DNA of 64,000 nt, from assembly GCF_001690275.1 (NCBI RefSeq), contig NZ_LZGW01000015.1, positions 1-64,000 of the forward strand. Direction: 5' to 3'. Source of the stretch: Gilliamella sp. WF3-4. Lineage in GTDB: Bacteria; Pseudomonadota; Gammaproteobacteria; Enterobacterales; Orbaceae. The notes under the pieces are model-generated. The model did no database searches, had not been told where the DNA came from, and worked only from the letters and a program-made list of their open reading frames with translations. Made by a program: the position numbers and the translations under genes. How positions within the stretch are numbered: the first letter of the stretch is position 1; each line of letters starts with the position of its first letter. Below are positions 1 through 64,000 of the stretch, piece by piece.

Positions 1-119
1 TCACGATCCTCACTATATTCACTTTGAATTGTGGTCATAGCATTCATTGCATCATTAATTCCTTGTTTATCAATTGTAGGTAGTTAATTGTTTCTTTTGC
101 TTTGTGTGCTATATTTTAA

Positions 120-470
120 CTAATTTAATTTATTAATACTTTGTAAATGCTCTAATCGTTCTAAATATTTTTCGTCTATAAGCCGATCTAAAGCTATGCT
201 TGCCGATGCCCCCCTCACGAACCAAAGATTCAAACTCATTAATTAGTTGAATTAGTAAGTCGGCATATTCTTGATTACCTTTGAATACACAATTGATTCA
301 TACACATTATTGACAGCTTGACTAACTTTTAAGGTATTTCCTAGTAACGCTAACGAAAATAATTGTATTCTTTGCATAGCAATAAATTCGCCTGCGATTT
401 GAAAGCTTTCAGTTATGAATTCTTTTTCAATATCTTCAAGTGCGGAATCAAACTCTTTCAGTATAGTCAT
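120..470 (-). pseudogene. Frameshifted small phage-type gene
   Basis: From the start at 470 the reading frame stays open for 72 residues (starting MTILKEFDSALEDIEKEF). A continuous protein can be followed further only by changing frame twice: near 283-287 (a T seems lost, giving GNQEYADLLIQLINEFESLV) and in a run of six C at 209-214 (one base too many, then ASIALDRLIDEKYLERLEHL, stop at 120-122). The restored product would be about 116 residues, mostly helical. It lies 8 bases downstream of the YlcI/YnfO-like gene and is probably co-transcribed. Function not recognised. Both breaks are at homopolymers, so real decay and sequencing error are both possible. The 119 bases before it, at the window edge, hold no gene I can define. 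Confidence 0.5.
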
Positions 471-478
471 GTTAATCC

Positions 479-652
479 TTATTTAAGTTGCTGTTTGCGT
501 TTTCGTCTTTTAATCTCTGTTTTCATTGCGTTAACAATAAACTGAGATGTGTTTTCATTAGGTTCTTTAACTGTCTCCATTTTCTCCATTATTTCGTGAG
601 GAACCCGAGCAGCTATATTTTGTGACTTATTATTTATTCTATCTGTTGGCAT
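479..652 (-). CDS. YlcI/YnfO-like small phage protein
   Basis: A 57-residue ORF starting MPTDRINNKSQNIAARVP and ending in a basic tail KRRKRKQQLK. The core (AARVPHEIMEKME, then SQFIVNAMKTEIKRRKRK) resembles the YlcI/YnfO family of small prophage proteins: a ribbon-like segment followed by two helices and a basic end, as in Arc-type DNA-binding proteins. It is read leftward, divergent from the Icd-like operon, and its start lies 16 bases from an operator-like box at 668-678. It could therefore be a regulator of the divergent promoters; that role is inferred. Family call from remembered similarity, moderately sure. Confidence 0.65.
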   Translation of the reverse strand: MPTDRINNKSQNIAARVPHEIMEKMETVKEPNENTSQFIVNAMKTEIKRRKRKQQLK

Positions 653-667
653 ATTTCACACTCCATA

Positions 668-750
668 AGTGTCGAACAGTTTATATTAATAAAAATAAAA
701 AAACAATATTGACATGTTCGACACTTGGTAATAATATCTGTTCGACACCT
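668..750 (+). promoter_or_regulatory. Sigma-70 promoter with three operator-like boxes
   Basis: A near-consensus promoter reads TTGACA at 709-714, a 17-base spacer, and TAATAT at 732-737. An 11-base box TGTTCGACACY fills the spacer (715-725) and recurs just past the -10 (739-749). The inverse copy AGTGTCGAACA lies at 668-678, in front of the divergent small gene. Box placement over the promoter and next to the divergent start is what a phage repressor operator set would show. The binding protein is unknown; the YlcI/YnfO-like protein or a regulator outside the window are candidates. Confidence 0.75.
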
Positions 751-832
751 AATTATTTTTTAGGTCCTAAAACAACAATAGCCCGAAGCGTCCTACCGCT
801 CCGAGCTATCTAACCATAAACATTACAAGGGG
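751..832 (+). promoter_or_regulatory. Structured leader of the Icd-like operon (possible C4/CI-type RNA)
   Basis: Between the promoter and the first gene the transcript can fold. There is a 12-base arm at 779-790 pairing with 797-808 (10 of 12 pairs, loop TCCTAC) and a palindrome TTAGGTCCTAA at 760-770. There is no T-run, so it is not an ordinary terminator. In phages P1 and P4 a short structured RNA made from the same transcript (C4 or CI) silences the downstream icd/kil-type genes. The position here, directly before an Icd-like gene, suggests the same arrangement. I could not identify the antisense pairing, so this is a hypothesis. Confidence 0.35.
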
Positions 833-840
833 TAATGAGT

Positions 841-1035
841 ATGGCTATTCGCAATAATACCGTATCGCCTACATTTGGGCAAAATAAAATTTTTACTTTT
901 CTAACAGTGAATACACTTCCTATATTACAACGTATTCAAGTTCGTGCCAAAACCGAGGCAGAAGCTAGAGCTATGTACGCCAAAGTCGGTGTTGAATTGA
1001 TTCTAATTATTCGTCAAATGGAGGTGGTAGCATGA
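841..1035 (+). CDS. Icd-like (host cell division inhibitor-like) small phage protein
   Basis: A 64-residue product if started at the second ATG (MAIRNNTVSPTFGQ), which lies 8 bases after AAGGGG; the ATG six bases earlier is only 2 bases from it. The C-terminal half, KTEAEARAMYAKVGVEL followed by IIRQMEVVA, resembles the conserved end of the Icd-like/Ash family found in P1, P4 and many prophages. In P1 icd inhibits host division and is held off by C4 RNA. The stop overlaps the next start (ATGA). Family call moderately sure; a toxic role is inferred from the family. Confidence 0.55.
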   Translation: MAIRNNTVSPTFGQNKIFTFLTVNTLPILQRIQVRAKTEAEARAMYAKVGVELILIIRQMEVVA

Positions 1036-1262
1036 GCAAGCAACCAATACATAACAGCTTAACTTATATCTTATCTGATGATGACTTTGAGCGTATTCAG
1101 GATAATATTGATTTTTTGCGTTTGATTGTTGATTGTGCCGGCAGTCAAGGTACCCGTAAGGATATTACCATTAATACTAATGCATTTTGCACATCCTTAG
1201 GCAAAATCGAAGATAATTTAAGAAATATTATTAATAATTTAGTTAAAACGAAAACAGCATGA
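1032..1262 (+). CDS. Hypothetical phage protein
   Basis: 76 residues, starting MSKQPIHNSLTYILSDDDFERI. It overlaps the Icd-like gene by an ATGA junction, so it is translated from the same message. No motif recognised; a mixed helical protein with an acidic first half and no membrane segment. About 285 bases follow before the Mor-like gene, without a clear gene. Confidence 0.6.
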   Translation: MSKQPIHNSLTYILSDDDFERIQDNIDFLRLIVDCAGSQGTRKDITINTNAFCTSLGKIEDNLRNIINNLVKTKTA

Positions 1263-1547
1263 TTTGATAACTGCAAATCTAAATATATCAAATGGGCTTA
1301 AATCGCATTTTAAGCCTTTTTCTATCAATTCTGCCCAAATGTATCAATCATTAATTTAATCGCTTTATAAACGTTTTATAATAATTTTTAGCGCCTATTT
1401 TTCTTTAGATTTTATTTACCCTCTATCATCTTTAACTGTTTTGATTGTTCACTATTTATCTGCCCTTGTTCATATTACATTCATTGTACGTCTGTTTAAT
1501 ATGTCCTTGTTCCAACAATTTACCTAGAAGAGGGCAATTTAATAATT

Positions 1548-1898
1548 ATGAATAGAATGGAAATTAAACGCCATGAATTATTTACTCATGTTTCAAATCA
1601 GGTTGCTAAAGAAGCACTTGATTTTGGTCTACCAGAAGAAACCGCTTCACAGTTAGGTTGTAATGTGGCAAACGCAATTGCAGAGCTTTTTGGTGGTCAA
1701 AATCTTACATTTCCCAAAGACTATGCTTTCAAAATTAGTCAACGAGATGCACAAATTTATCATGAGTTTAAAGGTAATAACTACCACGAGCTTAGCCGAA
1801 AATATCGAATGACAGAGCGAGGTATTCGCAAAGTGATTACAAGAGTAAAACAAAAAATAACGACCCCATTAGCTCAAAAGGACGCTCAAAATGCCTAA
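1548..1898 (+). CDS. Mor-family transcription activator
   Basis: 116 residues matching the Mor/C activators of Mu-like phages. There is an N-terminal dimerisation part (ETASQLGCNVANAIAELFGG), the FPKD strand motif near residue 56, then the helix-turn-helix RDAQIYHEFKGNNYHELSRK and YRMTERGIRKVITRV near residues 67-104. Mor switches on middle or late phage transcription by contacting RNA polymerase. The next gene starts 8 bases inside its 3' end, so it is likely to be the local activator of the capsid module. Confident on family, not on target. Confidence 0.85.
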   Translation: MNRMEIKRHELFTHVSNQVAKEALDFGLPEETASQLGCNVANAIAELFGGQNLTFPKDYAFKISQRDAQIYHEFKGNNYHELSRKYRMTERGIRKVITRVKQKITTPLAQKDAQNA

Positions 1899-2457
1899 AC
1901 TACGTAATTTTGAAATATTTAAACCTGGTACATTTACCGCAATGGACGGTAGAAAATTCACTTTTACTGAGCAAGATTTGCATGAAATAGCTGACAGCTA
2001 TGACCCTAATCTTTATCAAGCCAATTTAACGCTTGGGCACCCTAAAAATAATTTACCTGATTTAGGGGCAGTTCATCATGTCTACATGTACCAAGGTAAG
2101 TTGTTTGCTTGTGCTGAGTTCGCCGACGAATTAGCCGAGGCAATCCATAAAGGTACTTATAAAAATCGTTCTGCTTCGTTTTACTTACCTCATTCACCTG
2201 AAAACCCAGTAAAAGGCAAAAGATACTTACGCCATATTGGCTTTTTAGGTGCTATGCCACCAGCAGTGAAAGGGCTTGCAAGTATTGACTTTTCAGAAAG
2301 TGGATTTGGAAGCTCAATCAATTTTGCTTCGAGTGGGGAATTTATTGATTTAACAGATTATCGACATTGTGACACTCAAAACACAATACGAGTAAAACAA
2401 AAAGACGGCACAATCAAAACGGGCTTTATATGGCGCGGTGAGATTTTGTATCTATAA
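1891..2457 (+). CDS. Phage prohead protease/scaffold-like protein
   Basis: 188 residues, starting MPKLRNFEIFKPGTFTAMDG. The stretch LTLGHPKNNLPDLGAV (about residues 46-61) and the later KNRSASFYLPH (residues 91-101) and LRHIGFLGAMPPAVKG resemble head-maturation proteases and scaffolds (Mu gpI type), where a His in GHP and a Ser in an RSxSF-type motif are typical. It lies directly before the capsid gene, the usual protease-capsid order. At 188 residues it is shorter than Mu gpI, so the scaffold tail may be reduced. Family placement is an inference from motifs and context. Confidence 0.6.
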   Translation: MPKLRNFEIFKPGTFTAMDGRKFTFTEQDLHEIADSYDPNLYQANLTLGHPKNNLPDLGAVHHVYMYQGKLFACAEFADELAEAIHKGTYKNRSASFYLPHSPENPVKGKRYLRHIGFLGAMPPAVKGLASIDFSESGFGSSINFASSGEFIDLTDYRHCDTQNTIRVKQKDGTIKTGFIWRGEILYL

Positions 2458-2520
2458 CTATATCAAATCGTCGCAGGTAGTTAACTAACTTTTATTTTTA
2501 ATAACTTTGAGGATATTTAT

Positions 2521-3444
2521 ATGCAACATCCATTTACTCCAGATACATTTTTAAGTGCTATTGCACTTGCTTACCGTAACACTGATTTAATAGCAGATGA
2601 AATTATGCCACGCTCACCTGTCGATAAATATGATTTTGCATGGACAAAATATGACATAGCCGAGCGTTTTACTATTCCATCAACTCTAGTGGGACGAAAG
2701 TCTAGACCCAATCAAATCGATTATAAAACAACAGAAGAAAAATCTTCTGTTGAAGATTATGGACTTGACTCTCCTGTACCGCAAGCAGATATTGATAACG
2801 CTAAAAGTAATTACAATCCATTAGCTCATGCTGCTGAGGCAACAACCGATTTAATCTTATTAGATCGTGAAGTTCGTGTAGCCAATATGGTATTTAACCC
2901 TGAAAACTATACAACAAGCAATCAAAAAATACTATCAGGTTCAACCCAATGGAGTAATGACAGCAGTTCGCCATTAACAGATATATCCCATGCTTTGGAT
3001 TCCATGATTGTTCGAGCTAATGTATTAGTTCTTGGTAATGATGTCGCCTCGCGTTTATGTCAACACCCTAAAGTTGTTCGTGCATTTAATGGTAGTACCG
3101 GTGAAGATGGTATTGTTCCGATTGAATTTTTGCGTGAAATTTTACGTTTAGAGCAAATTTATATTGGCACTTCATGGGTTAACATGATTAAACCCGGTAA
3201 GGAACCAGTACTACAACGCGTTTGGGGTAACCACGCTTCATTGTTATATATTAATAAGAAAGCAACAACCCAAAGTGGCGTAACATGGGGATTGACTGCT
3301 CAATTTGGCGATCGTGTATCAGGAACAATCCCAGAGCCTAATATGGGGCTTCGTGGCGGTCAAATGGTTCGAGTTGGCGAATCAGTAAAAGAAATATGTG
3401 TAGCTAAACATGCTGGATATTTCTTTCAAGATGCAATTGCCTAA
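2521..3444 (+). CDS. Phage major capsid protein
   Basis: 307 residues. The pattern fits tailed-phage major capsid proteins of the type found after a GHP-motif protease: MQHPFTPDTFLSAIALAYRN, LIADEIMPRSPVDKYDFAW, a VEDYGLDSPVPQADIDNA segment, LVLGNDVASRLCQHP, and a C-terminal VKEICVAKHAGYFFQDAIA. Forms the shell (HK97-like fold expected, not shown). It follows the protease by 63 bases, and the start has GAGGATATTT upstream. No portal, terminase or tail gene accompanies it in the window, which is unusual for an intact phage. Confidence 0.75.
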   Translation: MQHPFTPDTFLSAIALAYRNTDLIADEIMPRSPVDKYDFAWTKYDIAERFTIPSTLVGRKSRPNQIDYKTTEEKSSVEDYGLDSPVPQADIDNAKSNYNPLAHAAEATTDLILLDREVRVANMVFNPENYTTSNQKILSGSTQWSNDSSSPLTDISHALDSMIVRANVLVLGNDVASRLCQHPKVVRAFNGSTGEDGIVPIEFLREILRLEQIYIGTSWVNMIKPGKEPVLQRVWGNHASLLYINKKATTQSGVTWGLTAQFGDRVSGTIPEPNMGLRGGQMVRVGESVKEICVAKHAGYFFQDAIA

Positions 3445-3470
3445 TAACTAAGTTATGGGAGTAATTATCT

Positions 3471-4067
3471 ATGAAACTACCAAAGTTAAACGGGTTATTG
3501 TCAATGAAAAAAGACATTAAAACCGTTTCTCAAATAAAAGATAACATCCAAAAGGATTTGGATATTATCCGCAATCGCATTACTTCATTGGCTAATGAGT
3601 GGGATACGATATTCTTTCAACCATTAAACAAAACTGATGCACTCAAAAAAGACTTGCTTGCAATTGATAACCTTCATTTGACATTAAAGGATAACTTAAA
3701 ATCTAATATATTGGAGCGCCATAATAGTGTCTTTGCTAATCCAAGAAAAGACCAATATTATATAAATGGTGCTTATGAAATATTGTTAAATGATAAACAA
3801 GCGAGCGAGTACCATATTGCGTTCATTGCTAATTTTTTCAAAAGCCCTTATCAAACATTGGTATTATTTAATGTTAATGAAGCAAAAAGAATTGTAACAG
3901 AGGTTTATGATTCTATTTCGGATCATGATTGGCAAGTAAAGAACGCTAGTGATATGGAAAAATCAGCTATTCGACTAAAAGAAATTCAAGCCGAACAGAA
4001 TGAACTTAAGCAACTGGAGCAGAATATTCTTGTAGAAGCACAAGAAAACAATATTAACGTCCAATAA
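3471..4067 (+). CDS. Coiled-coil hypothetical protein of the capsid module
   Basis: 198 residues, charged and mostly helical. An N-terminal helical part contains KDIKTVSQIKDNIQKDLD, a central segment YHIAFIANFFKSPYQTLVLF is more hydrophobic, and the C-terminus (AIRLKEIQAEQNELKQLEQN) is a likely coiled coil. Last gene of the module, followed at once by a strong terminator. Position after the capsid would suit a head-completion or accessory structural protein, but no family was recognised. Confidence 0.6.
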   Translation: MKLPKLNGLLSMKKDIKTVSQIKDNIQKDLDIIRNRITSLANEWDTIFFQPLNKTDALKKDLLAIDNLHLTLKDNLKSNILERHNSVFANPRKDQYYINGAYEILLNDKQASEYHIAFIANFFKSPYQTLVLFNVNEAKRIVTEVYDSISDHDWQVKNASDMEKSAIRLKEIQAEQNELKQLEQNILVEAQENNINVQ

Positions 4068-4070
4068 CCA

Positions 4071-4110
4071 CTAAGCCCAAGTAAAAATATTTGGGCTTAG
4101 TTATTTTTTA
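4071..4110 (+). terminator. Rho-independent terminator of the capsid module
   Basis: A perfect 10-base stem, CTAAGCCCAA at 4071-4080 pairing with 4091-4100, followed by TTATTTTTTA. It ends the phage-like transcript four bases after the last stop codon. Confidence 0.9.
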
Positions 4111-4501
4111 CTACTGTAGTATAATGATTCAAAAGTTTGAAATTAAAACCTAGCAATATCAGTATAAGTAATTCCTTTTCATATACAGAAAATCAAAAAT
4201 ACCTCAATTATCACAGGATTTACGCTTCAATTATCGCGTTTTGCTTCAAAAATAGAAATAACAAAATAAATGGGTAAGTGTAAGGTTAAATAAAAACTTC
4301 AATAAAATCAATTACTTTTCTGAACAACTTTTATAAGTTTAAAACCTATTTTTTAAGTGTGAAAACGAGTATAAATTTAGTCTAAAAATAACTATTTGCG
4401 GTGTTTTGTTTTGTGCCAGTTTTGGCATTATCGCTGAATATCAAAAGTTTGGAAGTTAACAACAAATAGCTTATTCAATACTAATTTATATCTATCAAAA
4501 C
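4111..4501. other. Gene-free stretch with an IS-end-like repeat
   Basis: No gene is visible. Around 4288-4330 there is an imperfect copy of a motif (AATAAAAACTTCAATAAAATC, then TTTTCTGAAC) that recurs near 27425, 30362 and, inverted, 49850 beside transposase remnants. It may be a relic transposon end marking the boundary of the phage-like element; no target duplication was found. Confidence 0.35.
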
Positions 4502-5383
4502 CTATTTTATGCTAGCTGACTTCATCATTAGTTTACTATGATACTGTCGCCGATACTCAGTTGGGGTTCGATCTGTCTTTTTTTTAAAAATCCGACAAAA
4601 ATAATTACTATCTTTAAATCCTGATGCTTGAGCAATTTCTTTTATATTTAGATCATAATCTTTCAATAGTGATTTTGCATATTCTAAGCGAATTTGATTA
4701 AGATATTCATTTAATCCTATTTTACCTTCGCGTTGAAATAGATGTGATAAGTAATTGGGCGAAATGTAAAACATATCGGCTAAAAAATCACGCGTAACAT
4801 CTTCACGAAAATGCGTATCAATGTATTGGCGAATCGCCTCAAAAAGACTGGTAGTTTTGGATGATGTTTTAATATCGACATTTAGCAAATCAAGGGTGTT
4901 GCTAAGTAAACTGTGAATAAGGTGATAAGCTGTTTTATTTTGTTTGCTCGGCTGGTTATACCGAGTTAACTCGGTCAGTGCTTGAATAATAAATGATCCA
5001 ACCCGAGGACCACGCCTTGGGATATTGGCTTGCCCATGGGGAATCAATTGTCTGCCATCCCAATGTAATAGTGTTATAGCAATTTGCTGTTTGCCAAATA
5101 AAATAGTTAATAAGGTGGATGGGGCTTGCCAAATGGGTTTGTTCCAGCTGTGAGCAGCGATATAAAGTAAATCGTTGGTTGAAAGTACTTTTTCAAGCAC
5201 GTTGCCGTCGTTATTAGCCCATAGCATTTTTTGTTTACCATCTAAGATGATCTCAATTCTAGGAAAATCGACTTGATAGGCATGTAAAGGGGCACAATTG
5301 CTGTTATTAGCGAAATAGATGTGATTGATTGTTAGCGGGTGATTGACTAACTTAGTTAATTTGTTGTTAATGAAATCTGTCAT
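4502..5383 (-). CDS. AraC-family transcriptional regulator
   Basis: 293 residues from the chosen ATG (MTDFINNKLTKLVNHP); an in-frame ATG 78 bases upstream would add a hydrophobic, unlikely leader. The N-terminal two thirds should be a cupin-like sensing domain. The C-terminus carries the double helix-turn-helix: VTRDFLADMFYISPNYLSHLF and NIKEIAQASGFKDSNYFCRIF, ending TPTEYRRQY. Read divergently from the aldolase gene 294 bases away, which it may control; no ligand can be inferred. Confidence 0.9.
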   Translation of the reverse strand: MTDFINNKLTKLVNHPLTINHIYFANNSNCAPLHAYQVDFPRIEIILDGKQKMLWANNDGNVLEKVLSTNDLLYIAAHSWNKPIWQAPSTLLTILFGKQQIAITLLHWDGRQLIPHGQANIPRRGPRVGSFIIQALTELTRYNQPSKQNKTAYHLIHSLLSNTLDLLNVDIKTSSKTTSLFEAIRQYIDTHFREDVTRDFLADMFYISPNYLSHLFQREGKIGLNEYLNQIRLEYAKSLLKDYDLNIKEIAQASGFKDSNYFCRIFKKKTDRTPTEYRRQYHSKLMMKSASIK

Positions 5384-5594
5384 AAGATTAAATTGATGAT
5401 AAATCAAGTTGTGCGCAATTGTTGAGATTATATACAGATATAAAAAATATGAAATCAACATAAATTATTTTTTATTTAATAGGCTATTTTTAATTTATGA
5501 TTGTGTGATCTAAGTCTAAATTTTTCATCTAGCGTATATAAATCCAGTAAATGGCAAAAACGTCTTCTAGGCGGTTGGGTGATTTTTTTTTACT

Positions 5595-5630
5595 ATGTTT
5601 AGTATAAAAATGATGTTTAGTATAAAAATG
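5595..5630 (+). repeat. Exact 18-bp tandem repeat in the aldolase promoter region
   Basis: The unit ATGTTTAGTATAAAAATG occurs at 5595-5612 and again at 5613-5630, 48 bases before the aldolase start. Each copy contains a TATAAA -10-like element, so the duplication places two possible -10 boxes 18 bases apart. Slippage here could alter expression. Confidence 0.8.
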
Positions 5631-5677
5631 TTGTTCTAAGTTAATAGATGATGATTGATCTGAATTAGGAGTGAACC

Positions 5678-6340
5678 ATGGAACTATATCTAGATACCGC
5701 TGATGTTACGGCCATTAAGCGTTTAGCTAAAGTGTTGCCAATTAATGGTGTAACCACCAATCCTAGTATTGTGGCAAAAGCAGGTAAGTCTATTTTTTCA
5801 TTATTGGCTGAATTACAAGACGTGCTGGGTGCTGATAAACTGTTATTTGCGCAAGTATTGTCAAGCAATGCTGACGAGATGATAAAAGAAGCGCATCAGC
5901 TAAGAAAAGCAGTGCCATCGATTGTGACAAAAATTCCCGTTAATGCGCAAGGGTTGATGGCAATCAAAGAACTCACCCTGCAAGGTATTCCAACCTTAGG
6001 TACTGCTGTTTATGGCGCAGGGCAGGGGTTTTTAGCAGCATTAGCGGGCGCTAAATATATTGCGCCTTATGTTAATCGTATTGATGCTCAAGGTGGAAGT
6101 AGCAAAGATACTGTACAAGAATTACAAAAATTGTTAGATTTGCATTGCCCACAGTCAATGGTATTAGCTGCCAGTTTTAGAACACCGAGACAAGCGTTAG
6201 ATTGTATGCTGGCTGGATGCCAATCGATTACTTTGCCCATAGATGTGGCTGAACTGTTTATTTCTGATCCAGCAGTCGATGCGACAATCACTAAGTTTGA
6301 TGACGATTGGTGTAGTGCTTTTGGTGCACTAACGTTTTAA
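5678..6340 (+). CDS. fsaA: Fructose-6-phosphate aldolase
   Basis: 220 residues, the full length of E. coli FsaA/FsaB, opening [10 protein letters not shown] with the GVTTNPSIV motif. The Schiff-base lysine is K85 in TKIPV. Catalyses reversible cleavage of fructose 6-phosphate to dihydroxyacetone and glyceraldehyde 3-phosphate; a cytosolic TIM barrel of the transaldolase family. The 220-residue length separates it from true transaldolase (~317). The start has AGGAG nine bases upstream. FsaA and FsaB cannot be told apart here. Confidence 0.92.
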
Positions 6341-6504
6341 CTTTGTTTACCTATTTTTGTTTACCTATTTTTTGACTTGAGCTTGTTTTGCTGCTTTGGC
6401 GTGGAACAAGCTGATCTGCCTTTTTCAATTGTAAAAATAGCATAACTCTAACATTTTTTATTGTATGATGATTCTTAATATTAATCACTATAAGGTGCAA
6501 TGCT

Positions 6505-7311
6505 ATGGATGAAAAAAATAATAAAATCAAAGTAAATAAAAAAGCTATTGTTAATGCATTACTCACAGTATTAAATGTTGAAAAAATCTCGCCTAGTTTT
6601 ATTCGTGTCCAATTTAGTTGTAATAAGCAAGTTGATATTAATCCTTTATGGATTTGTCCTTACTTAAAATTGTTATTTCCTGATCCTTTAACTGGTAAAA
6701 TAGAATTTTCCAAGTTTGATGATAATAATAAAATCGTTGTTGACGATAAATTACGCCGACTTATTCGTAGTTATAGTGTGCGTGAGTTTGAATGTGCTAA
6801 TAATGAGTTTTTTGTCGATTTTGCTATTCATCAGACTGGTTTAGCGTCGGTTTGGTCACAAAAAGCTAAGATTGGGGATCAAATTGGTTTGATTGGTGCT
6901 GCCAGTAAATTGCAGTTTACTGATGATTGTTTGGTGTTAATGGGGGATGTTTCAGCCATGCCAGCGATCTGTTATACGCTTGAGCATCTACCTAAAAAGC
7001 ATAAAGCTTTTGCCTTCATTGAAGTAAATCATAAAAATGATATTGTTTCATTATCAGACAATAAAGATATTGAAGTTTGTTGGCTAGTACAAAATCCAGA
7101 TAATCCCCATCAATTAATTAATGCGGTAATCAACGCTAATTTATCAAGGCAAGGTAAACTGCTGTTTTGGGGAGGAATGGAGCGCTCGCTTGCACAAGCT
7201 CTTCGCCATGCGGTTAAGGATAAATATATACATTTACCGCCGGATGCTTTTCATATTACTAGCTATTGGCGAGAAGGTTTTGCCGAAGGTGAATTTAAAC
7301 ATCGTGAATAA
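6505..7311 (+). CDS. Siderophore-interacting protein (FAD ferric-siderophore reductase)
   Basis: 268 residues of the SIP/ViuB family. An N-terminal flavin-binding barrel carries RSYSVREF (about residues 89-96). The C-terminal NAD(P)H-binding half has LVLMGDVSAMPAICYTLEHL, a GGMERSLAQALR motif and the family end SYWREGFAEGEFKH. These enzymes reduce ferric iron from siderophores in the cytosol. No transporter is adjacent, and I see no convincing Fur box upstream. The next gene, acpH, follows 17 bases downstream. Confidence 0.9.
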   Translation: MDEKNNKIKVNKKAIVNALLTVLNVEKISPSFIRVQFSCNKQVDINPLWICPYLKLLFPDPLTGKIEFSKFDDNNKIVVDDKLRRLIRSYSVREFECANNEFFVDFAIHQTGLASVWSQKAKIGDQIGLIGAASKLQFTDDCLVLMGDVSAMPAICYTLEHLPKKHKAFAFIEVNHKNDIVSLSDNKDIEVCWLVQNPDNPHQLINAVINANLSRQGKLLFWGGMERSLAQALRHAVKDKYIHLPPDAFHITSYWREGFAEGEFKHRE

Positions 7312-7328
7312 TTAGCGGTTGCTTTTTT

Positions 7329-7910
7329 ATGAATATTCTTGCTCATTTACATTTGGCCACGTTAGCACATAGCTCATTAATTGGTAATACTGTGGCCGAT
7401 TTTGTTAAAGGTGATCCGTATTTAATTTATGATACTGATATTGCTGATGGCATTATGTTGCACCGAAAAATTGATAGCTTGACTGATAACCTGCTTGAAG
7501 TTAAACAAGCTAAATTACTGTTCCGTCAATCGTATCAGCGCGTTGCTGCCATTACATTGGATATTGTATGGGATCATTTCTTGTCAAAGCATTGGGATAG
7601 TTATGGACTGTTGCCTAGTGTAGCTCAATTTAATGAAGTAACCAAAGCGCATATCCAACCATATATTAGCGCTTATCCAGTTGATTATCAGCACTTTATG
7701 AATGCGATGTGGCGTGGATTGTGGCTCGAAAATTATGCATCTCTCGATTTTGTTGGCGACGTGTTAGCTGGTATGGCACAGCGGCGACCGAAATTATATT
7801 TGCTAGAAGAAACGATTATTGATATCAAACAACATTATGGCCAATTAGAGGCGCTGTTTTTTTTGTTATATCCTAAAATTTGTTTAACAGTAAAACAAGG
7901 CATTAACTAA
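7329..7910 (+). CDS. acpH: Acyl carrier protein phosphodiesterase
   Basis: 193 residues, the size of E. coli AcpH, beginning MNILAHLHLATLAHSSLIGN. The HD-type metal residues are evident in NTVADFVKGD, the GIMLHRKID stretch (about residues 41-49) and DIVWDHFLSKHW. Hydrolyses the 4'-phosphopantetheine arm from acyl carrier protein. It probably shares a transcript with the upstream reductase and is closed by the hairpin at 7923. Confidence 0.93.
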   Translation: MNILAHLHLATLAHSSLIGNTVADFVKGDPYLIYDTDIADGIMLHRKIDSLTDNLLEVKQAKLLFRQSYQRVAAITLDIVWDHFLSKHWDSYGLLPSVAQFNEVTKAHIQPYISAYPVDYQHFMNAMWRGLWLENYASLDFVGDVLAGMAQRRPKLYLLEETIIDIKQHYGQLEALFFLLYPKICLTVKQGIN

Positions 7911-7922
7911 GTTGGATTTAGT

Positions 7923-7980
7923 GCTATCGGTTTAAGTTTTATACACTGTAGCTTAAGCCGATAGCGGTGAGTATTTTTCG
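7923..7980 (+). terminator. Terminator between converging genes
   Basis: A 14-base stem GCTATCGGTTTAAG (7923-7936) pairs perfectly with 7952-7965 apart from one G-T-type mismatch, and ATTTTTCG follows on the plus strand. Sits between convergent acpH and the hydrolase gene, so it may serve both. Confidence 0.75.
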
Positions 7981-7981
7981 A

Positions 7982-10216
7982 TTAATTAGGTAATATTAGT
8001 TTACCATCGTTTATTTGGATAACATCCTTACGATTTGGCAATTGGCTAATCGGTTTTAGATTTTTGTTTGTTACTTGTGGGGCATAGCCACTTTTACCAC
8101 CTCGAGTTTTTGTGCGCACAACTTGGCTTACAGGTAATGTTGCTTTGTTGGTTAAGTTAGCCCATAACCATTCAATGGCGTCTTCGCCATAATAATCAAT
8201 CGGTAATAAGGTATTGTCAAACGGTGGCCTACCATCTAAGTAACTAGCGTTTTCAACTTCAATATATCGCAGTTGTGACTGACTTCCTTCAACTAAACTA
8301 TTTAATGCCACATAAGGGCGCGATGTGTAGTTTGATAGTTGTTTAACATTATTACGTCCATGTATAATAAAGGTTTTTATGCCATGTAAGTTGCCAGAAG
8401 CGCTAACTTGTTTTATACCTTGCTCAACGCGTGGCTCTTGTGATTTTTTATAAATACAAATAGATCCTTTAGTACCATAATCAACTATCCCCTTCGTTTG
8501 AGAGCTAGAATAGAACTCTCGCCTTGGTGTATTGAGATCCTCGTTTTCAACAAGATCCAAAATAGTTGCATTCGGTCCATTCCATAGCGGTAAATGCCCG
8601 TTGGCCATTCCCCATATTTGCTGAAACGATATTTCCTCTAATGGTGCAACCTTACCTGTATAATTAATTGGATTTTGCTGAGTGCTTGCCACTGAAAAGT
8701 TACACATATTTTCGGTGACATCGTATTTACCATATGCGCTAATATATTGATAAGGCAGTCCGATAGATTCAGTATAGTAAAAATACGGTAGCTGGATATC
8801 CATTTCTGGTGTCCAACCATATTTGTGTAGTTTTTCTAGTGCTTCTTTGGGCGTGCCTGTGGTGAGTAATTTTGCTTTTTTAAGGGCGTTACAGCGTTCT
8901 TGTGAATAAAGAAAGTAATCGGCATACGGCACGTAAGAATCATTTTTATGTGCTTTTATTGCTGGGATTGCACATGGTATATATAATGCGCCATAAGCAC
9001 TGTAATTGGCAATGGATCTGGCTTGTAGTTTGTGTGATTTGCTATCGCCTATCTTGATCGAGACAGGGGTATTATCAAGTTTTGGTTGAATTTGTGGATT
9101 GACCGCAACAATACCATCAATCATATTTTGGTCATCTAATTCGCCGGCTTTTAATGCCGCTCCACCACCATCGCTTGCGCCATAGACTAAAACAAGGGTG
9201 TTATCTTTGTTAAAGATAGCTTGATCATTAGGTGAAAACATACTGTTGAGTTCATAAAAGGCAAATTCTATCGATTTTAATACATGCTCACCCCAGCGGG
9301 CTTCGGCATTTAGTTTTGAGTGCAACTGTTTTACCGCATAGCGATGCGGGTATTTTTTTATGTATTTTTCTTTATTATCAATTGAAGTATAAAATAAGAT
9401 ATTACCAGTTTGTACTTCTCCCCATACGGTAAAGCCAACTTTGTGTTCCATATCATAAATACCGTTGCCTAATCCTTTGTCATTATAGACCACTGCGCAG
9501 TTGTGACGAAGTCCCCATAATCCACGAATTTGGACATCTTTCGCATTTAATATCCCGTCCGAATCACTAGCTGGAACTGCAACAATGCAGGGCTTATGTT
9601 TATTAAAATCAATTGGGATTTGTAATAACATACCTACGCCATCATTTCTTTGTACGGCTGTTATTTCGGTGCCTGCAAATTTGCCGTCAAATAAAGGCGT
9701 TAATTCTTGCTTCCTAAAACCAAATAGTGATCCTTCCCCAATTTTAGTATCAATATAGCGATTTAGCTTGGCTTGACGGCGTTCTTGAAAGTGTGGTTTG
9801 GTCGGAATTTCAACGTCAGGCGTGATACTACTGGTTGATAATGGCGTAAAACCGAGCCCAGCAGTAACAAGATCGTTGCTATCGCCATCATAATACGCCA
9901 AGGTACTGCGAACTAGCCATTTAGGTTTTACTATTGTATTGTCAATTTTTTTTGTGTTATGGCTCTGAGCATCTACATTCTCATTTACTACTTTCTCATT
10001 TACTGCTGATTCCATGCTCGCAACGGTATTGCTTGAATCAGGAGTTGTTTTATTGTCAGTATTGGTGATTTTGCTAGTATTTTCTTGAACTGTGTTCGTT
10101 TTTGCGGTTTCGCCCAATGAAGTTGATTTTGTTGGTTTTCCTTGTGCAATTAATGGCATGGCGACAAGGGCAAAAAATACCAATTTGGCTAATGTTTTTA
10201 TTTTTTTCTGTTTCAT
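7982..10216 (-). CDS. Secreted 3-hydroxybutyrate-oligomer-hydrolase-like protein
   Basis: 744 residues from the ATG, MKQKKIKTLAKLVFF, which gives a clean signal peptide ending about LIAQGKP (a GTG seven codons earlier is the alternative). After a Thr/Asn/Ser-rich linker come blocks typical of D-(-)-3-hydroxybutyrate oligomer hydrolases: YDGDSNDLVTAGLGF, FAGTEITAV, WGLRHNCAVVYNDKGLG, RWGEHVLKSIEFAFYELN, and the nucleophile motif YGASDGGGAAL near residue 350. The family cleaves short poly-3-hydroxybutyrate chains, classically inside PHB-storing cells. Here the leader predicts export and no PHB gene is nearby, so the natural substrate may be another ester. Confidence 0.78.
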   Translation of the reverse strand: MKQKKIKTLAKLVFFALVAMPLIAQGKPTKSTSLGETAKTNTVQENTSKITNTDNKTTPDSSNTVASMESAVNEKVVNENVDAQSHNTKKIDNTIVKPKWLVRSTLAYYDGDSNDLVTAGLGFTPLSTSSITPDVEIPTKPHFQERRQAKLNRYIDTKIGEGSLFGFRKQELTPLFDGKFAGTEITAVQRNDGVGMLLQIPIDFNKHKPCIVAVPASDSDGILNAKDVQIRGLWGLRHNCAVVYNDKGLGNGIYDMEHKVGFTVWGEVQTGNILFYTSIDNKEKYIKKYPHRYAVKQLHSKLNAEARWGEHVLKSIEFAFYELNSMFSPNDQAIFNKDNTLVLVYGASDGGGAALKAGELDDQNMIDGIVAVNPQIQPKLDNTPVSIKIGDSKSHKLQARSIANYSAYGALYIPCAIPAIKAHKNDSYVPYADYFLYSQERCNALKKAKLLTTGTPKEALEKLHKYGWTPEMDIQLPYFYYTESIGLPYQYISAYGKYDVTENMCNFSVASTQQNPINYTGKVAPLEEISFQQIWGMANGHLPLWNGPNATILDLVENEDLNTPRREFYSSSQTKGIVDYGTKGSICIYKKSQEPRVEQGIKQVSASGNLHGIKTFIIHGRNNVKQLSNYTSRPYVALNSLVEGSQSQLRYIEVENASYLDGRPPFDNTLLPIDYYGEDAIEWLWANLTNKATLPVSQVVRTKTRGGKSGYAPQVTNKNLKPISQLPNRKDVIQINDGKLILPN

Positions 10217-10357
10217 TTTGAATTCCGTTGCAATCACGTTTTAGCAGATATAATTATTATGGTTTATTGCAAAAATTAGATGGTTATTTATTGATTAATT
10301 AATACACCTATTATGATAGTTTTAGTCTTTTACTATGTAATTATACACGAATTTTTG

Positions 10358-11260
10358 TTATTCGTTATTGAGTAAATTTAAATTACAAATTTTCCAAAAA
10401 GCGGCAATGATTTTTTCAGATAAGCGTCTTTTTTGCACACAAATCCCTACATCAAATGGCTCCATTAAATTGGTGGACCATTCTGTAATTCGTTCTCGGA
10501 CTCTTTCTGGACTGTTGTCCATCACGACTTTTGGCAATAAGGCGACACCACAACCTAAAGCAACCATCGATACAATCGCTTCATGCCCTGCGACAGTAGC
10601 ATAAATTTTGGGGTTGGTTATTTTCTTTTGTTTAAACCATAAATCAATGCGGTGACGGCTTGGGCCATGTTCTGGCAATATAAAAGGGATATTGTGCCAA
10701 TCAGGTTTTTTTTGATGCAATTTATCGCTAAATGAGCTATTTAGTTTGGGAATCAACAAAACCATGTCAATTTCACCAAATTTTAAAAACTCAATGCCCG
10801 TAGGTAGCTGTTTAGGTTTTCCTGCAATGGCTAAATCGGCGGCATTGGATTGTATTTTTCCAACCGCATCGGCGGCATCGCCCGTTGATAGTTTGATTTC
10901 AACTAATGGGTAGTGGATCCTAAAACGATCAAGTATTTCAGGCAAATGGCTGTAGGCTGCAGTAACAGAGCAAAATAGAGTTAACTCCCCAACTAATTGT
11001 TGTTCTGATTGATCTAAATCCTGCCGTACTTGTTGGTGTAAATTGATCACTTGCTGGGCAAAACGCTTTACTTTTTCCCCTTCATGAGTTATTTGTACTT
11101 GCCGATTATCACGAATAAACAGTGCATGGCCAAAGTGTTCTTCTAAACGTTGAATTTGTCTCGATAACGTTGATGGGCTGACATGCATGGCATTAGCTGT
11201 CATGCCAAAATGACAAGTTTCACACAAATGTAAATACAATTTTAGATCTCGAATATTCAT
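10358..11260 (-). CDS. ilvY: LysR-family regulator IlvY
   Basis: 300 residues with the N-terminal LysR helix-turn-helix (HFGMTANAMHVSPSTLSRQI) and long blocks close to E. coli IlvY: FCSVTAAYSHLPEILDRFR, KLSTGDAADAVGKIQ, ATVAGHEAIVSMVALGCG. IlvY activates ilvC (ketol-acid reductoisomerase) in response to acetohydroxy acids and is normally divergent from ilvC. Here the divergent neighbour is prfC, so the regulator is separated from its usual target. Confidence 0.9.
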   Translation of the reverse strand: MNIRDLKLYLHLCETCHFGMTANAMHVSPSTLSRQIQRLEEHFGHALFIRDNRQVQITHEGEKVKRFAQQVINLHQQVRQDLDQSEQQLVGELTLFCSVTAAYSHLPEILDRFRIHYPLVEIKLSTGDAADAVGKIQSNAADLAIAGKPKQLPTGIEFLKFGEIDMVLLIPKLNSSFSDKLHQKKPDWHNIPFILPEHGPSRHRIDLWFKQKKITNPKIYATVAGHEAIVSMVALGCGVALLPKVVMDNSPERVRERITEWSTNLMEPFDVGICVQKRRLSEKIIAAFWKICNLNLLNNE

Positions 11261-11466
11261 AACTAGTTCCGTTTTTATACTGAAAAGTTAGGTTTAGCCT
11301 GAAACTTTTTGGCAAAAAGACAAACAGCATTTAGCAATATTAAAGTCAAATATTATGCATAGATAAGGCAATAAGGCAAATAACAGCAATAATAACATCA
11401 ATGGCAAAATAGATAGATACCTGCTAAAATAAATGATTATTTTGTGTGGATTAAAAAGTTAATTTT

Positions 11467-13059
11467 ATGACAGAACAAGCGTATTTAGACGAAGTCAAAG
11501 CTCGTCGCACTTTTGCGATTATTTCTCATCCTGACGCGGGTAAAACAACGATTACCGAAAAGGTGCTATTATTTGGTCATGCTATACAAACTGCGGGTAC
11601 CGTAAAAGGTCGTGGTGCCAATGCTCAACATGCTAAATCTGACTGGATGGAGATGGAAAAGCAACGTGGTATCTCAATAACAACCTCGGTCATGCAATTC
11701 CCATATAATGACTGTTTAGTCAATTTACTTGATACCCCTGGACATGAGGATTTCTCAGAAGATACTTATCGCACGTTAACTGCGGTTGATAGTTGTTTGA
11801 TGGTGATTGATGCGGCAAAAGGGGTTGAGGATCGCACACGTAAATTAATGGAAGTGACAAGGCTACGCAATACACCAATTTTAACGTTTATGAATAAATT
11901 AGATCGTGATATTCGCGATCCTATGGAACTGCTTGACGAAGTTGAAAACGAGCTAAATATTATGTGCGCACCCATTACTTGGCCTATCGGTTGTGGCAAG
12001 TTATTTAAAGGAGTTTATCATATAGCGAAAGACGAGACTTACCTTTATCAAACAGGTCAAGGCCATACTATCCAAGAGATTCGAATTATTAAAGGGTTAA
12101 CTAACCCCGATTTGGATTTAGCTGTTGGCGATGATTTAGCGCAACAACTACGTGAAGAACTTGAATTAGTACAAGGCGCGTCAAATGAATTTGATCTAGA
12201 GGCCTTTTTATCAGGTGATTTAACGCCCGTTTTTTTTGGTACGGCATTAGGCAATTTTGGTGTTGATCATATGCTTGATGGTCTAACAGCATGGGCACCA
12301 ACGCCACAACCACGGCAAAGTGATAAGCGAGAAGTCAAATCTTCGGAAGAAAAATTCAGCGGTTTTGTGTTTAAAATTCAAGCCAATATGGATCCTAAGC
12401 ATCGTGACCGAGTTGCATTTATGCGTATTGTGTCAGGTAAATATGAAAAAGGCATGAAGTTACGCCATGTTCGTATTGCTAAAGATATTAATATTTCTGA
12501 CGCCTTAACGTTTATGGCTGGTGATCGTGAACATGTTGAAGAAGCCTATGCTGGCGATATTATTGGACTACACAATCATGGTACTATTCAAATCGGTGAT
12601 ACTTTTACTCAAGGGGAAGATTTGAAATTCACAGGTATCCCTAACTTTGCACCAGAATTGTTCCGCCGAATCCGCTTAAAAGATCCACTTAAACAAAAAC
12701 AGTTATTAAAAGGACTAGTGCAATTGTCTGAAGAAGGCGCTGTACAAGTATTTCGCCCACTAGCTAATAATGACTTAATTGTGGGCGCTGTTGGGGTTCT
12801 TCAGTTTGATGTGGTTGTTGCACGTTTAAAATCAGAATATAACGTTGAGGCGATTTACGAATCAGTTAATGTCACAACCGCTCGCTGGGTAGAGTGTAGT
12901 GATGTAAAAAAACTAGAAGAGTTTAAACGTAAATGCGAGCAGAACCTTGCTTTAGATGGCGGAGATAACCTTTCTTATATTGCGCCAAGCATGGTTAATT
13001 TGAATTTGACTCAAGAACGGTATCCTGATGTTAAATTTAGGAAAACTCGTGAGCATTAA
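11467..13059 (+). CDS. prfC: Peptide chain release factor 3
   Basis: 530 residues, family length. GTPase motifs: [13 protein letters not shown] (P-loop, about residues 20-32), [30 protein letters not shown]. Domain II and III blocks include [10 protein letters not shown] and [14 protein letters not shown]3 removes RF1/RF2 from the ribosome after termination, using GTP. Monocistronic in appearance, with about 200 bases to ilvY and 113 to ptrA. Confidence 0.97.
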
Positions 13060-13172
13060 TTTAGTCATCTACCAAATCACAGAGTTTATCAAGATGCTGT
13101 AGTATTATTGATAAATTTGTTGTTTTTATTTTTTGTTATTGCTATTAAAACTGAGTTGAGCGAGCAGAAATT

Positions 13173-16070
13173 ATGATTTATAAGAATAGAAGAAAATTAG
13201 TTAATTTTATTATTAGTGGATTTATTGGGGCTTTACTTACCACTTCATATTCATCTTTTGCCATCGAAAACAAGCTTGCTAAACCAGTTTTGTTAGAAAA
13301 GGTACAACAAAGTGAGCGTGACAAGCGTCAATATGAAGTTATTGAACTGGCGAATAAAATGCGCGTTTTATTGGTTTCAGATCCTAAAGCGGTTAAATCG
13401 TTGGCGTCATTAGCATTACCGGTTGGTTCGTTGCAAGATCCCAAAGATCAGCAAGGTTTAGCTCATTATACTGAACATATGGTATTAATGGGATCGAAAA
13501 AATACCCTGAACCAGCGAGTTTTTCGCAGTTTTTAAGCCGTCATGCTGGTAGTTATAATGCTAGCACTGCTGCGCATCGTACTGCGTTTTATTTTGAGGT
13601 CGAAAATAGCGCATTTGAAACAGCATTAGACCATTTGGCTAATGCTATTGCTCAGCCAAATTTAGATCCTAAATTTGCCGATAAAGAACGTAATGCGGTA
13701 AATGCAGAACTGACCATGGCGAGATCAAATGATGGTTTTCGTATTGGACAAATTGATTCGGAAACTATTAATCAAAACCACCCAGCTTCTCAATTTTCGG
13801 GCGGTAATTTACAGACATTGAGTGACAAAGAAAGCAGTAAACTACAAGATGCTTTAGTTAATTTCCATCAAGGCTATTATTCTGCCAACATTATGGTAGG
13901 GGTAATTTATAGTAATCAGTCTATTAATAAATTGGCAAAGTTAGCAGAAAGCACTTTTGGTCAAATTGTTAATAAAAATATTGATGCACCTAAAATTGAT
14001 AAGCAAGCGCTGACCGCTGAGACATTAGGTAAACAAATTACGATGGTACCAGCGCAACCCAAAAAATTGTTATTATTGCAATTCCCCATTGAAAATAATG
14101 TGGCTAAGTTTGCTGACAAGAGTGATGAATATATTGGCTATTTAATTGGTAACCGTAGCAAAAATACATTAGTTGATCAGCTTCAAAAGCAAGGTTTGAT
14201 TGAGAGCATTCAAGCGTCAAGTAATCCAATTAAATATGGCAATAGTGGGTTATTTAGTATTTACGTTAATTTAACAGAAGATGGTCTTGCCCAAAAAGAT
14301 AAGGTTATTGCAGCTATTTTTAATTATTTACAATTAATTCAACACGAAGGGCTTTCTGACGCTTATTATAAAGAAATGCAAAAAGTGCTAGCGTTAGAGT
14401 TTAAATATCAAAATGTTGAACGTGATATGTCTTATGTGGAATGGCTGTCTGATCAAATGTTGTTATACCCTATTAAAAATGTGTTGAATTCTGATTATGT
14501 TGCTACGCATTTTGACAAAACAACGGTAGTTAATCGTTTAAAAAGTTTCACCGTTAATAATGCAAGGGTTTGGGTTATTTCTCCTAATCAATTGACGAAT
14601 AAGACCGCTTATTTTGTTGATGCCCCGTATAAAATTGATAATATTACTAATGAAGAAAAAGTAAATTGGCTAAATTTAAGTAAAAGTTTTTCGTTTAGCT
14701 TGCCTGAACTCAACCCTTATATTCCAGATGATTTTACGATTTTGAGCCAAAACAGCAATCAATCACAACCAGCGGGATTCAGCAAGCGTGGAAACCATTT
14801 CCATTTCGTTAGTCAGTATTTTCGTCAAGAACCGAAAGCTGAAATTGTAGTTTCGTTACGAAATAATGAAGCTTTTATTGATGCGAAATCCAAAGTAGCG
14901 TTTGATTTACTCGATTACATTGTTAGCCGTCAATTAGCGCAATTACAATTTCAAGCAAGTATTGCTGGTATAGCCTTATCTACGGGTAGCGATGATGGTT
15001 TGATGATTACGGCTAGTGGCTTTAATCAACACTTACCTGAAATGATATTAGCGATACTTAATAGTTATCGCCAAATAACGATTGATGAACAAAGCTTAGC
15101 TTTAGCCAAGTCATGGTATTTGCAAAAACTTGATGCAGCGGAACATACAAATAGTTACCAATTAGCTGTTAATCCTGTGAGTGCATTATCTTCTGTTCCT
15201 CATTATTATGAGCGAAGTGTCAGGCGTCAAATCACAGAAGATATGAGTATTAATGATATTTTAGCTTATCGTGATAATCTAATGACTAATTCTGTACCTT
15301 ATATGCTAAGTTTGGGAAATTTATCTAATGAGAATTCATTAGATCTTTATCATGCTATTCAAAAAATGCTTGCACGCAAAGCTGAATTTACCCCAATGAA
15401 AAGCATCAAAATTAAATCACCTTTATTGGCACAAATTACTCAGCAGGCTAAAAGTACTGATAACGCCTTGATGATGAGCTATATCCCAACGAATTATGAT
15501 CGTATTACAAGTAGTATGTTAAGTTATACACTTTATAAAATAATCTCACCATGGTTCTTCGATCAGTTGCGAACTAATGAGCAACTTGGTTATGCTGTAT
15601 TTACAACACCAATTACGGTTGGGGATTCTGCGGGGATGAGTTTTATTATCCAAAGTAATCAATATGATCCAGCTTATTTGCTTAAGCGTTATCAAGAATT
15701 TTACCCAATTATGTTAAGTAAGTTAGAAGCTTTATCAGAAAATGATATTGAGCAATACAAAAAGGCGATACTTGAGGAGCTGACAATGCCACCTCAAACA
15801 TTGGATGAAGAATTAAGCCGTTATATGCCAGATTATCGTTTATCACGTTTTGCCTTTGATTCACGCAGTAAAAAAATAGCGAAGGTAAAAAACATCAATA
15901 AACAAGATTTGATCGATTTTTATCGTTATTCAATAATCAATCAAAAAGGTTTAGTGCTTGCTTCGCAAGTGCTTGGTAAGCGTTCAGATGATGTTAAACA
16001 GCCTAGTGCAATTTCAGAATTTACTGAATTTGAAAATGCATCAGCACTACAAGATATTTTATTAAAATAA
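13173..16070 (+). CDS. ptrA: Protease III (pitrilysin), M16 family
   Basis: 965 residues, against 962 in E. coli PtrA. A signal peptide ends about YSSFA (residue 30), so it is periplasmic. The inverted zinc motif is HYTEH at residues 98-102 in GLAHYTEHMVLMGSKKYPE, with the third ligand expected in NAVNAELTMARSN. The C-terminal half has the R-Y type substrate block, QLRTNEQLGYAVFTTP. Degrades small peptides such as insulin-like chains. In enterobacteria ptrA lies in recBCD; here it stands alone. Confidence 0.93.
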   Translation: MIYKNRRKLVNFIISGFIGALLTTSYSSFAIENKLAKPVLLEKVQQSERDKRQYEVIELANKMRVLLVSDPKAVKSLASLALPVGSLQDPKDQQGLAHYTEHMVLMGSKKYPEPASFSQFLSRHAGSYNASTAAHRTAFYFEVENSAFETALDHLANAIAQPNLDPKFADKERNAVNAELTMARSNDGFRIGQIDSETINQNHPASQFSGGNLQTLSDKESSKLQDALVNFHQGYYSANIMVGVIYSNQSINKLAKLAESTFGQIVNKNIDAPKIDKQALTAETLGKQITMVPAQPKKLLLLQFPIENNVAKFADKSDEYIGYLIGNRSKNTLVDQLQKQGLIESIQASSNPIKYGNSGLFSIYVNLTEDGLAQKDKVIAAIFNYLQLIQHEGLSDAYYKEMQKVLALEFKYQNVERDMSYVEWLSDQMLLYPIKNVLNSDYVATHFDKTTVVNRLKSFTVNNARVWVISPNQLTNKTAYFVDAPYKIDNITNEEKVNWLNLSKSFSFSLPELNPYIPDDFTILSQNSNQSQPAGFSKRGNHFHFVSQYFRQEPKAEIVVSLRNNEAFIDAKSKVAFDLLDYIVSRQLAQLQFQASIAGIALSTGSDDGLMITASGFNQHLPEMILAILNSYRQITIDEQSLALAKSWYLQKLDAAEHTNSYQLAVNPVSALSSVPHYYERSVRRQITEDMSINDILAYRDNLMTNSVPYMLSLGNLSNENSLDLYHAIQKMLARKAEFTPMKSIKIKSPLLAQITQQAKSTDNALMMSYIPTNYDRITSSMLSYTLYKIISPWFFDQLRTNEQLGYAVFTTPITVGDSAGMSFIIQSNQYDPAYLLKRYQEFYPIMLSKLEALSENDIEQYKKAILEELTMPPQTLDEELSRYMPDYRLSRFAFDSRSKKIAKVKNINKQDLIDFYRYSIINQKGLVLASQVLGKRSDDVKQPSAISEFTEFENASALQDILLK

Positions 16071-16170
16071 TATACTAAAATGTATATATTACCTGAAATA
16101 TTTTTATAGAAAATTGGCAATGTAACTACCTTATGATACACTGCCAAAATTCGAATAATTTGAGTTAATT

Positions 16171-17043
16171 ATGGTGAATGGAACAGTCGATTATTTGGCT
16201 ATAGGACAGCGGTTACGTGCTTATCGCATTGCTGCTTCGCTTAAAGCTGAAGATGTAGCTCAAAGCCTGAAAATATCAAGAGCAGCGGTTTATCGTTTAG
16301 AAAAAGGCGAAATCGTTAAAATTGAGACATTAGCTCGTTTAGCCCTATTGTTGGATACTTCTTTAGCCAGTTTACTTGGTATAGATACTGAATATTACTC
16401 TAGTGGTGAAGGTTTTTTTGAGCGAATGCGTCAGCTAGAAGAGCAATCAACCCACATCTATTCCCATTTTGATCCATTTTCTTTTTTATTAACTTCTCCA
16501 AACTATCTATCTCATTTAGCCATGATGCTTGAAGAATCAAGTGAATCGGCTGAGATGAAAAAATACGCAGTCATTTTATCAATTTTAAAAGATCGTAAAA
16601 CACAGTTTTACCAATCAGTTCCTAAAGTAATTAATTTGATTAGTTTGCGGAATATAGAGCGGTTTTTGCACCTTGGCTTAGTAGGCGATTTAACCATTTC
16701 GCCGGGTAAAAAATCTGAAAGAATGTTGTTGGCACGCAAAGAGATTTACCATTTAATTGAACTATTAGAACAACAATCTTATGTGCCAACTATTGCAATT
16801 ACGCAACAAGCAATTCCATCGATTGCTTTCCAAATTTTTTATCAAAGCGAGATTCCAATTTCGCTAGCAATTAGCCCATTTCGATTAGGTGAGTTACCAA
16901 ATGTAACAACGGGCATTGCATCGATTACCTCATCGCCTGACGCAATTAAACGTTATCGTTCATTATTTGATAAACTATGGCAAAATAGCGCTAAAGAGCA
17001 ACAAGCCATTGATTTGCTAAAAGCAACGTTAGATAAATTTTAA
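16171..17043 (+). CDS. XRE-family transcriptional regulator
   Basis: 290 residues. The N-terminal lambda-repressor-type helix-turn-helix spans about residues 12-62 (RLRAYRIAASLKAEDVAQSL, SRAAVYRLEKGEIVKIETLA). The remaining ~220 residues form a domain I cannot name, ending in an alternating hydrophobic region (YVPTIAITQQAIPSIAFQ) that may bind a ligand. It directly precedes aroA (21 bases) in the place where serC usually sits, but the two need not be functionally linked. Confidence 0.85.
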   Translation: MVNGTVDYLAIGQRLRAYRIAASLKAEDVAQSLKISRAAVYRLEKGEIVKIETLARLALLLDTSLASLLGIDTEYYSSGEGFFERMRQLEEQSTHIYSHFDPFSFLLTSPNYLSHLAMMLEESSESAEMKKYAVILSILKDRKTQFYQSVPKVINLISLRNIERFLHLGLVGDLTISPGKKSERMLLARKEIYHLIELLEQQSYVPTIAITQQAIPSIAFQIFYQSEIPISLAISPFRLGELPNVTTGIASITSSPDAIKRYRSLFDKLWQNSAKEQQAIDLLKATLDKF

Positions 17044-17064
17044 AGAATATTAAAGAGAGTCATT

Positions 17065-18342
17065 ATGTTATCCTTAACATTACAACCCATAAAAAGATTT
17101 AATGGCACCATTAACTTGCCAGGATCAAAAAGTGTTTCTAATCGAGCACTATTACTATCCGCTTTGAGCCAAGGCGATACTCGCTTAACAAATTTACTCG
17201 ATAGTGACGATGTTCGTTACATGCTTGATGCATTGACGGCTCTCGGTGTGAAATATCAATTATCCCATGATCGTACTATTTGTGATATTGAAGGTGTAGG
17301 CGGCAAACTATGCTCTTCACATGCATTAGAACTATTTTTAGGTAATGCAGGCACAGCAATGCGTCCTTTAGCAGCTGCGCTATGCCTTGGCCACAATAAC
17401 ATTGTATTAACTGGCGAGCCACGTATGAAAGAGCGCCCAATTGGTCATTTAGTGGATGCATTGCGTCAAGGAGGGGCTAAAATTGACTATCTTGAAAATG
17501 ATGGTTACCCTCCGTTACATATTCATGGTGGTTTCATCGGAGGAAAAATTCAAGTTGATGGTTCTGTATCAAGCCAATTTCTAACAGCACTATTAATGGC
17601 TGCGCCATTAGCTGAACAAGATACCGAGATAACTATTATTGGTGATTTGGTATCTAAACCTTATATCGATATTACTTTAAAAATGATGGCGATATTTGGC
17701 GTTACAGTGGTTAATCAAAACTACCAAACTTTCATGATTAAAGCGAAGCAAAGTTACCAATCCCCGAAAAATTACTTGGTTGAAGGCGACGCTTCTTCTG
17801 CATCTTATTTTCTAGCCGCAGCCGCCATTAAAGGTGGCACTGTAAGAGTAACAGGGATAGGTAAAAAAAGTTTACAAGGAGATACACAATTCGCTCATGT
17901 TTTAGAAAAAATGGGTGCTAAAGTGACTTGGGCTGATGATTATATAGAATGTTCGCATGGTCAATTAAATGGTATTGATATGGATATGAATCATATTCCT
18001 GATGCGGCAATGACGATTGCAACCACCGCTTTATTCGCTAAAGGGAAAACCACTATTCGTAATATTTATAATTGGCGAGTTAAAGAAACTGATCGTTTAT
18101 ACGCTATGGCAACAGAATTACGTAAAGTCGGAGCAACGGTTGAAGAGGGTAGAGATTATATTACTATTGAGCCACCGGCAAAATTAGCCCACGCTGAAAT
18201 TGAAACTTATAATGATCACCGCATTGCCATGTGTTTTTCACTTGTTTCGCTATCCGATACACCTGTGACAATTTTGGATCCTAAATGCACCATGAAAACA
18301 TTTCCAGATTACTTTGAACAATTTAAAAGATTAAGTGAATAA
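17065..18342 (+). CDS. aroA: 3-phosphoshikimate 1-carboxyvinyltransferase (EPSP synthase)
   Basis: 425 residues, family length. Signatures: [18 protein letters not shown] (binding Lys and Ser-Asn-Arg), [34 protein letters not shown] and [12 protein letters not shown]. Sixth step of the shikimate pathway, joining PEP to shikimate 3-phosphate. The start has AAAGAGAG upstream. Four bases separate its stop from cmk, indicating coupled expression. serC, its usual partner, is absent here. Confidence 0.97.
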
Positions 18343-18346
18343 TAGT

Positions 18347-19027
18347 ATGAATAACACTATCCCAGTTATAGCCGTTGATGGACCCAGTGGAGTAGGAAAG
18401 GGCACACTGTGCCAAGCGTTAGCGAATCATTTTAATTGGCACCTTTTAGACTCGGGGGCAATTTATCGTGTACTGGCATTATCGGCGTTGGAAAAAAATA
18501 TTGCACTAGATGATGAGAATCAGTTAGCTAACTTAGCATTAAATTTACCTTTATCTTTTGACACAAGTGATATTGAAGTTAAAGTGCGATTAAATGGGAT
18601 TGATGTGTCTAAAAATATTCGCACAGAGCAAACAGGCGGGGCAGCATCAAAAGTGGCTTCGCTTAATCAAGTTAGAGTTGCGTTATTACAACGTCAGCGT
18701 GATTTTAGACAGGCTCCAGGATTGATTGCTGATGGTCGAGATATGGGTACGGTTGTTTTTGCTGATGCGCCAGTCAAAATCTTTCTTGATGCAAGCGCCC
18801 AGTCTCGTGCAGAAAGAAGGATGAAACAGTTGCAAGATAAGCAGAATCATGCTAAATTTGCCAACATTTTGCAGGAAATAACTGCACGTGATGAACGCGA
18901 TCGTAATCGAGCCATTGCGCCGTTAAAACCTGCTGTTGATGCGCTAATAATTGATACCACATCACTGTCTATTCAAGATGTTTTTAATCAATCTATTACG
19001 TATATAAACGAAAAACTTGCGCTGTAA
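18347..19027 (+). CDS. cmk: Cytidylate kinase
   Basis: 226 residues. The P-loop [13 protein letters not shown] lies near residue 9; the NMP-binding [11 protein letters not shown] and the [19 protein letters not shown] segment are typical, with the [20 protein letters not shown]. Phosphorylates CMP and dCMP. I chose the ATG at 18347 over an upstream in-frame GTG that would overlap aroA. It stands between aroA and rpsA as in E. coli. Confidence 0.96.
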
Positions 19028-19138
19028 GCTAACTTACGGCGTGAACTAAGCTCCATTATATGGATGAGTGGAGTATCGTAAACAACCCCACAAGACATGA
19101 TGTAATGTGGACGTTAATATTAATTTAAGTATATAAAT
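19028..19138 (+). promoter_or_regulatory. rpsA leader with hairpins and no Shine-Dalgarno
   Basis: The 111 bases before rpsA contain CTCCAT (19051-19056) able to pair with a later GTGGAG, leaving a GGA near the loop, and a second CCACA/TGTGG pairing further on. No Shine-Dalgarno stands before the ATG. In E. coli the rpsA leader is likewise weak in SD, folds into hairpins displaying GGA, and is repressed by S1 itself; the same autogenous control is inferred here. Confidence 0.5.
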
Positions 19139-20821
19139 ATGACTGAATCTTTTGCTCAACTCTTTGAAGAGTCTTTAAATCAGCTAGACACTCGTTCTGG
19201 TAATATGATCCGTGGTACTGTCGTTGCAATCGACAAAGATGTTGTTTTAGTTGATGCTGGATTAAAATCTGAATCAGCAATCCCAGTAGAGCAGTTTAAA
19301 AATGCCCAAGGCGAATTAGAAGTTCAAGTTGGCGACGTTGTTGACGTTGTACTTGACTCAATTGAAGATGGCTTTGGTGAAACCATCTTATCTCGTGAAA
19401 AAGCTAAACGCCATGAAGCGTGGTTAGTATTAGAAAAAGCAGTTGAAGATGCTGCAACAGTTTTAGGTGTTATCAATGGTAAAGTTAAAGGTGGCTTTAC
19501 GGTTGATCTTAATGGCGTACGTGCGTTCCTTCCTGGTTCACTTGTTGATGTTCGTCCATTACGCGATACTTCTCATATCGAAAACAGAGAAATTGAACTA
19601 AAAGTTATTAAGTTAGATCAAAAACGCAACAACGTTGTTGTATCACGTCGTGCGGTTATTGAATCTGAAAATAGCGCAGAAAGAGAACAACTTCTTGAAA
19701 ATCTACAAGAAGGTTCAGAAGTTAAAGGTATTATCAAAAATCTTACTGATTACGGTGCGTTTGTTGATCTTGGTGGAGTTGACGGTTTACTTCATATCAC
19801 TGATATGGCTTGGAAACGTGTTAAACACCCAAGTGAAGTGGTTGAAGTAGGACAAGAATTACTTGTTAAAGTACTTAAATTTGATAAAGACCGCTCACGT
19901 GTTTCTCTTGGCTTAAAACAATTAGGCGAAGATCCATGGGTTTCAATCGCTAAACGTTACCCAGAAGGTACTAAAGTAACAGGTAAAGTAACCAACTTAA
20001 CTGATTATGGTTGCTTTGTTGAAATTGAAACTGGTGTTGAAGGTTTAGTACACGTTTCTGAAATGGATTGGACAAACAAAAACATTCATCCTTCTAAAGT
20101 TGTTAGCCTTGGTGATGAAGTTGAAGTTGTGGTACTTGAAATTGATGAAGAACGTCGTCGTATTTCTCTTGGCCTTAAACAATGTAAACCAAACCCATGG
20201 TTACAATTTGCTGATTCGCATAGCAAAGGCGATAAAGTTAGTGGTAAGATCAAATCAATCACTGATTTTGGTATCTTCATCGGCTTAGAAGGTGGTATTG
20301 ATGGTTTAGTTCATCTTTCTGATATTTCTTGGAATATGCCAGGTGAAGAAGCCGTTAAAGCTTATAAGAAAGGCGATGATATCGAAGCTGTTGTACTACA
20401 AGTTGATGCAGAACGTGAGCGTATCTCTTTAGGTATTAAGCAACTAGAAGACGATCCATTTAGCAGTTTTGCTTCTAACTTCAAAAAAGGTGCAATTGTT
20501 AAAGGAAATGTGACTGCAGTTGATGCTAAAGGCGCAACCGTTGAAATTGCAGATGGTATTGAAGGTTATTTAAAAGCACAAGATATTGCTCGTGAGCGTA
20601 TTGAAGATGCAACAACTGCATTAAAAGTTGGTGATGAAGTTGAAGCTAAAATTATCAATATCGATCGTAAAACTCGTGCAATTTCGTTATCAGTGCGTGC
20701 AAAAGATGAAGCTGACGAAAAAGAAGCACTTGCGGCTGTAAATAATTCTTCAACTCAAGAAGATGCATCATTTACTAATGCAATGGCTGAAGCATTCAAA
20801 GCTGCGTCAAAAACTGAGTAA
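19139..20821 (+). CDS. rpsA: 30S ribosomal protein S1
   Basis: 560 residues (E. coli 557), with six S1/OB repeats, recognisable in the later ones as [40 protein letters not shown] and [20 protein letters not shown]. Unfolds mRNA and delivers it to the 30S subunit. The codon choice is richer in GAA, CGT and GGT than its neighbours, as expected for a highly expressed gene. Followed by its own terminator and ihfB. Confidence 0.98.
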
Positions 20822-20843
20822 AAAATGTTTATGTAAAGAGTAA

Positions 20844-20866
20844 AGAGGGCTTGCCCTCTTTTTCTT
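20844..20866 (+). terminator. Terminator after rpsA
   Basis: AGAGGGC (20844-20850) pairs with GCCCTCT (20853-20859) in a tight hairpin, then TTTTTC. Separates rpsA from ihfB. Confidence 0.9.
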
Positions 20867-20918
20867 TTGTGGTATAGAATGGGTAAATTCCATGCCACAT
20901 AAAAAATTAGGAGTGATC

Positions 20919-21209
20919 ATGAACAGATCAGATTTAGTAGAACGAATTGTAAACTGGCGGACACACCTTCCTGTGCAACTAGTTGACGATTCGGTTAGAG
21001 ATATCATCGAGCAGATCGCTTTAGCCATGGAAGGTAACGATCGTGTAGAAATTCGAGGCTTTGGTAGTTTTAGTTTAAATTATCGAGCTCCACGCAAAGC
21101 TAGAAATCCAAGAACTGGCGGTAATGTTGAAGTCAAACATAAGTACATTCCTCATTTCAAACCAGGTAAAGAGTTGCGTGAAAGAGTAAACAACGCTGCA
21201 AAAGCATAA
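20919..21209 (+). CDS. ihfB: Integration host factor subunit beta
   Basis: 96 residues from the ATG after TTAGGAG (MNRSDLVERIVNWRTHL). The DNA-intercalating arm RNPRTGGNVEVKHKYIPHFK, with its Pro, is intact, as is EIRGFGSFSLNYR. Pairs with IhfA to bend DNA in recombination, replication and transcription. Position after rpsA matches E. coli. Confidence 0.96.
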   Translation: MNRSDLVERIVNWRTHLPVQLVDDSVRDIIEQIALAMEGNDRVEIRGFGSFSLNYRAPRKARNPRTGGNVEVKHKYIPHFKPGKELRERVNNAAKA

Positions 21210-21231
21210 TCTCTAAATTCTATATTTAACT

Positions 21232-21267
21232 AAAAGCCTTTGAGTAAAATCAATGGCTTTTTTATTT
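21232..21267 (+). terminator. Terminator after ihfB
   Basis: A 12-base stem with one mismatch (21232-21243 with 21250-21261, loop GTAAAA), then a T-rich run. Confidence 0.85.
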
Positions 21268-21542
21268 TAAGTAATGCCATTACTGTTATTTAATTACACT
21301 CATCAGTTTAGTAAATTCATTTACTCCTATTGATTAACTAAGATCTTCTCATATTTTGTTTTTCATCATTATGAATTGTTTGCAATTTTTAAAATTTGAA
21401 AGATTATTAACAATTTTTAGTAAATTGTATCTGGTTTAATGATCAAATTGGAAGGCTTCTCAAAAATTTCAAAACCATTTATTTTTTTATAATAGTAAGT
21501 GATAGGCTAGTTGTTAGTTTAGACTAACAATAGTAGGCACTA
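21268..21542. other. Gene-free stretch before comEC
   Basis: Very AT-rich DNA between the ihfB terminator and comEC. No ORF, repeat or clear promoter pair stands out. Confidence 0.5.
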
Positions 21543-23849
21543 ATGAGACAATGTTGTTCCCTTGATTTAATGGCTATTATGTTTTCATTAGGTTGCCTAC
21601 CATTACTATTTTTACCACATTTATTTTCTGATTTTCAGTGGTATTTTATTGCCGTTACCTTAGTTATTTTGTTGTTAGTGACTTCAGATAAATTTCGTTG
21701 GCTTCTATCTATTTTTATTATATTTTGTTTAGGTTTTTTATGGTCTATTGCTTATTCTAAGCAATATTTAACCAATATCACGCCTTATATTGACAAAATA
21801 TTAATTGTTAAAGCCAAAGCAGTAAGTATCAATACACGCCAAATAACAACAAATGAGCCTTATCATTTGTCGTTTTCTATTTTTTCTGTTTCAGACCATA
21901 TGCTTCCTAATAATATTCCAATCACAGTTTATTGGGATAAGTTAGCACTTCCTAAATCTGGCCAAATTTGGCAATTAACATTAAAAGTTAAAGTAGCACA
22001 CGGTTACTTAAATGAGGGAGGATTTGATAGCCAACGTTTTTCTATTGTCAATCGAAGTTTATTATCAGCTAAATTAGTTGATGCAGAATTATTGCTAGAT
22101 GAATCTGATGTAAAGCAAGCAATTACTGATTCGGCATTACCCTATATCAATTTGTTTCGTTATAAAGGCATTTTACTTGCTCTTGCTTTTGGCGATCGTT
22201 CCCAATTAGATAATTCACATCGTACAGTGATGATGCAAACTGGTATTGCCCATTTAATGGCAATATCGGGTATGCATATCTTAATAGTTTTTGGGATGAG
22301 TTGTTTTTTTATCAAAGTTTGCTTGTTTTTTATTCCAAAGCGTTTTATGCATTTTTTCGTTCCGATTATAGCAGGCTGGTTATGTGCATTTTTTTATGCA
22401 TGGTTAACAGGCTTAAATCCGCCAGCTTTGCGCGCCATATTTGCTTTATCTATCTGGATTTATTTGCGTTATAAAAAAAAACAAATAAGTGCATGGCAAA
22501 AAGTCAATCGAATTATTGCGTTATTATTGTTATTTGATCCGTTAATGATTTTATCTGAAAGTTTTTGGTTATCTTGCTATGCGGTAATAAGCTTGATTTT
22601 TTGGTTTGACTGGTTACCACTCCCTAAAATAATGAAGTATAAAAAACGTTGGTATGTAATAAGGCTATTGCATTTGCAGTTTGGGTTAACCTTATTATTG
22701 CTACCTATTCAATTTTTTGTCTTTCAAGGAGTGAGTGCCGTCTCGATCTTAACTAATTTAATTGCGATTCCCATTATTTCACTATTTACATTTCCAATTA
22801 TTTTAATTGCGTTAATATGTAGCGCAGTTGACTGTTTTTATATTGCATTATGGTTTTGGTTTATTGCTGATAAGTCTTTGGAATGGTTGTTTTTAAGTTT
22901 AGATTGGCTTAATTGGTTATGGATTAAAATTCCTTCCGACCTTTATTTATTAAGTTTTTTCAGTTGGATAATTATAGTTATAATACGCACCGGTGTTTGG
23001 CGCCGATTTAGCATGACTTTGCTGGTAATTTTGCTGATGTTACTGTTGCCATTTTTTAAAGATCAGAACTATCGTTGGCGGCTAGATATGTTAGATGTTG
23101 GGCATGGGTTGGCTATGGTTATTCATAATGGCAAATCAGCAATTTTATATGATACAGGTGCAAAATGGGATAAAAGTTCGGCTGTGGAAAGAGTTATTAT
23201 TCCTTTTCTACAGTGGCATAATTTGAACGTGGAAGGTATTATCATCAGTCATCAACATAATGATCATGCAGGCGGTTTGACTATGCTTCAACGTGTTTAT
23301 CCAAAGGCATGGTTAATGAGTTCATCTTCTGATTACAATAATACTTATCCATGCTTAGCGGGTAATCGTATTATTTGGCATGATTTGACATTTAATGTGC
23401 TGTGGCCGAAAAAGTTGGTTGGTTATGCACAAAATGACGATTCCTGTGTGGTACAAGTTACTGATGGGCAATTTTCTGTATTATTAACTGGAGATTTAGA
23501 ACGAAATCAGGAGTATCAATTAGTCACAACATATCGAAACCAGTTGGCATCTACCATTTTGCAAATTCCACATCATGGTAGTAGCACTTCATCAAGCTAT
23601 GCATTTTTAAATCATGTTAACCCCGTAGTCTCGTTGGTATCAACGTCCCGTTATAATCCTTGGAAACTGCCATCTCATAAAGTAATGAAAAAATATCAAG
23701 ATCTAAAGTTAAATCATTATATTACCGCAAGGTCAGGGCAAATAAGCCTGTTTTTTGATAAACAAAAATGGAGCTTAAAAACCATGCGAAAAGAAATTAC
23801 TCCTCGTTGGTATCATGATTGGTTTGGTAGTTTACCAATTTATGAGTAA
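21543..23849 (+). CDS. comEC: ComEC/Rec2 DNA internalisation channel
   Basis: 768 residues, like YcaI/Rec2. Several N-terminal membrane segments, an OB-like extracellular part, the competence core (LMAISGMHILIVFGMS, TGLNPPALRAIFALSIW; about residues 230-310), more membrane segments, then a C-terminal metallo-beta-lactamase domain with HQHNDHAGGL near residue 570, LLTGDLE and IPHHGS. Expected to carry single-stranded DNA across the inner membrane. All metal-binding motifs look intact. In E. coli msbA follows; here lpxK does. Confidence 0.93.
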   Translation: MRQCCSLDLMAIMFSLGCLPLLFLPHLFSDFQWYFIAVTLVILLLVTSDKFRWLLSIFIIFCLGFLWSIAYSKQYLTNITPYIDKILIVKAKAVSINTRQITTNEPYHLSFSIFSVSDHMLPNNIPITVYWDKLALPKSGQIWQLTLKVKVAHGYLNEGGFDSQRFSIVNRSLLSAKLVDAELLLDESDVKQAITDSALPYINLFRYKGILLALAFGDRSQLDNSHRTVMMQTGIAHLMAISGMHILIVFGMSCFFIKVCLFFIPKRFMHFFVPIIAGWLCAFFYAWLTGLNPPALRAIFALSIWIYLRYKKKQISAWQKVNRIIALLLLFDPLMILSESFWLSCYAVISLIFWFDWLPLPKIMKYKKRWYVIRLLHLQFGLTLLLLPIQFFVFQGVSAVSILTNLIAIPIISLFTFPIILIALICSAVDCFYIALWFWFIADKSLEWLFLSLDWLNWLWIKIPSDLYLLSFFSWIIIVIIRTGVWRRFSMTLLVILLMLLLPFFKDQNYRWRLDMLDVGHGLAMVIHNGKSAILYDTGAKWDKSSAVERVIIPFLQWHNLNVEGIIISHQHNDHAGGLTMLQRVYPKAWLMSSSSDYNNTYPCLAGNRIIWHDLTFNVLWPKKLVGYAQNDDSCVVQVTDGQFSVLLTGDLERNQEYQLVTTYRNQLASTILQIPHHGSSTSSSYAFLNHVNPVVSLVSTSRYNPWKLPSHKVMKKYQDLKLNHYITARSGQISLFFDKQKWSLKTMRKEITPRWYHDWFGSLPIYE

Positions 23850-23950
23850 AATAGATTATCTTTCGCTATAGATAGCCGTTTTAATAATTGTTATATCGAT
23901 ATTAAGATATAAAACAATTTTACTAAATGTAATTGAGTGATGTTAAAGTT

Positions 23951-24958
23951 ATGATTGAAAAACTATGGTATGGTAAAAATTGTTTATTTTGGTTATTCAT
24001 ACCATTTGCCTTGTTGTATGGTTTGATTGCATTTGTTCGTCGCTTTTTATATCGAGTTGGCATGCTTAAGTCTTGGCACTCTCCAGTCCCGATTATCGTT
24101 GTTGGCAATTTATCCGTGGGTGGCAATGGTAAAACACCACTGGTTGTTGGTTTAATTGAAGCACTAAAACAAAAAGGATTACAAGTTGGCGTTGTTTCAC
24201 GGGGTTATGGTGGTAAGTCTGATAACTATCCGCTTATATTGAATGATACCACCACAACGGCGCAAGCGGGTGACGAACCTGTACTTATTTATCAACGCAC
24301 TAATGTGCCTGTCGCGGTGGCTCCACATCGTTCGCAAGCTGTTCAAGCATTATTAAACCAGTACCAATTAGATGTTATTTTAACAGATGATGGGTTGCAA
24401 CATTATGCATTAGAGCGCGATATTGAAGTCGCCGTGGTTGATGGAAAGCGCTTATTTGGTAATGGATGGTGGATGCCAGCAGGACCAATGAGAGAGCGAG
24501 AAGACCGTTTAAAATCAGTTGATTTAATTATCATAAATGGGGATAGCATAAATAATTTAGCAACGAAATATGCCCATAAAACCTATACAATGCAATTAAC
24601 GCCATTATATGCAGTGAACTTGCTTACTCAAGAAAAAAAGCCATTATCATCCTTGCAAAATATTTGTGCTATTGCGGGTATTAGCCATCCGAAACGCTTT
24701 TTTGATATGTTGGAAAAAATGCAAGCTAATGTGACTAAAACCGTTTCTTTTGCTGATCATCAAAAATTTACTTTGTCGTTATTAAATGATGTGGCAAGTT
24801 GTCAGCAAACCCTTTTAATGACAGAAAAAGATGCAGTTAAATGCAGGCAGTTTGCTCAACAAAATTGGTGGTACTTACCTATTGATGCGCAGATACCCAC
24901 GCCAGCTATTGAGCAAATCTGTTTGCTATTAACGAAGATACAATCCCAAAGAGAATAA
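23951..24958 (+). CDS. lpxK: Tetraacyldisaccharide 4'-kinase
   Basis: 335 residues from the ATG MIEKLWYG (a TTG six codons upstream is the alternative). N-terminal membrane helix (CLFWLFIPFALLYGLIAFV), then the P-loop VGNLSVGGNGKTPLVVGL near residue 55, GYGGKS, and DDGLQHYALERDIEV. Adds the 4'-phosphate to the lipid A precursor at the inner membrane. Three bases before ycaR. Confidence 0.96.
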   Translation: MIEKLWYGKNCLFWLFIPFALLYGLIAFVRRFLYRVGMLKSWHSPVPIIVVGNLSVGGNGKTPLVVGLIEALKQKGLQVGVVSRGYGGKSDNYPLILNDTTTTAQAGDEPVLIYQRTNVPVAVAPHRSQAVQALLNQYQLDVILTDDGLQHYALERDIEVAVVDGKRLFGNGWWMPAGPMREREDRLKSVDLIIINGDSINNLATKYAHKTYTMQLTPLYAVNLLTQEKKPLSSLQNICAIAGISHPKRFFDMLEKMQANVTKTVSFADHQKFTLSLLNDVASCQQTLLMTEKDAVKCRQFAQQNWWYLPIDAQIPTPAIEQICLLLTKIQSQRE

Positions 24959-24961
24959 AAT

Positions 24962-25147
24962 ATGAAAGAAACCCTTTTAAATGCACTTGCTTGTCCTAAA
25001 TGCCATGGTCAGTTGCAATATGATGCCCATAATCAACAGTTAATCTGCTATGCTGATAATTTAATCTATTCAATCAAAGATAACATTCCTGTATTGCTTG
25101 AGTGTGAAGCTAAACCGCTTAACCGACCACAGCCTAACCAAGAATAA
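24962..25147 (+). CDS. ycaR: YcaR/Trm112-like zinc-ribbon protein
   Basis: 61 residues, [18 protein letters not shown] with one CPKC pair and a later single Cys, then [12 protein letters not shown]. Matches the small Trm112-like YcaR between lpxK and kdsB in E. coli. Likely translationally coupled to both; exact job unknown, possibly an activator of a partner enzyme. Confidence 0.92.
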
Positions 25148-25161
25148 ATAAGGTATTAATT

Positions 25162-25926
25162 ATGAATTTTTCGGTTATTATTCCCGCTAGATACGCATCA
25201 AGCCGCCTACCTGCTAAACCACTAGCGGATATTCATGGTAAACCTATGATTGTACGAGTAATGGAACAAGCAAAAAAATCATCAGCCAATCGTGTCATTA
25301 TTGCAACCGATCATCAGCAAGTCTTTGATGTAGTCAAGGCGTACGGTGGTGAGGTCATACTTACTAGCGATAAACATAACTCTGGTACTGAACGGTTGGC
25401 CGAGGTGATAAATAGCTATCAGTTTGCTGATGATGAAATTATTGTCAATGTGCAAGGCGATGAACCTTTAATCCCGCCTATTGTTATTGATCAAGTAGCT
25501 GAGAATTTAGTGCAATATAAAACAGGAATGGCTACGTTAGCCGTGCCGATCCATTCTGCTCAGGAAGCGTTTGATACTGGTGCTGTTAAAGTTGTGACCG
25601 ATAAAGATGGCTATGCGCTTTATTTTTCACGTGCTACAATTCCTTGGGAACGCGATCGTTTTGCTAAATCGACTGATCTATTAAAACAATCCAGTATTGG
25701 TGATTTTTATCTTCGTCATATTGGTATTTATGCTTATCGTGCAGGTTTTATTCGCCAGTATATTAATTGGATGCCAACTTCACTTGAACAAATTGAGATG
25801 TTAGAACAACTTAGAGTGCTTTGGTATGGCGAAAAAATTCATGTTGCTGTGGCAAAACAGCCTCCTGCAATTGGTGTTGATACGCTTGAAGATTTAGAAA
25901 AAGTAAGAACGTTATTTAAGGAATAA
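25162..25926 (+). CDS. kdsB: CMP-KDO synthetase
   Basis: 254 residues. Nucleotide-binding opening [16 protein letters not shown], then [23 protein letters not shown] and [12 protein letters not shown], ending with [12 protein letters not shown]. Activates KDO as CMP-KDO for lipopolysaccharide core assembly. Preceded by AAGGTATTAATT and four bases before the next gene. Confidence 0.97.
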
Positions 25927-25929
25927 GCA

Positions 25930-26622
25930 ATGGCAAACTTTACGGGGTTTACACCAGCTGGACTTAATTTTTTACAAGATGCTTGGATCAACAATAGCAA
26001 AACATGGTTTGAAGAACATCGTGCGATTTATGATAACGATTTAATTAGGCCGTTTAGGCTATTGGTGGAACAGTTAACCCCCGAAATGCTCAAAATTGAT
26101 GAATGGTTTGAAACTAAACCCGCTATAGGTAAAACCATTTCACGCATTCATCGAGATACACGTTTTTCAAATGACAAATCACTTTATCGTAGCCGATTAT
26201 GGTTGATCTTTAAACGACCTAATCGAGATTGGAAAGAAGCACCAGCCTATTTTTTTGAAATCAGCCCAAGCAGTTATCAATATGGACTTGGCTATTACTG
26301 CTCATCCAAAAAAACGATGGATATTTTTCGAGAAGAAATTCTTCATGATACTAAAAAGTTTTTATCGATGACACGTTGTATTAAAAAACCATTTGAACTT
26401 GTAGGTGAGAGCTATAAACGACCGTTAATCAAAGAACAAGATACCCAAATAGCGACATGGTACAACCGTAAAAATCTTGCTGTTATGGTGACAAGCAATC
26501 ATATTGAAGATATATTAAATGCTGATTTACCACAAAAATTGGTTAAAGGATTTAAGCAATTAGTTCCGCTTTATGATTATTTAATGCGGGTTGAGTTAAT
26601 TAAAAACATACCCGCATTTTAG
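25930..26622 (+). CDS. DUF2461-family protein
   Basis: 230 residues of DUF2461 (TIGR02453): MANFTGFTPAGLNFLQDA, NSKTWFEEHRAIYDNDLI, ISRIHRDTRFSNDKSLYRS, and a central YFFEISPSSYQYGLGYY. Function unknown in all bacteria I recall; a conserved Arg/Asp-rich pocket suggests binding or enzyme activity. It sits four bases after kdsB and so belongs to the lpxK-ycaR-kdsB transcript. Confidence 0.88.
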   Translation: MANFTGFTPAGLNFLQDAWINNSKTWFEEHRAIYDNDLIRPFRLLVEQLTPEMLKIDEWFETKPAIGKTISRIHRDTRFSNDKSLYRSRLWLIFKRPNRDWKEAPAYFFEISPSSYQYGLGYYCSSKKTMDIFREEILHDTKKFLSMTRCIKKPFELVGESYKRPLIKEQDTQIATWYNRKNLAVMVTSNHIEDILNADLPQKLVKGFKQLVPLYDYLMRVELIKNIPAF

Positions 26623-26644
26623 TTTTGTAACATGAGCTTTAATA

Positions 26645-27307
26645 TTAGATATTAGGAAAGTTTAATATTAATTCTTTAACGCCATTGATAATAAATTGCG
26701 TTCCAACGCAAACCAATAAAAATCCTAAGATTCTTGTAGTGGCTTCAATGCCACTTTTCCCCATAAAACGCATTATGCTACCTGCGCTGCGCATACAAAA
26801 CCAAAGAATAATACATAGCAGTAAAGGCACTAATATTGAAGCAGAGTAAATAACCCAAGTTGCAACATCATAACCACCGCTTTTTACTGTTGATGACATA
26901 CTGATTATCATGGCAATGGTTCCTGGTCCTGCGGTGCTTGGCATGGCGAGCGGGACAAAAGCAATATTATTTGACACTTCTTTCTTTTTGGCATCGGCCT
27001 CCAGCATTTTATGCGCAGGCTGCTGAGGAAATAACATTCTAAAGCCAATAACGCCAACAATCATACCGCCTGCAATGCGTAATCCTGGAATTGATATACC
27101 AAATGTATTCATGACCAGTTGCCCGCAATAAAACGATACCACCATAATCATAAACACATAAATACACGTGAGTTTCGATTGGTAATTGCGCTCCTCATTG
27201 GTCATATCGCCCGATAAACCTAACAACAGTACCACAGTGGTTAATGGATTAGTTAATGGAATAAATAAAATTAAACCAAAACCGACAGTTTGTAAAAGTT
27301 CTAACAT
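26645..27307 (-). CDS. marC: MarC-family membrane protein
   Basis: 220 residues with six likely membrane segments. Close to E. coli MarC in [57 protein letters not shown] and [16 protein letters not shown]. Role unclear in the family; the old antibiotic-resistance link has not held. Converges on the kdsB operon 22 bases away. Confidence 0.92.
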
Positions 27308-27544
27308 AAATGTGCTTGGTATCTAACAAAAACTGTAGCTAAGTATAATTGAAATATATAAAAAATGCTCGAAATAAAGTTATTTAAAAATAACTAAAAA
27401 ATAGGATAAAGCAGTATTGCTTTTTATAAAGCATCAAAATAAAAACCAATAAAATCAATGGTTTTTCTGACTGATTTTTAGGTCGCAATCGTAGGTCGAA
27501 ATGCTTTAGAAAAACAATTTATATAAATAAGAGGTAACAAAATG
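27308..27544. repeat. Gene-free stretch with IS-end-like motif
   Basis: Downstream of the marC start. The motif around 27425-27475 (AATCAATGGTTTTTCTGACT preceded by AAAAACC) recurs almost exactly at 30365-30410 and, inverted, near 49850, each time beside transposase debris, so it is probably a transposon end. Confidence 0.5.
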
Positions 27545-27895
27545 AGAAAGTGATCCTCGCAAAAAAATAGACAAATGTTACCTCTATGATATAACTAACA
27601 ATCATAGGGGAACACATTATGGTCAAAAAATTTAGTGCAGGCTTCAAACAACAAGCGATGGATTATGCTTTATCTAATGTTCACTTTTCATTAGCTCAAA
27701 TCGCTAACCATTTAGGAATAGGCAAATCAACATTGGATAAATGGGGTAGACAACTTAAATCCTAACAAAACCAATAAACTTGAGCTAACTAGTGATCAGC
27801 AAAAAATTATTGAACTAAAAAAGCACATGTGTGTTTCATCAACAATCGGAATCGGAGTTATTTTATAATTAAAAAAGGCGTGGCAGAAAAGAAAT
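27545..27895 (+). mobile_element. IS3-family remnant (orfA start)
   Basis: From ATG 27619 a frame reads MVKKFSAGFKQQAMDYALSN, then LAQIANHLGIGKSTLDKWGR and stops at a frameshift; the continuation PNKTNKLELTSDQQKII is in another frame. This is the helix-turn-helix OrfA of an IS3-family element. The left end (ATCCTCGCAAAAAAATAGAC) recurs inverted near 31000 and 46270. Inactive. Confidence 0.8.
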
Positions 27896-28390
27896 GAATC
27901 AAACAGCAAAAATCATCAACCTAAATTAGGTCTTTTAGCGTTCAGTAAACAGTTAGGAAATGTTCGACAAATCTGTAAAGTAATGGGGTATAGTCGGGAT
28001 AGCTATTATCGCTTCAAAAAAGTTTATAAGCAAAGCGGTGTGCTAGCGCTTCAGAAAATAATTCGTAAAAACTAATTTATAAACTTTATTTTAGCTTCGA
28101 AGATGCAAAGTACACCAAACCAAAGTATACAGCCAACAGATAAATGAGATTGGTGAGCAATTTTATAAAACGATGAAAACCGAATGTTATGATGTGATGT
28201 TCTGATGTAAGATTTATAATGAATTGTCTAAAATTCAATAGGATATTAAAAAAAAGCTGAAATTTTATAATAAAGAAAGAGCGCATTTAGGCAAGTATTT
28301 TTGTGGCAAAACACCGTGGTAAACTTGGCTAAACACAAAGGCGTTAGTTAAAGAAAAGTAACTGGAGAATTTATTTTGTGCATTAGACAT
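27896..28390 (+). mobile_element. IS481-family transposase remnant
   Basis: Two readable blocks in broken frames. Near 27925-28075 LGLLAFSKQLGNVRQICKV and MGYSRDSYYRFKKVYKQSG form the N-terminal helix-turn-helix. Near 28140-28380 come EQFYKTMKTECYDVMF and FYNKERAHLGKYFCGKTPW, the usual C-terminal end of IS481 transposases. The catalytic middle is missing. Confidence 0.7.
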
Positions 28391-28689
28391 ACATTTTGTT
28401 AAAATAAATTCTGGTGAATAATTAGTGTTCGTTAGTTTAAGTTTGAGCTACTATACGTAATTTATATGCCAAACGATTACAAGTAATATAAAAATATTAT
28501 TCGGATGAAATCCGACAATAAACTGTACGACTCGTGAAAAATACATGAAGATGAGCTAGATCAACTTTACATACACGGCAAGGTAATGTTAAGCCAATCA
28601 ATGCTATTAAGAAAACACAGCTAGCCGCTTGAGTTTTTTGAATATAATAAAATAGATAATATAACCAGTTAGAAAGTAAGGAGAAAACA
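28391..28689. other. Gene-free stretch before the Beta-family gene
   Basis: No ORF of note. The last bases form a good ribosome site, AAGGAGAAAACA, for the next gene. Some of this may be decayed mobile DNA, but nothing is recognisable. Confidence 0.4.
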
Positions 28690-29757
28690 ATGTTTCATAT
28701 AGTAAATTTAAGATTAGGAATGAATGATATCAATGCATTAGTTAACACGTATGACAGCGATAAAAATCAAATTCTGCCGTTTATAAATACAAGAGGAGAA
28801 TTAAAGGCGGATTACTTATTCAATAATTTTCTCCCTAATTGGGGTAATTATCCATTTATGATTGATGCTTCTTTTATTACTCCTGATATGTATGATGAGT
28901 ATAATCAAGTTAATGGTTTATTAGATCATACTAATGCTTTTCAACATAAATACGAATTTTATGAAAGAATTGTTAATGTTAATAACAATTTAATCCCAGT
29001 TATCAGTATATTACCGTCTAGAACGAGAGATAATCTTCAATTTTTATTTAAACTTGAAAATAGACAATACAAAAAAATTGCATTAAGAATAACGGATTTG
29101 TCACAAAGCTCAATTAATAACTTATTTGCATTATTAGCGGCATCATATGATGTTAAGAAGATGCTAGTATTATGCGATATAGGATCAATAGTTGGTGAAA
29201 ATATCAATGTAATTCAAAATAGATTGGATTATATTTTACAGAGGCTTTCAATTGAATATGAGGGTATTGATGTTTCAATAATCTCAACATCATTTCCATC
29301 ACAAAAAATACCCAATCGAGATGTTGGGGAAGCAATGCCTCACTCTGAAACACCCAATCGAGATGTTTGGGATGTAATACCTAATCTTGACTTACTTCTA
29401 TATTTTAACTTAAAAAGTTCATTTCAAGGAATAAACCTAATTTATGGAGACTATGGTGCAACTAACCCAACATCTCCAATTGAATATGTTCCTGGAATGC
29501 AAATAATACCATGTGTAACTTACTACGATAATTATAATTGGTATCAAATGAAAACGGGCAATAACCATGAATTTAGTAAATTTATTGATTTAGCTAATTG
29601 CCTTGTTTCAGAAAATTTTTATCACGGTAATTATTTTAGTTGGGGAGACACTCAAATTTATAACATTGCAAATAAAACCATTAATAATGGTCATTCAGGA
29701 ACATGGGATGGCATAAGGATTAATCAACATATTACTTCTATTGCCAGAATGCCTTAA
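28690..29757 (+). CDS. Beta-family protein (phage P4 Beta-like)
   Basis: 355 residues. The overall plan, MFHIVNLRLGMNDINALV, then LIPVISILPSRTRDNLQF, KKIALRITDLSQSSINNLF, and the end FSWGDTQIYNIANKTINN with TWDGIRINQHITSIARMP, matches the Beta family known from the gop-beta-cII locus of phage P4, a toxin-antitoxin-like anti-phage module. Neither gop nor cII lies beside it. Residues about 207-234 hold an imperfect 14-residue tandem repeat (PNRDVGEAMPHSET, PNRDVWDVIPNLDL). Intact with a strong ribosome site amid wrecked IS DNA. Family call moderate; role inferred. Confidence 0.65.
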   Translation: MFHIVNLRLGMNDINALVNTYDSDKNQILPFINTRGELKADYLFNNFLPNWGNYPFMIDASFITPDMYDEYNQVNGLLDHTNAFQHKYEFYERIVNVNNNLIPVISILPSRTRDNLQFLFKLENRQYKKIALRITDLSQSSINNLFALLAASYDVKKMLVLCDIGSIVGENINVIQNRLDYILQRLSIEYEGIDVSIISTSFPSQKIPNRDVGEAMPHSETPNRDVWDVIPNLDLLLYFNLKSSFQGINLIYGDYGATNPTSPIEYVPGMQIIPCVTYYDNYNWYQMKTGNNHEFSKFIDLANCLVSENFYHGNYFSWGDTQIYNIANKTINNGHSGTWDGIRINQHITSIARMP

Positions 29758-29765
29758 GCTTGATC

Positions 29766-29930
29766 CTGTAAATAAATTTGTGTATTTGCCTATTTTTAAC
29801 TTATTCTAATGTACAAAAAATAGGTGAATAAAAATGGATGAAAAAAATCAAGAGAGTTAGTGACTGAACTAGCCAAAAACATAGAAACTCAAGACGATTT
29901 AGGCGTAAAAAAATGCATAATTCAGTATAA
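29766..29930 (+). mobile_element. IS256-family 5' end remnant
   Basis: Terminal sequence CTGTAAATAAATTTGTGTAT followed by ATG at 29834 and MDEKNQES, then a frameshift into VTELAKNIETQDDLG, the typical opening of IS256 (mutator) transposases. Related ends occur near 45096 (inverted) and 49655. The rest of the transposase is gone. Confidence 0.75.
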
Positions 29931-29934
29931 ATAT

Positions 29935-30360
29935 TACGACTGAACATTACATTGTAATATTCGGCGTTTATTGTCTTATGAAATCGTTCACAAATCCTAT
30001 TCGTCTGCGGGCTATAAGCTTTGGTTTTGGTGTGTTCAATCTCTGCTAGTTAGGATAAAGTTCATAAGCATGGCTTTCCTTTATGTCCATTATATTCTGT
30101 GCCTAGGTTGATTGGTGTGCGTAATAGTGGCATCTGTTCTCTATCGAAAAAGAAAGCGCTTTATCAGCTGCAATTAAACTGATTTTTTAGTATAGACTTT
30201 GGCAAAAGCCCGCCTTGAATAGGTATCAATAAACGTTTGTTAGTCTATTTTGAGTGAGTTACAAACTAAATACTTATCAATATACTTTATGTATTAGTCA
30301 GCACATCATAATGATAGGCTTGTAGCAAAAGAATTAATGTGATTATTTTTCATTATGTTA
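29935..30360 (-). mobile_element. IS481-family transposase remnant
   Basis: Read leftward in several frames: KTFIDTYSRRAFAKVYTKKS, then a degraded DxGTEY region, then QTNRICERFHKTINA around 29945-30005. These are the catalytic-core landmarks of IS481 transposases, with stops between them. A short piece of the same kind (around VCNTLKNALYRR) reappears near 50030-50095. Confidence 0.7.
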
Positions 30361-30361
30361 T

Positions 30362-30412
30362 AAAATAAAAACTTTAATAAAATCAATGGTTTTTCTGACT
30401 GATTTTTATCAT
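30362..30412 (+). repeat. Transposon-end-like motif, second copy
   Basis: Contains AATCAATGGTTTTTCTGACT, identical to the copy near 27445, and lies exactly where IS481 and IS3 debris meet. Confidence 0.55.
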
Positions 30413-31005
30413 GCTCAGCTAATCTAATCTTTCTTTATGATACATCCTAGCCCTTGCCCTTGATATCATCTACTAAGCTTGGTGCATCTAAACGAGCTTT
30501 ATGTTGCCAATAAAGCGCTTTGATATTCTCAAATAGTTCATTTGATTTGATTCACGCTTTAGCCAAACAGAATAACCTGATACGCTAGCTTTTAACTGGC
30601 GGCAGATTAGCGGTAATGGGTATGGTAACAAATGTTGCTTCGTATATTGGTACTTCACCGACTTGGATGGTTGATAAAGTACACATACGCCTTTTTTAGC
30701 ATTTCATAGGCTAATTTTTTGTGCTTTGTTTTTTTCTAGCGCAATCATTTTTTGTTGCTCACAAATTAGCTCGCGTTTACTAGTTTTGTTAGGGTTAAGT
30801 TGCCTAAGCCATTTATCCAGCGTTGATTTATCAATACCTAAATAGTTAGTGGTTTTAGCCAATGGAAAATGCGCATTAGCTAATGCATAATCAACCGTTT
30901 GTTATTTGAACTCTGCGCTGAATTTTTTGACCATAATGTGTCCCTTATGATTGTTAGTTATATCATAGAGATGGCATTTGTCATTTTTTGCGAGGATCAT
31001 ACCGG
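30413..31005 (-). mobile_element. IS3-family remnant (orfA and orfB start)
   Basis: Read leftward from about 30935: VKKFSAEFK, a helix-turn-helix with LGIDKSTLDKWLRQLNPNKT (30790-30850), then a broken OrfB opening with WLKRESNQMNYL and later pieces. It is the counterpart of the copy at 27545 in the opposite orientation, so the Beta-family gene lies between two inverted relatives of one IS. Confidence 0.7.
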
Positions 31006-31167
31006 TTTCAGCTACTTTTAAAGGTTCAGCTACTTTTAAAATAGTTACGATTTGATGTTCAGTCATTTTTTTATCATTAAATCCCCTTTTACTTTTATCA
31101 TAGAGAATTTTCTACTTTTTTGTTGCACTATTTTAGGGGGTAGGTACATAAAGCGTGACCAACAAAT

Positions 31168-31207
31168 GTAAAAAAGAGATGCATTGATATTAAATGCATC
31201 TCTTGGT
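31168..31207 (-). terminator. Terminator of ssb
   Basis: An 11-base perfect stem AGAGATGCATT (31175-31185) with 31193-31203. On the minus strand it is followed by a run of T, fitting leftward ssb transcription. Confidence 0.9.
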
Positions 31208-31231
31208 TTCTTTATGTTTTATGTATAGTAT

Positions 31232-31753
31232 TTAAAATGGAATATCGTCATCAAAATCCATTGGAGGCTCAGGCATAGCTGCGGGTTGAGGGGCTGAAGT
31301 TGGTGCACCTTGCATTGTTGGGCGAGATTGTGCTTCTGGCGCAGATGAATAATTATTGGCACTTTGTCCCCATGAACCGTTACTTGCTGCTTCGTTGTTA
31401 TTGCGAGAACCTAAAATTTGCAATGTACCGCCTATTGGGTTGATAACAACTTCTGTTGTATAACGATCGTTACCTGATTGATCTTGCCACTTTCTTGTTT
31501 GTAATTGACCTTCAATATACACTTGAGTGCCTTTTTTTATGTACTCACCTGCAATTTCGGCTAATTTACCAAAAACAACAACTCGATGCCATTCAGTGCG
31601 CTCACGAGTTTCGCCAGTCTGTTTATCTTTCCAGGATTCTGATGTTGCTAAACTAAGATTAGCAACCGCGTTACCATTCGGCATGTAACGAACTTCTGGG
31701 TCTTGACCTAGGTTACCAACTAAAATGACTTTATTTATTCCTCGATTGGCCAT
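31232..31753 (-). CDS. ssb: Single-stranded DNA-binding protein
   Basis: 173 residues. OB fold from [20 protein letters not shown] through [20 protein letters not shown] and [12 protein letters not shown], then a flexible Gln/Pro/Ala-rich linker and the acidic tip MDFDDDIPF that binds repair partners. Start has TAGGAG upstream. Divergent from corA. I did not find a clear LexA box in the intergenic 220 bases. Confidence 0.97.
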
Positions 31754-31972
31754 TATTAACTCCTAAAAATTGCATAAGTATTTTAAACTATGTATTGTAG
31801 CATGAGACTATAGTAATATCAGCGAATTTAATTCTATTAATGGAATTTTGTTCACATTTTGTAAAGATATAGAAACATTAGTCTAATCATAGGAATTTGT
31901 TACTATAACGAGTATAATACCCGACATTTGTTGATGTATTGTTCTAAACATATTTCCCCTACTGGAGACCTT

Positions 31973-32914
31973 ATGATTAATGCGTTTGGGTTAAAAAACA
32001 AACAATTGGTAAAAATTAATGAAGACGATATAAATAATGCGACTTGGATTGATTTAATAGAGCCAGAAGAGGCCGATCGTGATTTTGTTTTAACACATTT
32101 AGGGCAAAACTTAGCAACGAGTATTGAATTAGATGATATTGAAGCGTCAGCTCGTTTTTTTGAGGATAATGAAGGATTACATGTTCACTCTTTCTTTTTT
32201 TATGCTGATGCAGAAGATCGAGCAGGCAATTCAACAGTAGCATTTACTGTGCATAATGGGCGACTATTTACATTGCGAGAACGTGATCTACCCGCATTTC
32301 GCTTGTACCGAATGCGCTCACGTTATCAAACTATGATTGATGGTAATCCCTATGAAGTATTGCTTGATCTATTTGAAGTTAAAGTGGAGCAATTAGCTGA
32401 TCAAATCGAAAATATTTATAGCGAATTAGAAGAGCTAAGCTCCATTATTATGGATCGTTCTGCACAGGAACATTATGATGAAGCGATCACCTCATTGGCA
32501 GAGCTTGAAGATACTGCATGGAAAGTACGCTTATGTTTAATGGATAGCCAACGTGCGGTTAACTATTTAGTTCGTCGCGCCAAAATGCCGACCGATCAGC
32601 TTGAACAAGCACGTGAAGTTATTCGAGATATTGAGTCGCTTGTTCCTCATAATGAGTCGTTATTTCAAAAAGTAAACTTTTTAATGCAAGCTGCGACTAG
32701 CTTCATCAATATAGAACAAAGCCGAATTATTAAGATTTTCTCGGTTGTGTCGGTTGTATTTTTACCGCCAACTGTGGTTGCTTCTGCTTATGGTATGAAC
32801 TTTGAATTTATGCCCGAATTAAAATGGGAATATGGTTATCCATTTTCGTTACTATTAATGTTGTTAGCGGGGGTTGCACCTTATATTTATTTTAAACTAA
32901 AAAAATGGTTATAG
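31973..32914 (+). CDS. corA: Magnesium/cobalt transporter CorA
   Basis: 313 residues from the ATG five bases after GGAGA ([16 protein letters not shown]). Highly like E. coli Cor[60 protein letters not shown]. Two C-terminal membrane helices flank the pore loop with YGMN in [20 protein letters not shown]. Pentameric Mg2+ channel of the inner membrane. A small hairpin (32950-32973, CTCCGCTAA with its complement) follows but lacks a T-run. Confidence 0.97.
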
Positions 32915-33117
32915 TTCTTGGTTATTTTAAATAATCTTTAAGACTTTTTCTCCGCTAACTTAGCTTAGCGGAGCCTCGCCTAAGTAATATCATTAAGGTA
33001 AATTAGTTAAATGATGATAAATAGTTCATAATATTACCTGTTGCACTTTGTATAGCGGATACATATAAATACTGCTATTTGAATTAGTATAATTAATTTG
33101 TCACAGAAGGGAACAAC

Positions 33118-34077
33118 ATGAGTCAATATGCACTAGTTACTGATATTGGTGGAACCAATGCGCGATTTGCACTGTATGATTTAACAACTAATAAGTTATC
33201 GGCAATCACTAAAATTCTTATCTCAAAAAATGATGTTTTATTAACATTAATTAAAGATTATTTAGCATCCCAATCAGTAACTGTTAAAATGGCTTGTATT
33301 GCTATTGCTTGCCCCATTGATAGCGAGGATGTGATCAATCTGACCAACAATGATTTGTCATTTTCACGTTCTGAGTTGATTCAAGCATTAAATCTTACAA
33401 AACTGGAAGTAATTAATGATTTTACCGCTGTGTCAATGTCGATTCCTCAATTATCAAAAAATGAATTAGTTAAAATTGAGGGCGGTGAGCCTGATTTAAA
33501 TTATCCAATTGCAATTTATGGCGCTGGCACTGGGCTTGGTGTTTCTCATTTAATCAAAGTTAACCAACGCTGGGTTAGTTTATCTGGTGAGGGTGGGCAC
33601 ACAGAGCTACCGATGATTAGTGATGAAGAGGATCGTATTTTAGCTCAACTAAGAAAAAAATTTGGACGAGTTTCGACCGAGCGGTTTCTTTCAGGCAGTG
33701 GCATTGTTAATATTTATCAAGCTTTGTTACATATTAATAATAAACCTATAGAAGAGGTGACACCTGACATTATTGTCAATAATGCTTTATCAAATAGTTG
33801 CCCACTTTGTTTGCAAACTTTAACTTATTTTTGTACCTTTATGGGGCGGTTTGGTGGTAATTTGGCTTTAACACTTAATACACAAGGTGGGGTTTATATT
33901 GCTGGAGGGATTGTACCGCGTTTTATTGAGTTTTTTAAAGCATCACCATTTAGAGAGGCATTTGAGCATAAAGGTCGAATGTCATATTTAGTCAAAAAAA
34001 TCCCCGTTTATGTAATAACTCATGAGGATCCAGGGCTATTGGGTGCAGGTGTTTATTTGCAAAATAGTCTTAAATAA
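33118..34077 (+). CDS. glk: Glucokinase
   Basis: 319 residues. Phosphate-binding DIGGTNARFALYD, catalytic region EVINDFTAVSMSIP, GAGTGLGVSHLI, SGEGGHTELPM, and GGVYIAGGIVPRFIEFF. ATP-dependent phosphorylation of free glucose entering by non-PTS routes. Good ribosome site AGAAGGGAACAAC. ycgL follows 25 bases downstream. Confidence 0.95.
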   Translation: MSQYALVTDIGGTNARFALYDLTTNKLSAITKILISKNDVLLTLIKDYLASQSVTVKMACIAIACPIDSEDVINLTNNDLSFSRSELIQALNLTKLEVINDFTAVSMSIPQLSKNELVKIEGGEPDLNYPIAIYGAGTGLGVSHLIKVNQRWVSLSGEGGHTELPMISDEEDRILAQLRKKFGRVSTERFLSGSGIVNIYQALLHINNKPIEEVTPDIIVNNALSNSCPLCLQTLTYFCTFMGRFGGNLALTLNTQGGVYIAGGIVPRFIEFFKASPFREAFEHKGRMSYLVKKIPVYVITHEDPGLLGAGVYLQNSLK

Positions 34078-34102
34078 AGATTTATTGATAAGGTTTTATT
34101 TT

Positions 34103-34351
34103 ATGATGTGGTGTTATATTTATCGAAGTACCAAAAAAGAAAACTGTTATTTATATATGGAACATGAAAATAACTTTTCAAGCATTCCAGAGAAGATACT
34201 TTCGATTTTTGGTACGCCAGTATTTGTGATGAAAGTATTACTTGATGGCAAACGACGTTTTGTTGTTGGCTCTTCAGATGAAATCGAACAAAAAATAAAA
34301 ACAGATGGCTTTTTCTTGCAGATGTTAAAAGAAGATGATTTTAAGGTATGA
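34103..34351 (+). CDS. ycgL: YcgL-domain protein
   Basis: 82 residues from tandem ATG codons ([19 protein letters not shown]); an upstream in-frame start would overlap glk. The YcgL block, [20 protein letters not shown], is clear. Function unknown. Overlaps ycgN by ATGA, so the two are coupled. Confidence 0.9.
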
Positions 34352-34770
34352 TTGAACCATTTTGGGAATATAAAACGTTAGATAAAATGAGCGACGAAGA
34401 GTGGGAACAACTTTGCGATGGTTGTGGTCAGTGTTGCCTGAATAAACTTATGGATGAAGATACGGACGAAATCTTATACACCAATGTGGCTTGTAATTTG
34501 CTTGATTCTAATACTTGTCAGTGTAAACATTATTATAATCGCTTTGATTATGAACCAGATTGTATTAAGTTAACACGTGAAAATTTACTTACTATCGAAT
34601 GGTTACCTGTTACTTGCACGTATCGTTATTTTTCTGAAAAAGGCACGCTACCTGATTGGCACCCACTTATTACAGGCAATAAGAAGCTTATGCATAAGCT
34701 AAAAATATCGGTTAAAAATCGCATTGTTTACGAAAAAGATGTGATCTGTTGGGAAGATCACATTATCTAA
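34348..34770 (+). CDS. ycgN: YcgN-family (UPF0260) cysteine-cluster protein
   Basis: 140 residues with the [17 protein letters not shown] cluster (CxxCxxCC) near residue 23 and further Cys in [20 protein letters not shown], a probable metal or Fe-S site. Family function unknown. Forms a pair with ycgL, as in E. coli. Confidence 0.92.
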
Positions 34771-34956
34771 TACAGACCAGCATTATTGCCTTCTTAAAAC
34801 TGTGGTTAAACCTGCGTTTTTAATAGGTATTTCTATACTCAATTTGGTATGGATTGTTAATAACCTAAAGTGATTTTTTGTTGTTAAAAATCAGACATAT
34901 AGTCTCAACAGGAAGTAATTAATTTAGTCCTCAGTAGAAATAAAGGCATCAATAAA

Positions 34957-34985
34957 TAGGCCTCGAATTATATCGAGGTCTATTA
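34957..34985 (-). terminator. Hairpin downstream of tpiA
   Basis: ATAGGCCTCGA pairs with TCGAGGTCTAT around ATTATA, one G-T pair. On the minus strand ATTTATTG follows, a weak T tract. Likely ends leftward tpiA transcription. Confidence 0.55.
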
Positions 34986-35043
34986 ACAATGAGCTAAGGC
35001 GCAATAAATGCCTTTTCTTATATATTTTTCTTATATATGTGGT

Positions 35044-35808
35044 TTATTTTTTAGCTTGCTCAGCGGCTTTAACAATTGCTGCAAAAGCATCTGCTTTTAG
35101 TGATGCCCCACCAACTAATGCCCCATCAATATCTGGTTGAGTAAATAGCTCAGCGGCATTTTTGTCATTAACCGAACCACCATATTGAATGATTACTTGT
35201 TCAGCAACTTTAGCATCTTGTTTAGCTATATGGTCACGAATAAATTTATGAACAGCTTGTGCTTGTGCTGGAGTTGCTGATTTGCCAGTTCCAATCGCCC
35301 AAACGGGTTCATAAGCAATAACTGCGCCGATAAATGCTTGAACGCCAAGCGCTTTAATTACCGCATCAATTTGGCGAGCGCAAACAGCTTGTGTTTGTCC
35401 AGCTTCGTTTTCTGCTTCTGTTTCACCAATACATAAAACAGGGACTAAACCAGCTTCTTTTATTACACCAAATTTTTTAGCAATAAATTCATCAGATTCT
35501 TTGTGGTAAGTGCGACGTTCTGAATGCCCAATAATTATATGGCTAACGCCGATATCTTTTAGCATTTCAACAGAGACTTCACCTGTATAAGCACCAGACA
35601 GATTAATGCCGACATCTTGAGCTCCCAAAATAATATTAGAGCCATCTAACTGATGTTTTACCAAATCAAGGTAGACTACCGGTGGTGCTATTGCAACATT
35701 GCAAGCCGTGTTATTTGATAGCTCATTTCGTAGCCCTGCGACTAAGCTTTTAGCCATGTCGGTACTACCATTGAGCTTCCAATTTCCCATAACAAGTGGT
35801 TTACGCAT
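35044..35808 (-). CDS. tpiA: Triosephosphate isomerase
   Basis: 254 residues from [15 protein letters not shown], with GGAGAAAATT before it; an ATG four codons upstream is rejected. Catalytic Lys in NWKLNGS, His in IIGHSERR, Glu in [11 protein letters not shown], phosphate loop [10 protein letters not shown]. Interconverts glyceraldehyde 3-phosphate and dihydroxyacetone phosphate. Confidence 0.97.
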
Positions 35809-35908
35809 AATTTTCTCCAACTTAAAGTTTAAAATAGTGTTGATTTTAGAATGAATTCGGTATAATGATTGGCATTATACACCAAATAATTTGAGCTTGA
35901 GGAAAAAT

Positions 35909-36154
35909 ATGTCATTAGAAATATTGAATCAATTAGAGAGTAAAATCCAACATACTGTTAATACTATCACGACATTACAACAAGAGATTGCTACTTTAAA
36001 ACAAGGCAATCAGGAGTTGGAACAGTTGATTAATGATAGTTCTGATGAAATGAAAGCGTTGCGTGATGAAAATGACAAGCTAAAACAAGATCAACAAATG
36101 TGGCAACAACGTATTCAAACGTTATTAACTAAAATAGGTGAAATTACCCAATAA
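35909..36154 (+). CDS. zapB: Cell division protein ZapB
   Basis: 81 residues after the ribosome site TTGAGGAAAAAT, starting MSLEILNQLESKIQHTV. One continuous coiled coil with Leu/Ile heptads, like E. coli ZapB (81 residues). Associates with ZapA at the Z-ring. Divergent from tpiA, 100 bases away. Confidence 0.92.
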   Translation: MSLEILNQLESKIQHTVNTITTLQQEIATLKQGNQELEQLINDSSDEMKALRDENDKLKQDQQMWQQRIQTLLTKIGEITQ

Positions 36155-36172
36155 GTTAGCTACTTTACTTGT

Positions 36173-36210
36173 AAACGCGACTTATGTCGCGTTTGTTTTA
36201 TTTTTTACTA
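36173..36210 (+). terminator. Terminator after zapB
   Basis: AAACGCGAC (36173-36181) pairs perfectly with 36186-36194, loop TTAT, followed by GTTTTATTTTTT. Confidence 0.92.
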
Positions 36211-36235
36211 AAGGCTATGACGAAATTTAAGTTCA

Positions 36236-37540
36236 ATGCGAGAAGAGCTAAAATCTTTATGGATCACTCAGACTATTCATTTAATTGAAAACGAATCTGG
36301 GCGGTTTGCAGATCAAGATATTAATAGACAAGTAAGAGCGATGCAGACATCACTTACTAATCGTATTGTGATGCGTGCTGTCATGTTGTCTCAAGAAAAT
36401 GGTTTGCTTTCAGCGCAAAAAACATTATTACGTGCAGCAAAACTTTCTTTTATTATATTACTTTTTTTATCCACTATATTTGGGGCAACCTTGGCTTTTG
36501 GCGCTTTAAGCCAAGATCCGATTAATTTGTATTGGGCTATTTTTAGCTTATTAGGCGTACATTTAGTTACCTTATGCATTTGGTTACTTTCTTTTTTCTT
36601 TTTTTCAAATCTTGGTGGGAGTTTACTTGTTTATTGTTGGCTATGGCTGACTAAAAAATTTTCTCAGAAAAAGACAGTACAGCAGCTTATTCCCGCTTTT
36701 GTTGAGTTATTTGGTGTACGTATCCGTTGGTTAATTGGTTTTGTTCTCAATCTTTTTTGGACCCTTATATTAAGTAGTGCGCTATTAGTATTAGTTGTTT
36801 TATTTTCAACTCAACATTATCGATTTGAGTGGAAAACAACATTACTGAGTTCGGATGCTATTATTAACTTAACTCATTATTTAGGTTGGTTGCCTTCTTT
36901 CATCGGTTTTACCATTCCAAACAATGATATTATAAGACTCAGTGAACAAGCATTAAATGCCAGTGACGCACGTTCTGCATGGGCAATTTGGCTACTTGGG
37001 ATTTTTTGTGTTTATGGATTAATCATTCGATTGCTCTGTATGGTGATTTGCGGGCTTAACTGGATAAGAAGTTGTCGGCAAATTAAATTAAATACTCAAA
37101 CTGCCTGTTACCAATTGTTAGCTAATGACTTACAACCATTGTTAGTTAATGTTGAAGATGCGGATAGTAAAGGAAAAGATAAGGTATCTCGCTTAACCAA
37201 CCACTTTATAGAAGATGGGCAAGGCGCTTTTTTGGTCGCCATTGACATACAGGAAGATTGGTCACCACCAGGTTCAGTTACTTTTTTAGGTTTTTTAAAT
37301 ACACGCGAGCAACGCCGTAATATTTTAGATTATTTACAATTATCACCAGCTAAAAAATTATTAATTGCTATTGATACTGATAGGACTCCTGATAGGGGAA
37401 TGTTAAATTTAATTAATCAATTGATGAATAAATCACAACAAAACCGAATTTGGTTTATTAATCAAGGTAAGCAACTTAATAATTGGCAGGTTTTATCACT
37501 ACAATCAGCTACACCAACATGGTTAAACGAGGAATTTTAA
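36236..37540 (+). CDS. DUF2868 membrane protein
   Basis: 434 residues. Four or more membrane helices: about residues 70-90 (LSFIILLFLSTIFGATLAFG), 98-130, 165-190 and 248-270. A cytosolic C-terminal part ends WFINQGKQLNNWQ. Matches DUF2868, regularly encoded before a DUF3482 GTPase; the stop is one base from that gene here. Function unknown; the pair may form a membrane-anchored GTPase complex. Confidence 0.85.
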   Translation: MREELKSLWITQTIHLIENESGRFADQDINRQVRAMQTSLTNRIVMRAVMLSQENGLLSAQKTLLRAAKLSFIILLFLSTIFGATLAFGALSQDPINLYWAIFSLLGVHLVTLCIWLLSFFFFSNLGGSLLVYCWLWLTKKFSQKKTVQQLIPAFVELFGVRIRWLIGFVLNLFWTLILSSALLVLVVLFSTQHYRFEWKTTLLSSDAIINLTHYLGWLPSFIGFTIPNNDIIRLSEQALNASDARSAWAIWLLGIFCVYGLIIRLLCMVICGLNWIRSCRQIKLNTQTACYQLLANDLQPLLVNVEDADSKGKDKVSRLTNHFIEDGQGAFLVAIDIQEDWSPPGSVTFLGFLNTREQRRNILDYLQLSPAKKLLIAIDTDRTPDRGMLNLINQLMNKSQQNRIWFINQGKQLNNWQVLSLQSATPTWLNEEF

Positions 37541-37541
37541 C

Positions 37542-38900
37542 ATGTTAACAACATTAAAATTAGCCGTGGTAGGGCATGCAAATGTAGGTAAAACTTCGTT
37601 ATTACGAACTTTAACTCGAAATAGTCGCTTTGGTGATGTTTCTGATAAACCTGGAACAACTCGGCATGTTGAGTCCATTAAAGTGCCTTTAGATGAGCAA
37701 AAGTCAATCATTTTCTATGATACGCCTGGATTAGAAGACAGCTTGGCATTATATGATTATATTAATCATATAACGCCAGCAAATAGTAGGCTCGATGGTG
37801 TTGATAAATTAACAAATTTTTTACAAAGTCCTGAAGCAGAAAATTCTTTTGATCAAGAAGCCAAAGTCATTAGACAGTTATTAAAAAGTGATGCGGCTAT
37901 ATATGTTATTGATGTGCGAGAACCTATTCTTGCTAAATATCATGATGAATTGACTATTTTAGCCAGCGGTGATAAGCCATTGTTAGCCGTGCTAAATTTT
38001 ACTGCCCATGAGGAAAAAAATGAAAAGGAATGGAAAAAATTGCTTTCACGTGTGGGGATTCATGCTATCATAAAGTTTGATGCTATAGTGTCTCCCATAG
38101 ACGGCGAGGAGCGGCTGTACAAAAGCCTAGCTTTATTAATTGAACCTGCAAAGGTTATTTTAGAACAATGGCTAGATCACATTGTGCAAATGCGCGAATC
38201 TCGCAATCACAGTGCTAATTTGATTATCGCAGAAGCATTAGTTGATGTCACTGCTTTTTATAAAATGGTAAAATCAGATGACAAACAAGCTATTGTAGAT
38301 ATGCAAAATCAAGTAAGAAAGCGGGAACAATTAGCAATAAACGAATTGTTAAAACTTTATCAATTCAATTCTGTACTAGAGAGTGAAGAGCATTTACCTT
38401 TAATAAAAGGTCGTTATAATGCCGATCTATTTAATATAGATGCGCTAAAAACGATGAGCAAACAGCTGGCAAAAGGTTTTGTGTCAGGTGCAACTATTGG
38501 GGCAAGCATCGATTTAGCTGCAGGCGGAATTACGCTTGGCTCAGCAGCCTTAATTGGGGGCGCTGTTGGTAGTTTAATGCAAACAGCTAAACATTATGGC
38601 TCTAGAATGCGATACCAACTTTCTGGATATAGAAAATTAAGTATTGATGATGTGATTATTTGTTTTTTTTCTTTAAGGCTTATGAATCTTAAAGAAAGTT
38701 TAAATTATCGAAGCCATGCGAACACATCGCCTATTAAGTTATCAAAATTAGACAAACAAGAATGGGAAAAAGGTGTGTTGCCTAAAAGTTTAAAGGTAGC
38801 TAGACGTTATTCGCATTGGTCGACTTTAAATAAAGGAACAAAAAGAAATGATAAAAAATGGCAATCGACTATTAGGAACGTTGCTGAGCAGTTGCATTAG
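37542..38900 (+). CDS. GTPase with DUF3482 domain
   Basis: 452 residues. N-terminal Era-like G domain: AVVGHANVGKTSLLRTL (P-loop, about residues 7-23), GTTRHVES, YDTPGLEDS, and a G4-like NFTAHEEKN in place of the classical NKxD. The C-terminal DUF3482 half includes the Gly/Ala-rich AKGFVSGATIGASIDLAAGG and GSAALIGGAVGSLM, able to insert in or touch a membrane. Encoded one base after the DUF2868 protein. Confidence 0.88.
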   Translation: MLTTLKLAVVGHANVGKTSLLRTLTRNSRFGDVSDKPGTTRHVESIKVPLDEQKSIIFYDTPGLEDSLALYDYINHITPANSRLDGVDKLTNFLQSPEAENSFDQEAKVIRQLLKSDAAIYVIDVREPILAKYHDELTILASGDKPLLAVLNFTAHEEKNEKEWKKLLSRVGIHAIIKFDAIVSPIDGEERLYKSLALLIEPAKVILEQWLDHIVQMRESRNHSANLIIAEALVDVTAFYKMVKSDDKQAIVDMQNQVRKREQLAINELLKLYQFNSVLESEEHLPLIKGRYNADLFNIDALKTMSKQLAKGFVSGATIGASIDLAAGGITLGSAALIGGAVGSLMQTAKHYGSRMRYQLSGYRKLSIDDVIICFFSLRLMNLKESLNYRSHANTSPIKLSKLDKQEWEKGVLPKSLKVARRYSHWSTLNKGTKRNDKKWQSTIRNVAEQLH

Positions 38901-39387
38901 CACGCAGAAATGTTTTCTAATAATGACATTTGTTTTGTCTATTTTTATGCTATTTGGCTGTAGTTCTAGCCAACCTCAGGTTTCAAGCAAAAAAACTAAA
39001 TCTGATTCGATTATGTTAGCTAAAATAGACTCCCATTATAAAAAATGGCAAAATACGCCCTATCGCTATGGAGGCACCACGTTAGCGGGTAGTGATTGTT
39101 CTGCATTGGTAATGAATTTTTTCAAAAACAAACTCTCAAAAAACTTACCAAGAAGTGCGGCTGAGCAAGCTCGATTAGGTGTTAAAGTTAATAAGCCTAA
39201 AGCAGGTGATTTGGTATTCTTTAAGACAGGCCGTAGCCGCAGTGGTTTACATGTTGGGATTTATTATGCTAATGGTAAATTTTTACATGCTTCAACATCA
39301 AAAGGTGTGATTTATTCAAACTTGAATGATAGTTACTGGAAGAAGCATTATTGGATGGCACGCCGTTTAATAACTAGCAAAAGCTAA
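38848..39387 (+). CDS. NlpC/P60 cell-wall endopeptidase lipoprotein
   Basis: 179 residues from an ATG that overlaps the GTPase gene by 53 bases and has AAGGA upstream; a shorter start at 38923 also keeps the lipobox LFGC (about residue 38). The NlpC/P60 domain has the Cys in GSDCSALVMNFF, the His in LHVGIYYANGKF and a third polar residue HASTSKGV. Spr/MepS-like, so an outer-membrane-anchored peptidoglycan hydrolase that opens D,D-type crosslinks or stem peptides. Confidence 0.88.
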   Translation: MIKNGNRLLGTLLSSCISTQKCFLIMTFVLSIFMLFGCSSSQPQVSSKKTKSDSIMLAKIDSHYKKWQNTPYRYGGTTLAGSDCSALVMNFFKNKLSKNLPRSAAEQARLGVKVNKPKAGDLVFFKTGRSRSGLHVGIYYANGKFLHASTSKGVIYSNLNDSYWKKHYWMARRLITSKS

Positions 39388-39401
39388 ATCTATATGAAAT
39401 T

Positions 39402-39436
39402 AAAGCACTCTAAATTCAATCTATTTAGAGTGCTTT
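39402..39436 (+). terminator. Terminator between converging genes
   Basis: A 14-base perfect stem AAAGCACTCTAAAT (39402-39415) with 39423-39436. T and A tracts on both sides let it work in both directions. Confidence 0.9.
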
Positions 39437-39464
39437 AATGTTATTTTATTCTTTTCCTCTATAA

Positions 39465-40652
39465 TTAAATCATTGATTTTTGTCTTAATTCACGCATTAC
39501 TTTTGCTACATAAAGCATTTCTTCCGGAGTGCCAAGTGATATACGACACCAATCAGTGGCAGGGGAAAAATCTCGGCCAACTAATATAAATTTTTCTTTC
39601 ATTAATTCCCGATAATCATTTAATGCAATAGAGGTTTTATGAAACATAAAATTGGTTTCTGATTTAAGATAATGAAATCCAAGCTCGGATAATACTTTTT
39701 CCATAATTTCACGTGATACATCAATTACTTTTTTACAATAAGCCAAATATTGAGTATCTTTTAGTGATGACAATGCCGCACAAACTCCACAATAATTAAG
39801 CTTTTCGCCTGCTACATACTGGGCTATGTTTTTAGTGTTTTCTTCTGTACTGACAATGTAACCTACTCGTAATCCAGCCATTGCATGAATTTTAGAAAAT
39901 GTTTTAAGCAGTACAATATTGTCATACCCTTGGGTAATAAATTTGTCTGCTGACTCAAAAGCTGGATCATTGACAAACTCGGCATAAGCTTCATCGAAAA
40001 TAAAAATGGTGTTTTTAGGTTTACTTTTTATCCATGATTCAATTTCATTAATGCCAAATACAGTAGAAGTAGGATTATTGGGGTTAACTAAATAAACAAT
40101 AGAAAATCCTTGATAATTTTCAACCGCTTTTCTTAAACCGTTTATATCAATTTTCCAATCGGTTAAACATGGCACTTTAGTGATTTTTAAATGAAATATT
40201 TTGGCAAAATGTTCACCATCACTATAGGTGAGTTCGGGTATCACTAATTGAGCATCAGGTTTTACAAAAGCAGAAATAGTGCTACGGATCCCTTCTGATG
40301 AACCTGCTGTCAAAAGAATTTGTGTATCACTTACTTGATGGTATTGAGCTAATGCTTTATTTAAAAGTGGCATTTCAGCTTTTGCATATCTATTTGCTTT
40401 CCAAACGGCATCAATGGCTGCTTGTTTGGCTAATGATGACATGCCTAACGCATTTTCGTTAAAATTGAGCCGAATAGGGTGAGTTGCATCTGGCACTACG
40501 GCTTTATCAAGCATCGGTAGTGAGAATGAAGTCGAATTTTGTACTTGTTGAGCATACGCTTTAGATAATAGTTGATTAACGGATAATCCGGCAATTGCTG
40601 CACTTGAAAATGTTAATAACTTTCTTCTACTGATATTTAGGTTACACACCAT
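39465..40652 (-). CDS. Tat-exported PLP aminotransferase (HisC-like)
   Basis: 395 residues. It opens MVCNLNISRRKLLTFSSAA, a twin-arginine (Tat) signal SRRKLL with Ala-rich helix ending about KAYAQQ. The rest is a class I/II fold like histidinol-phosphate aminotransferase: LNFNENALGMSS, TAGSSEGIRSTISAF, VNPNNPTSTVFG, DEAYAEFV, the PLP lysine in LKTFSKIHAMAGLRVGY, and WCRISLGTPEEM. Export in folded form with cofactor points to a periplasmic role, as for other Tat-exported PLP enzymes; substrate unknown. Not likely to be the biosynthetic HisC. Confidence 0.85.
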   Translation of the reverse strand: MVCNLNISRRKLLTFSSAAIAGLSVNQLLSKAYAQQVQNSTSFSLPMLDKAVVPDATHPIRLNFNENALGMSSLAKQAAIDAVWKANRYAKAEMPLLNKALAQYHQVSDTQILLTAGSSEGIRSTISAFVKPDAQLVIPELTYSDGEHFAKIFHLKITKVPCLTDWKIDINGLRKAVENYQGFSIVYLVNPNNPTSTVFGINEIESWIKSKPKNTIFIFDEAYAEFVNDPAFESADKFITQGYDNIVLLKTFSKIHAMAGLRVGYIVSTEENTKNIAQYVAGEKLNYCGVCAALSSLKDTQYLAYCKKVIDVSREIMEKVLSELGFHYLKSETNFMFHKTSIALNDYRELMKEKFILVGRDFSPATDWCRISLGTPEEMLYVAKVMRELRQKSMI

Positions 40653-40849
40653 GATTCACCTCATCTTTAATTATTTTTTATGTGGTCAATAATAAATTAT
40701 GCAAAAATAATACCAAGCTTATAATAAGTGCAAGAAAGGAAGCACTTTGTGTGATAAAAATAATAAAATAATGATTATTCTTGTTTAACATCTACATCAT
40801 GATGATTTAAGTGTGCACTAATGTGGCGCTTTACTGTGCAAAAAGGGCG

Positions 40850-40880
40850 CAAAAAAAGAACCGCTATTATTAACGGTTCT
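40850..40880 (-). terminator. Terminator of nifJ
   Basis: On the minus strand AGAACCGTTA pairs with the complement at 40857-40866 (one mismatch) and runs into seven T. Lies 40 bases after the nifJ stop. Confidence 0.85.
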
Positions 40881-40919
40881 TTGAGGGATATGTTATCAAC
40901 TATTCGTGGATAATAGCGC

Positions 40920-43900
40920 TTAACTCTCTGCTGGTGTTTCTATGTCTGAATAGGTTGCCAGCATCTGTAAGAATTTATATTTAGAATCCACCATTTTAGT
41001 TGAACGTTCATGTAAGGTATTAGCAATTGTTGGTTCAAGTGTTTCTAAGCGACGGAAACGCTGTTCTTTCAATAATATCCCAGATAATAAATCGCTGTTC
41101 GGTGCTCTTGAATCAAGCAATAAACCTGGCTTACCTTCAGCCATGCGACGTGGATCGTAACGATACAGCGGCCAGAATCCTGATTTGACTAAATCTTTCA
41201 TTTGTTCGTGTGATTTAGCAAGATCATAACCATGCTCTTCACATGGGCTATAAGCAATAACTAGCGATGGTCCATTATAGGCTTCGGCTTCTTGCAAAGC
41301 TTTAAGTGTTTGATTAAGTTGCGAGCCTAACGCAATTTGTGCGACATAGACATGACCATACATCATTATATTAACACCAAGATCTTTACGGGCTTTATGC
41401 TTACCTAAATCTGCAAATTTTGATACAGCGCCCATAGGGGTTGCTTTTGACTGTTGGCCACCAGTATTAGAATAACACTGAGTATCTAATACTAATATAT
41501 TGACGTTATCCGTTAAGCTCATCACATGATCAAGCCCACCAAAGCCAATATCGTAAGCCCAGCCATCGCCACCAATGGCCCAAACTGATTTATCAATCAA
41601 ATAATTGGCATCTTCGATCAATTCTTGTGCTTGCGCAGAACCTAAATGGGCAAGCTGTTCACGTAACAAGGCGACTTGTTGGCGTTTTTCAGCAATTGAT
41701 GTTTCTGATGATTTTAAAGCGATAACAATTTCTGGTGAAATGTCGCCTGCAACATAATCAAGCAAACGCAATGCTCGTTTTTTATGTTGATCATAAGTAA
41801 TGCGATAACCTAATGCAAACTCAGCATTATCTTCAAATAGCGAATTTGCCCAAGCAGGTCCTCGCCCATCACGATCAGTGGTATAAGGGGATGATGGAAG
41901 GTTGCCACCATATATTGATGAACAACCAGTAGCATTAGCAATAGCTAAATGATCGCCATAAAGTTGTGTTAACAATTTTATGTATGGTGTTTCACCGCAA
42001 CCAGCGCAAGCACCAGAATATTCAAATAGTGGTGTAAGTAATTGTGATGTACGTACATCAATGCGTTCAAGCGTTTTGATATCACGATCTGGCAATGCGG
42101 TAAAGTATTCAAAATTAGCTCGCTGAGTATCAAGATTGTCGATACGTGATTGCATATTGATGGCTTTAATTTCAAAATTATTACGATCACGTGCAGGGCA
42201 AACTTCAACACATAAATTGCAACCAGTACAATCTTCTGGCGCAACTTGTAATATATAGCGTTGGCCTTTCATATCGCGAGCTTTCACTTCAAGCGAGCTT
42301 AATGAATCTGGTGCATTATCCATATCGTTAGGCTCAACAACTTTGGCTCGAATGGCTGCATGTGGGCAAGCAACGGCACAATGATTACATTGAGTACACA
42401 ATTCGGGTTGCCAAATCGGAATTTCTTCAGCAATATTACGTTTTTCCCATTTAGTTGTGCCTATCGGCCATGTGCCATCAGGTGGAAATGCTGATACAGG
42501 TAAGCTATCACCCAAACCAGCTAACATGGCAGCAGTGACTGTTTTAACAAAATTTGGTGCATTAGCTGGCACAATAGATGGCATAGTTGCACTGCTTTGA
42601 TCAACGCAACTAAGCGGAACTTGTTCCAACGAAGCAATAGCTAAATCGAGAGCTTTCCAGTTATTTTCGACCAAATTTTGCCCTTTACTACTATAACTTT
42701 TAGCAATGACTTCTTTTAATTGGCTGATATTAAAATCATTTTTGAAAATTTCAGCAAGGTGAAAAAATGCTGCTTGCATGACGGTATTTATTCTGGCACC
42801 TAAGTTACATTCACGAGCAATTTTGGCCGCATTTATGATATAAAAATGTGCGCGTTTTTGAATTAATTGTACTTGCACTTCTTTGGGTAGACGATGCCAA
42901 ATCTCATCTTTACTATAGGGTGTGTTAAGCAAAAAGATACCATCATCTTTTAGTTTATCAACAATCTGATATTTATCGATAAACTGATCTTGATGGCAAC
43001 CAATAAAATGAGCGCTGGTAATTAAATAAGGTGAATCGATTGGATCTAAACTGACACGTAAGTGAGATGCAGTTAAACCGCCGGCCTTTTTAGAGTCATA
43101 CACAAAATACCCTTGTACATAAAAAGGTGAGCTATCGCCAATAATTTTAATATTATTTTTGGTTGCTGAAACGGTGCCATCACTACCGAGCCCATAAAAA
43201 AGAGCTTCAAGTGCAGATTTTTGTGGAATAGAGCAGTTTGGTAATGGTAAAGAAAGACCTGTTATATCGTCATAAATACCAACGGTAAAACGAGGTTTTG
43301 GCTTATCCGCTCTTAACTCAGTAAAAATCGCAAGTACACAGCGAGGATCGAACTCTTTTGACGATAACCCATAACGCCCCCCAACAATCAGTGGCATGCA
43401 TGTGCGCTCTCCTCGCGATAGGCTTTCGGCAAAAGCAGTAATAATATCTAAATACAGAGGTTCGGCTTGCGCTCCTGGTTCTTTAGTTCTATCAAGAACT
43501 GCGATTTTTTGGGCAGTATTTGGGATCACTGCAAGTAAATGTTCGGCAGAAAAAGGGCGAAATAATCTAACGATCACAACACCAACTTTTTCATTTTGTT
43601 TAAGTAGCACATCAACCACTTCTTTGGTTGTGCTAGCTCCCGATCCCATAATCACAATAATGCGTTCGGCATCACTAGCGCCGTAATATTCAAAAGGCTG
43701 ATATCTTCTGCCTGTTTCTATTGCAAAAGCATCCATAGCATTAACAACATGCTGATAAGCATTATCATAATAGGTATTTATTGCTTCTCGGCATTGAAAA
43801 TAGGTGTCAGGATTAGCTGATGTACCGCGTGTTACTGGTTTGTCAGGCGTTAAAGCTTGTGCTCGATAAGCTTTAATAGCCTTATGCGGTAATAAGTTAT

Positions 43901-44462
43901 GGATCTGTTCATCACTCAGTGGATAGATTTTATTAACTTCGTGCGATGTTCTAAATCCATCAAAAAAGTGAGCAAAAGGAAGGCGACTATTTAAACTGGC
44001 CATTTGTGCAATTAAGGCAAAATCTTGTGCTTCTTGCACCGAACTTGAACAAAGCATGGCAAAACCCGTTTGCCTAATTGCCATGACATCAGAATGATCG
44101 CCAAAAATTGAAAGGGCATGCGTTGCAACTGTTCGTGCAGCAACATGCAAAACAAAAGGTGTAAGTTCACCAGCTATTTTATATAGCGATGGGATCATTA
44201 AAAGTAAACCTTGTGACGAAGTAAACGAAGTCGCAAGCGCACCAGTCATTAATGCACCATGAACCGTAGCAATTGCGCCTGCTTCGGATTGCATTTCAAT
44301 TACTCGTGGCGTATCGCCAAACACATTGGGCTTATTAAATTCCGCCCATGTGCTAGCTTGCTCTGCCATTGTTGAGCTTGGCGTAATTGGATAAATAGCG
44401 ATGACTTCGTTTGCACGATAAGCAACAGATGACACTGCACTATTAGCATCTGATATGATCAT
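40920..44462 (-). CDS. nifJ: Pyruvate:ferredoxin (flavodoxin) oxidoreductase
   Basis: 1180 residues, a single-chain enzyme. N-terminal pyruvate domain with VIAIYPITPSSTMAEQ; gamma domain; two [4Fe-4S] clusters in CTQCNHCAVACPHAAIRA and CTGCNLCVEVCPARD; the C-terminal TPP domain with CAGCGETPYIKLL, ATGCSSIYGGNLP and GGDGWAYDIGFGGLDHV. Makes acetyl-CoA, CO2 and reduced ferredoxin or flavodoxin from pyruvate, oxygen-sensitive. Suits life in a low-oxygen gut. Confidence 0.97.
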   Translation of the reverse strand: MIISDANSAVSSVAYRANEVIAIYPITPSSTMAEQASTWAEFNKPNVFGDTPRVIEMQSEAGAIATVHGALMTGALATSFTSSQGLLLMIPSLYKIAGELTPFVLHVAARTVATHALSIFGDHSDVMAIRQTGFAMLCSSSVQEAQDFALIAQMASLNSRLPFAHFFDGFRTSHEVNKIYPLSDEQIHNLLPHKAIKAYRAQALTPDKPVTRGTSANPDTYFQCREAINTYYDNAYQHVVNAMDAFAIETGRRYQPFEYYGASDAERIIVIMGSGASTTKEVVDVLLKQNEKVGVVIVRLFRPFSAEHLLAVIPNTAQKIAVLDRTKEPGAQAEPLYLDIITAFAESLSRGERTCMPLIVGGRYGLSSKEFDPRCVLAIFTELRADKPKPRFTVGIYDDITGLSLPLPNCSIPQKSALEALFYGLGSDGTVSATKNNIKIIGDSSPFYVQGYFVYDSKKAGGLTASHLRVSLDPIDSPYLITSAHFIGCHQDQFIDKYQIVDKLKDDGIFLLNTPYSKDEIWHRLPKEVQVQLIQKRAHFYIINAAKIARECNLGARINTVMQAAFFHLAEIFKNDFNISQLKEVIAKSYSSKGQNLVENNWKALDLAIASLEQVPLSCVDQSSATMPSIVPANAPNFVKTVTAAMLAGLGDSLPVSAFPPDGTWPIGTTKWEKRNIAEEIPIWQPELCTQCNHCAVACPHAAIRAKVVEPNDMDNAPDSLSSLEVKARDMKGQRYILQVAPEDCTGCNLCVEVCPARDRNNFEIKAINMQSRIDNLDTQRANFEYFTALPDRDIKTLERIDVRTSQLLTPLFEYSGACAGCGETPYIKLLTQLYGDHLAIANATGCSSIYGGNLPSSPYTTDRDGRGPAWANSLFEDNAEFALGYRITYDQHKKRALRLLDYVAGDISPEIVIALKSSETSIAEKRQQVALLREQLAHLGSAQAQELIEDANYLIDKSVWAIGGDGWAYDIGFGGLDHVMSLTDNVNILVLDTQCYSNTGGQQSKATPMGAVSKFADLGKHKARKDLGVNIMMYGHVYVAQIALGSQLNQTLKALQEAEAYNGPSLVIAYSPCEEHGYDLAKSHEQMKDLVKSGFWPLYRYDPRRMAEGKPGLLLDSRAPNSDLLSGILLKEQRFRRLETLEPTIANTLHERSTKMVDSKYKFLQMLATYSDIETPAES

Positions 44463-44897
44463 TAAAAAACCTTTAATTTTATAGCGTTATGACATTACTA
44501 ACTTTTTAATTATTAATATATTGTAACAGAAACTAAGATAGCTTTTAGTTATTTTTATGTTAAACATTTTGCTATTGCCTTACAAAATAAAAACATAAAA
44601 AGACAAAATTAATTAATTCAATTAATTAAATTAATATATACCTAAATGACGATTATAAAAATGATATCAGCAAGCTAAAAAACTAAAATAAGAATAGAAA
44701 ATAATGAGCATAAAAGCGCAAGGTAATCATTAATAGGATGACGTTGATATGTTTTAGATATGTTATGCTAAAATTCATCAATATGTTATGGGTAGATATA
44801 TAGATTTTTAAAAACAAAAGCAACAGCCAAATTGATTGACAAAATATCAGATAAGCAAGTAATTGTTATACTACAAACTGGTAATACCTATTTCCAA
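44463..44897. other. Gene-free stretch upstream of nifJ
   Basis: Should hold the nifJ promoter on the minus strand, but no sound -35/-10 pair or FNR-type site could be picked. Very AT-rich. Confidence 0.4.
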
Positions 44898-44970
44898 GAG
44901 TGTTCAAAATTCTGTGTCATTTCCTTTTTTACACCTAGTTAATCGAAATGACACAGAATTTTGAATACTC
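44898..44970. repeat. Long inverted repeat, probable IS256-family end pair
   Basis: A 25-base arm at 44898-44922 (GAGTGTTCAAAATTCTGTGT and on) and its inverse at 44946-44970 match at 24 positions, 23 bases apart. The sequence is similar to the end at 45096 (AATT, TGTGT/TATGT, then TTTCC/TTGCC). Likely two IS ends brought together by deletion or nested insertion; it would also fold into a strong RNA hairpin. Confidence 0.6.
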
Positions 44971-44999
44971 TCATCCTATGTGTAACTACTCAACTACCA

Positions 45000-45096
45000 T
45001 TTTTCTTAGGCTTTTTTATCCATTTTGTATCTAGCTATTTTTTACCCATTCGCTTAGTTCAAAATAGGCAAATACATAAATTTATTTACAGCGCCA
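45000..45096 (-). mobile_element. IS256-family 5' end remnant
   Basis: On the minus strand GGCGCTGTAAATAAATTTAT begins at 45096, followed by the spacer shared with the copies at 29766 and 49655 and a transposase start (ATG at 45023, then MDKKA and stop). Its end supplies the last codons and stop of the neighbouring gene. Confidence 0.75.
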
Positions 45097-45846
45097 TTTT
45101 TCTCGTTGCTTAGCAAGGTCAATAAGTTTGTCTAGGCTAATTAAAGAATTCATTACATCATTTTGACATAGACTTTCATCATTTTGATAGATATCTTCAT
45201 CATCTTGATAGGTATCTTCTCTTGTAATCCATATTAACCAAGCTTTAACTGCTAAATATTCTTCAATGGTTAATATTGTCCAGCGTTCAAATAGATGGCT
45301 CTCAGACAGTATTTTTTCAAAATCCATAATCCAAAATACGATTTTATCTATAAGATCTTTAATTCTTGCTTTTTTATTCCATATAACTCTTGCTTTAGCT
45401 AAAGACTCAGCTCTAGCCATAGCTCTTGCTTTAGCTCTTACTTTAGCTCTAGTTCTACCTAAAGCTATATCTATAGCTTTAGCTTTAGCCTCAGCTTCAG
45501 CCTCAGCCTCAGCTCTAACTATAGCTTCATCTTCAGCTATAGCTATATCCATAGCTTTAACTGAAGTAATAAGTAACCCAGGTAAATAATAAGCATAGGC
45601 TGATGGAGTAAATAAAAATAAAGCATCATCATAGTTTACGTATATATCAAGAGTAATATCTTGCCAATTCTTACCCAAAAATTGTTTTAGCGCTATTTCA
45701 TCATCAGGCATCATTATTGGACCTAATTCCCGCATCGCTTTCGGTCGCTCTCGCCAAGAAAATGCCTCCGTTATTTTATTGAATAATATTTTTTCATATA
45801 TAACATCATATTTTTCCTGTTCAGGTGCTATTACCTTTTTCACCAT
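45082..45846 (-). CDS. DUF6714-like protein with charged repeat insert
   Basis: 254 residues. Residues ~20-95 (FSWRERPKAMRELGPIMMPD, FLGKNWQDITLDIYVNYDDA, FLFTPSAYAYYLPGLLI) and ~185-210 (ILTIEEYLAVKAWLIWI) look like the two halves of a DUF6714-type domain, a family I associate with immunity-like proteins. Between them, residues ~98-160 are an Ala/Glu/Lys/Arg tract (AEAEAEAEAKAKA, then RAKVRAKARAMARAES) from six-base DNA repeats. The end, EKWRCK and stop, comes from the IS256 end, so the natural C-terminus may be lost. Ribosome site AAAGGAACTTC before the ATG. Confidence 0.6.
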   Translation of the reverse strand: MVKKVIAPEQEKYDVIYEKILFNKITEAFSWRERPKAMRELGPIMMPDDEIALKQFLGKNWQDITLDIYVNYDDALFLFTPSAYAYYLPGLLITSVKAMDIAIAEDEAIVRAEAEAEAEAKAKAIDIALGRTRAKVRAKARAMARAESLAKARVIWNKKARIKDLIDKIVFWIMDFEKILSESHLFERWTILTIEEYLAVKAWLIWITREDTYQDDEDIYQNDESLCQNDVMNSLISLDKLIDLAKQREKWRCK

Positions 45847-45933
45847 TGAAGTTCCTTTTTTAATTTATCACTAATTTTATAACATCTTTTTATTTCACTA
45901 TCTATCTGATTGATACTCATCAAAATATTTGGA

Positions 45934-46229
45934 CTGGCTATACTAATTAGTACCCGTTTTATCAGGTTATTGTTACGATAAACAAAAAAACAAAAGAAAT
46001 CACCGATGACAAATCGCATTTCAAGAAGAAAAAAACGCCGTTTTACTTACCAATTAAAAAAACAAATGGTGATTCTATATCAACATGCTAAAAAATAAAC
46101 GAATATTATTGCTGAGTATGACATCACTAAATCCGCATTAGATAAGAGGATAAAGCAATATCAAACCACTGCCTATTGTTTAAACTCTGCGCTAAATTTT
46201 TTGACATATAATATGCTCTCTTATGATTG
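45934..46229 (+). repeat. Direct repeat copy 1, IS3-family orfA relic
   Basis: About 295 bases nearly identical to 47612-47905. It holds ATG 46006 with MTNRISRRKKRRFTYQ, an IS3-family OrfA start cut short after 31 codons, then a continuation YDITKSALDK in another frame, joined to the inverted start of a different IS3 orfA (46150-46275, the type seen at 27619). So it is an IS-IS junction copied twice. Confidence 0.75.
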
Positions 46230-46333
46230 TTAGTTATATCATAGAAGTGACATTTGCCCATTTTTTTGCGAGAATTAAACCTATTTCGCTTTCCAACAGA
46301 ATTCAATTTAATTTGAAATAATAGCCATTACAA

Positions 46334-46645
46334 TTAATTGAGATGGCCTCCAATTTTCTCCAATTCAATATAAAAATGATTAATGATATTTTCTTCCAAT
46401 TCATCATAATTAATTAAACAACGATTAAAATTATTATCTAGAGTAAATAGATTATTATCGAAATCTATAAAACTTTCATCATAACGAGCATGAGCTGTCA
46501 TTCTATAGCAATCTTTTCTATAAATAATTCCTTTAAATCCGTTATTTCCTTTATAGACTTCTAATTTATATTCTACGTAATCATCTTTGGTATCAACTTT
46601 GTAAATTATTGTTTTTATTAATTCATATTGCTTTAGTTCTGCCAT
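46334..46645 (-). CDS. Unrecognised small protein, tandem family member 1
   Basis: 103 residues, MAELKQYELIKTIIYKVDTK, then VEYKLEVYKGNNGFKGIIYR and a C-terminal NIINHFYIELEKIGGHLN. A beta-rich start and a helical end, acidic. Paralogous to the next two genes to the right, same strand and length. No family recognised; immunity-protein role is suggested only by tandem copies in an array with DUF6714- and DUF7336-like genes. Confidence 0.65.
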   Translation of the reverse strand: MAELKQYELIKTIIYKVDTKDDYVEYKLEVYKGNNGFKGIIYRKDCYRMTAHARYDESFIDFDNNLFTLDNNFNRCLINYDELEENIINHFYIELEKIGGHLN

Positions 46646-46799
46646 TGAGTTTTCCCATTATTTATTAGTACTCTTAATTCTATTTTATATCAATTTATAT
46701 AGATACTTGTCCAAAGGTATTATGGTTATCTATCTCAGCAAAGCTAGGCTGGTACTGAATAAGCTACATTAGCTTAATTAATTTTAAAAATAATGATAA

Positions 46800-47114
46800 T
46801 TATAACAAATTGAGTGGCCCAAATATTTTCTCTAACCTAATATAAAAATTATTAATGATATCTTCTTCCGACTTGTTGTAACAAATTAAATCATTATAAA
46901 AATTATGATTTTCAAGAAATAAAGATACATCGCTATTTACAAATCCTTTAACATCATCACGACGTTTCAATCTATATGAGTCTAACCAATAACCAATACC
47001 TCTAAAATCTTTGTCTCCTTTATAAATTTCTAATTTAAATTCTTCGTAATGCTCATCTTTACTTAATTCATAAATGATTGTTTTTATTAATTCATATTTT
47101 TTTATCTTTGCCAT
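46800..47114 (-). CDS. Unrecognised small protein, tandem family member 2
   Basis: 104 residues, MAKIKKYELIKTIIYELSKD, YEEFKLEIYKGDKDFRGIGY, ending DIINNFYIRLEKIFGPLNLL. Shares the YELIKTIIYE opening, the EIYKG strand and the DIINxFYxxLEK end with its two neighbours, but the middle (SYRLKRRDDVKGFVNSDVSL) has diverged, as expected for variable recognition surfaces. Confidence 0.65.
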   Translation of the reverse strand: MAKIKKYELIKTIIYELSKDEHYEEFKLEIYKGDKDFRGIGYWLDSYRLKRRDDVKGFVNSDVSLFLENHNFYNDLICYNKSEEDIINNFYIRLEKIFGPLNLL

Positions 47115-47210
47115 TTTAATTTTTTCCAGTGTTTATTTGAGTATTACAAGATACTAAGCAACACGACTCAACTTTTCTTTAACCTATATCAATTTATATA
47201 GTAATTATAA

Positions 47211-47516
47211 TTAATTGAGAGAGCTAACATTTTTCTCTAATTCATTATAAAAAATATTAATGATATCTTCTTCTGATTCATTATAATTCATTAAATTAAG
47301 ACTGAAATTATTATCTGGACTAAACATAGATTCATCGCACTTTGCAAGACCTCCTTTATAATTAGCTCGCATTCGATAGAGTTCCTTTCTATAGACGATG
47401 CCTTTAAATACGTTTTCTCTTCTATATATTTCTAATCGATATTCTATGGAATCTTCATCAGTATCTACCTCATATATCATCGTTTTTATTAATTCATATT
47501 TTTTTAGTTCTGCCAT
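47211..47516 (-). CDS. Unrecognised small protein, tandem family member 3
   Basis: 101 residues, MAELKKYELIKTMIYEVDTD, IEYRLEIYRRENVFKGIVYR, ending DIINIFYNELEKNVSSLN. Closest to member 1. The upstream noncoding stretch (CATT and ATTATTTATTA before the start) is also shared, so whole gene units were duplicated. Confidence 0.65.
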   Translation of the reverse strand: MAELKKYELIKTMIYEVDTDEDSIEYRLEIYRRENVFKGIVYRKELYRMRANYKGGLAKCDESMFSPDNNFSLNLMNYNESEEDIINIFYNELEKNVSSLN

Positions 47517-47611
47517 TGGATTTCCCCATTATTTATTAAGGCTATTAATTCTCTTTTACATCAATGTATATCTTCCCCCAACCTTATTTTTTACTGAAGG
47601 AGGGGCGGATA

Positions 47612-47905
47612 GGCTATACTAATTAGTATCCGTTTTATCAGGTTATTGTTACGATAAACAAAAAAACAAAAGAAATCCCCCATGACAAATCGCATTTCAA
47701 GAAGAAAAAAACGCCGTTTTACTTACCAATAAAAAAACAAATGATGATTCTATATCAACATGCTAAAAAATAAACAAATATTATTACTGAATATGACATC
47801 ACTAAATCCACATTAGATAAGTGGATAAAGCAATATCAAACCACTGCCTATTGTTTAAACTCTGCGCTAAATTTTTTGACACATAATGTGTTCTCCTATG
47901 ATTTG
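47612..47905 (+). repeat. Direct repeat copy 2, IS3-family orfA relic
   Basis: Second copy of the ~295-base repeat, offset 1678 bases from the first, with ATG 47683 and MTNRISRRKKRRFTYQ, then a stop two codons later than the fold would need. The two copies bracket the three small paralogues like a composite transposon or a recombination duplication. Confidence 0.75.
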
Positions 47906-48498
47906 TACTATTTTAGGGGATAGTTACACCCCCACGAACACCAGAAAAGCTATTGGTGCCTGATAAACAAGGTGAATGTTGGTCAATGGATTTTATGAGT
48001 GACAGTAGTCGTAATCAACGTCGCTTTAGGACATTCAATGTCACCGATGACTTTAATCGTGAGGCGTTAGGTATTGATATTGCAGTAAGCTTACCAGCAG
48101 GAAGGATTACCCGTTACTTAGATAAACTGGCCGAATATCATGGGTATCCATTAAAAATATGGGTCGATAATGGGCCAAAATTTACAGGAAAAACCTTTAT
48201 AAATTGGACTAAATCACATGATATAACCATTGATTATATCCAGCCCGGTAGCCCATATCAAAATGGCTATATTGAACGATTTAATCGTACCTATCGTACT
48301 GAAGTACTCGATTTATATCTTTTTAACAACTTAGCGCAAGCAAGGAAAATAACTGAAGAATGGTTAACGATTTATAACACCGAAAGACCGCATGAGGCAT
48401 TAAATAACATGACACCGATTGAGTATAAAACACTAAAACAAGCAGCATGATTTTCTACGAGAGTTGTGTACTAAGTTTGGGGTATTTACATAAACAAG
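47906..48498 (+). mobile_element. IS3-family orfB remnant with right end
   Basis: The open frame 47953-48450 encodes the catalytic half of an IS3 OrfB transposase: D in CWSMDFMSDSS, D in IWVDNGPKFTGK, E in YQNGYIERFNRTYR, then YNTERPHEALNNMTPIEYKT. The first part of OrfB and all of OrfA are missing, so it is inactive. The right end (TTGTGTACTAAGTTTGGGGT) breaks off at about 48495, against the DUF7336 fragment. Confidence 0.88.
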
Positions 48499-48617
48499 CT
48501 AAATTCGCTCTAGAAAGAGTCAAAAATAAACCAGGATTTATTGATTATCCTGATGATTTTCAGATTTTTGCTAGTGTTTTAAATCGTGATGGTTGGTGTG
48601 AAGGTTTTGTTAAATAA
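48492..48617 (+). pseudogene. DUF7336-like 3' fragment cut by an IS
   Basis: The last 41 codons of a DUF7336-like gene: KQAKFALERVKNKPGFIDYP and DFQIFASVLNRDGWCEGFVK. The IS3 right end replaces its front half. Its closest relative is the second domain of the next gene. Confidence 0.8.
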
Positions 48618-48663
48618 AATATACTAAGCACTAAAAATGCTTTTATAAATTACAGGAGAATAT

Positions 48664-49086
48664 ATGCAAAAAGTCTATGTTTTATATCATATTCGAGATA
48701 TGGGTACTGCTGATGAAGATAGTAAAAAAATCGGCACTTATACCAGCTATAGATTAGCTCAAGAAGCAAAAAATAGAGTTAAAGACCGGCCTGGTTTTAT
48801 TGATTACCCGGATGACTTTTATATTGATGAATATGTTATTGATAAAGATTATTGGGCTGATGGGTTTAAGGAGATGCAAAAAGTTTATTTTTTATATCAT
48901 ATTCGTTATGAAGATACAGATGATGAGGACGTAAAAATAGTCGGCATTTATAGTAGTGCTAAGCAAGCTAAATTAGCTATAGAAAGAGTCAAAAATAAAC
49001 CAGGATTTATCAATTTTCCCGATGGTTTTCAGATTATTAAAGATGTTCTTAATCGTGATGGTTGGTGTGAAGGTTTTATTAAATAA
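48664..49086 (+). CDS. Two-domain DUF7336-like protein (fusion)
   Basis: 140 residues made of two DUF7336-like units. Unit 1 (1-70) is MQKVYVLYHIRDMGTADEDS to DKDYWADGF; unit 2 (71-140) is MQKVYFLYHIRYEDTDDEDV to RDGWCEGFIK. The family motif is VYLxYH, an acidic D/E stretch, the IGxYxS turn, PGFxDxPxGF and DKDxWxxGF. Downstream (49133 and 49402) the same two units are separate genes, so here a deletion removed the stop and spacer. The family often occurs as immunity-type genes. Ribosome site CAGGAGAATAT. Confidence 0.75.
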   Translation: MQKVYVLYHIRDMGTADEDSKKIGTYTSYRLAQEAKNRVKDRPGFIDYPDDFYIDEYVIDKDYWADGFKEMQKVYFLYHIRYEDTDDEDVKIVGIYSSAKQAKLAIERVKNKPGFINFPDGFQIIKDVLNRDGWCEGFIK

Positions 49087-49132
49087 AATATACCAAGCAC
49101 TAAAAATGCTTTTATAAATTACAGGAGAATAT

Positions 49133-49345
49133 ATGCAAAAAGTCTATCATTTACATCATATTAGAGATGAAGGTAATGCTGATGAAGATAATAAAGAAAT
49201 TGGCACTTATACCAGCTATAAATTAGCTGAAGAAGCAAAAAATAGAGTTAAAGACCAACCAGGTTTTATTGATTACCCGAATGGCTTTTATATTGATGAA
49301 TATGTTATTGATAAAGATTATTGGGCAGATGGGTTTAATGACTAG
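49133..49345 (+). CDS. DUF7336-like protein, unit 1 type
   Basis: 70 residues, MQKVYHLHHIRDEGNADEDN to IDKDYWADGFND. Very close to unit 1 of the upstream fusion, and its leader (GCACTAAAAATGCTTTTATA then ACAGGAGAATAT) is a nearly exact copy, so the region grew by tandem duplication of a ~470-base block. Confidence 0.75.
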   Translation: MQKVYHLHHIRDEGNADEDNKEIGTYTSYKLAEEAKNRVKDQPGFIDYPNGFYIDEYVIDKDYWADGFND

Positions 49346-49401
49346 GTTGTATTGAACTTATAAATAAATTTGTGAAGCAAATAAAATATAGGAGTAAGGA
49401 G

Positions 49402-49623
49402 ATGCAAAAAGTTTATTTTTTATATCATATTCTTTATGAAGATACAGACGATGAGGACGTAAAAATAGTCGGCATTTATAGTAGTTATAAGCAAGCTGAA
49501 TTGGCTATAGAAAGACACAAAAATAAACCAGGATTTATTGATTTTCCCGATGGTTTTCAGATTATTGAAGATGTTGTTAATCGTGATGGTTGGGTTGATG
49601 GCTTTGTTGATTTACCTGAGTAG
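49402..49623 (+). CDS. DUF7336-like protein, unit 2 type
   Basis: 73 residues from the ATG after TAGGAGTAAGGAG (an ATG ten codons earlier is less likely), MQKVYFLYHILYEDTDDEDV to RDGWVDGFVDLPE. Separate counterpart of unit 2 of the fusion gene. Confidence 0.75.
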   Translation: MQKVYFLYHILYEDTDDEDVKIVGIYSSYKQAELAIERHKNKPGFIDFPDGFQIIEDVVNRDGWVDGFVDLPE

Positions 49624-49654
49624 ATTTAATGAATAACTTTTACAGTTTATTGAT

Positions 49655-49765
49655 GGCGCTGTAAATAAATTTATGTATTTGCCTATTTTGAACTAAGCGA
49701 ATGGGTAAAAAATAGGTAGATACAAAATGGATGAAAAAAGCCTAAGAAAATTGACAGCATAAAAC
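49655..49765 (+). mobile_element. IS256-family 5' end remnant
   Basis: GGCGCTGTAAATAAATTTAT, the shared spacer, then ATG 49727 with MDEKSLRKLTA and a stop. Same end as at 45096 but in the opposite orientation, so these two ends flank the whole immunity-type array. Confidence 0.78.
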
Positions 49766-50162
49766 CCGTTTAGGCGCACCAAGATTAGTAAATGATATCA
49801 GAGTAAAGGGCTATGATATATTAGAAAGAAAGATTAGCCGAGCATGATAAAAAACAGTCAGAAAAGCTATTGATTTTATTTGATTTTTATTGTTGTAAAA
49901 TGATAGGGATAATAACATTAACCCTTTTGTTACAAGCTTATTTCATGGTTTACAGCCCAATACATTAAATAGCTGGTGATACCTCTAAGTAATGATTTAT
50001 TTGGTCGAAAAGTGATTGGATAGCAAACCAGTTCACATATTGATAGATATTTAGTTTGTAACACACTGAAAAATGCTTTATATCGTCGTCAATTTCCTAA
50101 AATTAGCATTTAAATTTGTTCCAAAAAGAAATAAATAATTAAAATTAAGTATAGGCTATATA
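49766..50162. other. Decayed transposon DNA
   Basis: No intact gene. It includes an inverted copy of the transposon-end-like motif (about 49850-49885, AAAAACAGTCAGAAAAGC and so on) and a fragment near 50030-50095 related to the IS481 remnant at 30240-30300. Confidence 0.5.
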
Positions 50163-50340
50163 TGTATACCTCCAAACTTAATACAAACTCACGTAGAAAA
50201 TTAAGCTACCTGTTTTAATGTTTTATATTCAATTGGTGTCATGTTATTTAATACCTATGAGGTATTTCGGTGTTATAAATCGTTAACCCTTCTTCGGTTA
50301 TTTTCCTTGCTTGCGCTAATATTTAATTCAAGTTTTCCAA
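50163..50340 (-). mobile_element. IS3-family orfB 3' fragment and right end
   Basis: Read leftward: QARKITEEGLTIYNTE, a broken PH region and TPIEYKTLKQ, the C-terminal end of the same OrfB as at 47953, followed by the matching right end (near 50163). It abuts the truncated TetR gene. Confidence 0.75.
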
Positions 50341-50432
50341 ATGAATTTTTCACTTGGAGAAAGCGTTTTTTAAAATTGATTAATACTCAAGTCGAAGTAA
50401 TTTTGAACTTGCAATCCCTTTGATACAACATA

Positions 50433-50819
50433 CTAACCTTGCAATAAGGACATTATAAGAATTCTCCCTTCAAATGGAGAAAATATATTAGAAATACTAC
50501 CCTCTCTAATACCTATTGTTAATAGTTGTTCAATTTCATTCTGTATCCATTTGAAAGTGTAGGTTACTTTTGATGCTAGCTCTGGTTGATTCATTATTTG
50601 TTTATCATGAGCTAATTGTCCTACTAAACAACCACGCTTAATATCGCGTTTCTTGGTAAGAAGCTGCGTTAATCGATCAAACGCGGAACCTTCGTTATTT
50701 ATTATTGTTTGAGTTTCACGAATTAACAATTCACAATTATATTGAATGGCATAATAAGCTAGATTATATTTTTTCTTAAAATGATGGTCTCTTGTCATTT
50801 TTTGTATTCCTACAAACAA
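50433..50819 (-). pseudogene. TetR-family regulator lacking its DNA-binding domain
   Basis: 128 residues. The start corresponds to the last part of a TetR helix-turn-helix (HHFKKKYNLAYYAIQYN resembles the YYHFKSKEDL boundary), and the rest is a TetR C-terminal ligand domain with GCLVGQLAHDKQIMNQPELA. The three-helix DNA-binding part is absent upstream and the 3' end (ILIMSLLQG) stops at the IS3 junction. A relic or a stand-alone ligand domain. Confidence 0.65.
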
Positions 50820-51220
50820 AAATAAAAATGTAACATTTAAAAATAATCAGCAAAACAACAATTCAGATAGCCCTTTTAAAAATGGGAATGTATTGGAGAT
50901 GGTATCGTCAGCGGTATTTCTTACTGTTCCTCAATTGGAAATGATTGTACTTACATTCGGAGGGGGTATATGCATGATGTGCTATAAATTAATCTCGTAC
51001 TAATCTCGTAAATACTAATTTTTATACAAATTATGGACGGGATTTTAAGAATATGATCATGATAAACATTAAAATCGAATAGGTCTATTAAAATTTTATT
51101 TTATCGTCAATGGAATTTCGTCACTAACTCTTAGTTTTGTTGCCACGAATGCTATAGCTGGAGTGTTTTTTTCGTGATTTTAGGTTTATTTGGTTGCTTG
51201 GCAAGGTGTTGCTTATACAG
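50820..51220. other. Gene-free stretch before the stress operon
   Basis: No recognisable gene. A short frame near 50880-51000 (VFLTVPQLEMIVLTFGGG) could be debris of a membrane protein, not assignable. Confidence 0.4.
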
Positions 51221-51257
51221 ATAAGCATACCAAAGATCGATCTATTGGTATGCTTAT
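51221..51257. terminator. Stem-loop after the ATPase gene
   Basis: ATAAGCATACCA (51221-51232) pairs perfectly with 51246-51257. The T tract is on the plus strand, so it is a better terminator for rightward transcripts, but its place 16 bases past the leftward operon suggests it ends or protects that message. Confidence 0.55.
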
Positions 51258-51273
51258 TTTTAAGCTTTTTATT

Positions 51274-54200
51274 TTATAACTTTAATGCTTGAACGCTTTG
51301 TACTAGATCAGCAAGTTGTGTAACAATTTGAGCTCCTGTATTAGCTTCATCGCCACCAAGTGCTTTATTGCGCACAAAGTCGGTTTTAATTTGCTGCCAG
51401 CGTTTTGTCTGTTCTTCGGTAAGTACATTACGGATTTCTGCCAATTTTAATAAATTTTCTTCTGCTCCATTAGTAAGCAATTGTGCTTCTCCAAGGTAGT
51501 GATCTTCAATAATCTGATTAAGCTCTTCATCATTCATCACTGAGGATATTTTTTCCGCAAGTTTATTCATATTACGGTAACTACCTTGCAACTTAAATGG
51601 AGGTTCGGTTCGATATTTATCAGATTGTGCCGCACTAATAATGTATTGTTGATTAACTTTAAATACTACTTCACGAACTTTTAATAGATGACGAAGTACG
51701 GCAACAATTTCATTAATTTCGGCTTGGCTATAAGCATAACTAAGCTCGTTAGTGTTAAGAGGCTTTCCTTGCGCGTGATCGATTAATAGATAAAGATCAT
51801 TAAGGTCACGTAAGGCAAGAGGAGAAAGGATAGGATTTGAGGTTAAGCTGTTTTCAATATAGCTTGATGCAAATACTTCATCCATTCCGCCAAGCACTTC
51901 CCCTAAATTATAAATATCTGCACGGTTAGCCAACATGTCAGGAATTTTAAAAACTTCGCCAGATTCGGTATAGGGGTTACCAGCCATAATTACGCAGAAT
52001 TTTTTGCCACGAAGATCATACGTTTTGGTTTTTCCTTTCCAAACCCCTTCAATACGCCTAGAGCCATCACATAGTGAAATAAATTTTTGTAAAAACTCAG
52101 GGTTGGTGTGTTGGATATCATCAAGATAAAGCATAACGTTGTTACCCATTTCAAGTGCTAAGTTAAGCTTTTCAAGTTCTTGACGGGCGGTTGCATTTGG
52201 TGCTTGCTCAGGATCAAAAGATAACACACTATGCCCTAACGCAGGTCCATTAATTTTCATAAAAATTAAACCAAGTCGGTTGGCAATATATTCCATTAAG
52301 GTTGTTTTACCATAACCTGGAGGGGATATGAGTAATAATAATCCCATTAAATCGGTACGACGGCTTTCTCCTACAGTTCCCATTTGTTTTGCTAGGTTAT
52401 CACCAATAATTGGTAGGTAAACTTGATTAATGAGTTTATTACGTACAAATGAACTTAATGGTTTTGCTTTAAATTCCTCAAGATGTAAAAAATGACGTTG
52501 TTCTTCTAAAACTTCTTGGCGAAGCATTTGGTAATGCTTAAATTCTGGAATTACTACACGCGATTGTTTACGCATACGACTAAAGAAGTCATCTAGATTT
52601 ATATTTAATTGCCCTTGCTTAATGCTTGGATGTTCGCCTAATAGATCATTAACGGTAATATCAAGGTCAACTTCGCTAACTGTTGAGGTTATACCGTTTT
52701 CTTTATCTAATATACATAGCATCGTTGCTTCAGCAATATAAGCTACAAATTTTTGATACTGGGGTAGGGTGCATAGACCTTTAAACCAACTTTCGATTAG
52801 ATTCCAACGATCTGCTAATCGTGTCATCAGGTTTATTTGTGATTGATTAAAGTCCACCCACATGTGAGATTGCTCTAATTGCGTTTTTAATCCTTCAAAC
52901 AATATTTGGCTATATTTACTTAATGTAAATTGTTGCGGTGTTTCGGCTAATATGTAGCTTAAATATTCGGATGCCTGTTTAACATGATAATTATCATGTT
53001 GTATTGGATATTTTTGTAGAAATAAACTGAGTTCTTCAAATATTTCTGTACGAAGATTTTTTAAACCTTCTTCATGTCCAAATAGTGAGTAAATATCCAT
53101 ACAGGTTTTAGCGCGTTCAGGCCATAACTTAGCGATGTCATTTTTTTGATTATAATGCCAATAAAGCATAGCTAAACTGCGTGCTAAAGGATTATAACGT
53201 AGTAAGCCTGCAATCTCACCTAGTGGAATAATTTTTAATAATATTTTTACTGCATCATGATCGTGAATGCCTTTTTCATAGCCTTCTCGATATCGTATTG
53301 CTGCATAATCACGAACAGTTTTACTCAATAGTTCAGGTTGATTTAATTGCGTAGTGAGTTTTTCATAAGTTAATTCATCATCTTTTTTTAATGCAGAATT
53401 AATAATTGAATAAGCAAGATATTCTGCACGATAGACTGTAGGTGATTCTGATTCTAATGAAATTGTCCAAAATGGTTTGTAGCTTTCTAGTTTAGGATGT
53501 TCTATTTTTTCTTGATAATCGGTACCCGTTAATTGTAAATATAGATGGTCTGCTTTAGGTACGACTGTTAGATCAAGTTCCTGTGTATTGACACTAAACT
53601 TATGTCTTGGCCCAAGTTTTATGACATTACCGCCTGATTCAAAAATTTCTGATTTATCACGTAAAGCGCGGATTGCTTGATCTTGTGCGCTTTTGAATCG
53701 GGATTCAATATCGTCTGCTTTAACATTATCAAATAGTGCTCTTAGTTTTTCGACGATTTCACGAATTTTTTGGGCTAAAGGATCAGCAACAAAAAAAGCA
53801 TTGAGTTCTGTTTGGTCTGAAAACTTTGCGGTTCTTCTTGGTATGCTATCTAAAATTCGTTGCGCTGCGGTCTGTAGTGCTTCACTGCGTCTAGCTCTGT
53901 CTTCTAGAAGAGCTTGCTTATGTGTTTCAAACGATTCTAATATTTCTTCACGCTTTGCTAAGATATCATTTAAAAACTCTTCACTTTCGCTAAATTGATT
54001 TTCCAGTTCTTCTAATTGAACTAACAGCCTAGAGAGCTCATCTTCACATTTTTCAGGTGTCGTAGCAAGCCCTAGTGCATTGGCTATACTTTGACTAAAT
54101 AGTTTGAATTGAGCGCCAAATTGGGCGACCATTTCAGTGCTCGAAAAATTTTTTCGGTTTTGGTTTATTCTTGCTTTGGTTTGATTAAGTTTTGAATAAA

Positions 54201-56217
54201 CTTCTGCAATTGATTCAATGATTTTTGTTTGCAATGTGACATCATCAAACTTTAATGATGCCATTAATTGCGATAGCATATCTAAATCATTAGACATATC
54301 ATCAGCCATTTTTGCTGGCTTATTGAGTTTTGCGACAGAATCTGCTTTCGCAATGTCATTTTCTATGTCATCAATTTTTGATATGAATGGCTCTAAGGCT
54401 TGTTCACTACCTAGAAATTCTGCTGTGGCTAAATAAACGATAGATTGGCGTTTTTTAAGTTCATCTTCCATTATATCGATTTGATCTAAATCGATATAAC
54501 GGTAAGTTCTTAAAGTGACAAGACTACCCAATTGCATTTTGATTGCATTCAGGGCATCGACATATTCTTGAGTTTCTTTCCAACTATCAGGATATAATTT
54601 TGCTAATAGATCTTGTTGATTTGAAATCGCTTCGCGCATAGCGCTATTTGATTGGCGGCGTATACTTTCAACTTTTTCATATTCATCAAGTACTAATTCG
54701 CTTGTTTGCGAAATATTACGAAGAATTGGTGTAAAAGGTAAATTTTTCTCGTCATTTAGCCAAAAGTAGGTATCAAAAAGTTTTTTAGTGTCTTCACTTA
54801 ATTTGCTGTATAGTTGGGATGATACTGATTGGTTGTCAATTTCACGAGCAATAAAATAAAGATCTGAGATGCCTCGAACTAGTTCAGCATTGCCAATTCT
54901 ACCTAAAAAGCTATTATTTGTTGGTTGTTTTGCAGCAAATTCATCACTATAAAATGGTGTTTGCCATATTTGCATTGGATGGACCCGAGTTGGTTCGTTA
55001 CTTTCTCCCTCGAACACAACCATTCTACCATCTTCAAAAACAGCATAACCATGACCTAAAATAGGGCTATTGAGTTTACGTTCAATCATATTATAGTTAA
55101 ATAATGCTAATCGACCAGATGTTGGATCATAAAATATATATAAAACATCTTCGCCATTAGGTGAACGTCTGATACGTCTAAAACGCATTCCTGACATTGA
55201 TTGATCAAATGTTTTGTATTCGCCATTTTGTAAATAGTAACCACCAGGGAAAATAATTCCATGATCTTCTGGGAGTTGGATACAAGCTTGACCAATAAAA
55301 TCAATTCGTTGGACTTGTTGTGTTAGCGTATTATAGACTAAGTACCGCCAATTATCTTCGCGATAAGGTAATACTTTTAGTAGAATCAATGATCCTACTT
55401 TAGCATATTCTATTTTAGCGTCATTAATGGATTGATTTTTATCGATGACATCTTCGCGGTAAATTCCAAGCCCATCGTTAGTGTTATTTTCACATTTTAT
55501 TGTTAAATCACCACCAATTGTTTCAACAAAAACAGTATCTAACACATTAACATGTGGAAATCGTCCATTAATAATATTTTCACGCGTGGTCTCTTGCCAT
55601 TCAAAATCATAAGCAGGTGGAAGGGCTATATCTCGTTCACCACGGTTATCTATATAATTAATATTTTTTTTATCGGTTGATATAGACCACCGAAAAACGC
55701 GAATATCACTTACCCGTTCACCAATTTGGAAGCTAGCTAGTAACTTACCATCTCGTTCAACAAGTTGTAATAACTGAGCATTTTTATAATAAGTATAAAG
55801 TTCATTAAAATCTTGAACAAATCGATCAATGTTTAAGAAGGTACCAGAAAGATCAACAGGATCTGCTTCGTAATTACCATCACGTTCGATAAGCTGATAA
55901 AGAGAAAAGACATCTTCAATTTTGGTTTCTTTTTTTAATCCTAAAAAAACGTTATAGCCAAATAATAACCAATCACCAAAACGAACAATATCTCTTGCTA
56001 TACAATTATTTTCAGTTCTTATACGAATTCGCGCGGTAATTGACATATCGCTTTTACCGAATTCAGAAAGCCGTTGTTGATTTAATGTTTCTGTTTTTTG
56101 GTTAAGCTCTTGCCCTAATGATGTTAGACGTTTACGAAGAATTTCATAAGCACCGCCTTCGGCAACTGCTTTATCTAATGTTGTTTGTTTTTCAATATCT
56201 TGTTGTATTTCTGACAT
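51274..56217 (-). CDS. Giant AAA+ ATPase (DNA repair ATPase family)
   Basis: 1647 residues, last gene of the operon. Residues ~60-470 are beta-rich with repeated YLVYN/LLFGY-type strands, propeller-like. ~560-860 are charged coiled coil. ~940-1250 are helical. The AAA+ domain has its P-loop LLISPPGYGKTTLMEY near 1298, Walker B NVMLYLDDIQHTN near 1362, and a sensor region FCVIMAGNPYTESGEVFK. The family is annotated as DNA repair ATPase, with little direct evidence. Encoded with PspA and a flotillin, so a membrane or stress-remodelling job is at least as likely. No frameshift. Confidence 0.85.
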   Translation of the reverse strand: MSEIQQDIEKQTTLDKAVAEGGAYEILRKRLTSLGQELNQKTETLNQQRLSEFGKSDMSITARIRIRTENNCIARDIVRFGDWLLFGYNVFLGLKKETKIEDVFSLYQLIERDGNYEADPVDLSGTFLNIDRFVQDFNELYTYYKNAQLLQLVERDGKLLASFQIGERVSDIRVFRWSISTDKKNINYIDNRGERDIALPPAYDFEWQETTRENIINGRFPHVNVLDTVFVETIGGDLTIKCENNTNDGLGIYREDVIDKNQSINDAKIEYAKVGSLILLKVLPYREDNWRYLVYNTLTQQVQRIDFIGQACIQLPEDHGIIFPGGYYLQNGEYKTFDQSMSGMRFRRIRRSPNGEDVLYIFYDPTSGRLALFNYNMIERKLNSPILGHGYAVFEDGRMVVFEGESNEPTRVHPMQIWQTPFYSDEFAAKQPTNNSFLGRIGNAELVRGISDLYFIAREIDNQSVSSQLYSKLSEDTKKLFDTYFWLNDEKNLPFTPILRNISQTSELVLDEYEKVESIRRQSNSAMREAISNQQDLLAKLYPDSWKETQEYVDALNAIKMQLGSLVTLRTYRYIDLDQIDIMEDELKKRQSIVYLATAEFLGSEQALEPFISKIDDIENDIAKADSVAKLNKPAKMADDMSNDLDMLSQLMASLKFDDVTLQTKIIESIAEVYSKLNQTKARINQNRKNFSSTEMVAQFGAQFKLFSQSIANALGLATTPEKCEDELSRLLVQLEELENQFSESEEFLNDILAKREEILESFETHKQALLEDRARRSEALQTAAQRILDSIPRRTAKFSDQTELNAFFVADPLAQKIREIVEKLRALFDNVKADDIESRFKSAQDQAIRALRDKSEIFESGGNVIKLGPRHKFSVNTQELDLTVVPKADHLYLQLTGTDYQEKIEHPKLESYKPFWTISLESESPTVYRAEYLAYSIINSALKKDDELTYEKLTTQLNQPELLSKTVRDYAAIRYREGYEKGIHDHDAVKILLKIIPLGEIAGLLRYNPLARSLAMLYWHYNQKNDIAKLWPERAKTCMDIYSLFGHEEGLKNLRTEIFEELSLFLQKYPIQHDNYHVKQASEYLSYILAETPQQFTLSKYSQILFEGLKTQLEQSHMWVDFNQSQINLMTRLADRWNLIESWFKGLCTLPQYQKFVAYIAEATMLCILDKENGITSTVSEVDLDITVNDLLGEHPSIKQGQLNINLDDFFSRMRKQSRVVIPEFKHYQMLRQEVLEEQRHFLHLEEFKAKPLSSFVRNKLINQVYLPIIGDNLAKQMGTVGESRRTDLMGLLLLISPPGYGKTTLMEYIANRLGLIFMKINGPALGHSVLSFDPEQAPNATARQELEKLNLALEMGNNVMLYLDDIQHTNPEFLQKFISLCDGSRRIEGVWKGKTKTYDLRGKKFCVIMAGNPYTESGEVFKIPDMLANRADIYNLGEVLGGMDEVFASSYIENSLTSNPILSPLALRDLNDLYLLIDHAQGKPLNTNELSYAYSQAEINEIVAVLRHLLKVREVVFKVNQQYIISAAQSDKYRTEPPFKLQGSYRNMNKLAEKISSVMNDEELNQIIEDHYLGEAQLLTNGAEENLLKLAEIRNVLTEEQTKRWQQIKTDFVRNKALGGDEANTGAQIVTQLADLVQSVQALKL

Positions 56218-56332
56218 TTTTAACTCATTATGATTATACAGAAAAGCTTATTGTTTTCGGTAGAAACGTATTATCTACCGAAAACAGATGATAGCGATAA
56301 GCCAAATTAATAACTATCGAAGAACATGTTCA

Positions 56333-58435
56333 TTATTTATTGTCATTTTCTGTAGATAGAAATTGTTTTGCTAGTGCTTTTAAATCAGTATTTTGCAATG
56401 TTTCTTTTAGATCAACATGCTTATCGCCTGATAAGCGTGATAACACTGATTGCAACGCCGATTGAAGAACAGGGCTTTGATTAACTGTTCCTTCAATAGC
56501 TTTACCTACACTAATTGCTTTAGAGAAGCTGTTAAAGAAGTTATCGTTGCCGCCCACAATTTCGATATTGGCTTTACTAAATGCTGCAGCAAGAACATCT
56601 GCTTGCTCTCTTGCAATTTCTTTATTGGCAGCAATAGCAGCCATAGCTTGTTCAAATCCTTTTTCAAGTGCCAAACGGAACTCCTCATGGTGTTGAGATT
56701 GTTCGCTCATTGTGCCCATAGCTTGGAATTTCTCAACTAAACCACTAGCTTCGGCTGTTAAACGTTCACGTATTACTAGTGCTTCAGCAAGGCCTTGCTC
56801 TTTTGTTGACGATGCTTTGGCTAAACCGATTCGTTCATCACCACGAGCTTGTGCTGAAAGTTTTTCTTCAAGTACTTTAGCTTCTGTTAAGCCTTGTTTC
56901 TCGATTGCAATAGCTTTAGCTTCAATAACTTTTGCTTCTGATAATCCTTTTTCTTGGTTACCTTTTGCTTCTGCTAATAAAGTTTCTGCTGTGATATTTG
57001 CTTTGACTAATCCTTCTTTTTCTTCAGCTTCTGCGCGTGCTTTACGTACTTTTGCTTCAGCAAGACCGATTGCCGCTTCTTCAGCTTCAATACCTTGTGC
57101 CAATTGTTTTTTGGCTTCTGCTTGTTTAGCTGCTGCTTCAAGTTCAGCTTGTGCCATTGTGCTAATTTCAATAGCGCGGTGTTTTGATGATTGTTCGTCA
57201 GCTTCTGCTTGCTTAACTTGCTTAACTAACTCTTGTTCAGCTCTTGCTTCTGCTTCAATAATTGTTGTTTGTTTTTCACGATCTGCTTTTGAAACTTCAC
57301 GTACTTCTTTAATGTTTTCTTCTTCGACTGCAACTGTTTTTTCAACAGCAACGCGTTCTCTTATTACATTGGCAATAAGTTTTTTTTCTTCTTCAAGCAC
57401 TTTATCTTTTTCAATGCGTTGCAATTCAACCTCTCGTTCACGAGCAACAATTTCAAGTGAACGAGCTCTTTCAACTCGCTCTTCTTCTATTGCAATAGCT
57501 CTTAAGCGGTTTTGTTGTGCAACTTCGACTTCACGTAAACGATTTTCTTCTCGTACTTCAATTTCTTGTTGTGATTGAATTCTAGCTTGTTCTGCTTTCA
57601 AACGCTCTTCTTCTTGTACTTTTAACGTTTCAGCTGCTTCACGTGCTCGAATTGTTTCGATTTCTCTTTTTTGTCTTGCTTCAGCATCTGCTTGTTGTCG
57701 TTCAAGTTCAAGTTTTGCTTCAATTGTTTCGGTATCTTTCTTTTTTAATGCGAGTTCAAGATCTCTTTCTCGTTTGTTGGTTTCATCTTTATGAACAGCT
57801 GTAATGGATGTAATTTTATTAATCCCTTCAGCATCAAAAATATTATCAGGATCAAGAGATTTTATTGGCGTTTGTTCTAAATAATCGATAGCAACATCTT
57901 CTAAAGCATAACCATTTAGATCTTTTCCGATAACATCAATAATGCGTTCACGAAAGTTCATGCGATCTTCAAACAGTTTTGATAACTCGAATTGTTTCCC
58001 GACGGTTTTTAGTGCTTCTGAAAATTTTGCACTAAAGAGTGAACTTACTGCTTTTTGATCTGAAGCTCTATCTACACCAATAGATTTAGCTACTTTTAAC
58101 ACATCTTCAGTCGTTTCGTTAACGCGTAAATAAAAAGCAACACAGATATCTGCGCGTAAATTATCTTTACAAATTAAACCATCTTTACCCCGCCGCTCTA
58201 CATCAAAAGTAATCAATGAAATTTTCATAAATTCTTTTTTATAGATAACAGGGTAAACTAGGGCCCCTGTAAAGTGTACTTTGGGTTTTGAGGTCATATC
58301 ATTAACGATAAGTGCTGTACCCTGAGGAACTTTAATATAAAAAGCTTTAAATAATAAGAAAAACCCCATTATAACTAAAAAGATAATTCCTATTGTTATA
58401 AAAAAAAATATTATTGTATCAGTATTTATATGCAT
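56333..58435 (-). CDS. Flotillin/YqiK-type SPFH protein
   Basis: 700 residues, longer than E. coli YqiK (~553). One N-terminal membrane helix (IIFFFITIGIIFLVIMGFFL), an SPFH/band-7 domain (~30-210, with VPQGTALIVND and LKTVGKQFELSKLFEDR), then a very long coiled coil (~220-590) dominated by Glu, Ala, Lys and Arg, and a C-terminal part with VLAAAFSKANIEIVGG. Expected to oligomerise in membrane microdomains. Between the OB-fold protein and the ATPase in the same operon. Confidence 0.92.
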   Translation of the reverse strand: MHINTDTIIFFFITIGIIFLVIMGFFLLFKAFYIKVPQGTALIVNDMTSKPKVHFTGALVYPVIYKKEFMKISLITFDVERRGKDGLICKDNLRADICVAFYLRVNETTEDVLKVAKSIGVDRASDQKAVSSLFSAKFSEALKTVGKQFELSKLFEDRMNFRERIIDVIGKDLNGYALEDVAIDYLEQTPIKSLDPDNIFDAEGINKITSITAVHKDETNKRERDLELALKKKDTETIEAKLELERQQADAEARQKREIETIRAREAAETLKVQEEERLKAEQARIQSQQEIEVREENRLREVEVAQQNRLRAIAIEEERVERARSLEIVAREREVELQRIEKDKVLEEEKKLIANVIRERVAVEKTVAVEEENIKEVREVSKADREKQTTIIEAEARAEQELVKQVKQAEADEQSSKHRAIEISTMAQAELEAAAKQAEAKKQLAQGIEAEEAAIGLAEAKVRKARAEAEEKEGLVKANITAETLLAEAKGNQEKGLSEAKVIEAKAIAIEKQGLTEAKVLEEKLSAQARGDERIGLAKASSTKEQGLAEALVIRERLTAEASGLVEKFQAMGTMSEQSQHHEEFRLALEKGFEQAMAAIAANKEIAREQADVLAAAFSKANIEIVGGNDNFFNSFSKAISVGKAIEGTVNQSPVLQSALQSVLSRLSGDKHVDLKETLQNTDLKALAKQFLSTENDNK

Positions 58436-58466
58436 AATTTATTTTTCTCCAAAAATTGAACTCTGA

Positions 58467-59114
58467 CTATCCGTTAAATTCTTCAATGCTAATGATTTCA
58501 TAGAAATTATTAGCCATATCATATCGTAGTAGTACTGCTTTATCTCCACGCTTAAATTGATAAGCTTCGTCACTTCTAACTTGTAAAATTAATCCCGCTC
58601 CACCATCTTCATAAATAGCTTCTCCTTTAATGTTATTGACAATACTGGATCGTATTAGAACAATTTGTCCTAATAATGATTTATGATCATGAGTTAAATT
58701 TAGTTTTGTGAAAATAGGGCGAATAGGTTTTATGACAAATGCAGTGAGGTAAATAGCGGTGATTAGTGAAATTACAAAAAAAACTGCTCCTATAATAAAA
58801 TAAAGCAAAATATCATTATATAGCGGTAATATAAAGAATCGGAAACTAAAATAGCTAATTGCCCATCCGAATAATGAAATTAAGGTAATAACTAATGTGA
58901 GCGGTACTTCATTAAAACCAAATTTCAATAATAAGCCACCAAATCCAGATGATGGTATATCGGTAGCTGTATCCTCTACGTTAATCGCTATATCTAAACA
59001 ATCAACACTTAAAATGCCAATTGCGGCAGTTAACCAATACATAACGCAAAGTGTTAATAAGGCGCTAAAAATAACAACGGGAAAAGAAAAAAATATCCCC
59101 CAAAAAAGCTCCAT
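58467..59114 (-). CDS. Membrane OB-fold protein (YqiJ/NfeD type)
   Basis: 215 residues. Membrane helices at about 1-35, 70-90 and 98-125, then a C-terminal OB-like barrel (GQIVLIRSSIVNNIKGEAIY, KRGDKAVLLRYDMANNFYEI). YqiJ/NfeD-type proteins are the usual partners of YqiK/flotillins; E. coli has yqiJ-yqiK in this order. 31 bases before the flotillin gene. Confidence 0.88.
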   Translation of the reverse strand: MELFWGIFFSFPVVIFSALLTLCVMYWLTAAIGILSVDCLDIAINVEDTATDIPSSGFGGLLLKFGFNEVPLTLVITLISLFGWAISYFSFRFFILPLYNDILLYFIIGAVFFVISLITAIYLTAFVIKPIRPIFTKLNLTHDHKSLLGQIVLIRSSIVNNIKGEAIYEDGGAGLILQVRSDEAYQFKRGDKAVLLRYDMANNFYEIISIEEFNG

Positions 59115-59208
59115 TATATTTCCTTTATATTTTAAATAGTTATTACAATTTTCTAATTATTATATTTTTAACGGTTATTGTAACTAAAAAAAGTAAAACT
59201 TAAAAAAC

Positions 59209-59901
59209 TTAATTAATTTGTTTTTCTTTTAACCTAGTTAAGATTGCTTCGGCACTTTGGTTGCTCGATTTTATTCCTGCCTCTTCAAGTTTACGATCAA
59301 GCGAATCTTGAGTTTCAGATCCCAATAATTCTTTTTTTGCTTCAATAGTGGCAGATGTTTTTTCTTGTCGTTTTTTTATTCGCTCAAGAGAGTCTAAGGC
59401 TGTTTGTAGTTTTGTTGTTGAATTTCCATAACGTTGAGCAATAGCAGATTGTGCCTTTTGCACACTTTCTGTTGCTTTTACAATATCTACTTGTTGTTTA
59501 AGATTACGGATATTAATTTCTGTTTGTAATATTGTTTGTCGTAGATTTTTTACGTTATCGGCAAAATAAGTTGCTTGCTCTTTATTAACTGTGTACTTCT
59601 TTTCAAGAACCGAAAGTTTTTCAGCGACTTCTAAGGCCAATTTTTCATTATTGCTTTCTAATGCTTTGATGGCATAATTTTCATACTCAGTTATTTCTAC
59701 TTGAATTTTTTCAACTTCTTTATCGGCTAATTTTTGTTGCGCAAGTATGCTTGCTAACGATTCTTTAGCTTGTTTTAATTCAACGTCAGCATCGCGAATT
59801 TCTTGGTCTAATATACGTAGAGCTTGCGCATCAATAATCGCTTCGCCGGCTTCATTAACACTACCACGAAGCGCTGTAATAAGCTTTTTGAAGATAGCCA
59901 T
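59209..59901 (-). CDS. PspA/IM30-family protein (YjfJ-like)
   Basis: 230 residues, almost wholly helical: MAIFKKLITALRGSVNEAGE, DQEIRDADVELKQAKESLAS, long coiled coil to about 170, then a short tail. PspA/IM30 proteins belong to the ESCRT-III superfamily and coat or repair the inner membrane. The N-terminal amphipathic helix is present. Like E. coli YjfJ it follows a DUF2170 gene (yjfI). Confidence 0.93.
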   Translation of the reverse strand: MAIFKKLITALRGSVNEAGEAIIDAQALRILDQEIRDADVELKQAKESLASILAQQKLADKEVEKIQVEITEYENYAIKALESNNEKLALEVAEKLSVLEKKYTVNKEQATYFADNVKNLRQTILQTEINIRNLKQQVDIVKATESVQKAQSAIAQRYGNSTTKLQTALDSLERIKKRQEKTSATIEAKKELLGSETQDSLDRKLEEAGIKSSNQSAEAILTRLKEKQIN

Positions 59902-59919
59902 TGTTAATCTCCTTGTTAA

Positions 59920-60573
59920 CTATTTTGATTCAATATTGTTAATGTTAATATAATGTTCATAAGCTTCGGTAGCTTTAATGACATTATCTGATAAAGTTTC
60001 TAATTCATAAATGATGTCGCTTAATAATGAAGACGCACTTAAAGCTCCGTACATAATATAATTTAATGCCCCATCTCCTGTTTTTTCAATTGCAATAGTT
60101 GATAATGGGAATAGTTTTCTAGTACATAATATTTCTTCATTAAATTGATTTGTGTGTTTGACAATATCAACAGGCCAAAGTAGAGCCTCAATAATAATTT
60201 GTTGATTAGAAGCACTTAAAAATAGAGGTAGATCACCATACTCATGCATGGTTATATGCAAACAAGCATCAACGCCATCGATGACTTCAATACTGGCAAA
60301 ACCTTGCTTAGATAATTCTGAGTCACGCAAAGCTTGATAAAGATCTGTAATTGACCAAACTTCATTTTTTTTCATTTTATTGTTTTCCTGTATATTGTTA
60401 AAGCATGTACTATTGTCTATAGGTAGACGAAACTGTTTTTCAATTTCGAGTAATTGAGTTGCATTTTCAGGTAAAATCCAAACTTCTTTTTTTATTAGAC
60501 CTTGCTCACGCAAGCGTTTTCTATATTGTTGTTGGTAAAATGCAGAGCTTTTGGCCTCTTTTGTTTTTTTCAT
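59920..60573 (-). CDS. DUF2170 protein (YjfI-like)
   Basis: 217 residues, first gene of the operon. N-terminal basic helix QQQYRKRLREQGLIKKEVWI with LPENATQLLEIEKQFRL, then the DUF2170 domain from about 70 (VWSITDLYQALRDSELSKQG, CLHITMHEYGDLPLFLSASN, FPLSTIAIEKTGDGALNYIM). The YjfI-YjfJ pairing is conserved. Function unknown; a regulator or adaptor of the PspA protein is possible. 18 bases before the PspA gene. Confidence 0.88.
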   Translation of the reverse strand: MKKTKEAKSSAFYQQQYRKRLREQGLIKKEVWILPENATQLLEIEKQFRLPIDNSTCFNNIQENNKMKKNEVWSITDLYQALRDSELSKQGFASIEVIDGVDACLHITMHEYGDLPLFLSASNQQIIIEALLWPVDIVKHTNQFNEEILCTRKLFPLSTIAIEKTGDGALNYIMYGALSASSLLSDIIYELETLSDNVIKATEAYEHYININNIESK

Positions 60574-60611
60574 ATGTTGATTTTATGTTTATTTTAATTA
60601 TCAATAGGGTT

Positions 60612-60668
60612 TATATTAACATAAAAATATTACATGTAAATATCACATGTAATAATTACATGTGATAT
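60612..60668 (-). promoter_or_regulatory. Promoter with 29-bp perfect palindrome upstream of the stress operon
   Basis: On the minus strand TTTACA (60640-60635), a 17-base spacer and AATATA (60617-60612) form a fair promoter, 39 bases before the first start. 60640-60668 is a perfect palindrome: 14-base arm ATATCACATGTAAT, one centre base, then its inverse. A third ACATGT lies at 60632-60637 inside the -35. Three ACATGT cores spaced over the promoter look like operator sites for a dimeric regulator, not identified in the window. Confidence 0.7.
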
Positions 60669-60790
60669 TTATTTTCTATAACTTAACAATTATATTTTTA
60701 TTATTAAATTTAGCTATATTGAGGAAGTTTGCCTGCGTGAGATATTTGTTAATTAGTAAAAGTTAGATGCGCCAAATGTACATATTAGAT

Positions 60791-60823
60791 GAAAATATCC
60801 TCTCTTTAAAAAAGGATATTTTC
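60791..60823 (-). terminator. Hairpin after the receptor gene
   Basis: GAAAATATCC (60791-60800) pairs perfectly with 60814-60823, 18 bases past the receptor stop. T content after it on the minus strand is moderate. Confidence 0.65.
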
Positions 60824-60840
60824 ATTATTTATATTGTTAG

Positions 60841-63144
60841 TTAAAAATCAATATCCATACCTAACTGGAATGTTCTACCGGGTGCGGTGAACATTTCTAG
60901 ATATTTATAGTTTGATGTTTTGTATAATTTATTGTTACTTAGATAATCCCAATATTTTTGGTCGGTAAGATTATAGATGCCACCGCTTAATTTTACATTC
61001 TTAGTGATATTGACATAACCAGTCAGATCCACAATACCGTGTCCTGCAACTCTAAAATAATCATCTGTAGCGGCTTTGATTGGTTTGCCGTCATTATTGT
61101 AAGTTTCACGAGCTGTATTTTCAGCTTTCTTGCCTTTTTGGAAGGTGGCAATTAATGCTAAACCATAGTCTTGATTTGGATTGTCCCATGCTAAACCAAT
61201 GGTGCTCTTTAGCGGAGCAATGCTATCCATTTCAATATATTTATCGCCTAAATAGCTTGATTTTGATTTACCTTGATTGTAGCCAATTGCCAACCTGGCA
61301 CTTAGCCCATTGGCTGATTCAATCCATGTGCCGATATTAAATTCGCTGCTTAGTTCTGCGCCATAAATATAGGCTTTATCTCTATTTTCTGATTGATAAA
61401 CAATACGATTACCAACTCCGACAAAATTCTTTTTATAACGAGAATAGGCAATGAAGTTTTTATATTTATTATAAAAAGCGGCAGTTGATAATGTCACTCC
61501 TGATGTTGGCTGTCCTTTTAAGCCTAATTCAAAGTTGTCACTGGTTTCGGTTTTTAGGTTCGAATCGCCAACCAGTACATACATTTGGCTATGAGCTAAA
61601 TAAGAACCATATAATTGATTTTGATTAGGCATTTGTGCGCCACGTTTATATTGGAGGTAAGTTATTAAATCAGGATTAATATCATACATAAATGCTATAG
61701 ATGGCAATACCTTAAAGTCACTATTACGATTATATTGTTTACCTAATTGGTTAGCATTGATATTAGTAACTGTCATGTTTTGCAAATTACGAGGTTTGGT
61801 GTTTTGATATATAGCTCTAGCACCAGGGATTAAATAGAAATTATTGCTGTTATTGACAGTAAAACTTATACGATCTTCAAGAAATCCCCCTAATTGATAA
61901 CTACGGCTATCTGCTTGAGGTTTTGTGTAATCTCCATCGGGGAAAATTCTGCCATACTGTGATTTAGCTGAAGTATAAAATGGTGACTCATCTCGACTCC
62001 AATTAGCATTTAAACCTGCACTTATTTTTTGATTTTCATAATTTTTTAATAATGTTGTAATAAAGTTATAGGCTTTAGTATTATAGTGCGTTTGAGTGTT
62101 AAATTTACCTCGAGTTGTGTGTTGTAAATCCGTATTATCATAAACGTGGGTATGTTGATAATTTAATTGGGTAGTTAATGAGTCGATCCAACTAATATTG
62201 GTTGGTTTCCATAATTCTTTTATTGCTAAGTTAAAACGGTTATTTTTGCTTTTTTGGTGATCAAATGATTCTATTTTTTTACCGTATTTGTCCCATGTAT
62301 CATAATGAGAATTTTTAGTTTTGCTGTTATAATCAACGGTCGTATTGAGTAAATGCTCTTCGGTTATTTGCCAGCCAAATCCTGATAGGATTGAATTTGA
62401 ATGCCAGTTTTCAGGGTAACTGTTGATTGAATCACCATGATTCCGCGTTTGTTTGCCATCACGGCGGCTTAATACTAAAATACCATTTAGCCTATCATCA
62501 CCTCCAGCTATGGTTAAACCTTGATGATAACTTTTGTCGGTACTATCATAATTATTTTGGAAACCAAAGTAGCTTGTTTTTCCTGGATATAAATAGTAAC
62601 TGGCAGTTTTAGTTTGAAATGAAACCGAACCACCAAGGGCATTATTAGGGTTACTAACTGATGTTGCGCCTGATTGAATATCGACTTTATTGTACATATA
62701 GGTATCAATGTAATCACGACCAATCCCATAAGAACCAAAGCCAGCACGACCTACAGAATTGACCCTACCTTGGGCTATAGGTAAAGGCATACCATCAATG
62801 TCGATTGAAACGCGGTTGGCATCTAAGCCACGGATATTATAGCCAGTAAAGCCTCCACGATCCCAACTACTTTTACCACTTCCTGAGCCAGAAATATTAC
62901 CAGACGCAGAAATCAGTGGTTGATAACGCATTATTGTACCAAAATTGGTTCCGCCGTTGCGCCTAATGTCTTGCTCCGATATTTCTTTATTGGTGCCTGG
63001 TTTTTTAGTTGTTTCATGCGCTGTGACTGTCATTACATCATCATGCGTTTGGTTGGTGTTATTGTTTGCTGCAATGGCAGGTATTCCTAATGTTAAGCCT
63101 AAAGCTAGTGTACTAGATATTTTTAAATGAGTAACGTTAAGCAT
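60841..63144 (-). CDS. TonB-dependent haem/haemoglobin-type receptor
   Basis: 767 residues. Signal peptide to about IPAIAANNN, TonB box DDVMTVTA, plug domain (TIMRYQPLISASGNISGSGS, YNIRGLDANRVSIDIDGMPL, NNALGGSVSFQTK) and a 22-strand barrel ending LEMFTAPGRTFQLGMDIDF. Belongs to the haemoglobin/transferrin/lactoferrin receptor group. The haem-binding protein gene just upstream points to haem as cargo. The final Phe is typical of outer membrane proteins. Confidence 0.9.
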   Translation of the reverse strand: MLNVTHLKISSTLALGLTLGIPAIAANNNTNQTHDDVMTVTAHETTKKPGTNKEISEQDIRRNGGTNFGTIMRYQPLISASGNISGSGSGKSSWDRGGFTGYNIRGLDANRVSIDIDGMPLPIAQGRVNSVGRAGFGSYGIGRDYIDTYMYNKVDIQSGATSVSNPNNALGGSVSFQTKTASYYLYPGKTSYFGFQNNYDSTDKSYHQGLTIAGGDDRLNGILVLSRRDGKQTRNHGDSINSYPENWHSNSILSGFGWQITEEHLLNTTVDYNSKTKNSHYDTWDKYGKKIESFDHQKSKNNRFNLAIKELWKPTNISWIDSLTTQLNYQHTHVYDNTDLQHTTRGKFNTQTHYNTKAYNFITTLLKNYENQKISAGLNANWSRDESPFYTSAKSQYGRIFPDGDYTKPQADSRSYQLGGFLEDRISFTVNNSNNFYLIPGARAIYQNTKPRNLQNMTVTNINANQLGKQYNRNSDFKVLPSIAFMYDINPDLITYLQYKRGAQMPNQNQLYGSYLAHSQMYVLVGDSNLKTETSDNFELGLKGQPTSGVTLSTAAFYNKYKNFIAYSRYKKNFVGVGNRIVYQSENRDKAYIYGAELSSEFNIGTWIESANGLSARLAIGYNQGKSKSSYLGDKYIEMDSIAPLKSTIGLAWDNPNQDYGLALIATFQKGKKAENTARETYNNDGKPIKAATDDYFRVAGHGIVDLTGYVNITKNVKLSGGIYNLTDQKYWDYLSNNKLYKTSNYKYLEMFTAPGRTFQLGMDIDF

Positions 63145-63210
63145 TTTAAACCTTTCAAATATAATAATCTAAATAATGTACTGCACTTGCTTCACTTTAA
63201 TTTAGTATCA

Positions 63211-63231
63211 ATTTATAGTAATCATTATGTT
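63211..63231 (-). promoter_or_regulatory. Fur-box-like site before the receptor
   Basis: TATAGTAATCATTATGTT within 63213-63231 matches the 15-base core of the Fur consensus (ATGATAATCATTATC) at about 12 positions. It lies between the haem-binding gene and the receptor, about 70 bases before the receptor start. Iron repression is inferred. Confidence 0.5.
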
Positions 63232-63249
63232 ATTTTTGGGGGAAAATCA

Positions 63250-64000
63250 TTATGGGTAAAATTGTTGATAAAGTATTTTGGCAGCTTCATCAACTCTTGG
63301 ACCGATACCAAACAGGTAACTATCGTCTATGGTAATAATACGATGATTTTTGAAAGCTGCTGTTTGAGTAATTCCTGCAATAGTGTTTAGTTTTTCCATA
63401 CCACCCAACTGTTCGATAGAATGATTATTTAATACGATAACTTCAGGGTTCATTGCTATTAACGATTCGGGGGTATACGTTTTGTAACTGGTATGTGTAG
63501 CAAGGTTTTCACCTCCAGCAATAGTTATAAGGGCATCAGCAGTAGTATTTTTCCCTGCTACTGAATTTGTTCCTCCCATGCTCATCAAAAATAGCACTTT
63601 TGCTTTATTAGGTTGATTGGCAATTTTGTCTTGGATTTGGATTAGATGGTTTTTTATTCTATTGATTAACTGTTGCCCTTCACTTTGTTTATTTAATTTA
63701 TCCGCAATTTTTGTAATATTTAAATAAAGTAAATCAATAGTTCCAGGAACACGTTGCAATGAAAGCACATCGACTTTAGCTTGATTAACCTGACTTATTA
63801 CGTTTTTAGGCTCGGCATCACTTAATGTAATAAATAACGAGGGTTTTAGCGATAAGATGCCTTCAATATTTAACAATTTCCAATAACCAATTTGTGGAAG
63901 TTGTTTTACCGATTTTGGATAACTACTCGTTTTATCCACCCCTACAACTTGATCACCAGCCCCCAGCGCAAATACAATTTCGGTTAAAGAGCCGCCAGCA
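63250..64000 (-). CDS. hmuT: Haem ABC transporter substrate-binding protein (HmuT-like), partial
   Basis: At least 250 residues; the 5' end runs beyond the window (the frame is open to position 64000, reading AGGSLTEIVFALGAGDQVVG). Periplasmic-binding fold blocks: SYPKSVKQLPQIGYW, SLKPSLFITLSDAEPKNVIS, LFLMSMGGTNSVAGKNTTAD, PEVIVLNNHSIEQLGGMEKL, GIGPRVDEAAKILYQQF, all typical of HmuT. It delivers haem to an inner-membrane permease, presumably encoded elsewhere, and forms an uptake unit with the receptor 105 bases downstream. Confidence 0.88.
   Translation of the reverse strand, partial: AGGSLTEIVFALGAGDQVVGVDKTSSYPKSVKQLPQIGYWKLLNIEGILSLKPSLFITLSDAEPKNVISQVNQAKVDVLSLQRVPGTIDLLYLNITKIADKLNKQSEGQQLINRIKNHLIQIQDKIANQPNKAKVLFLMSMGGTNSVAGKNTTADALITIAGGENLATHTSYKTYTPESLIAMNPEVIVLNNHSIEQLGGMEKLNTIAGITQTAAFKNHRIITIDDSYLFGIGPRVDEAAKILYQQFYP

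Follow-up and report, generated by a model that had tools for sequence, protein, structure and literature searches.

Among the closest described systems is an operon class reported by Ravi et al. 2024 (PMC11237479), in which the AAA+ gene is included. In the part of that paper that concerns it, a CesT/Tir (DUF2170) protein and PspA occur together with a TM-band7-flotillin, a YqiJ-like 3TM protein and a novel AAA+ ATPase with a coiled coil and a beta-propeller; shortened operons without PspA are mentioned there, and other PspA–AAA+ associations are likened to Snf7/Vps4. Another relative is the bac operon of P. aeruginosa, bacA-bacF (PMC10948618), whose transcript, in the relevant part of PMC13086221, has genes for SPFH and short NfeD proteins in addition to DUF2170 and PspA. 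In E. coli K-12, yqiJ and yqiK encode a related TM protein and a flotillin and are adjacent, as in the Gilliamella operon studied here, but no ATPase, PspA or DUF2170 was found within the surrounding 12 kb, and YqiK has 553 aa. HflK/C-FtsH joins an SPFH assembly to an AAA ATPase at the membrane, and FtsH is a membrane protease.

The locus lies in a 64,000-nucleotide stretch of Gilliamella DNA, hereafter the window. ORF calling revealed five co-directional ORFs on the minus strand at 51274-60573. The first (59920..60573) encodes a DUF2170 protein of 217 aa, BacA/YjfI-type and CesT/Tir-like (Pfam DUF2170, E 9e-47; PDB relative 8q8o, E 3.5e-37). The second (59209..59901) encodes a 230-aa PspA/IM30 protein of the ESCRT-III superfamily, according to Pfam and PDB comparison (PspA_IM30, E 3e-48). 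The third (58467..59114) encodes a YqiJ-like TM/OB-like protein of 215 aa, with TM-like hydrophobic segments followed by a C-terminal OB-like domain that is probably NfeD-type. The fourth (56333..58435) encodes a 700-aa flotillin with one N-terminal TM-like segment, an SPFH/Band_7 domain and a long coiled coil. The last (51274..56217) encodes a 1647-aa DUF3686 AAA+ ATPase (DUF3686, E 1e-203; AAA_5 and AAA, E about 1e-7). From the DUF2170 gene to the ATPase gene, the gaps calculated from the coordinates are 18, 94, 31 and 115 bases. A preliminary description of this DNA had reported five leftward genes with small gaps, and the coordinates confirmed it, as the Pfam matches did for its DUF2170 and PspA/IM30 identities. 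The description placed the upstream end at 60668, which leaves 95 bases ahead of the first gene, and operator-like boxes fall within this stretch. The Gilliamella genome itself contained one match each for PspA, DUF2170, DUF3686 and flotillin (flotillin at E up to 1e-60). A role in anti-phage defence was rejected, all PADLOC matches being weak (E 0.0025 or worse).

As in the operon presented by Ravi et al. (PMC11237479, the part on this class), the DUF2170–PspA pair stands at the 5' end in Gilliamella, the flotillin has a TM-like segment, SPFH and, by eye, a coiled coil, a YqiJ-like protein is present (profile E 3.7e-7), and the ATPase has AAA+ and DUF3686, with the propeller taken from that paper. 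Because this combination is already in print in that part of PMC11237479, the Gilliamella operon belongs to a known type. Section 19 of PMC11237479 contains no partner-fidelity counts, operator, DUF2170 DNA-binding extension or split ATPase. The first part of the Gilliamella operon also resembles bacA-bacD of the bac operon, as covered in the relevant part of PMC10948618.

To compare gene neighborhoods, 86 ATPase loci were used: the window, 7 other matches from a sample of the phylum, in which 8 of 398 genomes matched with the window's own included, and 78 loci from a scan of named genomes. Short peptides taken from the window ATPase served as queries for the scan, and the best 80 of 94 relatives were kept; among these best 80, the nearest ATPases were from Gilliamella and Frischella, with best-segment identities of 83-93%. 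The hosts belonged to Pseudomonadota, Myxococcota, Actinomycetota, Acidobacteriota, Gemmatimonadota and Thermodesulfobacteriota. Flotillin was present at 79 of the 86 loci, the TM/OB-like protein at 75, DUF2170 at 29 and PspA at 28. All 75 triads lay on one strand in the order TM/OB-like, flotillin, ATPase, and the flotillin gene was ahead of the ATPase gene at 79 of 79 loci with both. The gap between these two genes had a median of 76 bases and was at most 300 bases in 70 of 75. Upstream sequence of 5.5 kb or more was available at 72 loci, of which 67 had flotillin and 27 had PspA. The seven loci without flotillin were L091 (contig-cut), L046 (starting near the ATPase), two from Sorangium and three of the Thiotrichales type; the ATPase was located away from flotillin at the two Sorangium loci and at L099. 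Eight genomes picked for non-adjacent flotillin or missing PspA (two Thiotrichales-type, two Sorangium, G655 and three Wohlfahrtiimonas) all contained flotillin.

Co-occurrence was also analyzed in 369 class genomes (Gammaproteobacteria). The ATPase was found in 10 genomes, and 11 had an orthologue of this flotillin (E at most 1e-60), with 10 shared; the eleventh flotillin reaches a contig end, its match stopping at 16153 of 16154. PspA was over the cut-off in 77 genomes, including 10/10 with the ATPase and 67/359 others, and DUF2170 was found in 27, including 10/10 with the ATPase and 17/359 others. Fisher's test gave 1e-18 for flotillin, 7e-13 for DUF2170 and 1e-7 for PspA, values that are uncorrected for kinship and too strong because the class genomes are related. 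This two-way test indicated that flotillin is the specific partner of the ATPase, and that PspA and DUF2170 are real but less specific associates. The ATPase tracks flotillin more faithfully than PspA, and we hold the flotillin–ATPase pairing with high confidence. Flotillin, not PspA, is thus indicated as the most faithful partner of the ATPase. The ATPase–PspA link in Gammaproteobacteria nevertheless exceeds chance, and PspA and DUF2170 were also retained in class ATPase genomes where the genes stand apart.

For the flotillin, Band_7 was above the Pfam cut-off when the N-terminal 229 residues were given alone (E 2e-7), and the full-length protein gave 0 matches. The flotillin family profile matched E. 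coli YqiK (E 3e-33). The earlier call of a flotillin with an extended coiled coil was therefore supported by the N-terminal SPFH domain and the YqiK match, the coiled coil being judged from sequence. The TM/OB-like family profile matched E. coli YqiJ at the E value given above. This protein is weakly conserved, with 22-68% identity to that of the window, which itself gave no Pfam match; the OB-like alignment hit no consistent Pfam family (YqiJ_N in 2/38, best E 0.016). It had been described as a membrane OB-fold protein. The TM-like segments agreed with the membrane part, and the OB label depends on the similarity to YqiJ, the fold being putative. As the hydrophobic segments came from a crude method and some of them overlap, a count of three TM segments is unproven.

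The preliminary description had proposed that the ATPase is the remodelling engine of the PspA polymer, a bacterial analogue of Vps4 on flotillin microdomains. As with ESCRT-III and Vps4, a protein of the ESCRT-III superfamily is accompanied by an AAA+ ATPase, in Gilliamella within one operon. The class co-occurrence of PspA and DUF2170 given above agreed with this proposal. PspA was near the ATPase in two arrangements, on the same strand at 25 loci and on the opposite strand at 3, and 14 of these 28 loci were from Orbaceae. A search of 44 ATPase genomes found some PspA in 41; these 44, like the 33 searched for DUF2170, were picked by the analyst and mostly lacked a neighboring PspA. Against the proposal, 58 of the 86 loci had no PspA nearby, some of them being short loci. 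Of the five-family co-occurrence suggested at the outset, the TM/OB-like–flotillin–ATPase order was constant, and PspA was nearby in just the 28 loci.

Further evidence against a PspA engine came from Wohlfahrtiimonas. Three genomes of this genus (two isolates and one MAG of unstated completeness) kept the module; in searches of them no PspA match was obtained, Snf7 was not over the cut-off, and DUF2170 was not found. The dN/dS ratios of the ATPase were 0.040 and 0.046 in Wohlfahrtiimonas and 0.039, 0.039 and 0.054 in the Gilliamella comparisons, which are rough because dS was >1 in most of the latter. The Wohlfahrtiimonas ATPases are under strong purifying selection, like those of Gilliamella. 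In a midpoint-rooted tree of 55 ATPases, obtained by a quick search that gave long-branch and composition warnings, Wohlfahrtiimonas was the sister group of Orbaceae, which have PspA. The class-wide link of the proposal thus stood; the higher specificity of flotillin, the three Wohlfahrtiimonas genomes and the failure to find MIT or Vps4_C (see below) told against its central claim, and we consider a PspA-remodelling engine unlikely.

Another explanation is that the DUF2170–PspA pair stands upstream merely because of a common envelope-stress response, with PspA and the ATPase physically unlinked. The pair was found without the module, for example in L102 and L103, and on the opposite strand in L076-L078. 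On the ATPase tree, the presence of PspA next to the ATPase requires at least 7 changes, 6 of them forced by starred branches; no change occurred in a 21-row side of the tree with Myxococcota, Acidobacteriota, Actinomycetota and the gammaproteobacterial MAG L084. DUF2170 was found in 14 of the 33 ATPase genomes searched, none of them from Actinomycetota, Myxococcota or Gemmatimonadota. However, the retention of DUF2170 and PspA elsewhere in class ATPase genomes, when non-adjacent, favors some functional dependence, and a link through stress alone is improbable in our estimation. As both were present in 10/10 class ATPase genomes, the role of PspA in this class may go beyond that of an add-on.

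The DUF3686 domain of the ATPase covers residues 37-485 (54763..56109, minus strand) and is a beta-propeller according to the part of PMC11237479 on this operon. No paper on DUF3686 was found in the open PMC literature. The AAA+ module covers residues 1250-1600 (51418..52470, minus strand), with motif roles judged by eye: Walker A at 1301-1306, Walker B at 1363-1369, a sensor-1-like N1414, a finger-like R1432 and a sensor-2-like R1548. AAA and AAA_5 (dynein-related) each matched 60/60 C-terminal halves in Pfam searches. Walker A, the sensor-1-like Asn, the finger-like Arg and the sensor-2-like Arg (GSYRNM) were invariant in 60/60 homologues. Walker B was LYLDDIQ in 81/81 aligned homologues, with Asp where Glu is usual; the Walker B of DnaA is DDIQ. 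The size, the AAA+ assignment and Walker A therefore agreed with the earlier report of a 1647-residue AAA+ ATPase with intact Walker motifs, and the word intact must be qualified because Asp replaces the usual catalytic Glu.

The same module was compared with classic AAA proteins, which have two Arg in the second region of homology and are without a sensor-2 Arg. The candidate for this region, LANRADIYNLG, contained one invariant Arg as judged by eye. By this rule, the sensor-2-like Arg would separate the DUF3686 ATPase from the classic AAA clade. Pfam searches found no MIT in the full window ATPase, and none when 10 of 60 N-terminal halves were scanned; Vps4_C was not found in the window ATPase or in 60 C-terminal halves (E up to 0.01). 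These two results and the sensor-2-like Arg lower the claim that the ATPase is a Vps4; they do not lower the claim that it might work like one. The Gilliamella-type ATPase thus differs from Vps4 in these features, and one genus that keeps it had no PspA match.

Action on DNA was also considered, since the Pfam entry for DUF3686 reads 'ATPase involved in DNA repair'. Weak RuvB P-loop matches were obtained in 55/60 members. For the window ATPase, however, the RuvB match was limited to the P-loop stretch. In PDB sequence searches, the only matches of the C-terminal profile were to AAA proteins and RuvB, over short stretches in the P-loop region, and the N-terminal profile gave a single weak, irrelevant match. 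No DNA-binding domain was found by Pfam in the window protein, 60 C-terminal halves and 10/60 N-terminal halves, and the constant neighbor was flotillin (79/86 loci). A search of the open PMC literature for 'DNA repair ATPase' together with flotillin returned nothing. A function in DNA repair is highly improbable, and we rejected it as a label only.

In three Thiotrichales-type genomes the ATPase was split. The ATPase ORF, of 1165-1207 aa, stopped ahead of the AAA module, which was encoded on a different contig by a gene of 625-628 aa with 74-75% identity to that of the window. We take Candidatus Venteria and Thiomargarita to be of the Thiotrichales type, and the third record carries Thiotrichales in its title. 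Both split-ATPase genomes searched for flotillin had it, on a third contig, and in one of them (L117) the TM/OB-like gene adjoins flotillin. Because the genes are unlinked in three genomes, motor and propeller/coiled-coil part need not be in one polypeptide, and evolution keeps the two together. The split was not met in section 19 of PMC11237479 and is added by the present analysis. With this gene split and with Wohlfahrtiimonas, in which PspA was not found, natural material is at hand to dissect the machine.

The reading that we prefer, with a probability of roughly 0.55, is that the core machine consists of an AAA+ remodelling ATPase docked on a flotillin/YqiJ-like scaffold, and that PspA and an autorepressing DUF2170 protein form a stress-sensing front end in Proteobacteria. 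The operon would then consist of two separable units, TM/OB-like–flotillin–ATPase and DUF2170–PspA. Flotillin and the TM/OB-like protein may form a membrane scaffold, or perhaps a cage, on the cytosolic face, where the ATPase would dock and remodel or dismantle protein assemblies held there. This unit would work like HflK/C with FtsH, minus the protease domain. The SPFH–AAA pairing is alike in the two systems, but the DUF3686 ATPase had no TM segment detectable by a crude hydrophobicity method, and no protease domain was found by Pfam in the window protein, 60 C-terminal halves and 10/60 N-terminal halves. The DUF2170–PspA unit would be a Proteobacterial add-on, in which PspA polymers may cover and protect damaged membrane.

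The front end of the preferred reading draws on the N-terminus of the DUF2170 protein. About residues 1-55 (60409..60573, minus strand) form an extension that is MazE-like/UrfF-like and predicted to be DNA-binding, its matches being below curated cut-offs. The extension, of the form KSSAxYQRxYRQRLREQGLVKKEVWILPEN, was found in 30 of 47 DUF2170 proteins (long form) and was missing in 17 (short form), a division made by called ORF starts. In an alignment of 25 of the 30 long forms, 23/25 members matched PF11455 MazE-like at E up to 1 (best 4.3e-4), and 15/25 matched UrfF, a plasmid repressor (best 5.8e-6). The window protein scored 13.7 bits with PF11455, under the curated cut-off of 22 bits, and the extension profile gave no PDB match at E up to 1. 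BacA has been crystallised as a chain of 146 residues (8q8o) that aligned from window residue 71; this chain is therefore without the extension.

Upstream of the operon, three tandem YACATGTR boxes with a 13-base period form an operator-like array at 60631..60664 on the minus strand (8-mers at 60664-60657, 60651-60644 and 60638-60631). The exact palindrome TCACATGTAA-N(0-12)-TTACATGTGA occurred at one place in the Gilliamella genome, and no mention of TTACATGTAA was found in the open PMC literature. At least two exact boxes were present at 27 of 30 long-form DUF2170 loci vs 0 of 17 short-form loci (Fisher 4e-10), a count that is not independent because the motif was found on some of the loci and then counted on all. 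Long-form exceptions were L039 and L104, with a variant (ACAGGT) alone, and L052, with one exact box; L047 was counted as boxed after its start was shifted downstream. One short-form locus, L107, had a single box at -336. Orbaceae made up 14 of the 30 long forms, and 14 of the 16 non-Orbaceae long forms had two exact boxes. Among other ORFs, many of which are possibly not genes, at least two boxes were found in 1 of 1947, scanned from -150 to +60, the range for DUF2170 genes being -350 to +90. L102 and L103 had boxes and no module, and L015, L049 and L076-L078 had the module, a short DUF2170 protein and no boxes. The boxes accompany the extension rather than the ATPase.

A sigma-70-like promoter (TTTACA, a spacer of 16, TAATAT, with TG before) at 60613..60640 on the minus strand overlaps the third box. 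Promoter-like matches were about as frequent in the region as chance predicts (45 against 44.1 expected), and this promoter is therefore assigned by position only. A sigma-54 promoter, proposed for the P. aeruginosa bac operon in the relevant part of PMC10948618, was not supported in Gilliamella: the consensus gave 29 matches in the window with up to 2 mismatches vs 32 expected, and none in the upstream region.

The association of extension and boxes suggests that the long-form DUF2170 protein is a predicted autorepressor, the operon's own off-switch. It could have two roles, binding PspA in the manner of a chaperone and repressing its own operon from the YACATGTR boxes over the promoter, from which it would be released once PspA reports envelope stress. 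In the bacA mutant of P. aeruginosa, BacB, BacC, BacD and two downstream proteins were up 6.1- to 13.5-fold, and the relevant part of PMC10948618 also cites a BacA–BacB interaction as unpublished. Such a rise of five operon proteins is what loss of an autorepressor would give. The reported negative control of bac by BacA could be explained at the sequence level by two features, the extension, missing from the crystallised chain, and an operator whose presence goes with that extension in different families. In its fullest form, which we put forward tentatively and as somewhat short of probable, the long-form (BacA-type) protein would be a one-component envelope-stress switch: its MazE-like domain would bind the boxes, its CesT-like domain would bind PspA, and PspA status would set the expression of a flotillin-caged AAA+ machine with separable motor and propeller halves. 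Neither the MazE-like extension nor boxes tracking it were met among the papers listed from the open PMC literature on BacA/DUF2170 or in section 19 of PMC11237479.

The DUF2170 proteins were also scored with NCBIfam NF050185 BacA, which has a curated cut-off of 300 bits. The window protein scored 288.7 bits, under this cut-off. Among four relatives, L011 (238.2) and L018 (293.9) failed, and L010 (356.9) and L033 (322.3) passed. The L010 locus, with its DUF2170 protein above the BacA cut-off, runs on into the ATPase.

The operon was directly adjoined upstream, on its own strand, by a gene for a TonB-dependent receptor of the haemoglobin/transferrin/lactoferrin type (60841–63144, minus strand). 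The best match of the receptor was TIGR01786, with a score below the cut-off of that model. At the loci L018, L019, L020, L024, L025, and L050, the receptor-gene position was occupied by an ORF of 766–770 aa.

On the other side, the ATPase gene was followed by a TetR C-terminal-like ORF (50433–50819, minus strand). The Pfam match was weak (E = 0.003, below the cut-off), and no Pfam match to the DNA-binding half of TetR was found in this ORF. Past the downstream end of the operon, the plus strand carried near-copies of a short protein starting with MQKVYFLYHI (48664–49623) and an ORF judged by eye to be integrase-like (transposase; 47953–48450).

Gene arrangements also varied among the compared loci. 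At L102 and L103, the tandem YACATGTR boxes, the long-form DUF2170 gene, and the PspA gene were present, and other genes lay downstream of them in place of the flotillin module. L063 contained a tandem pair of flotillin-like ORFs ahead of the ATPase gene. The ATPase of L013 (genome G007) appeared as two ORFs, with a single internal TGA in its reading frame. In the three Thiotrichales-type genomes, the ATPase was made up of two unlinked genes (L083, L085, L086, L124, L125, and L126).
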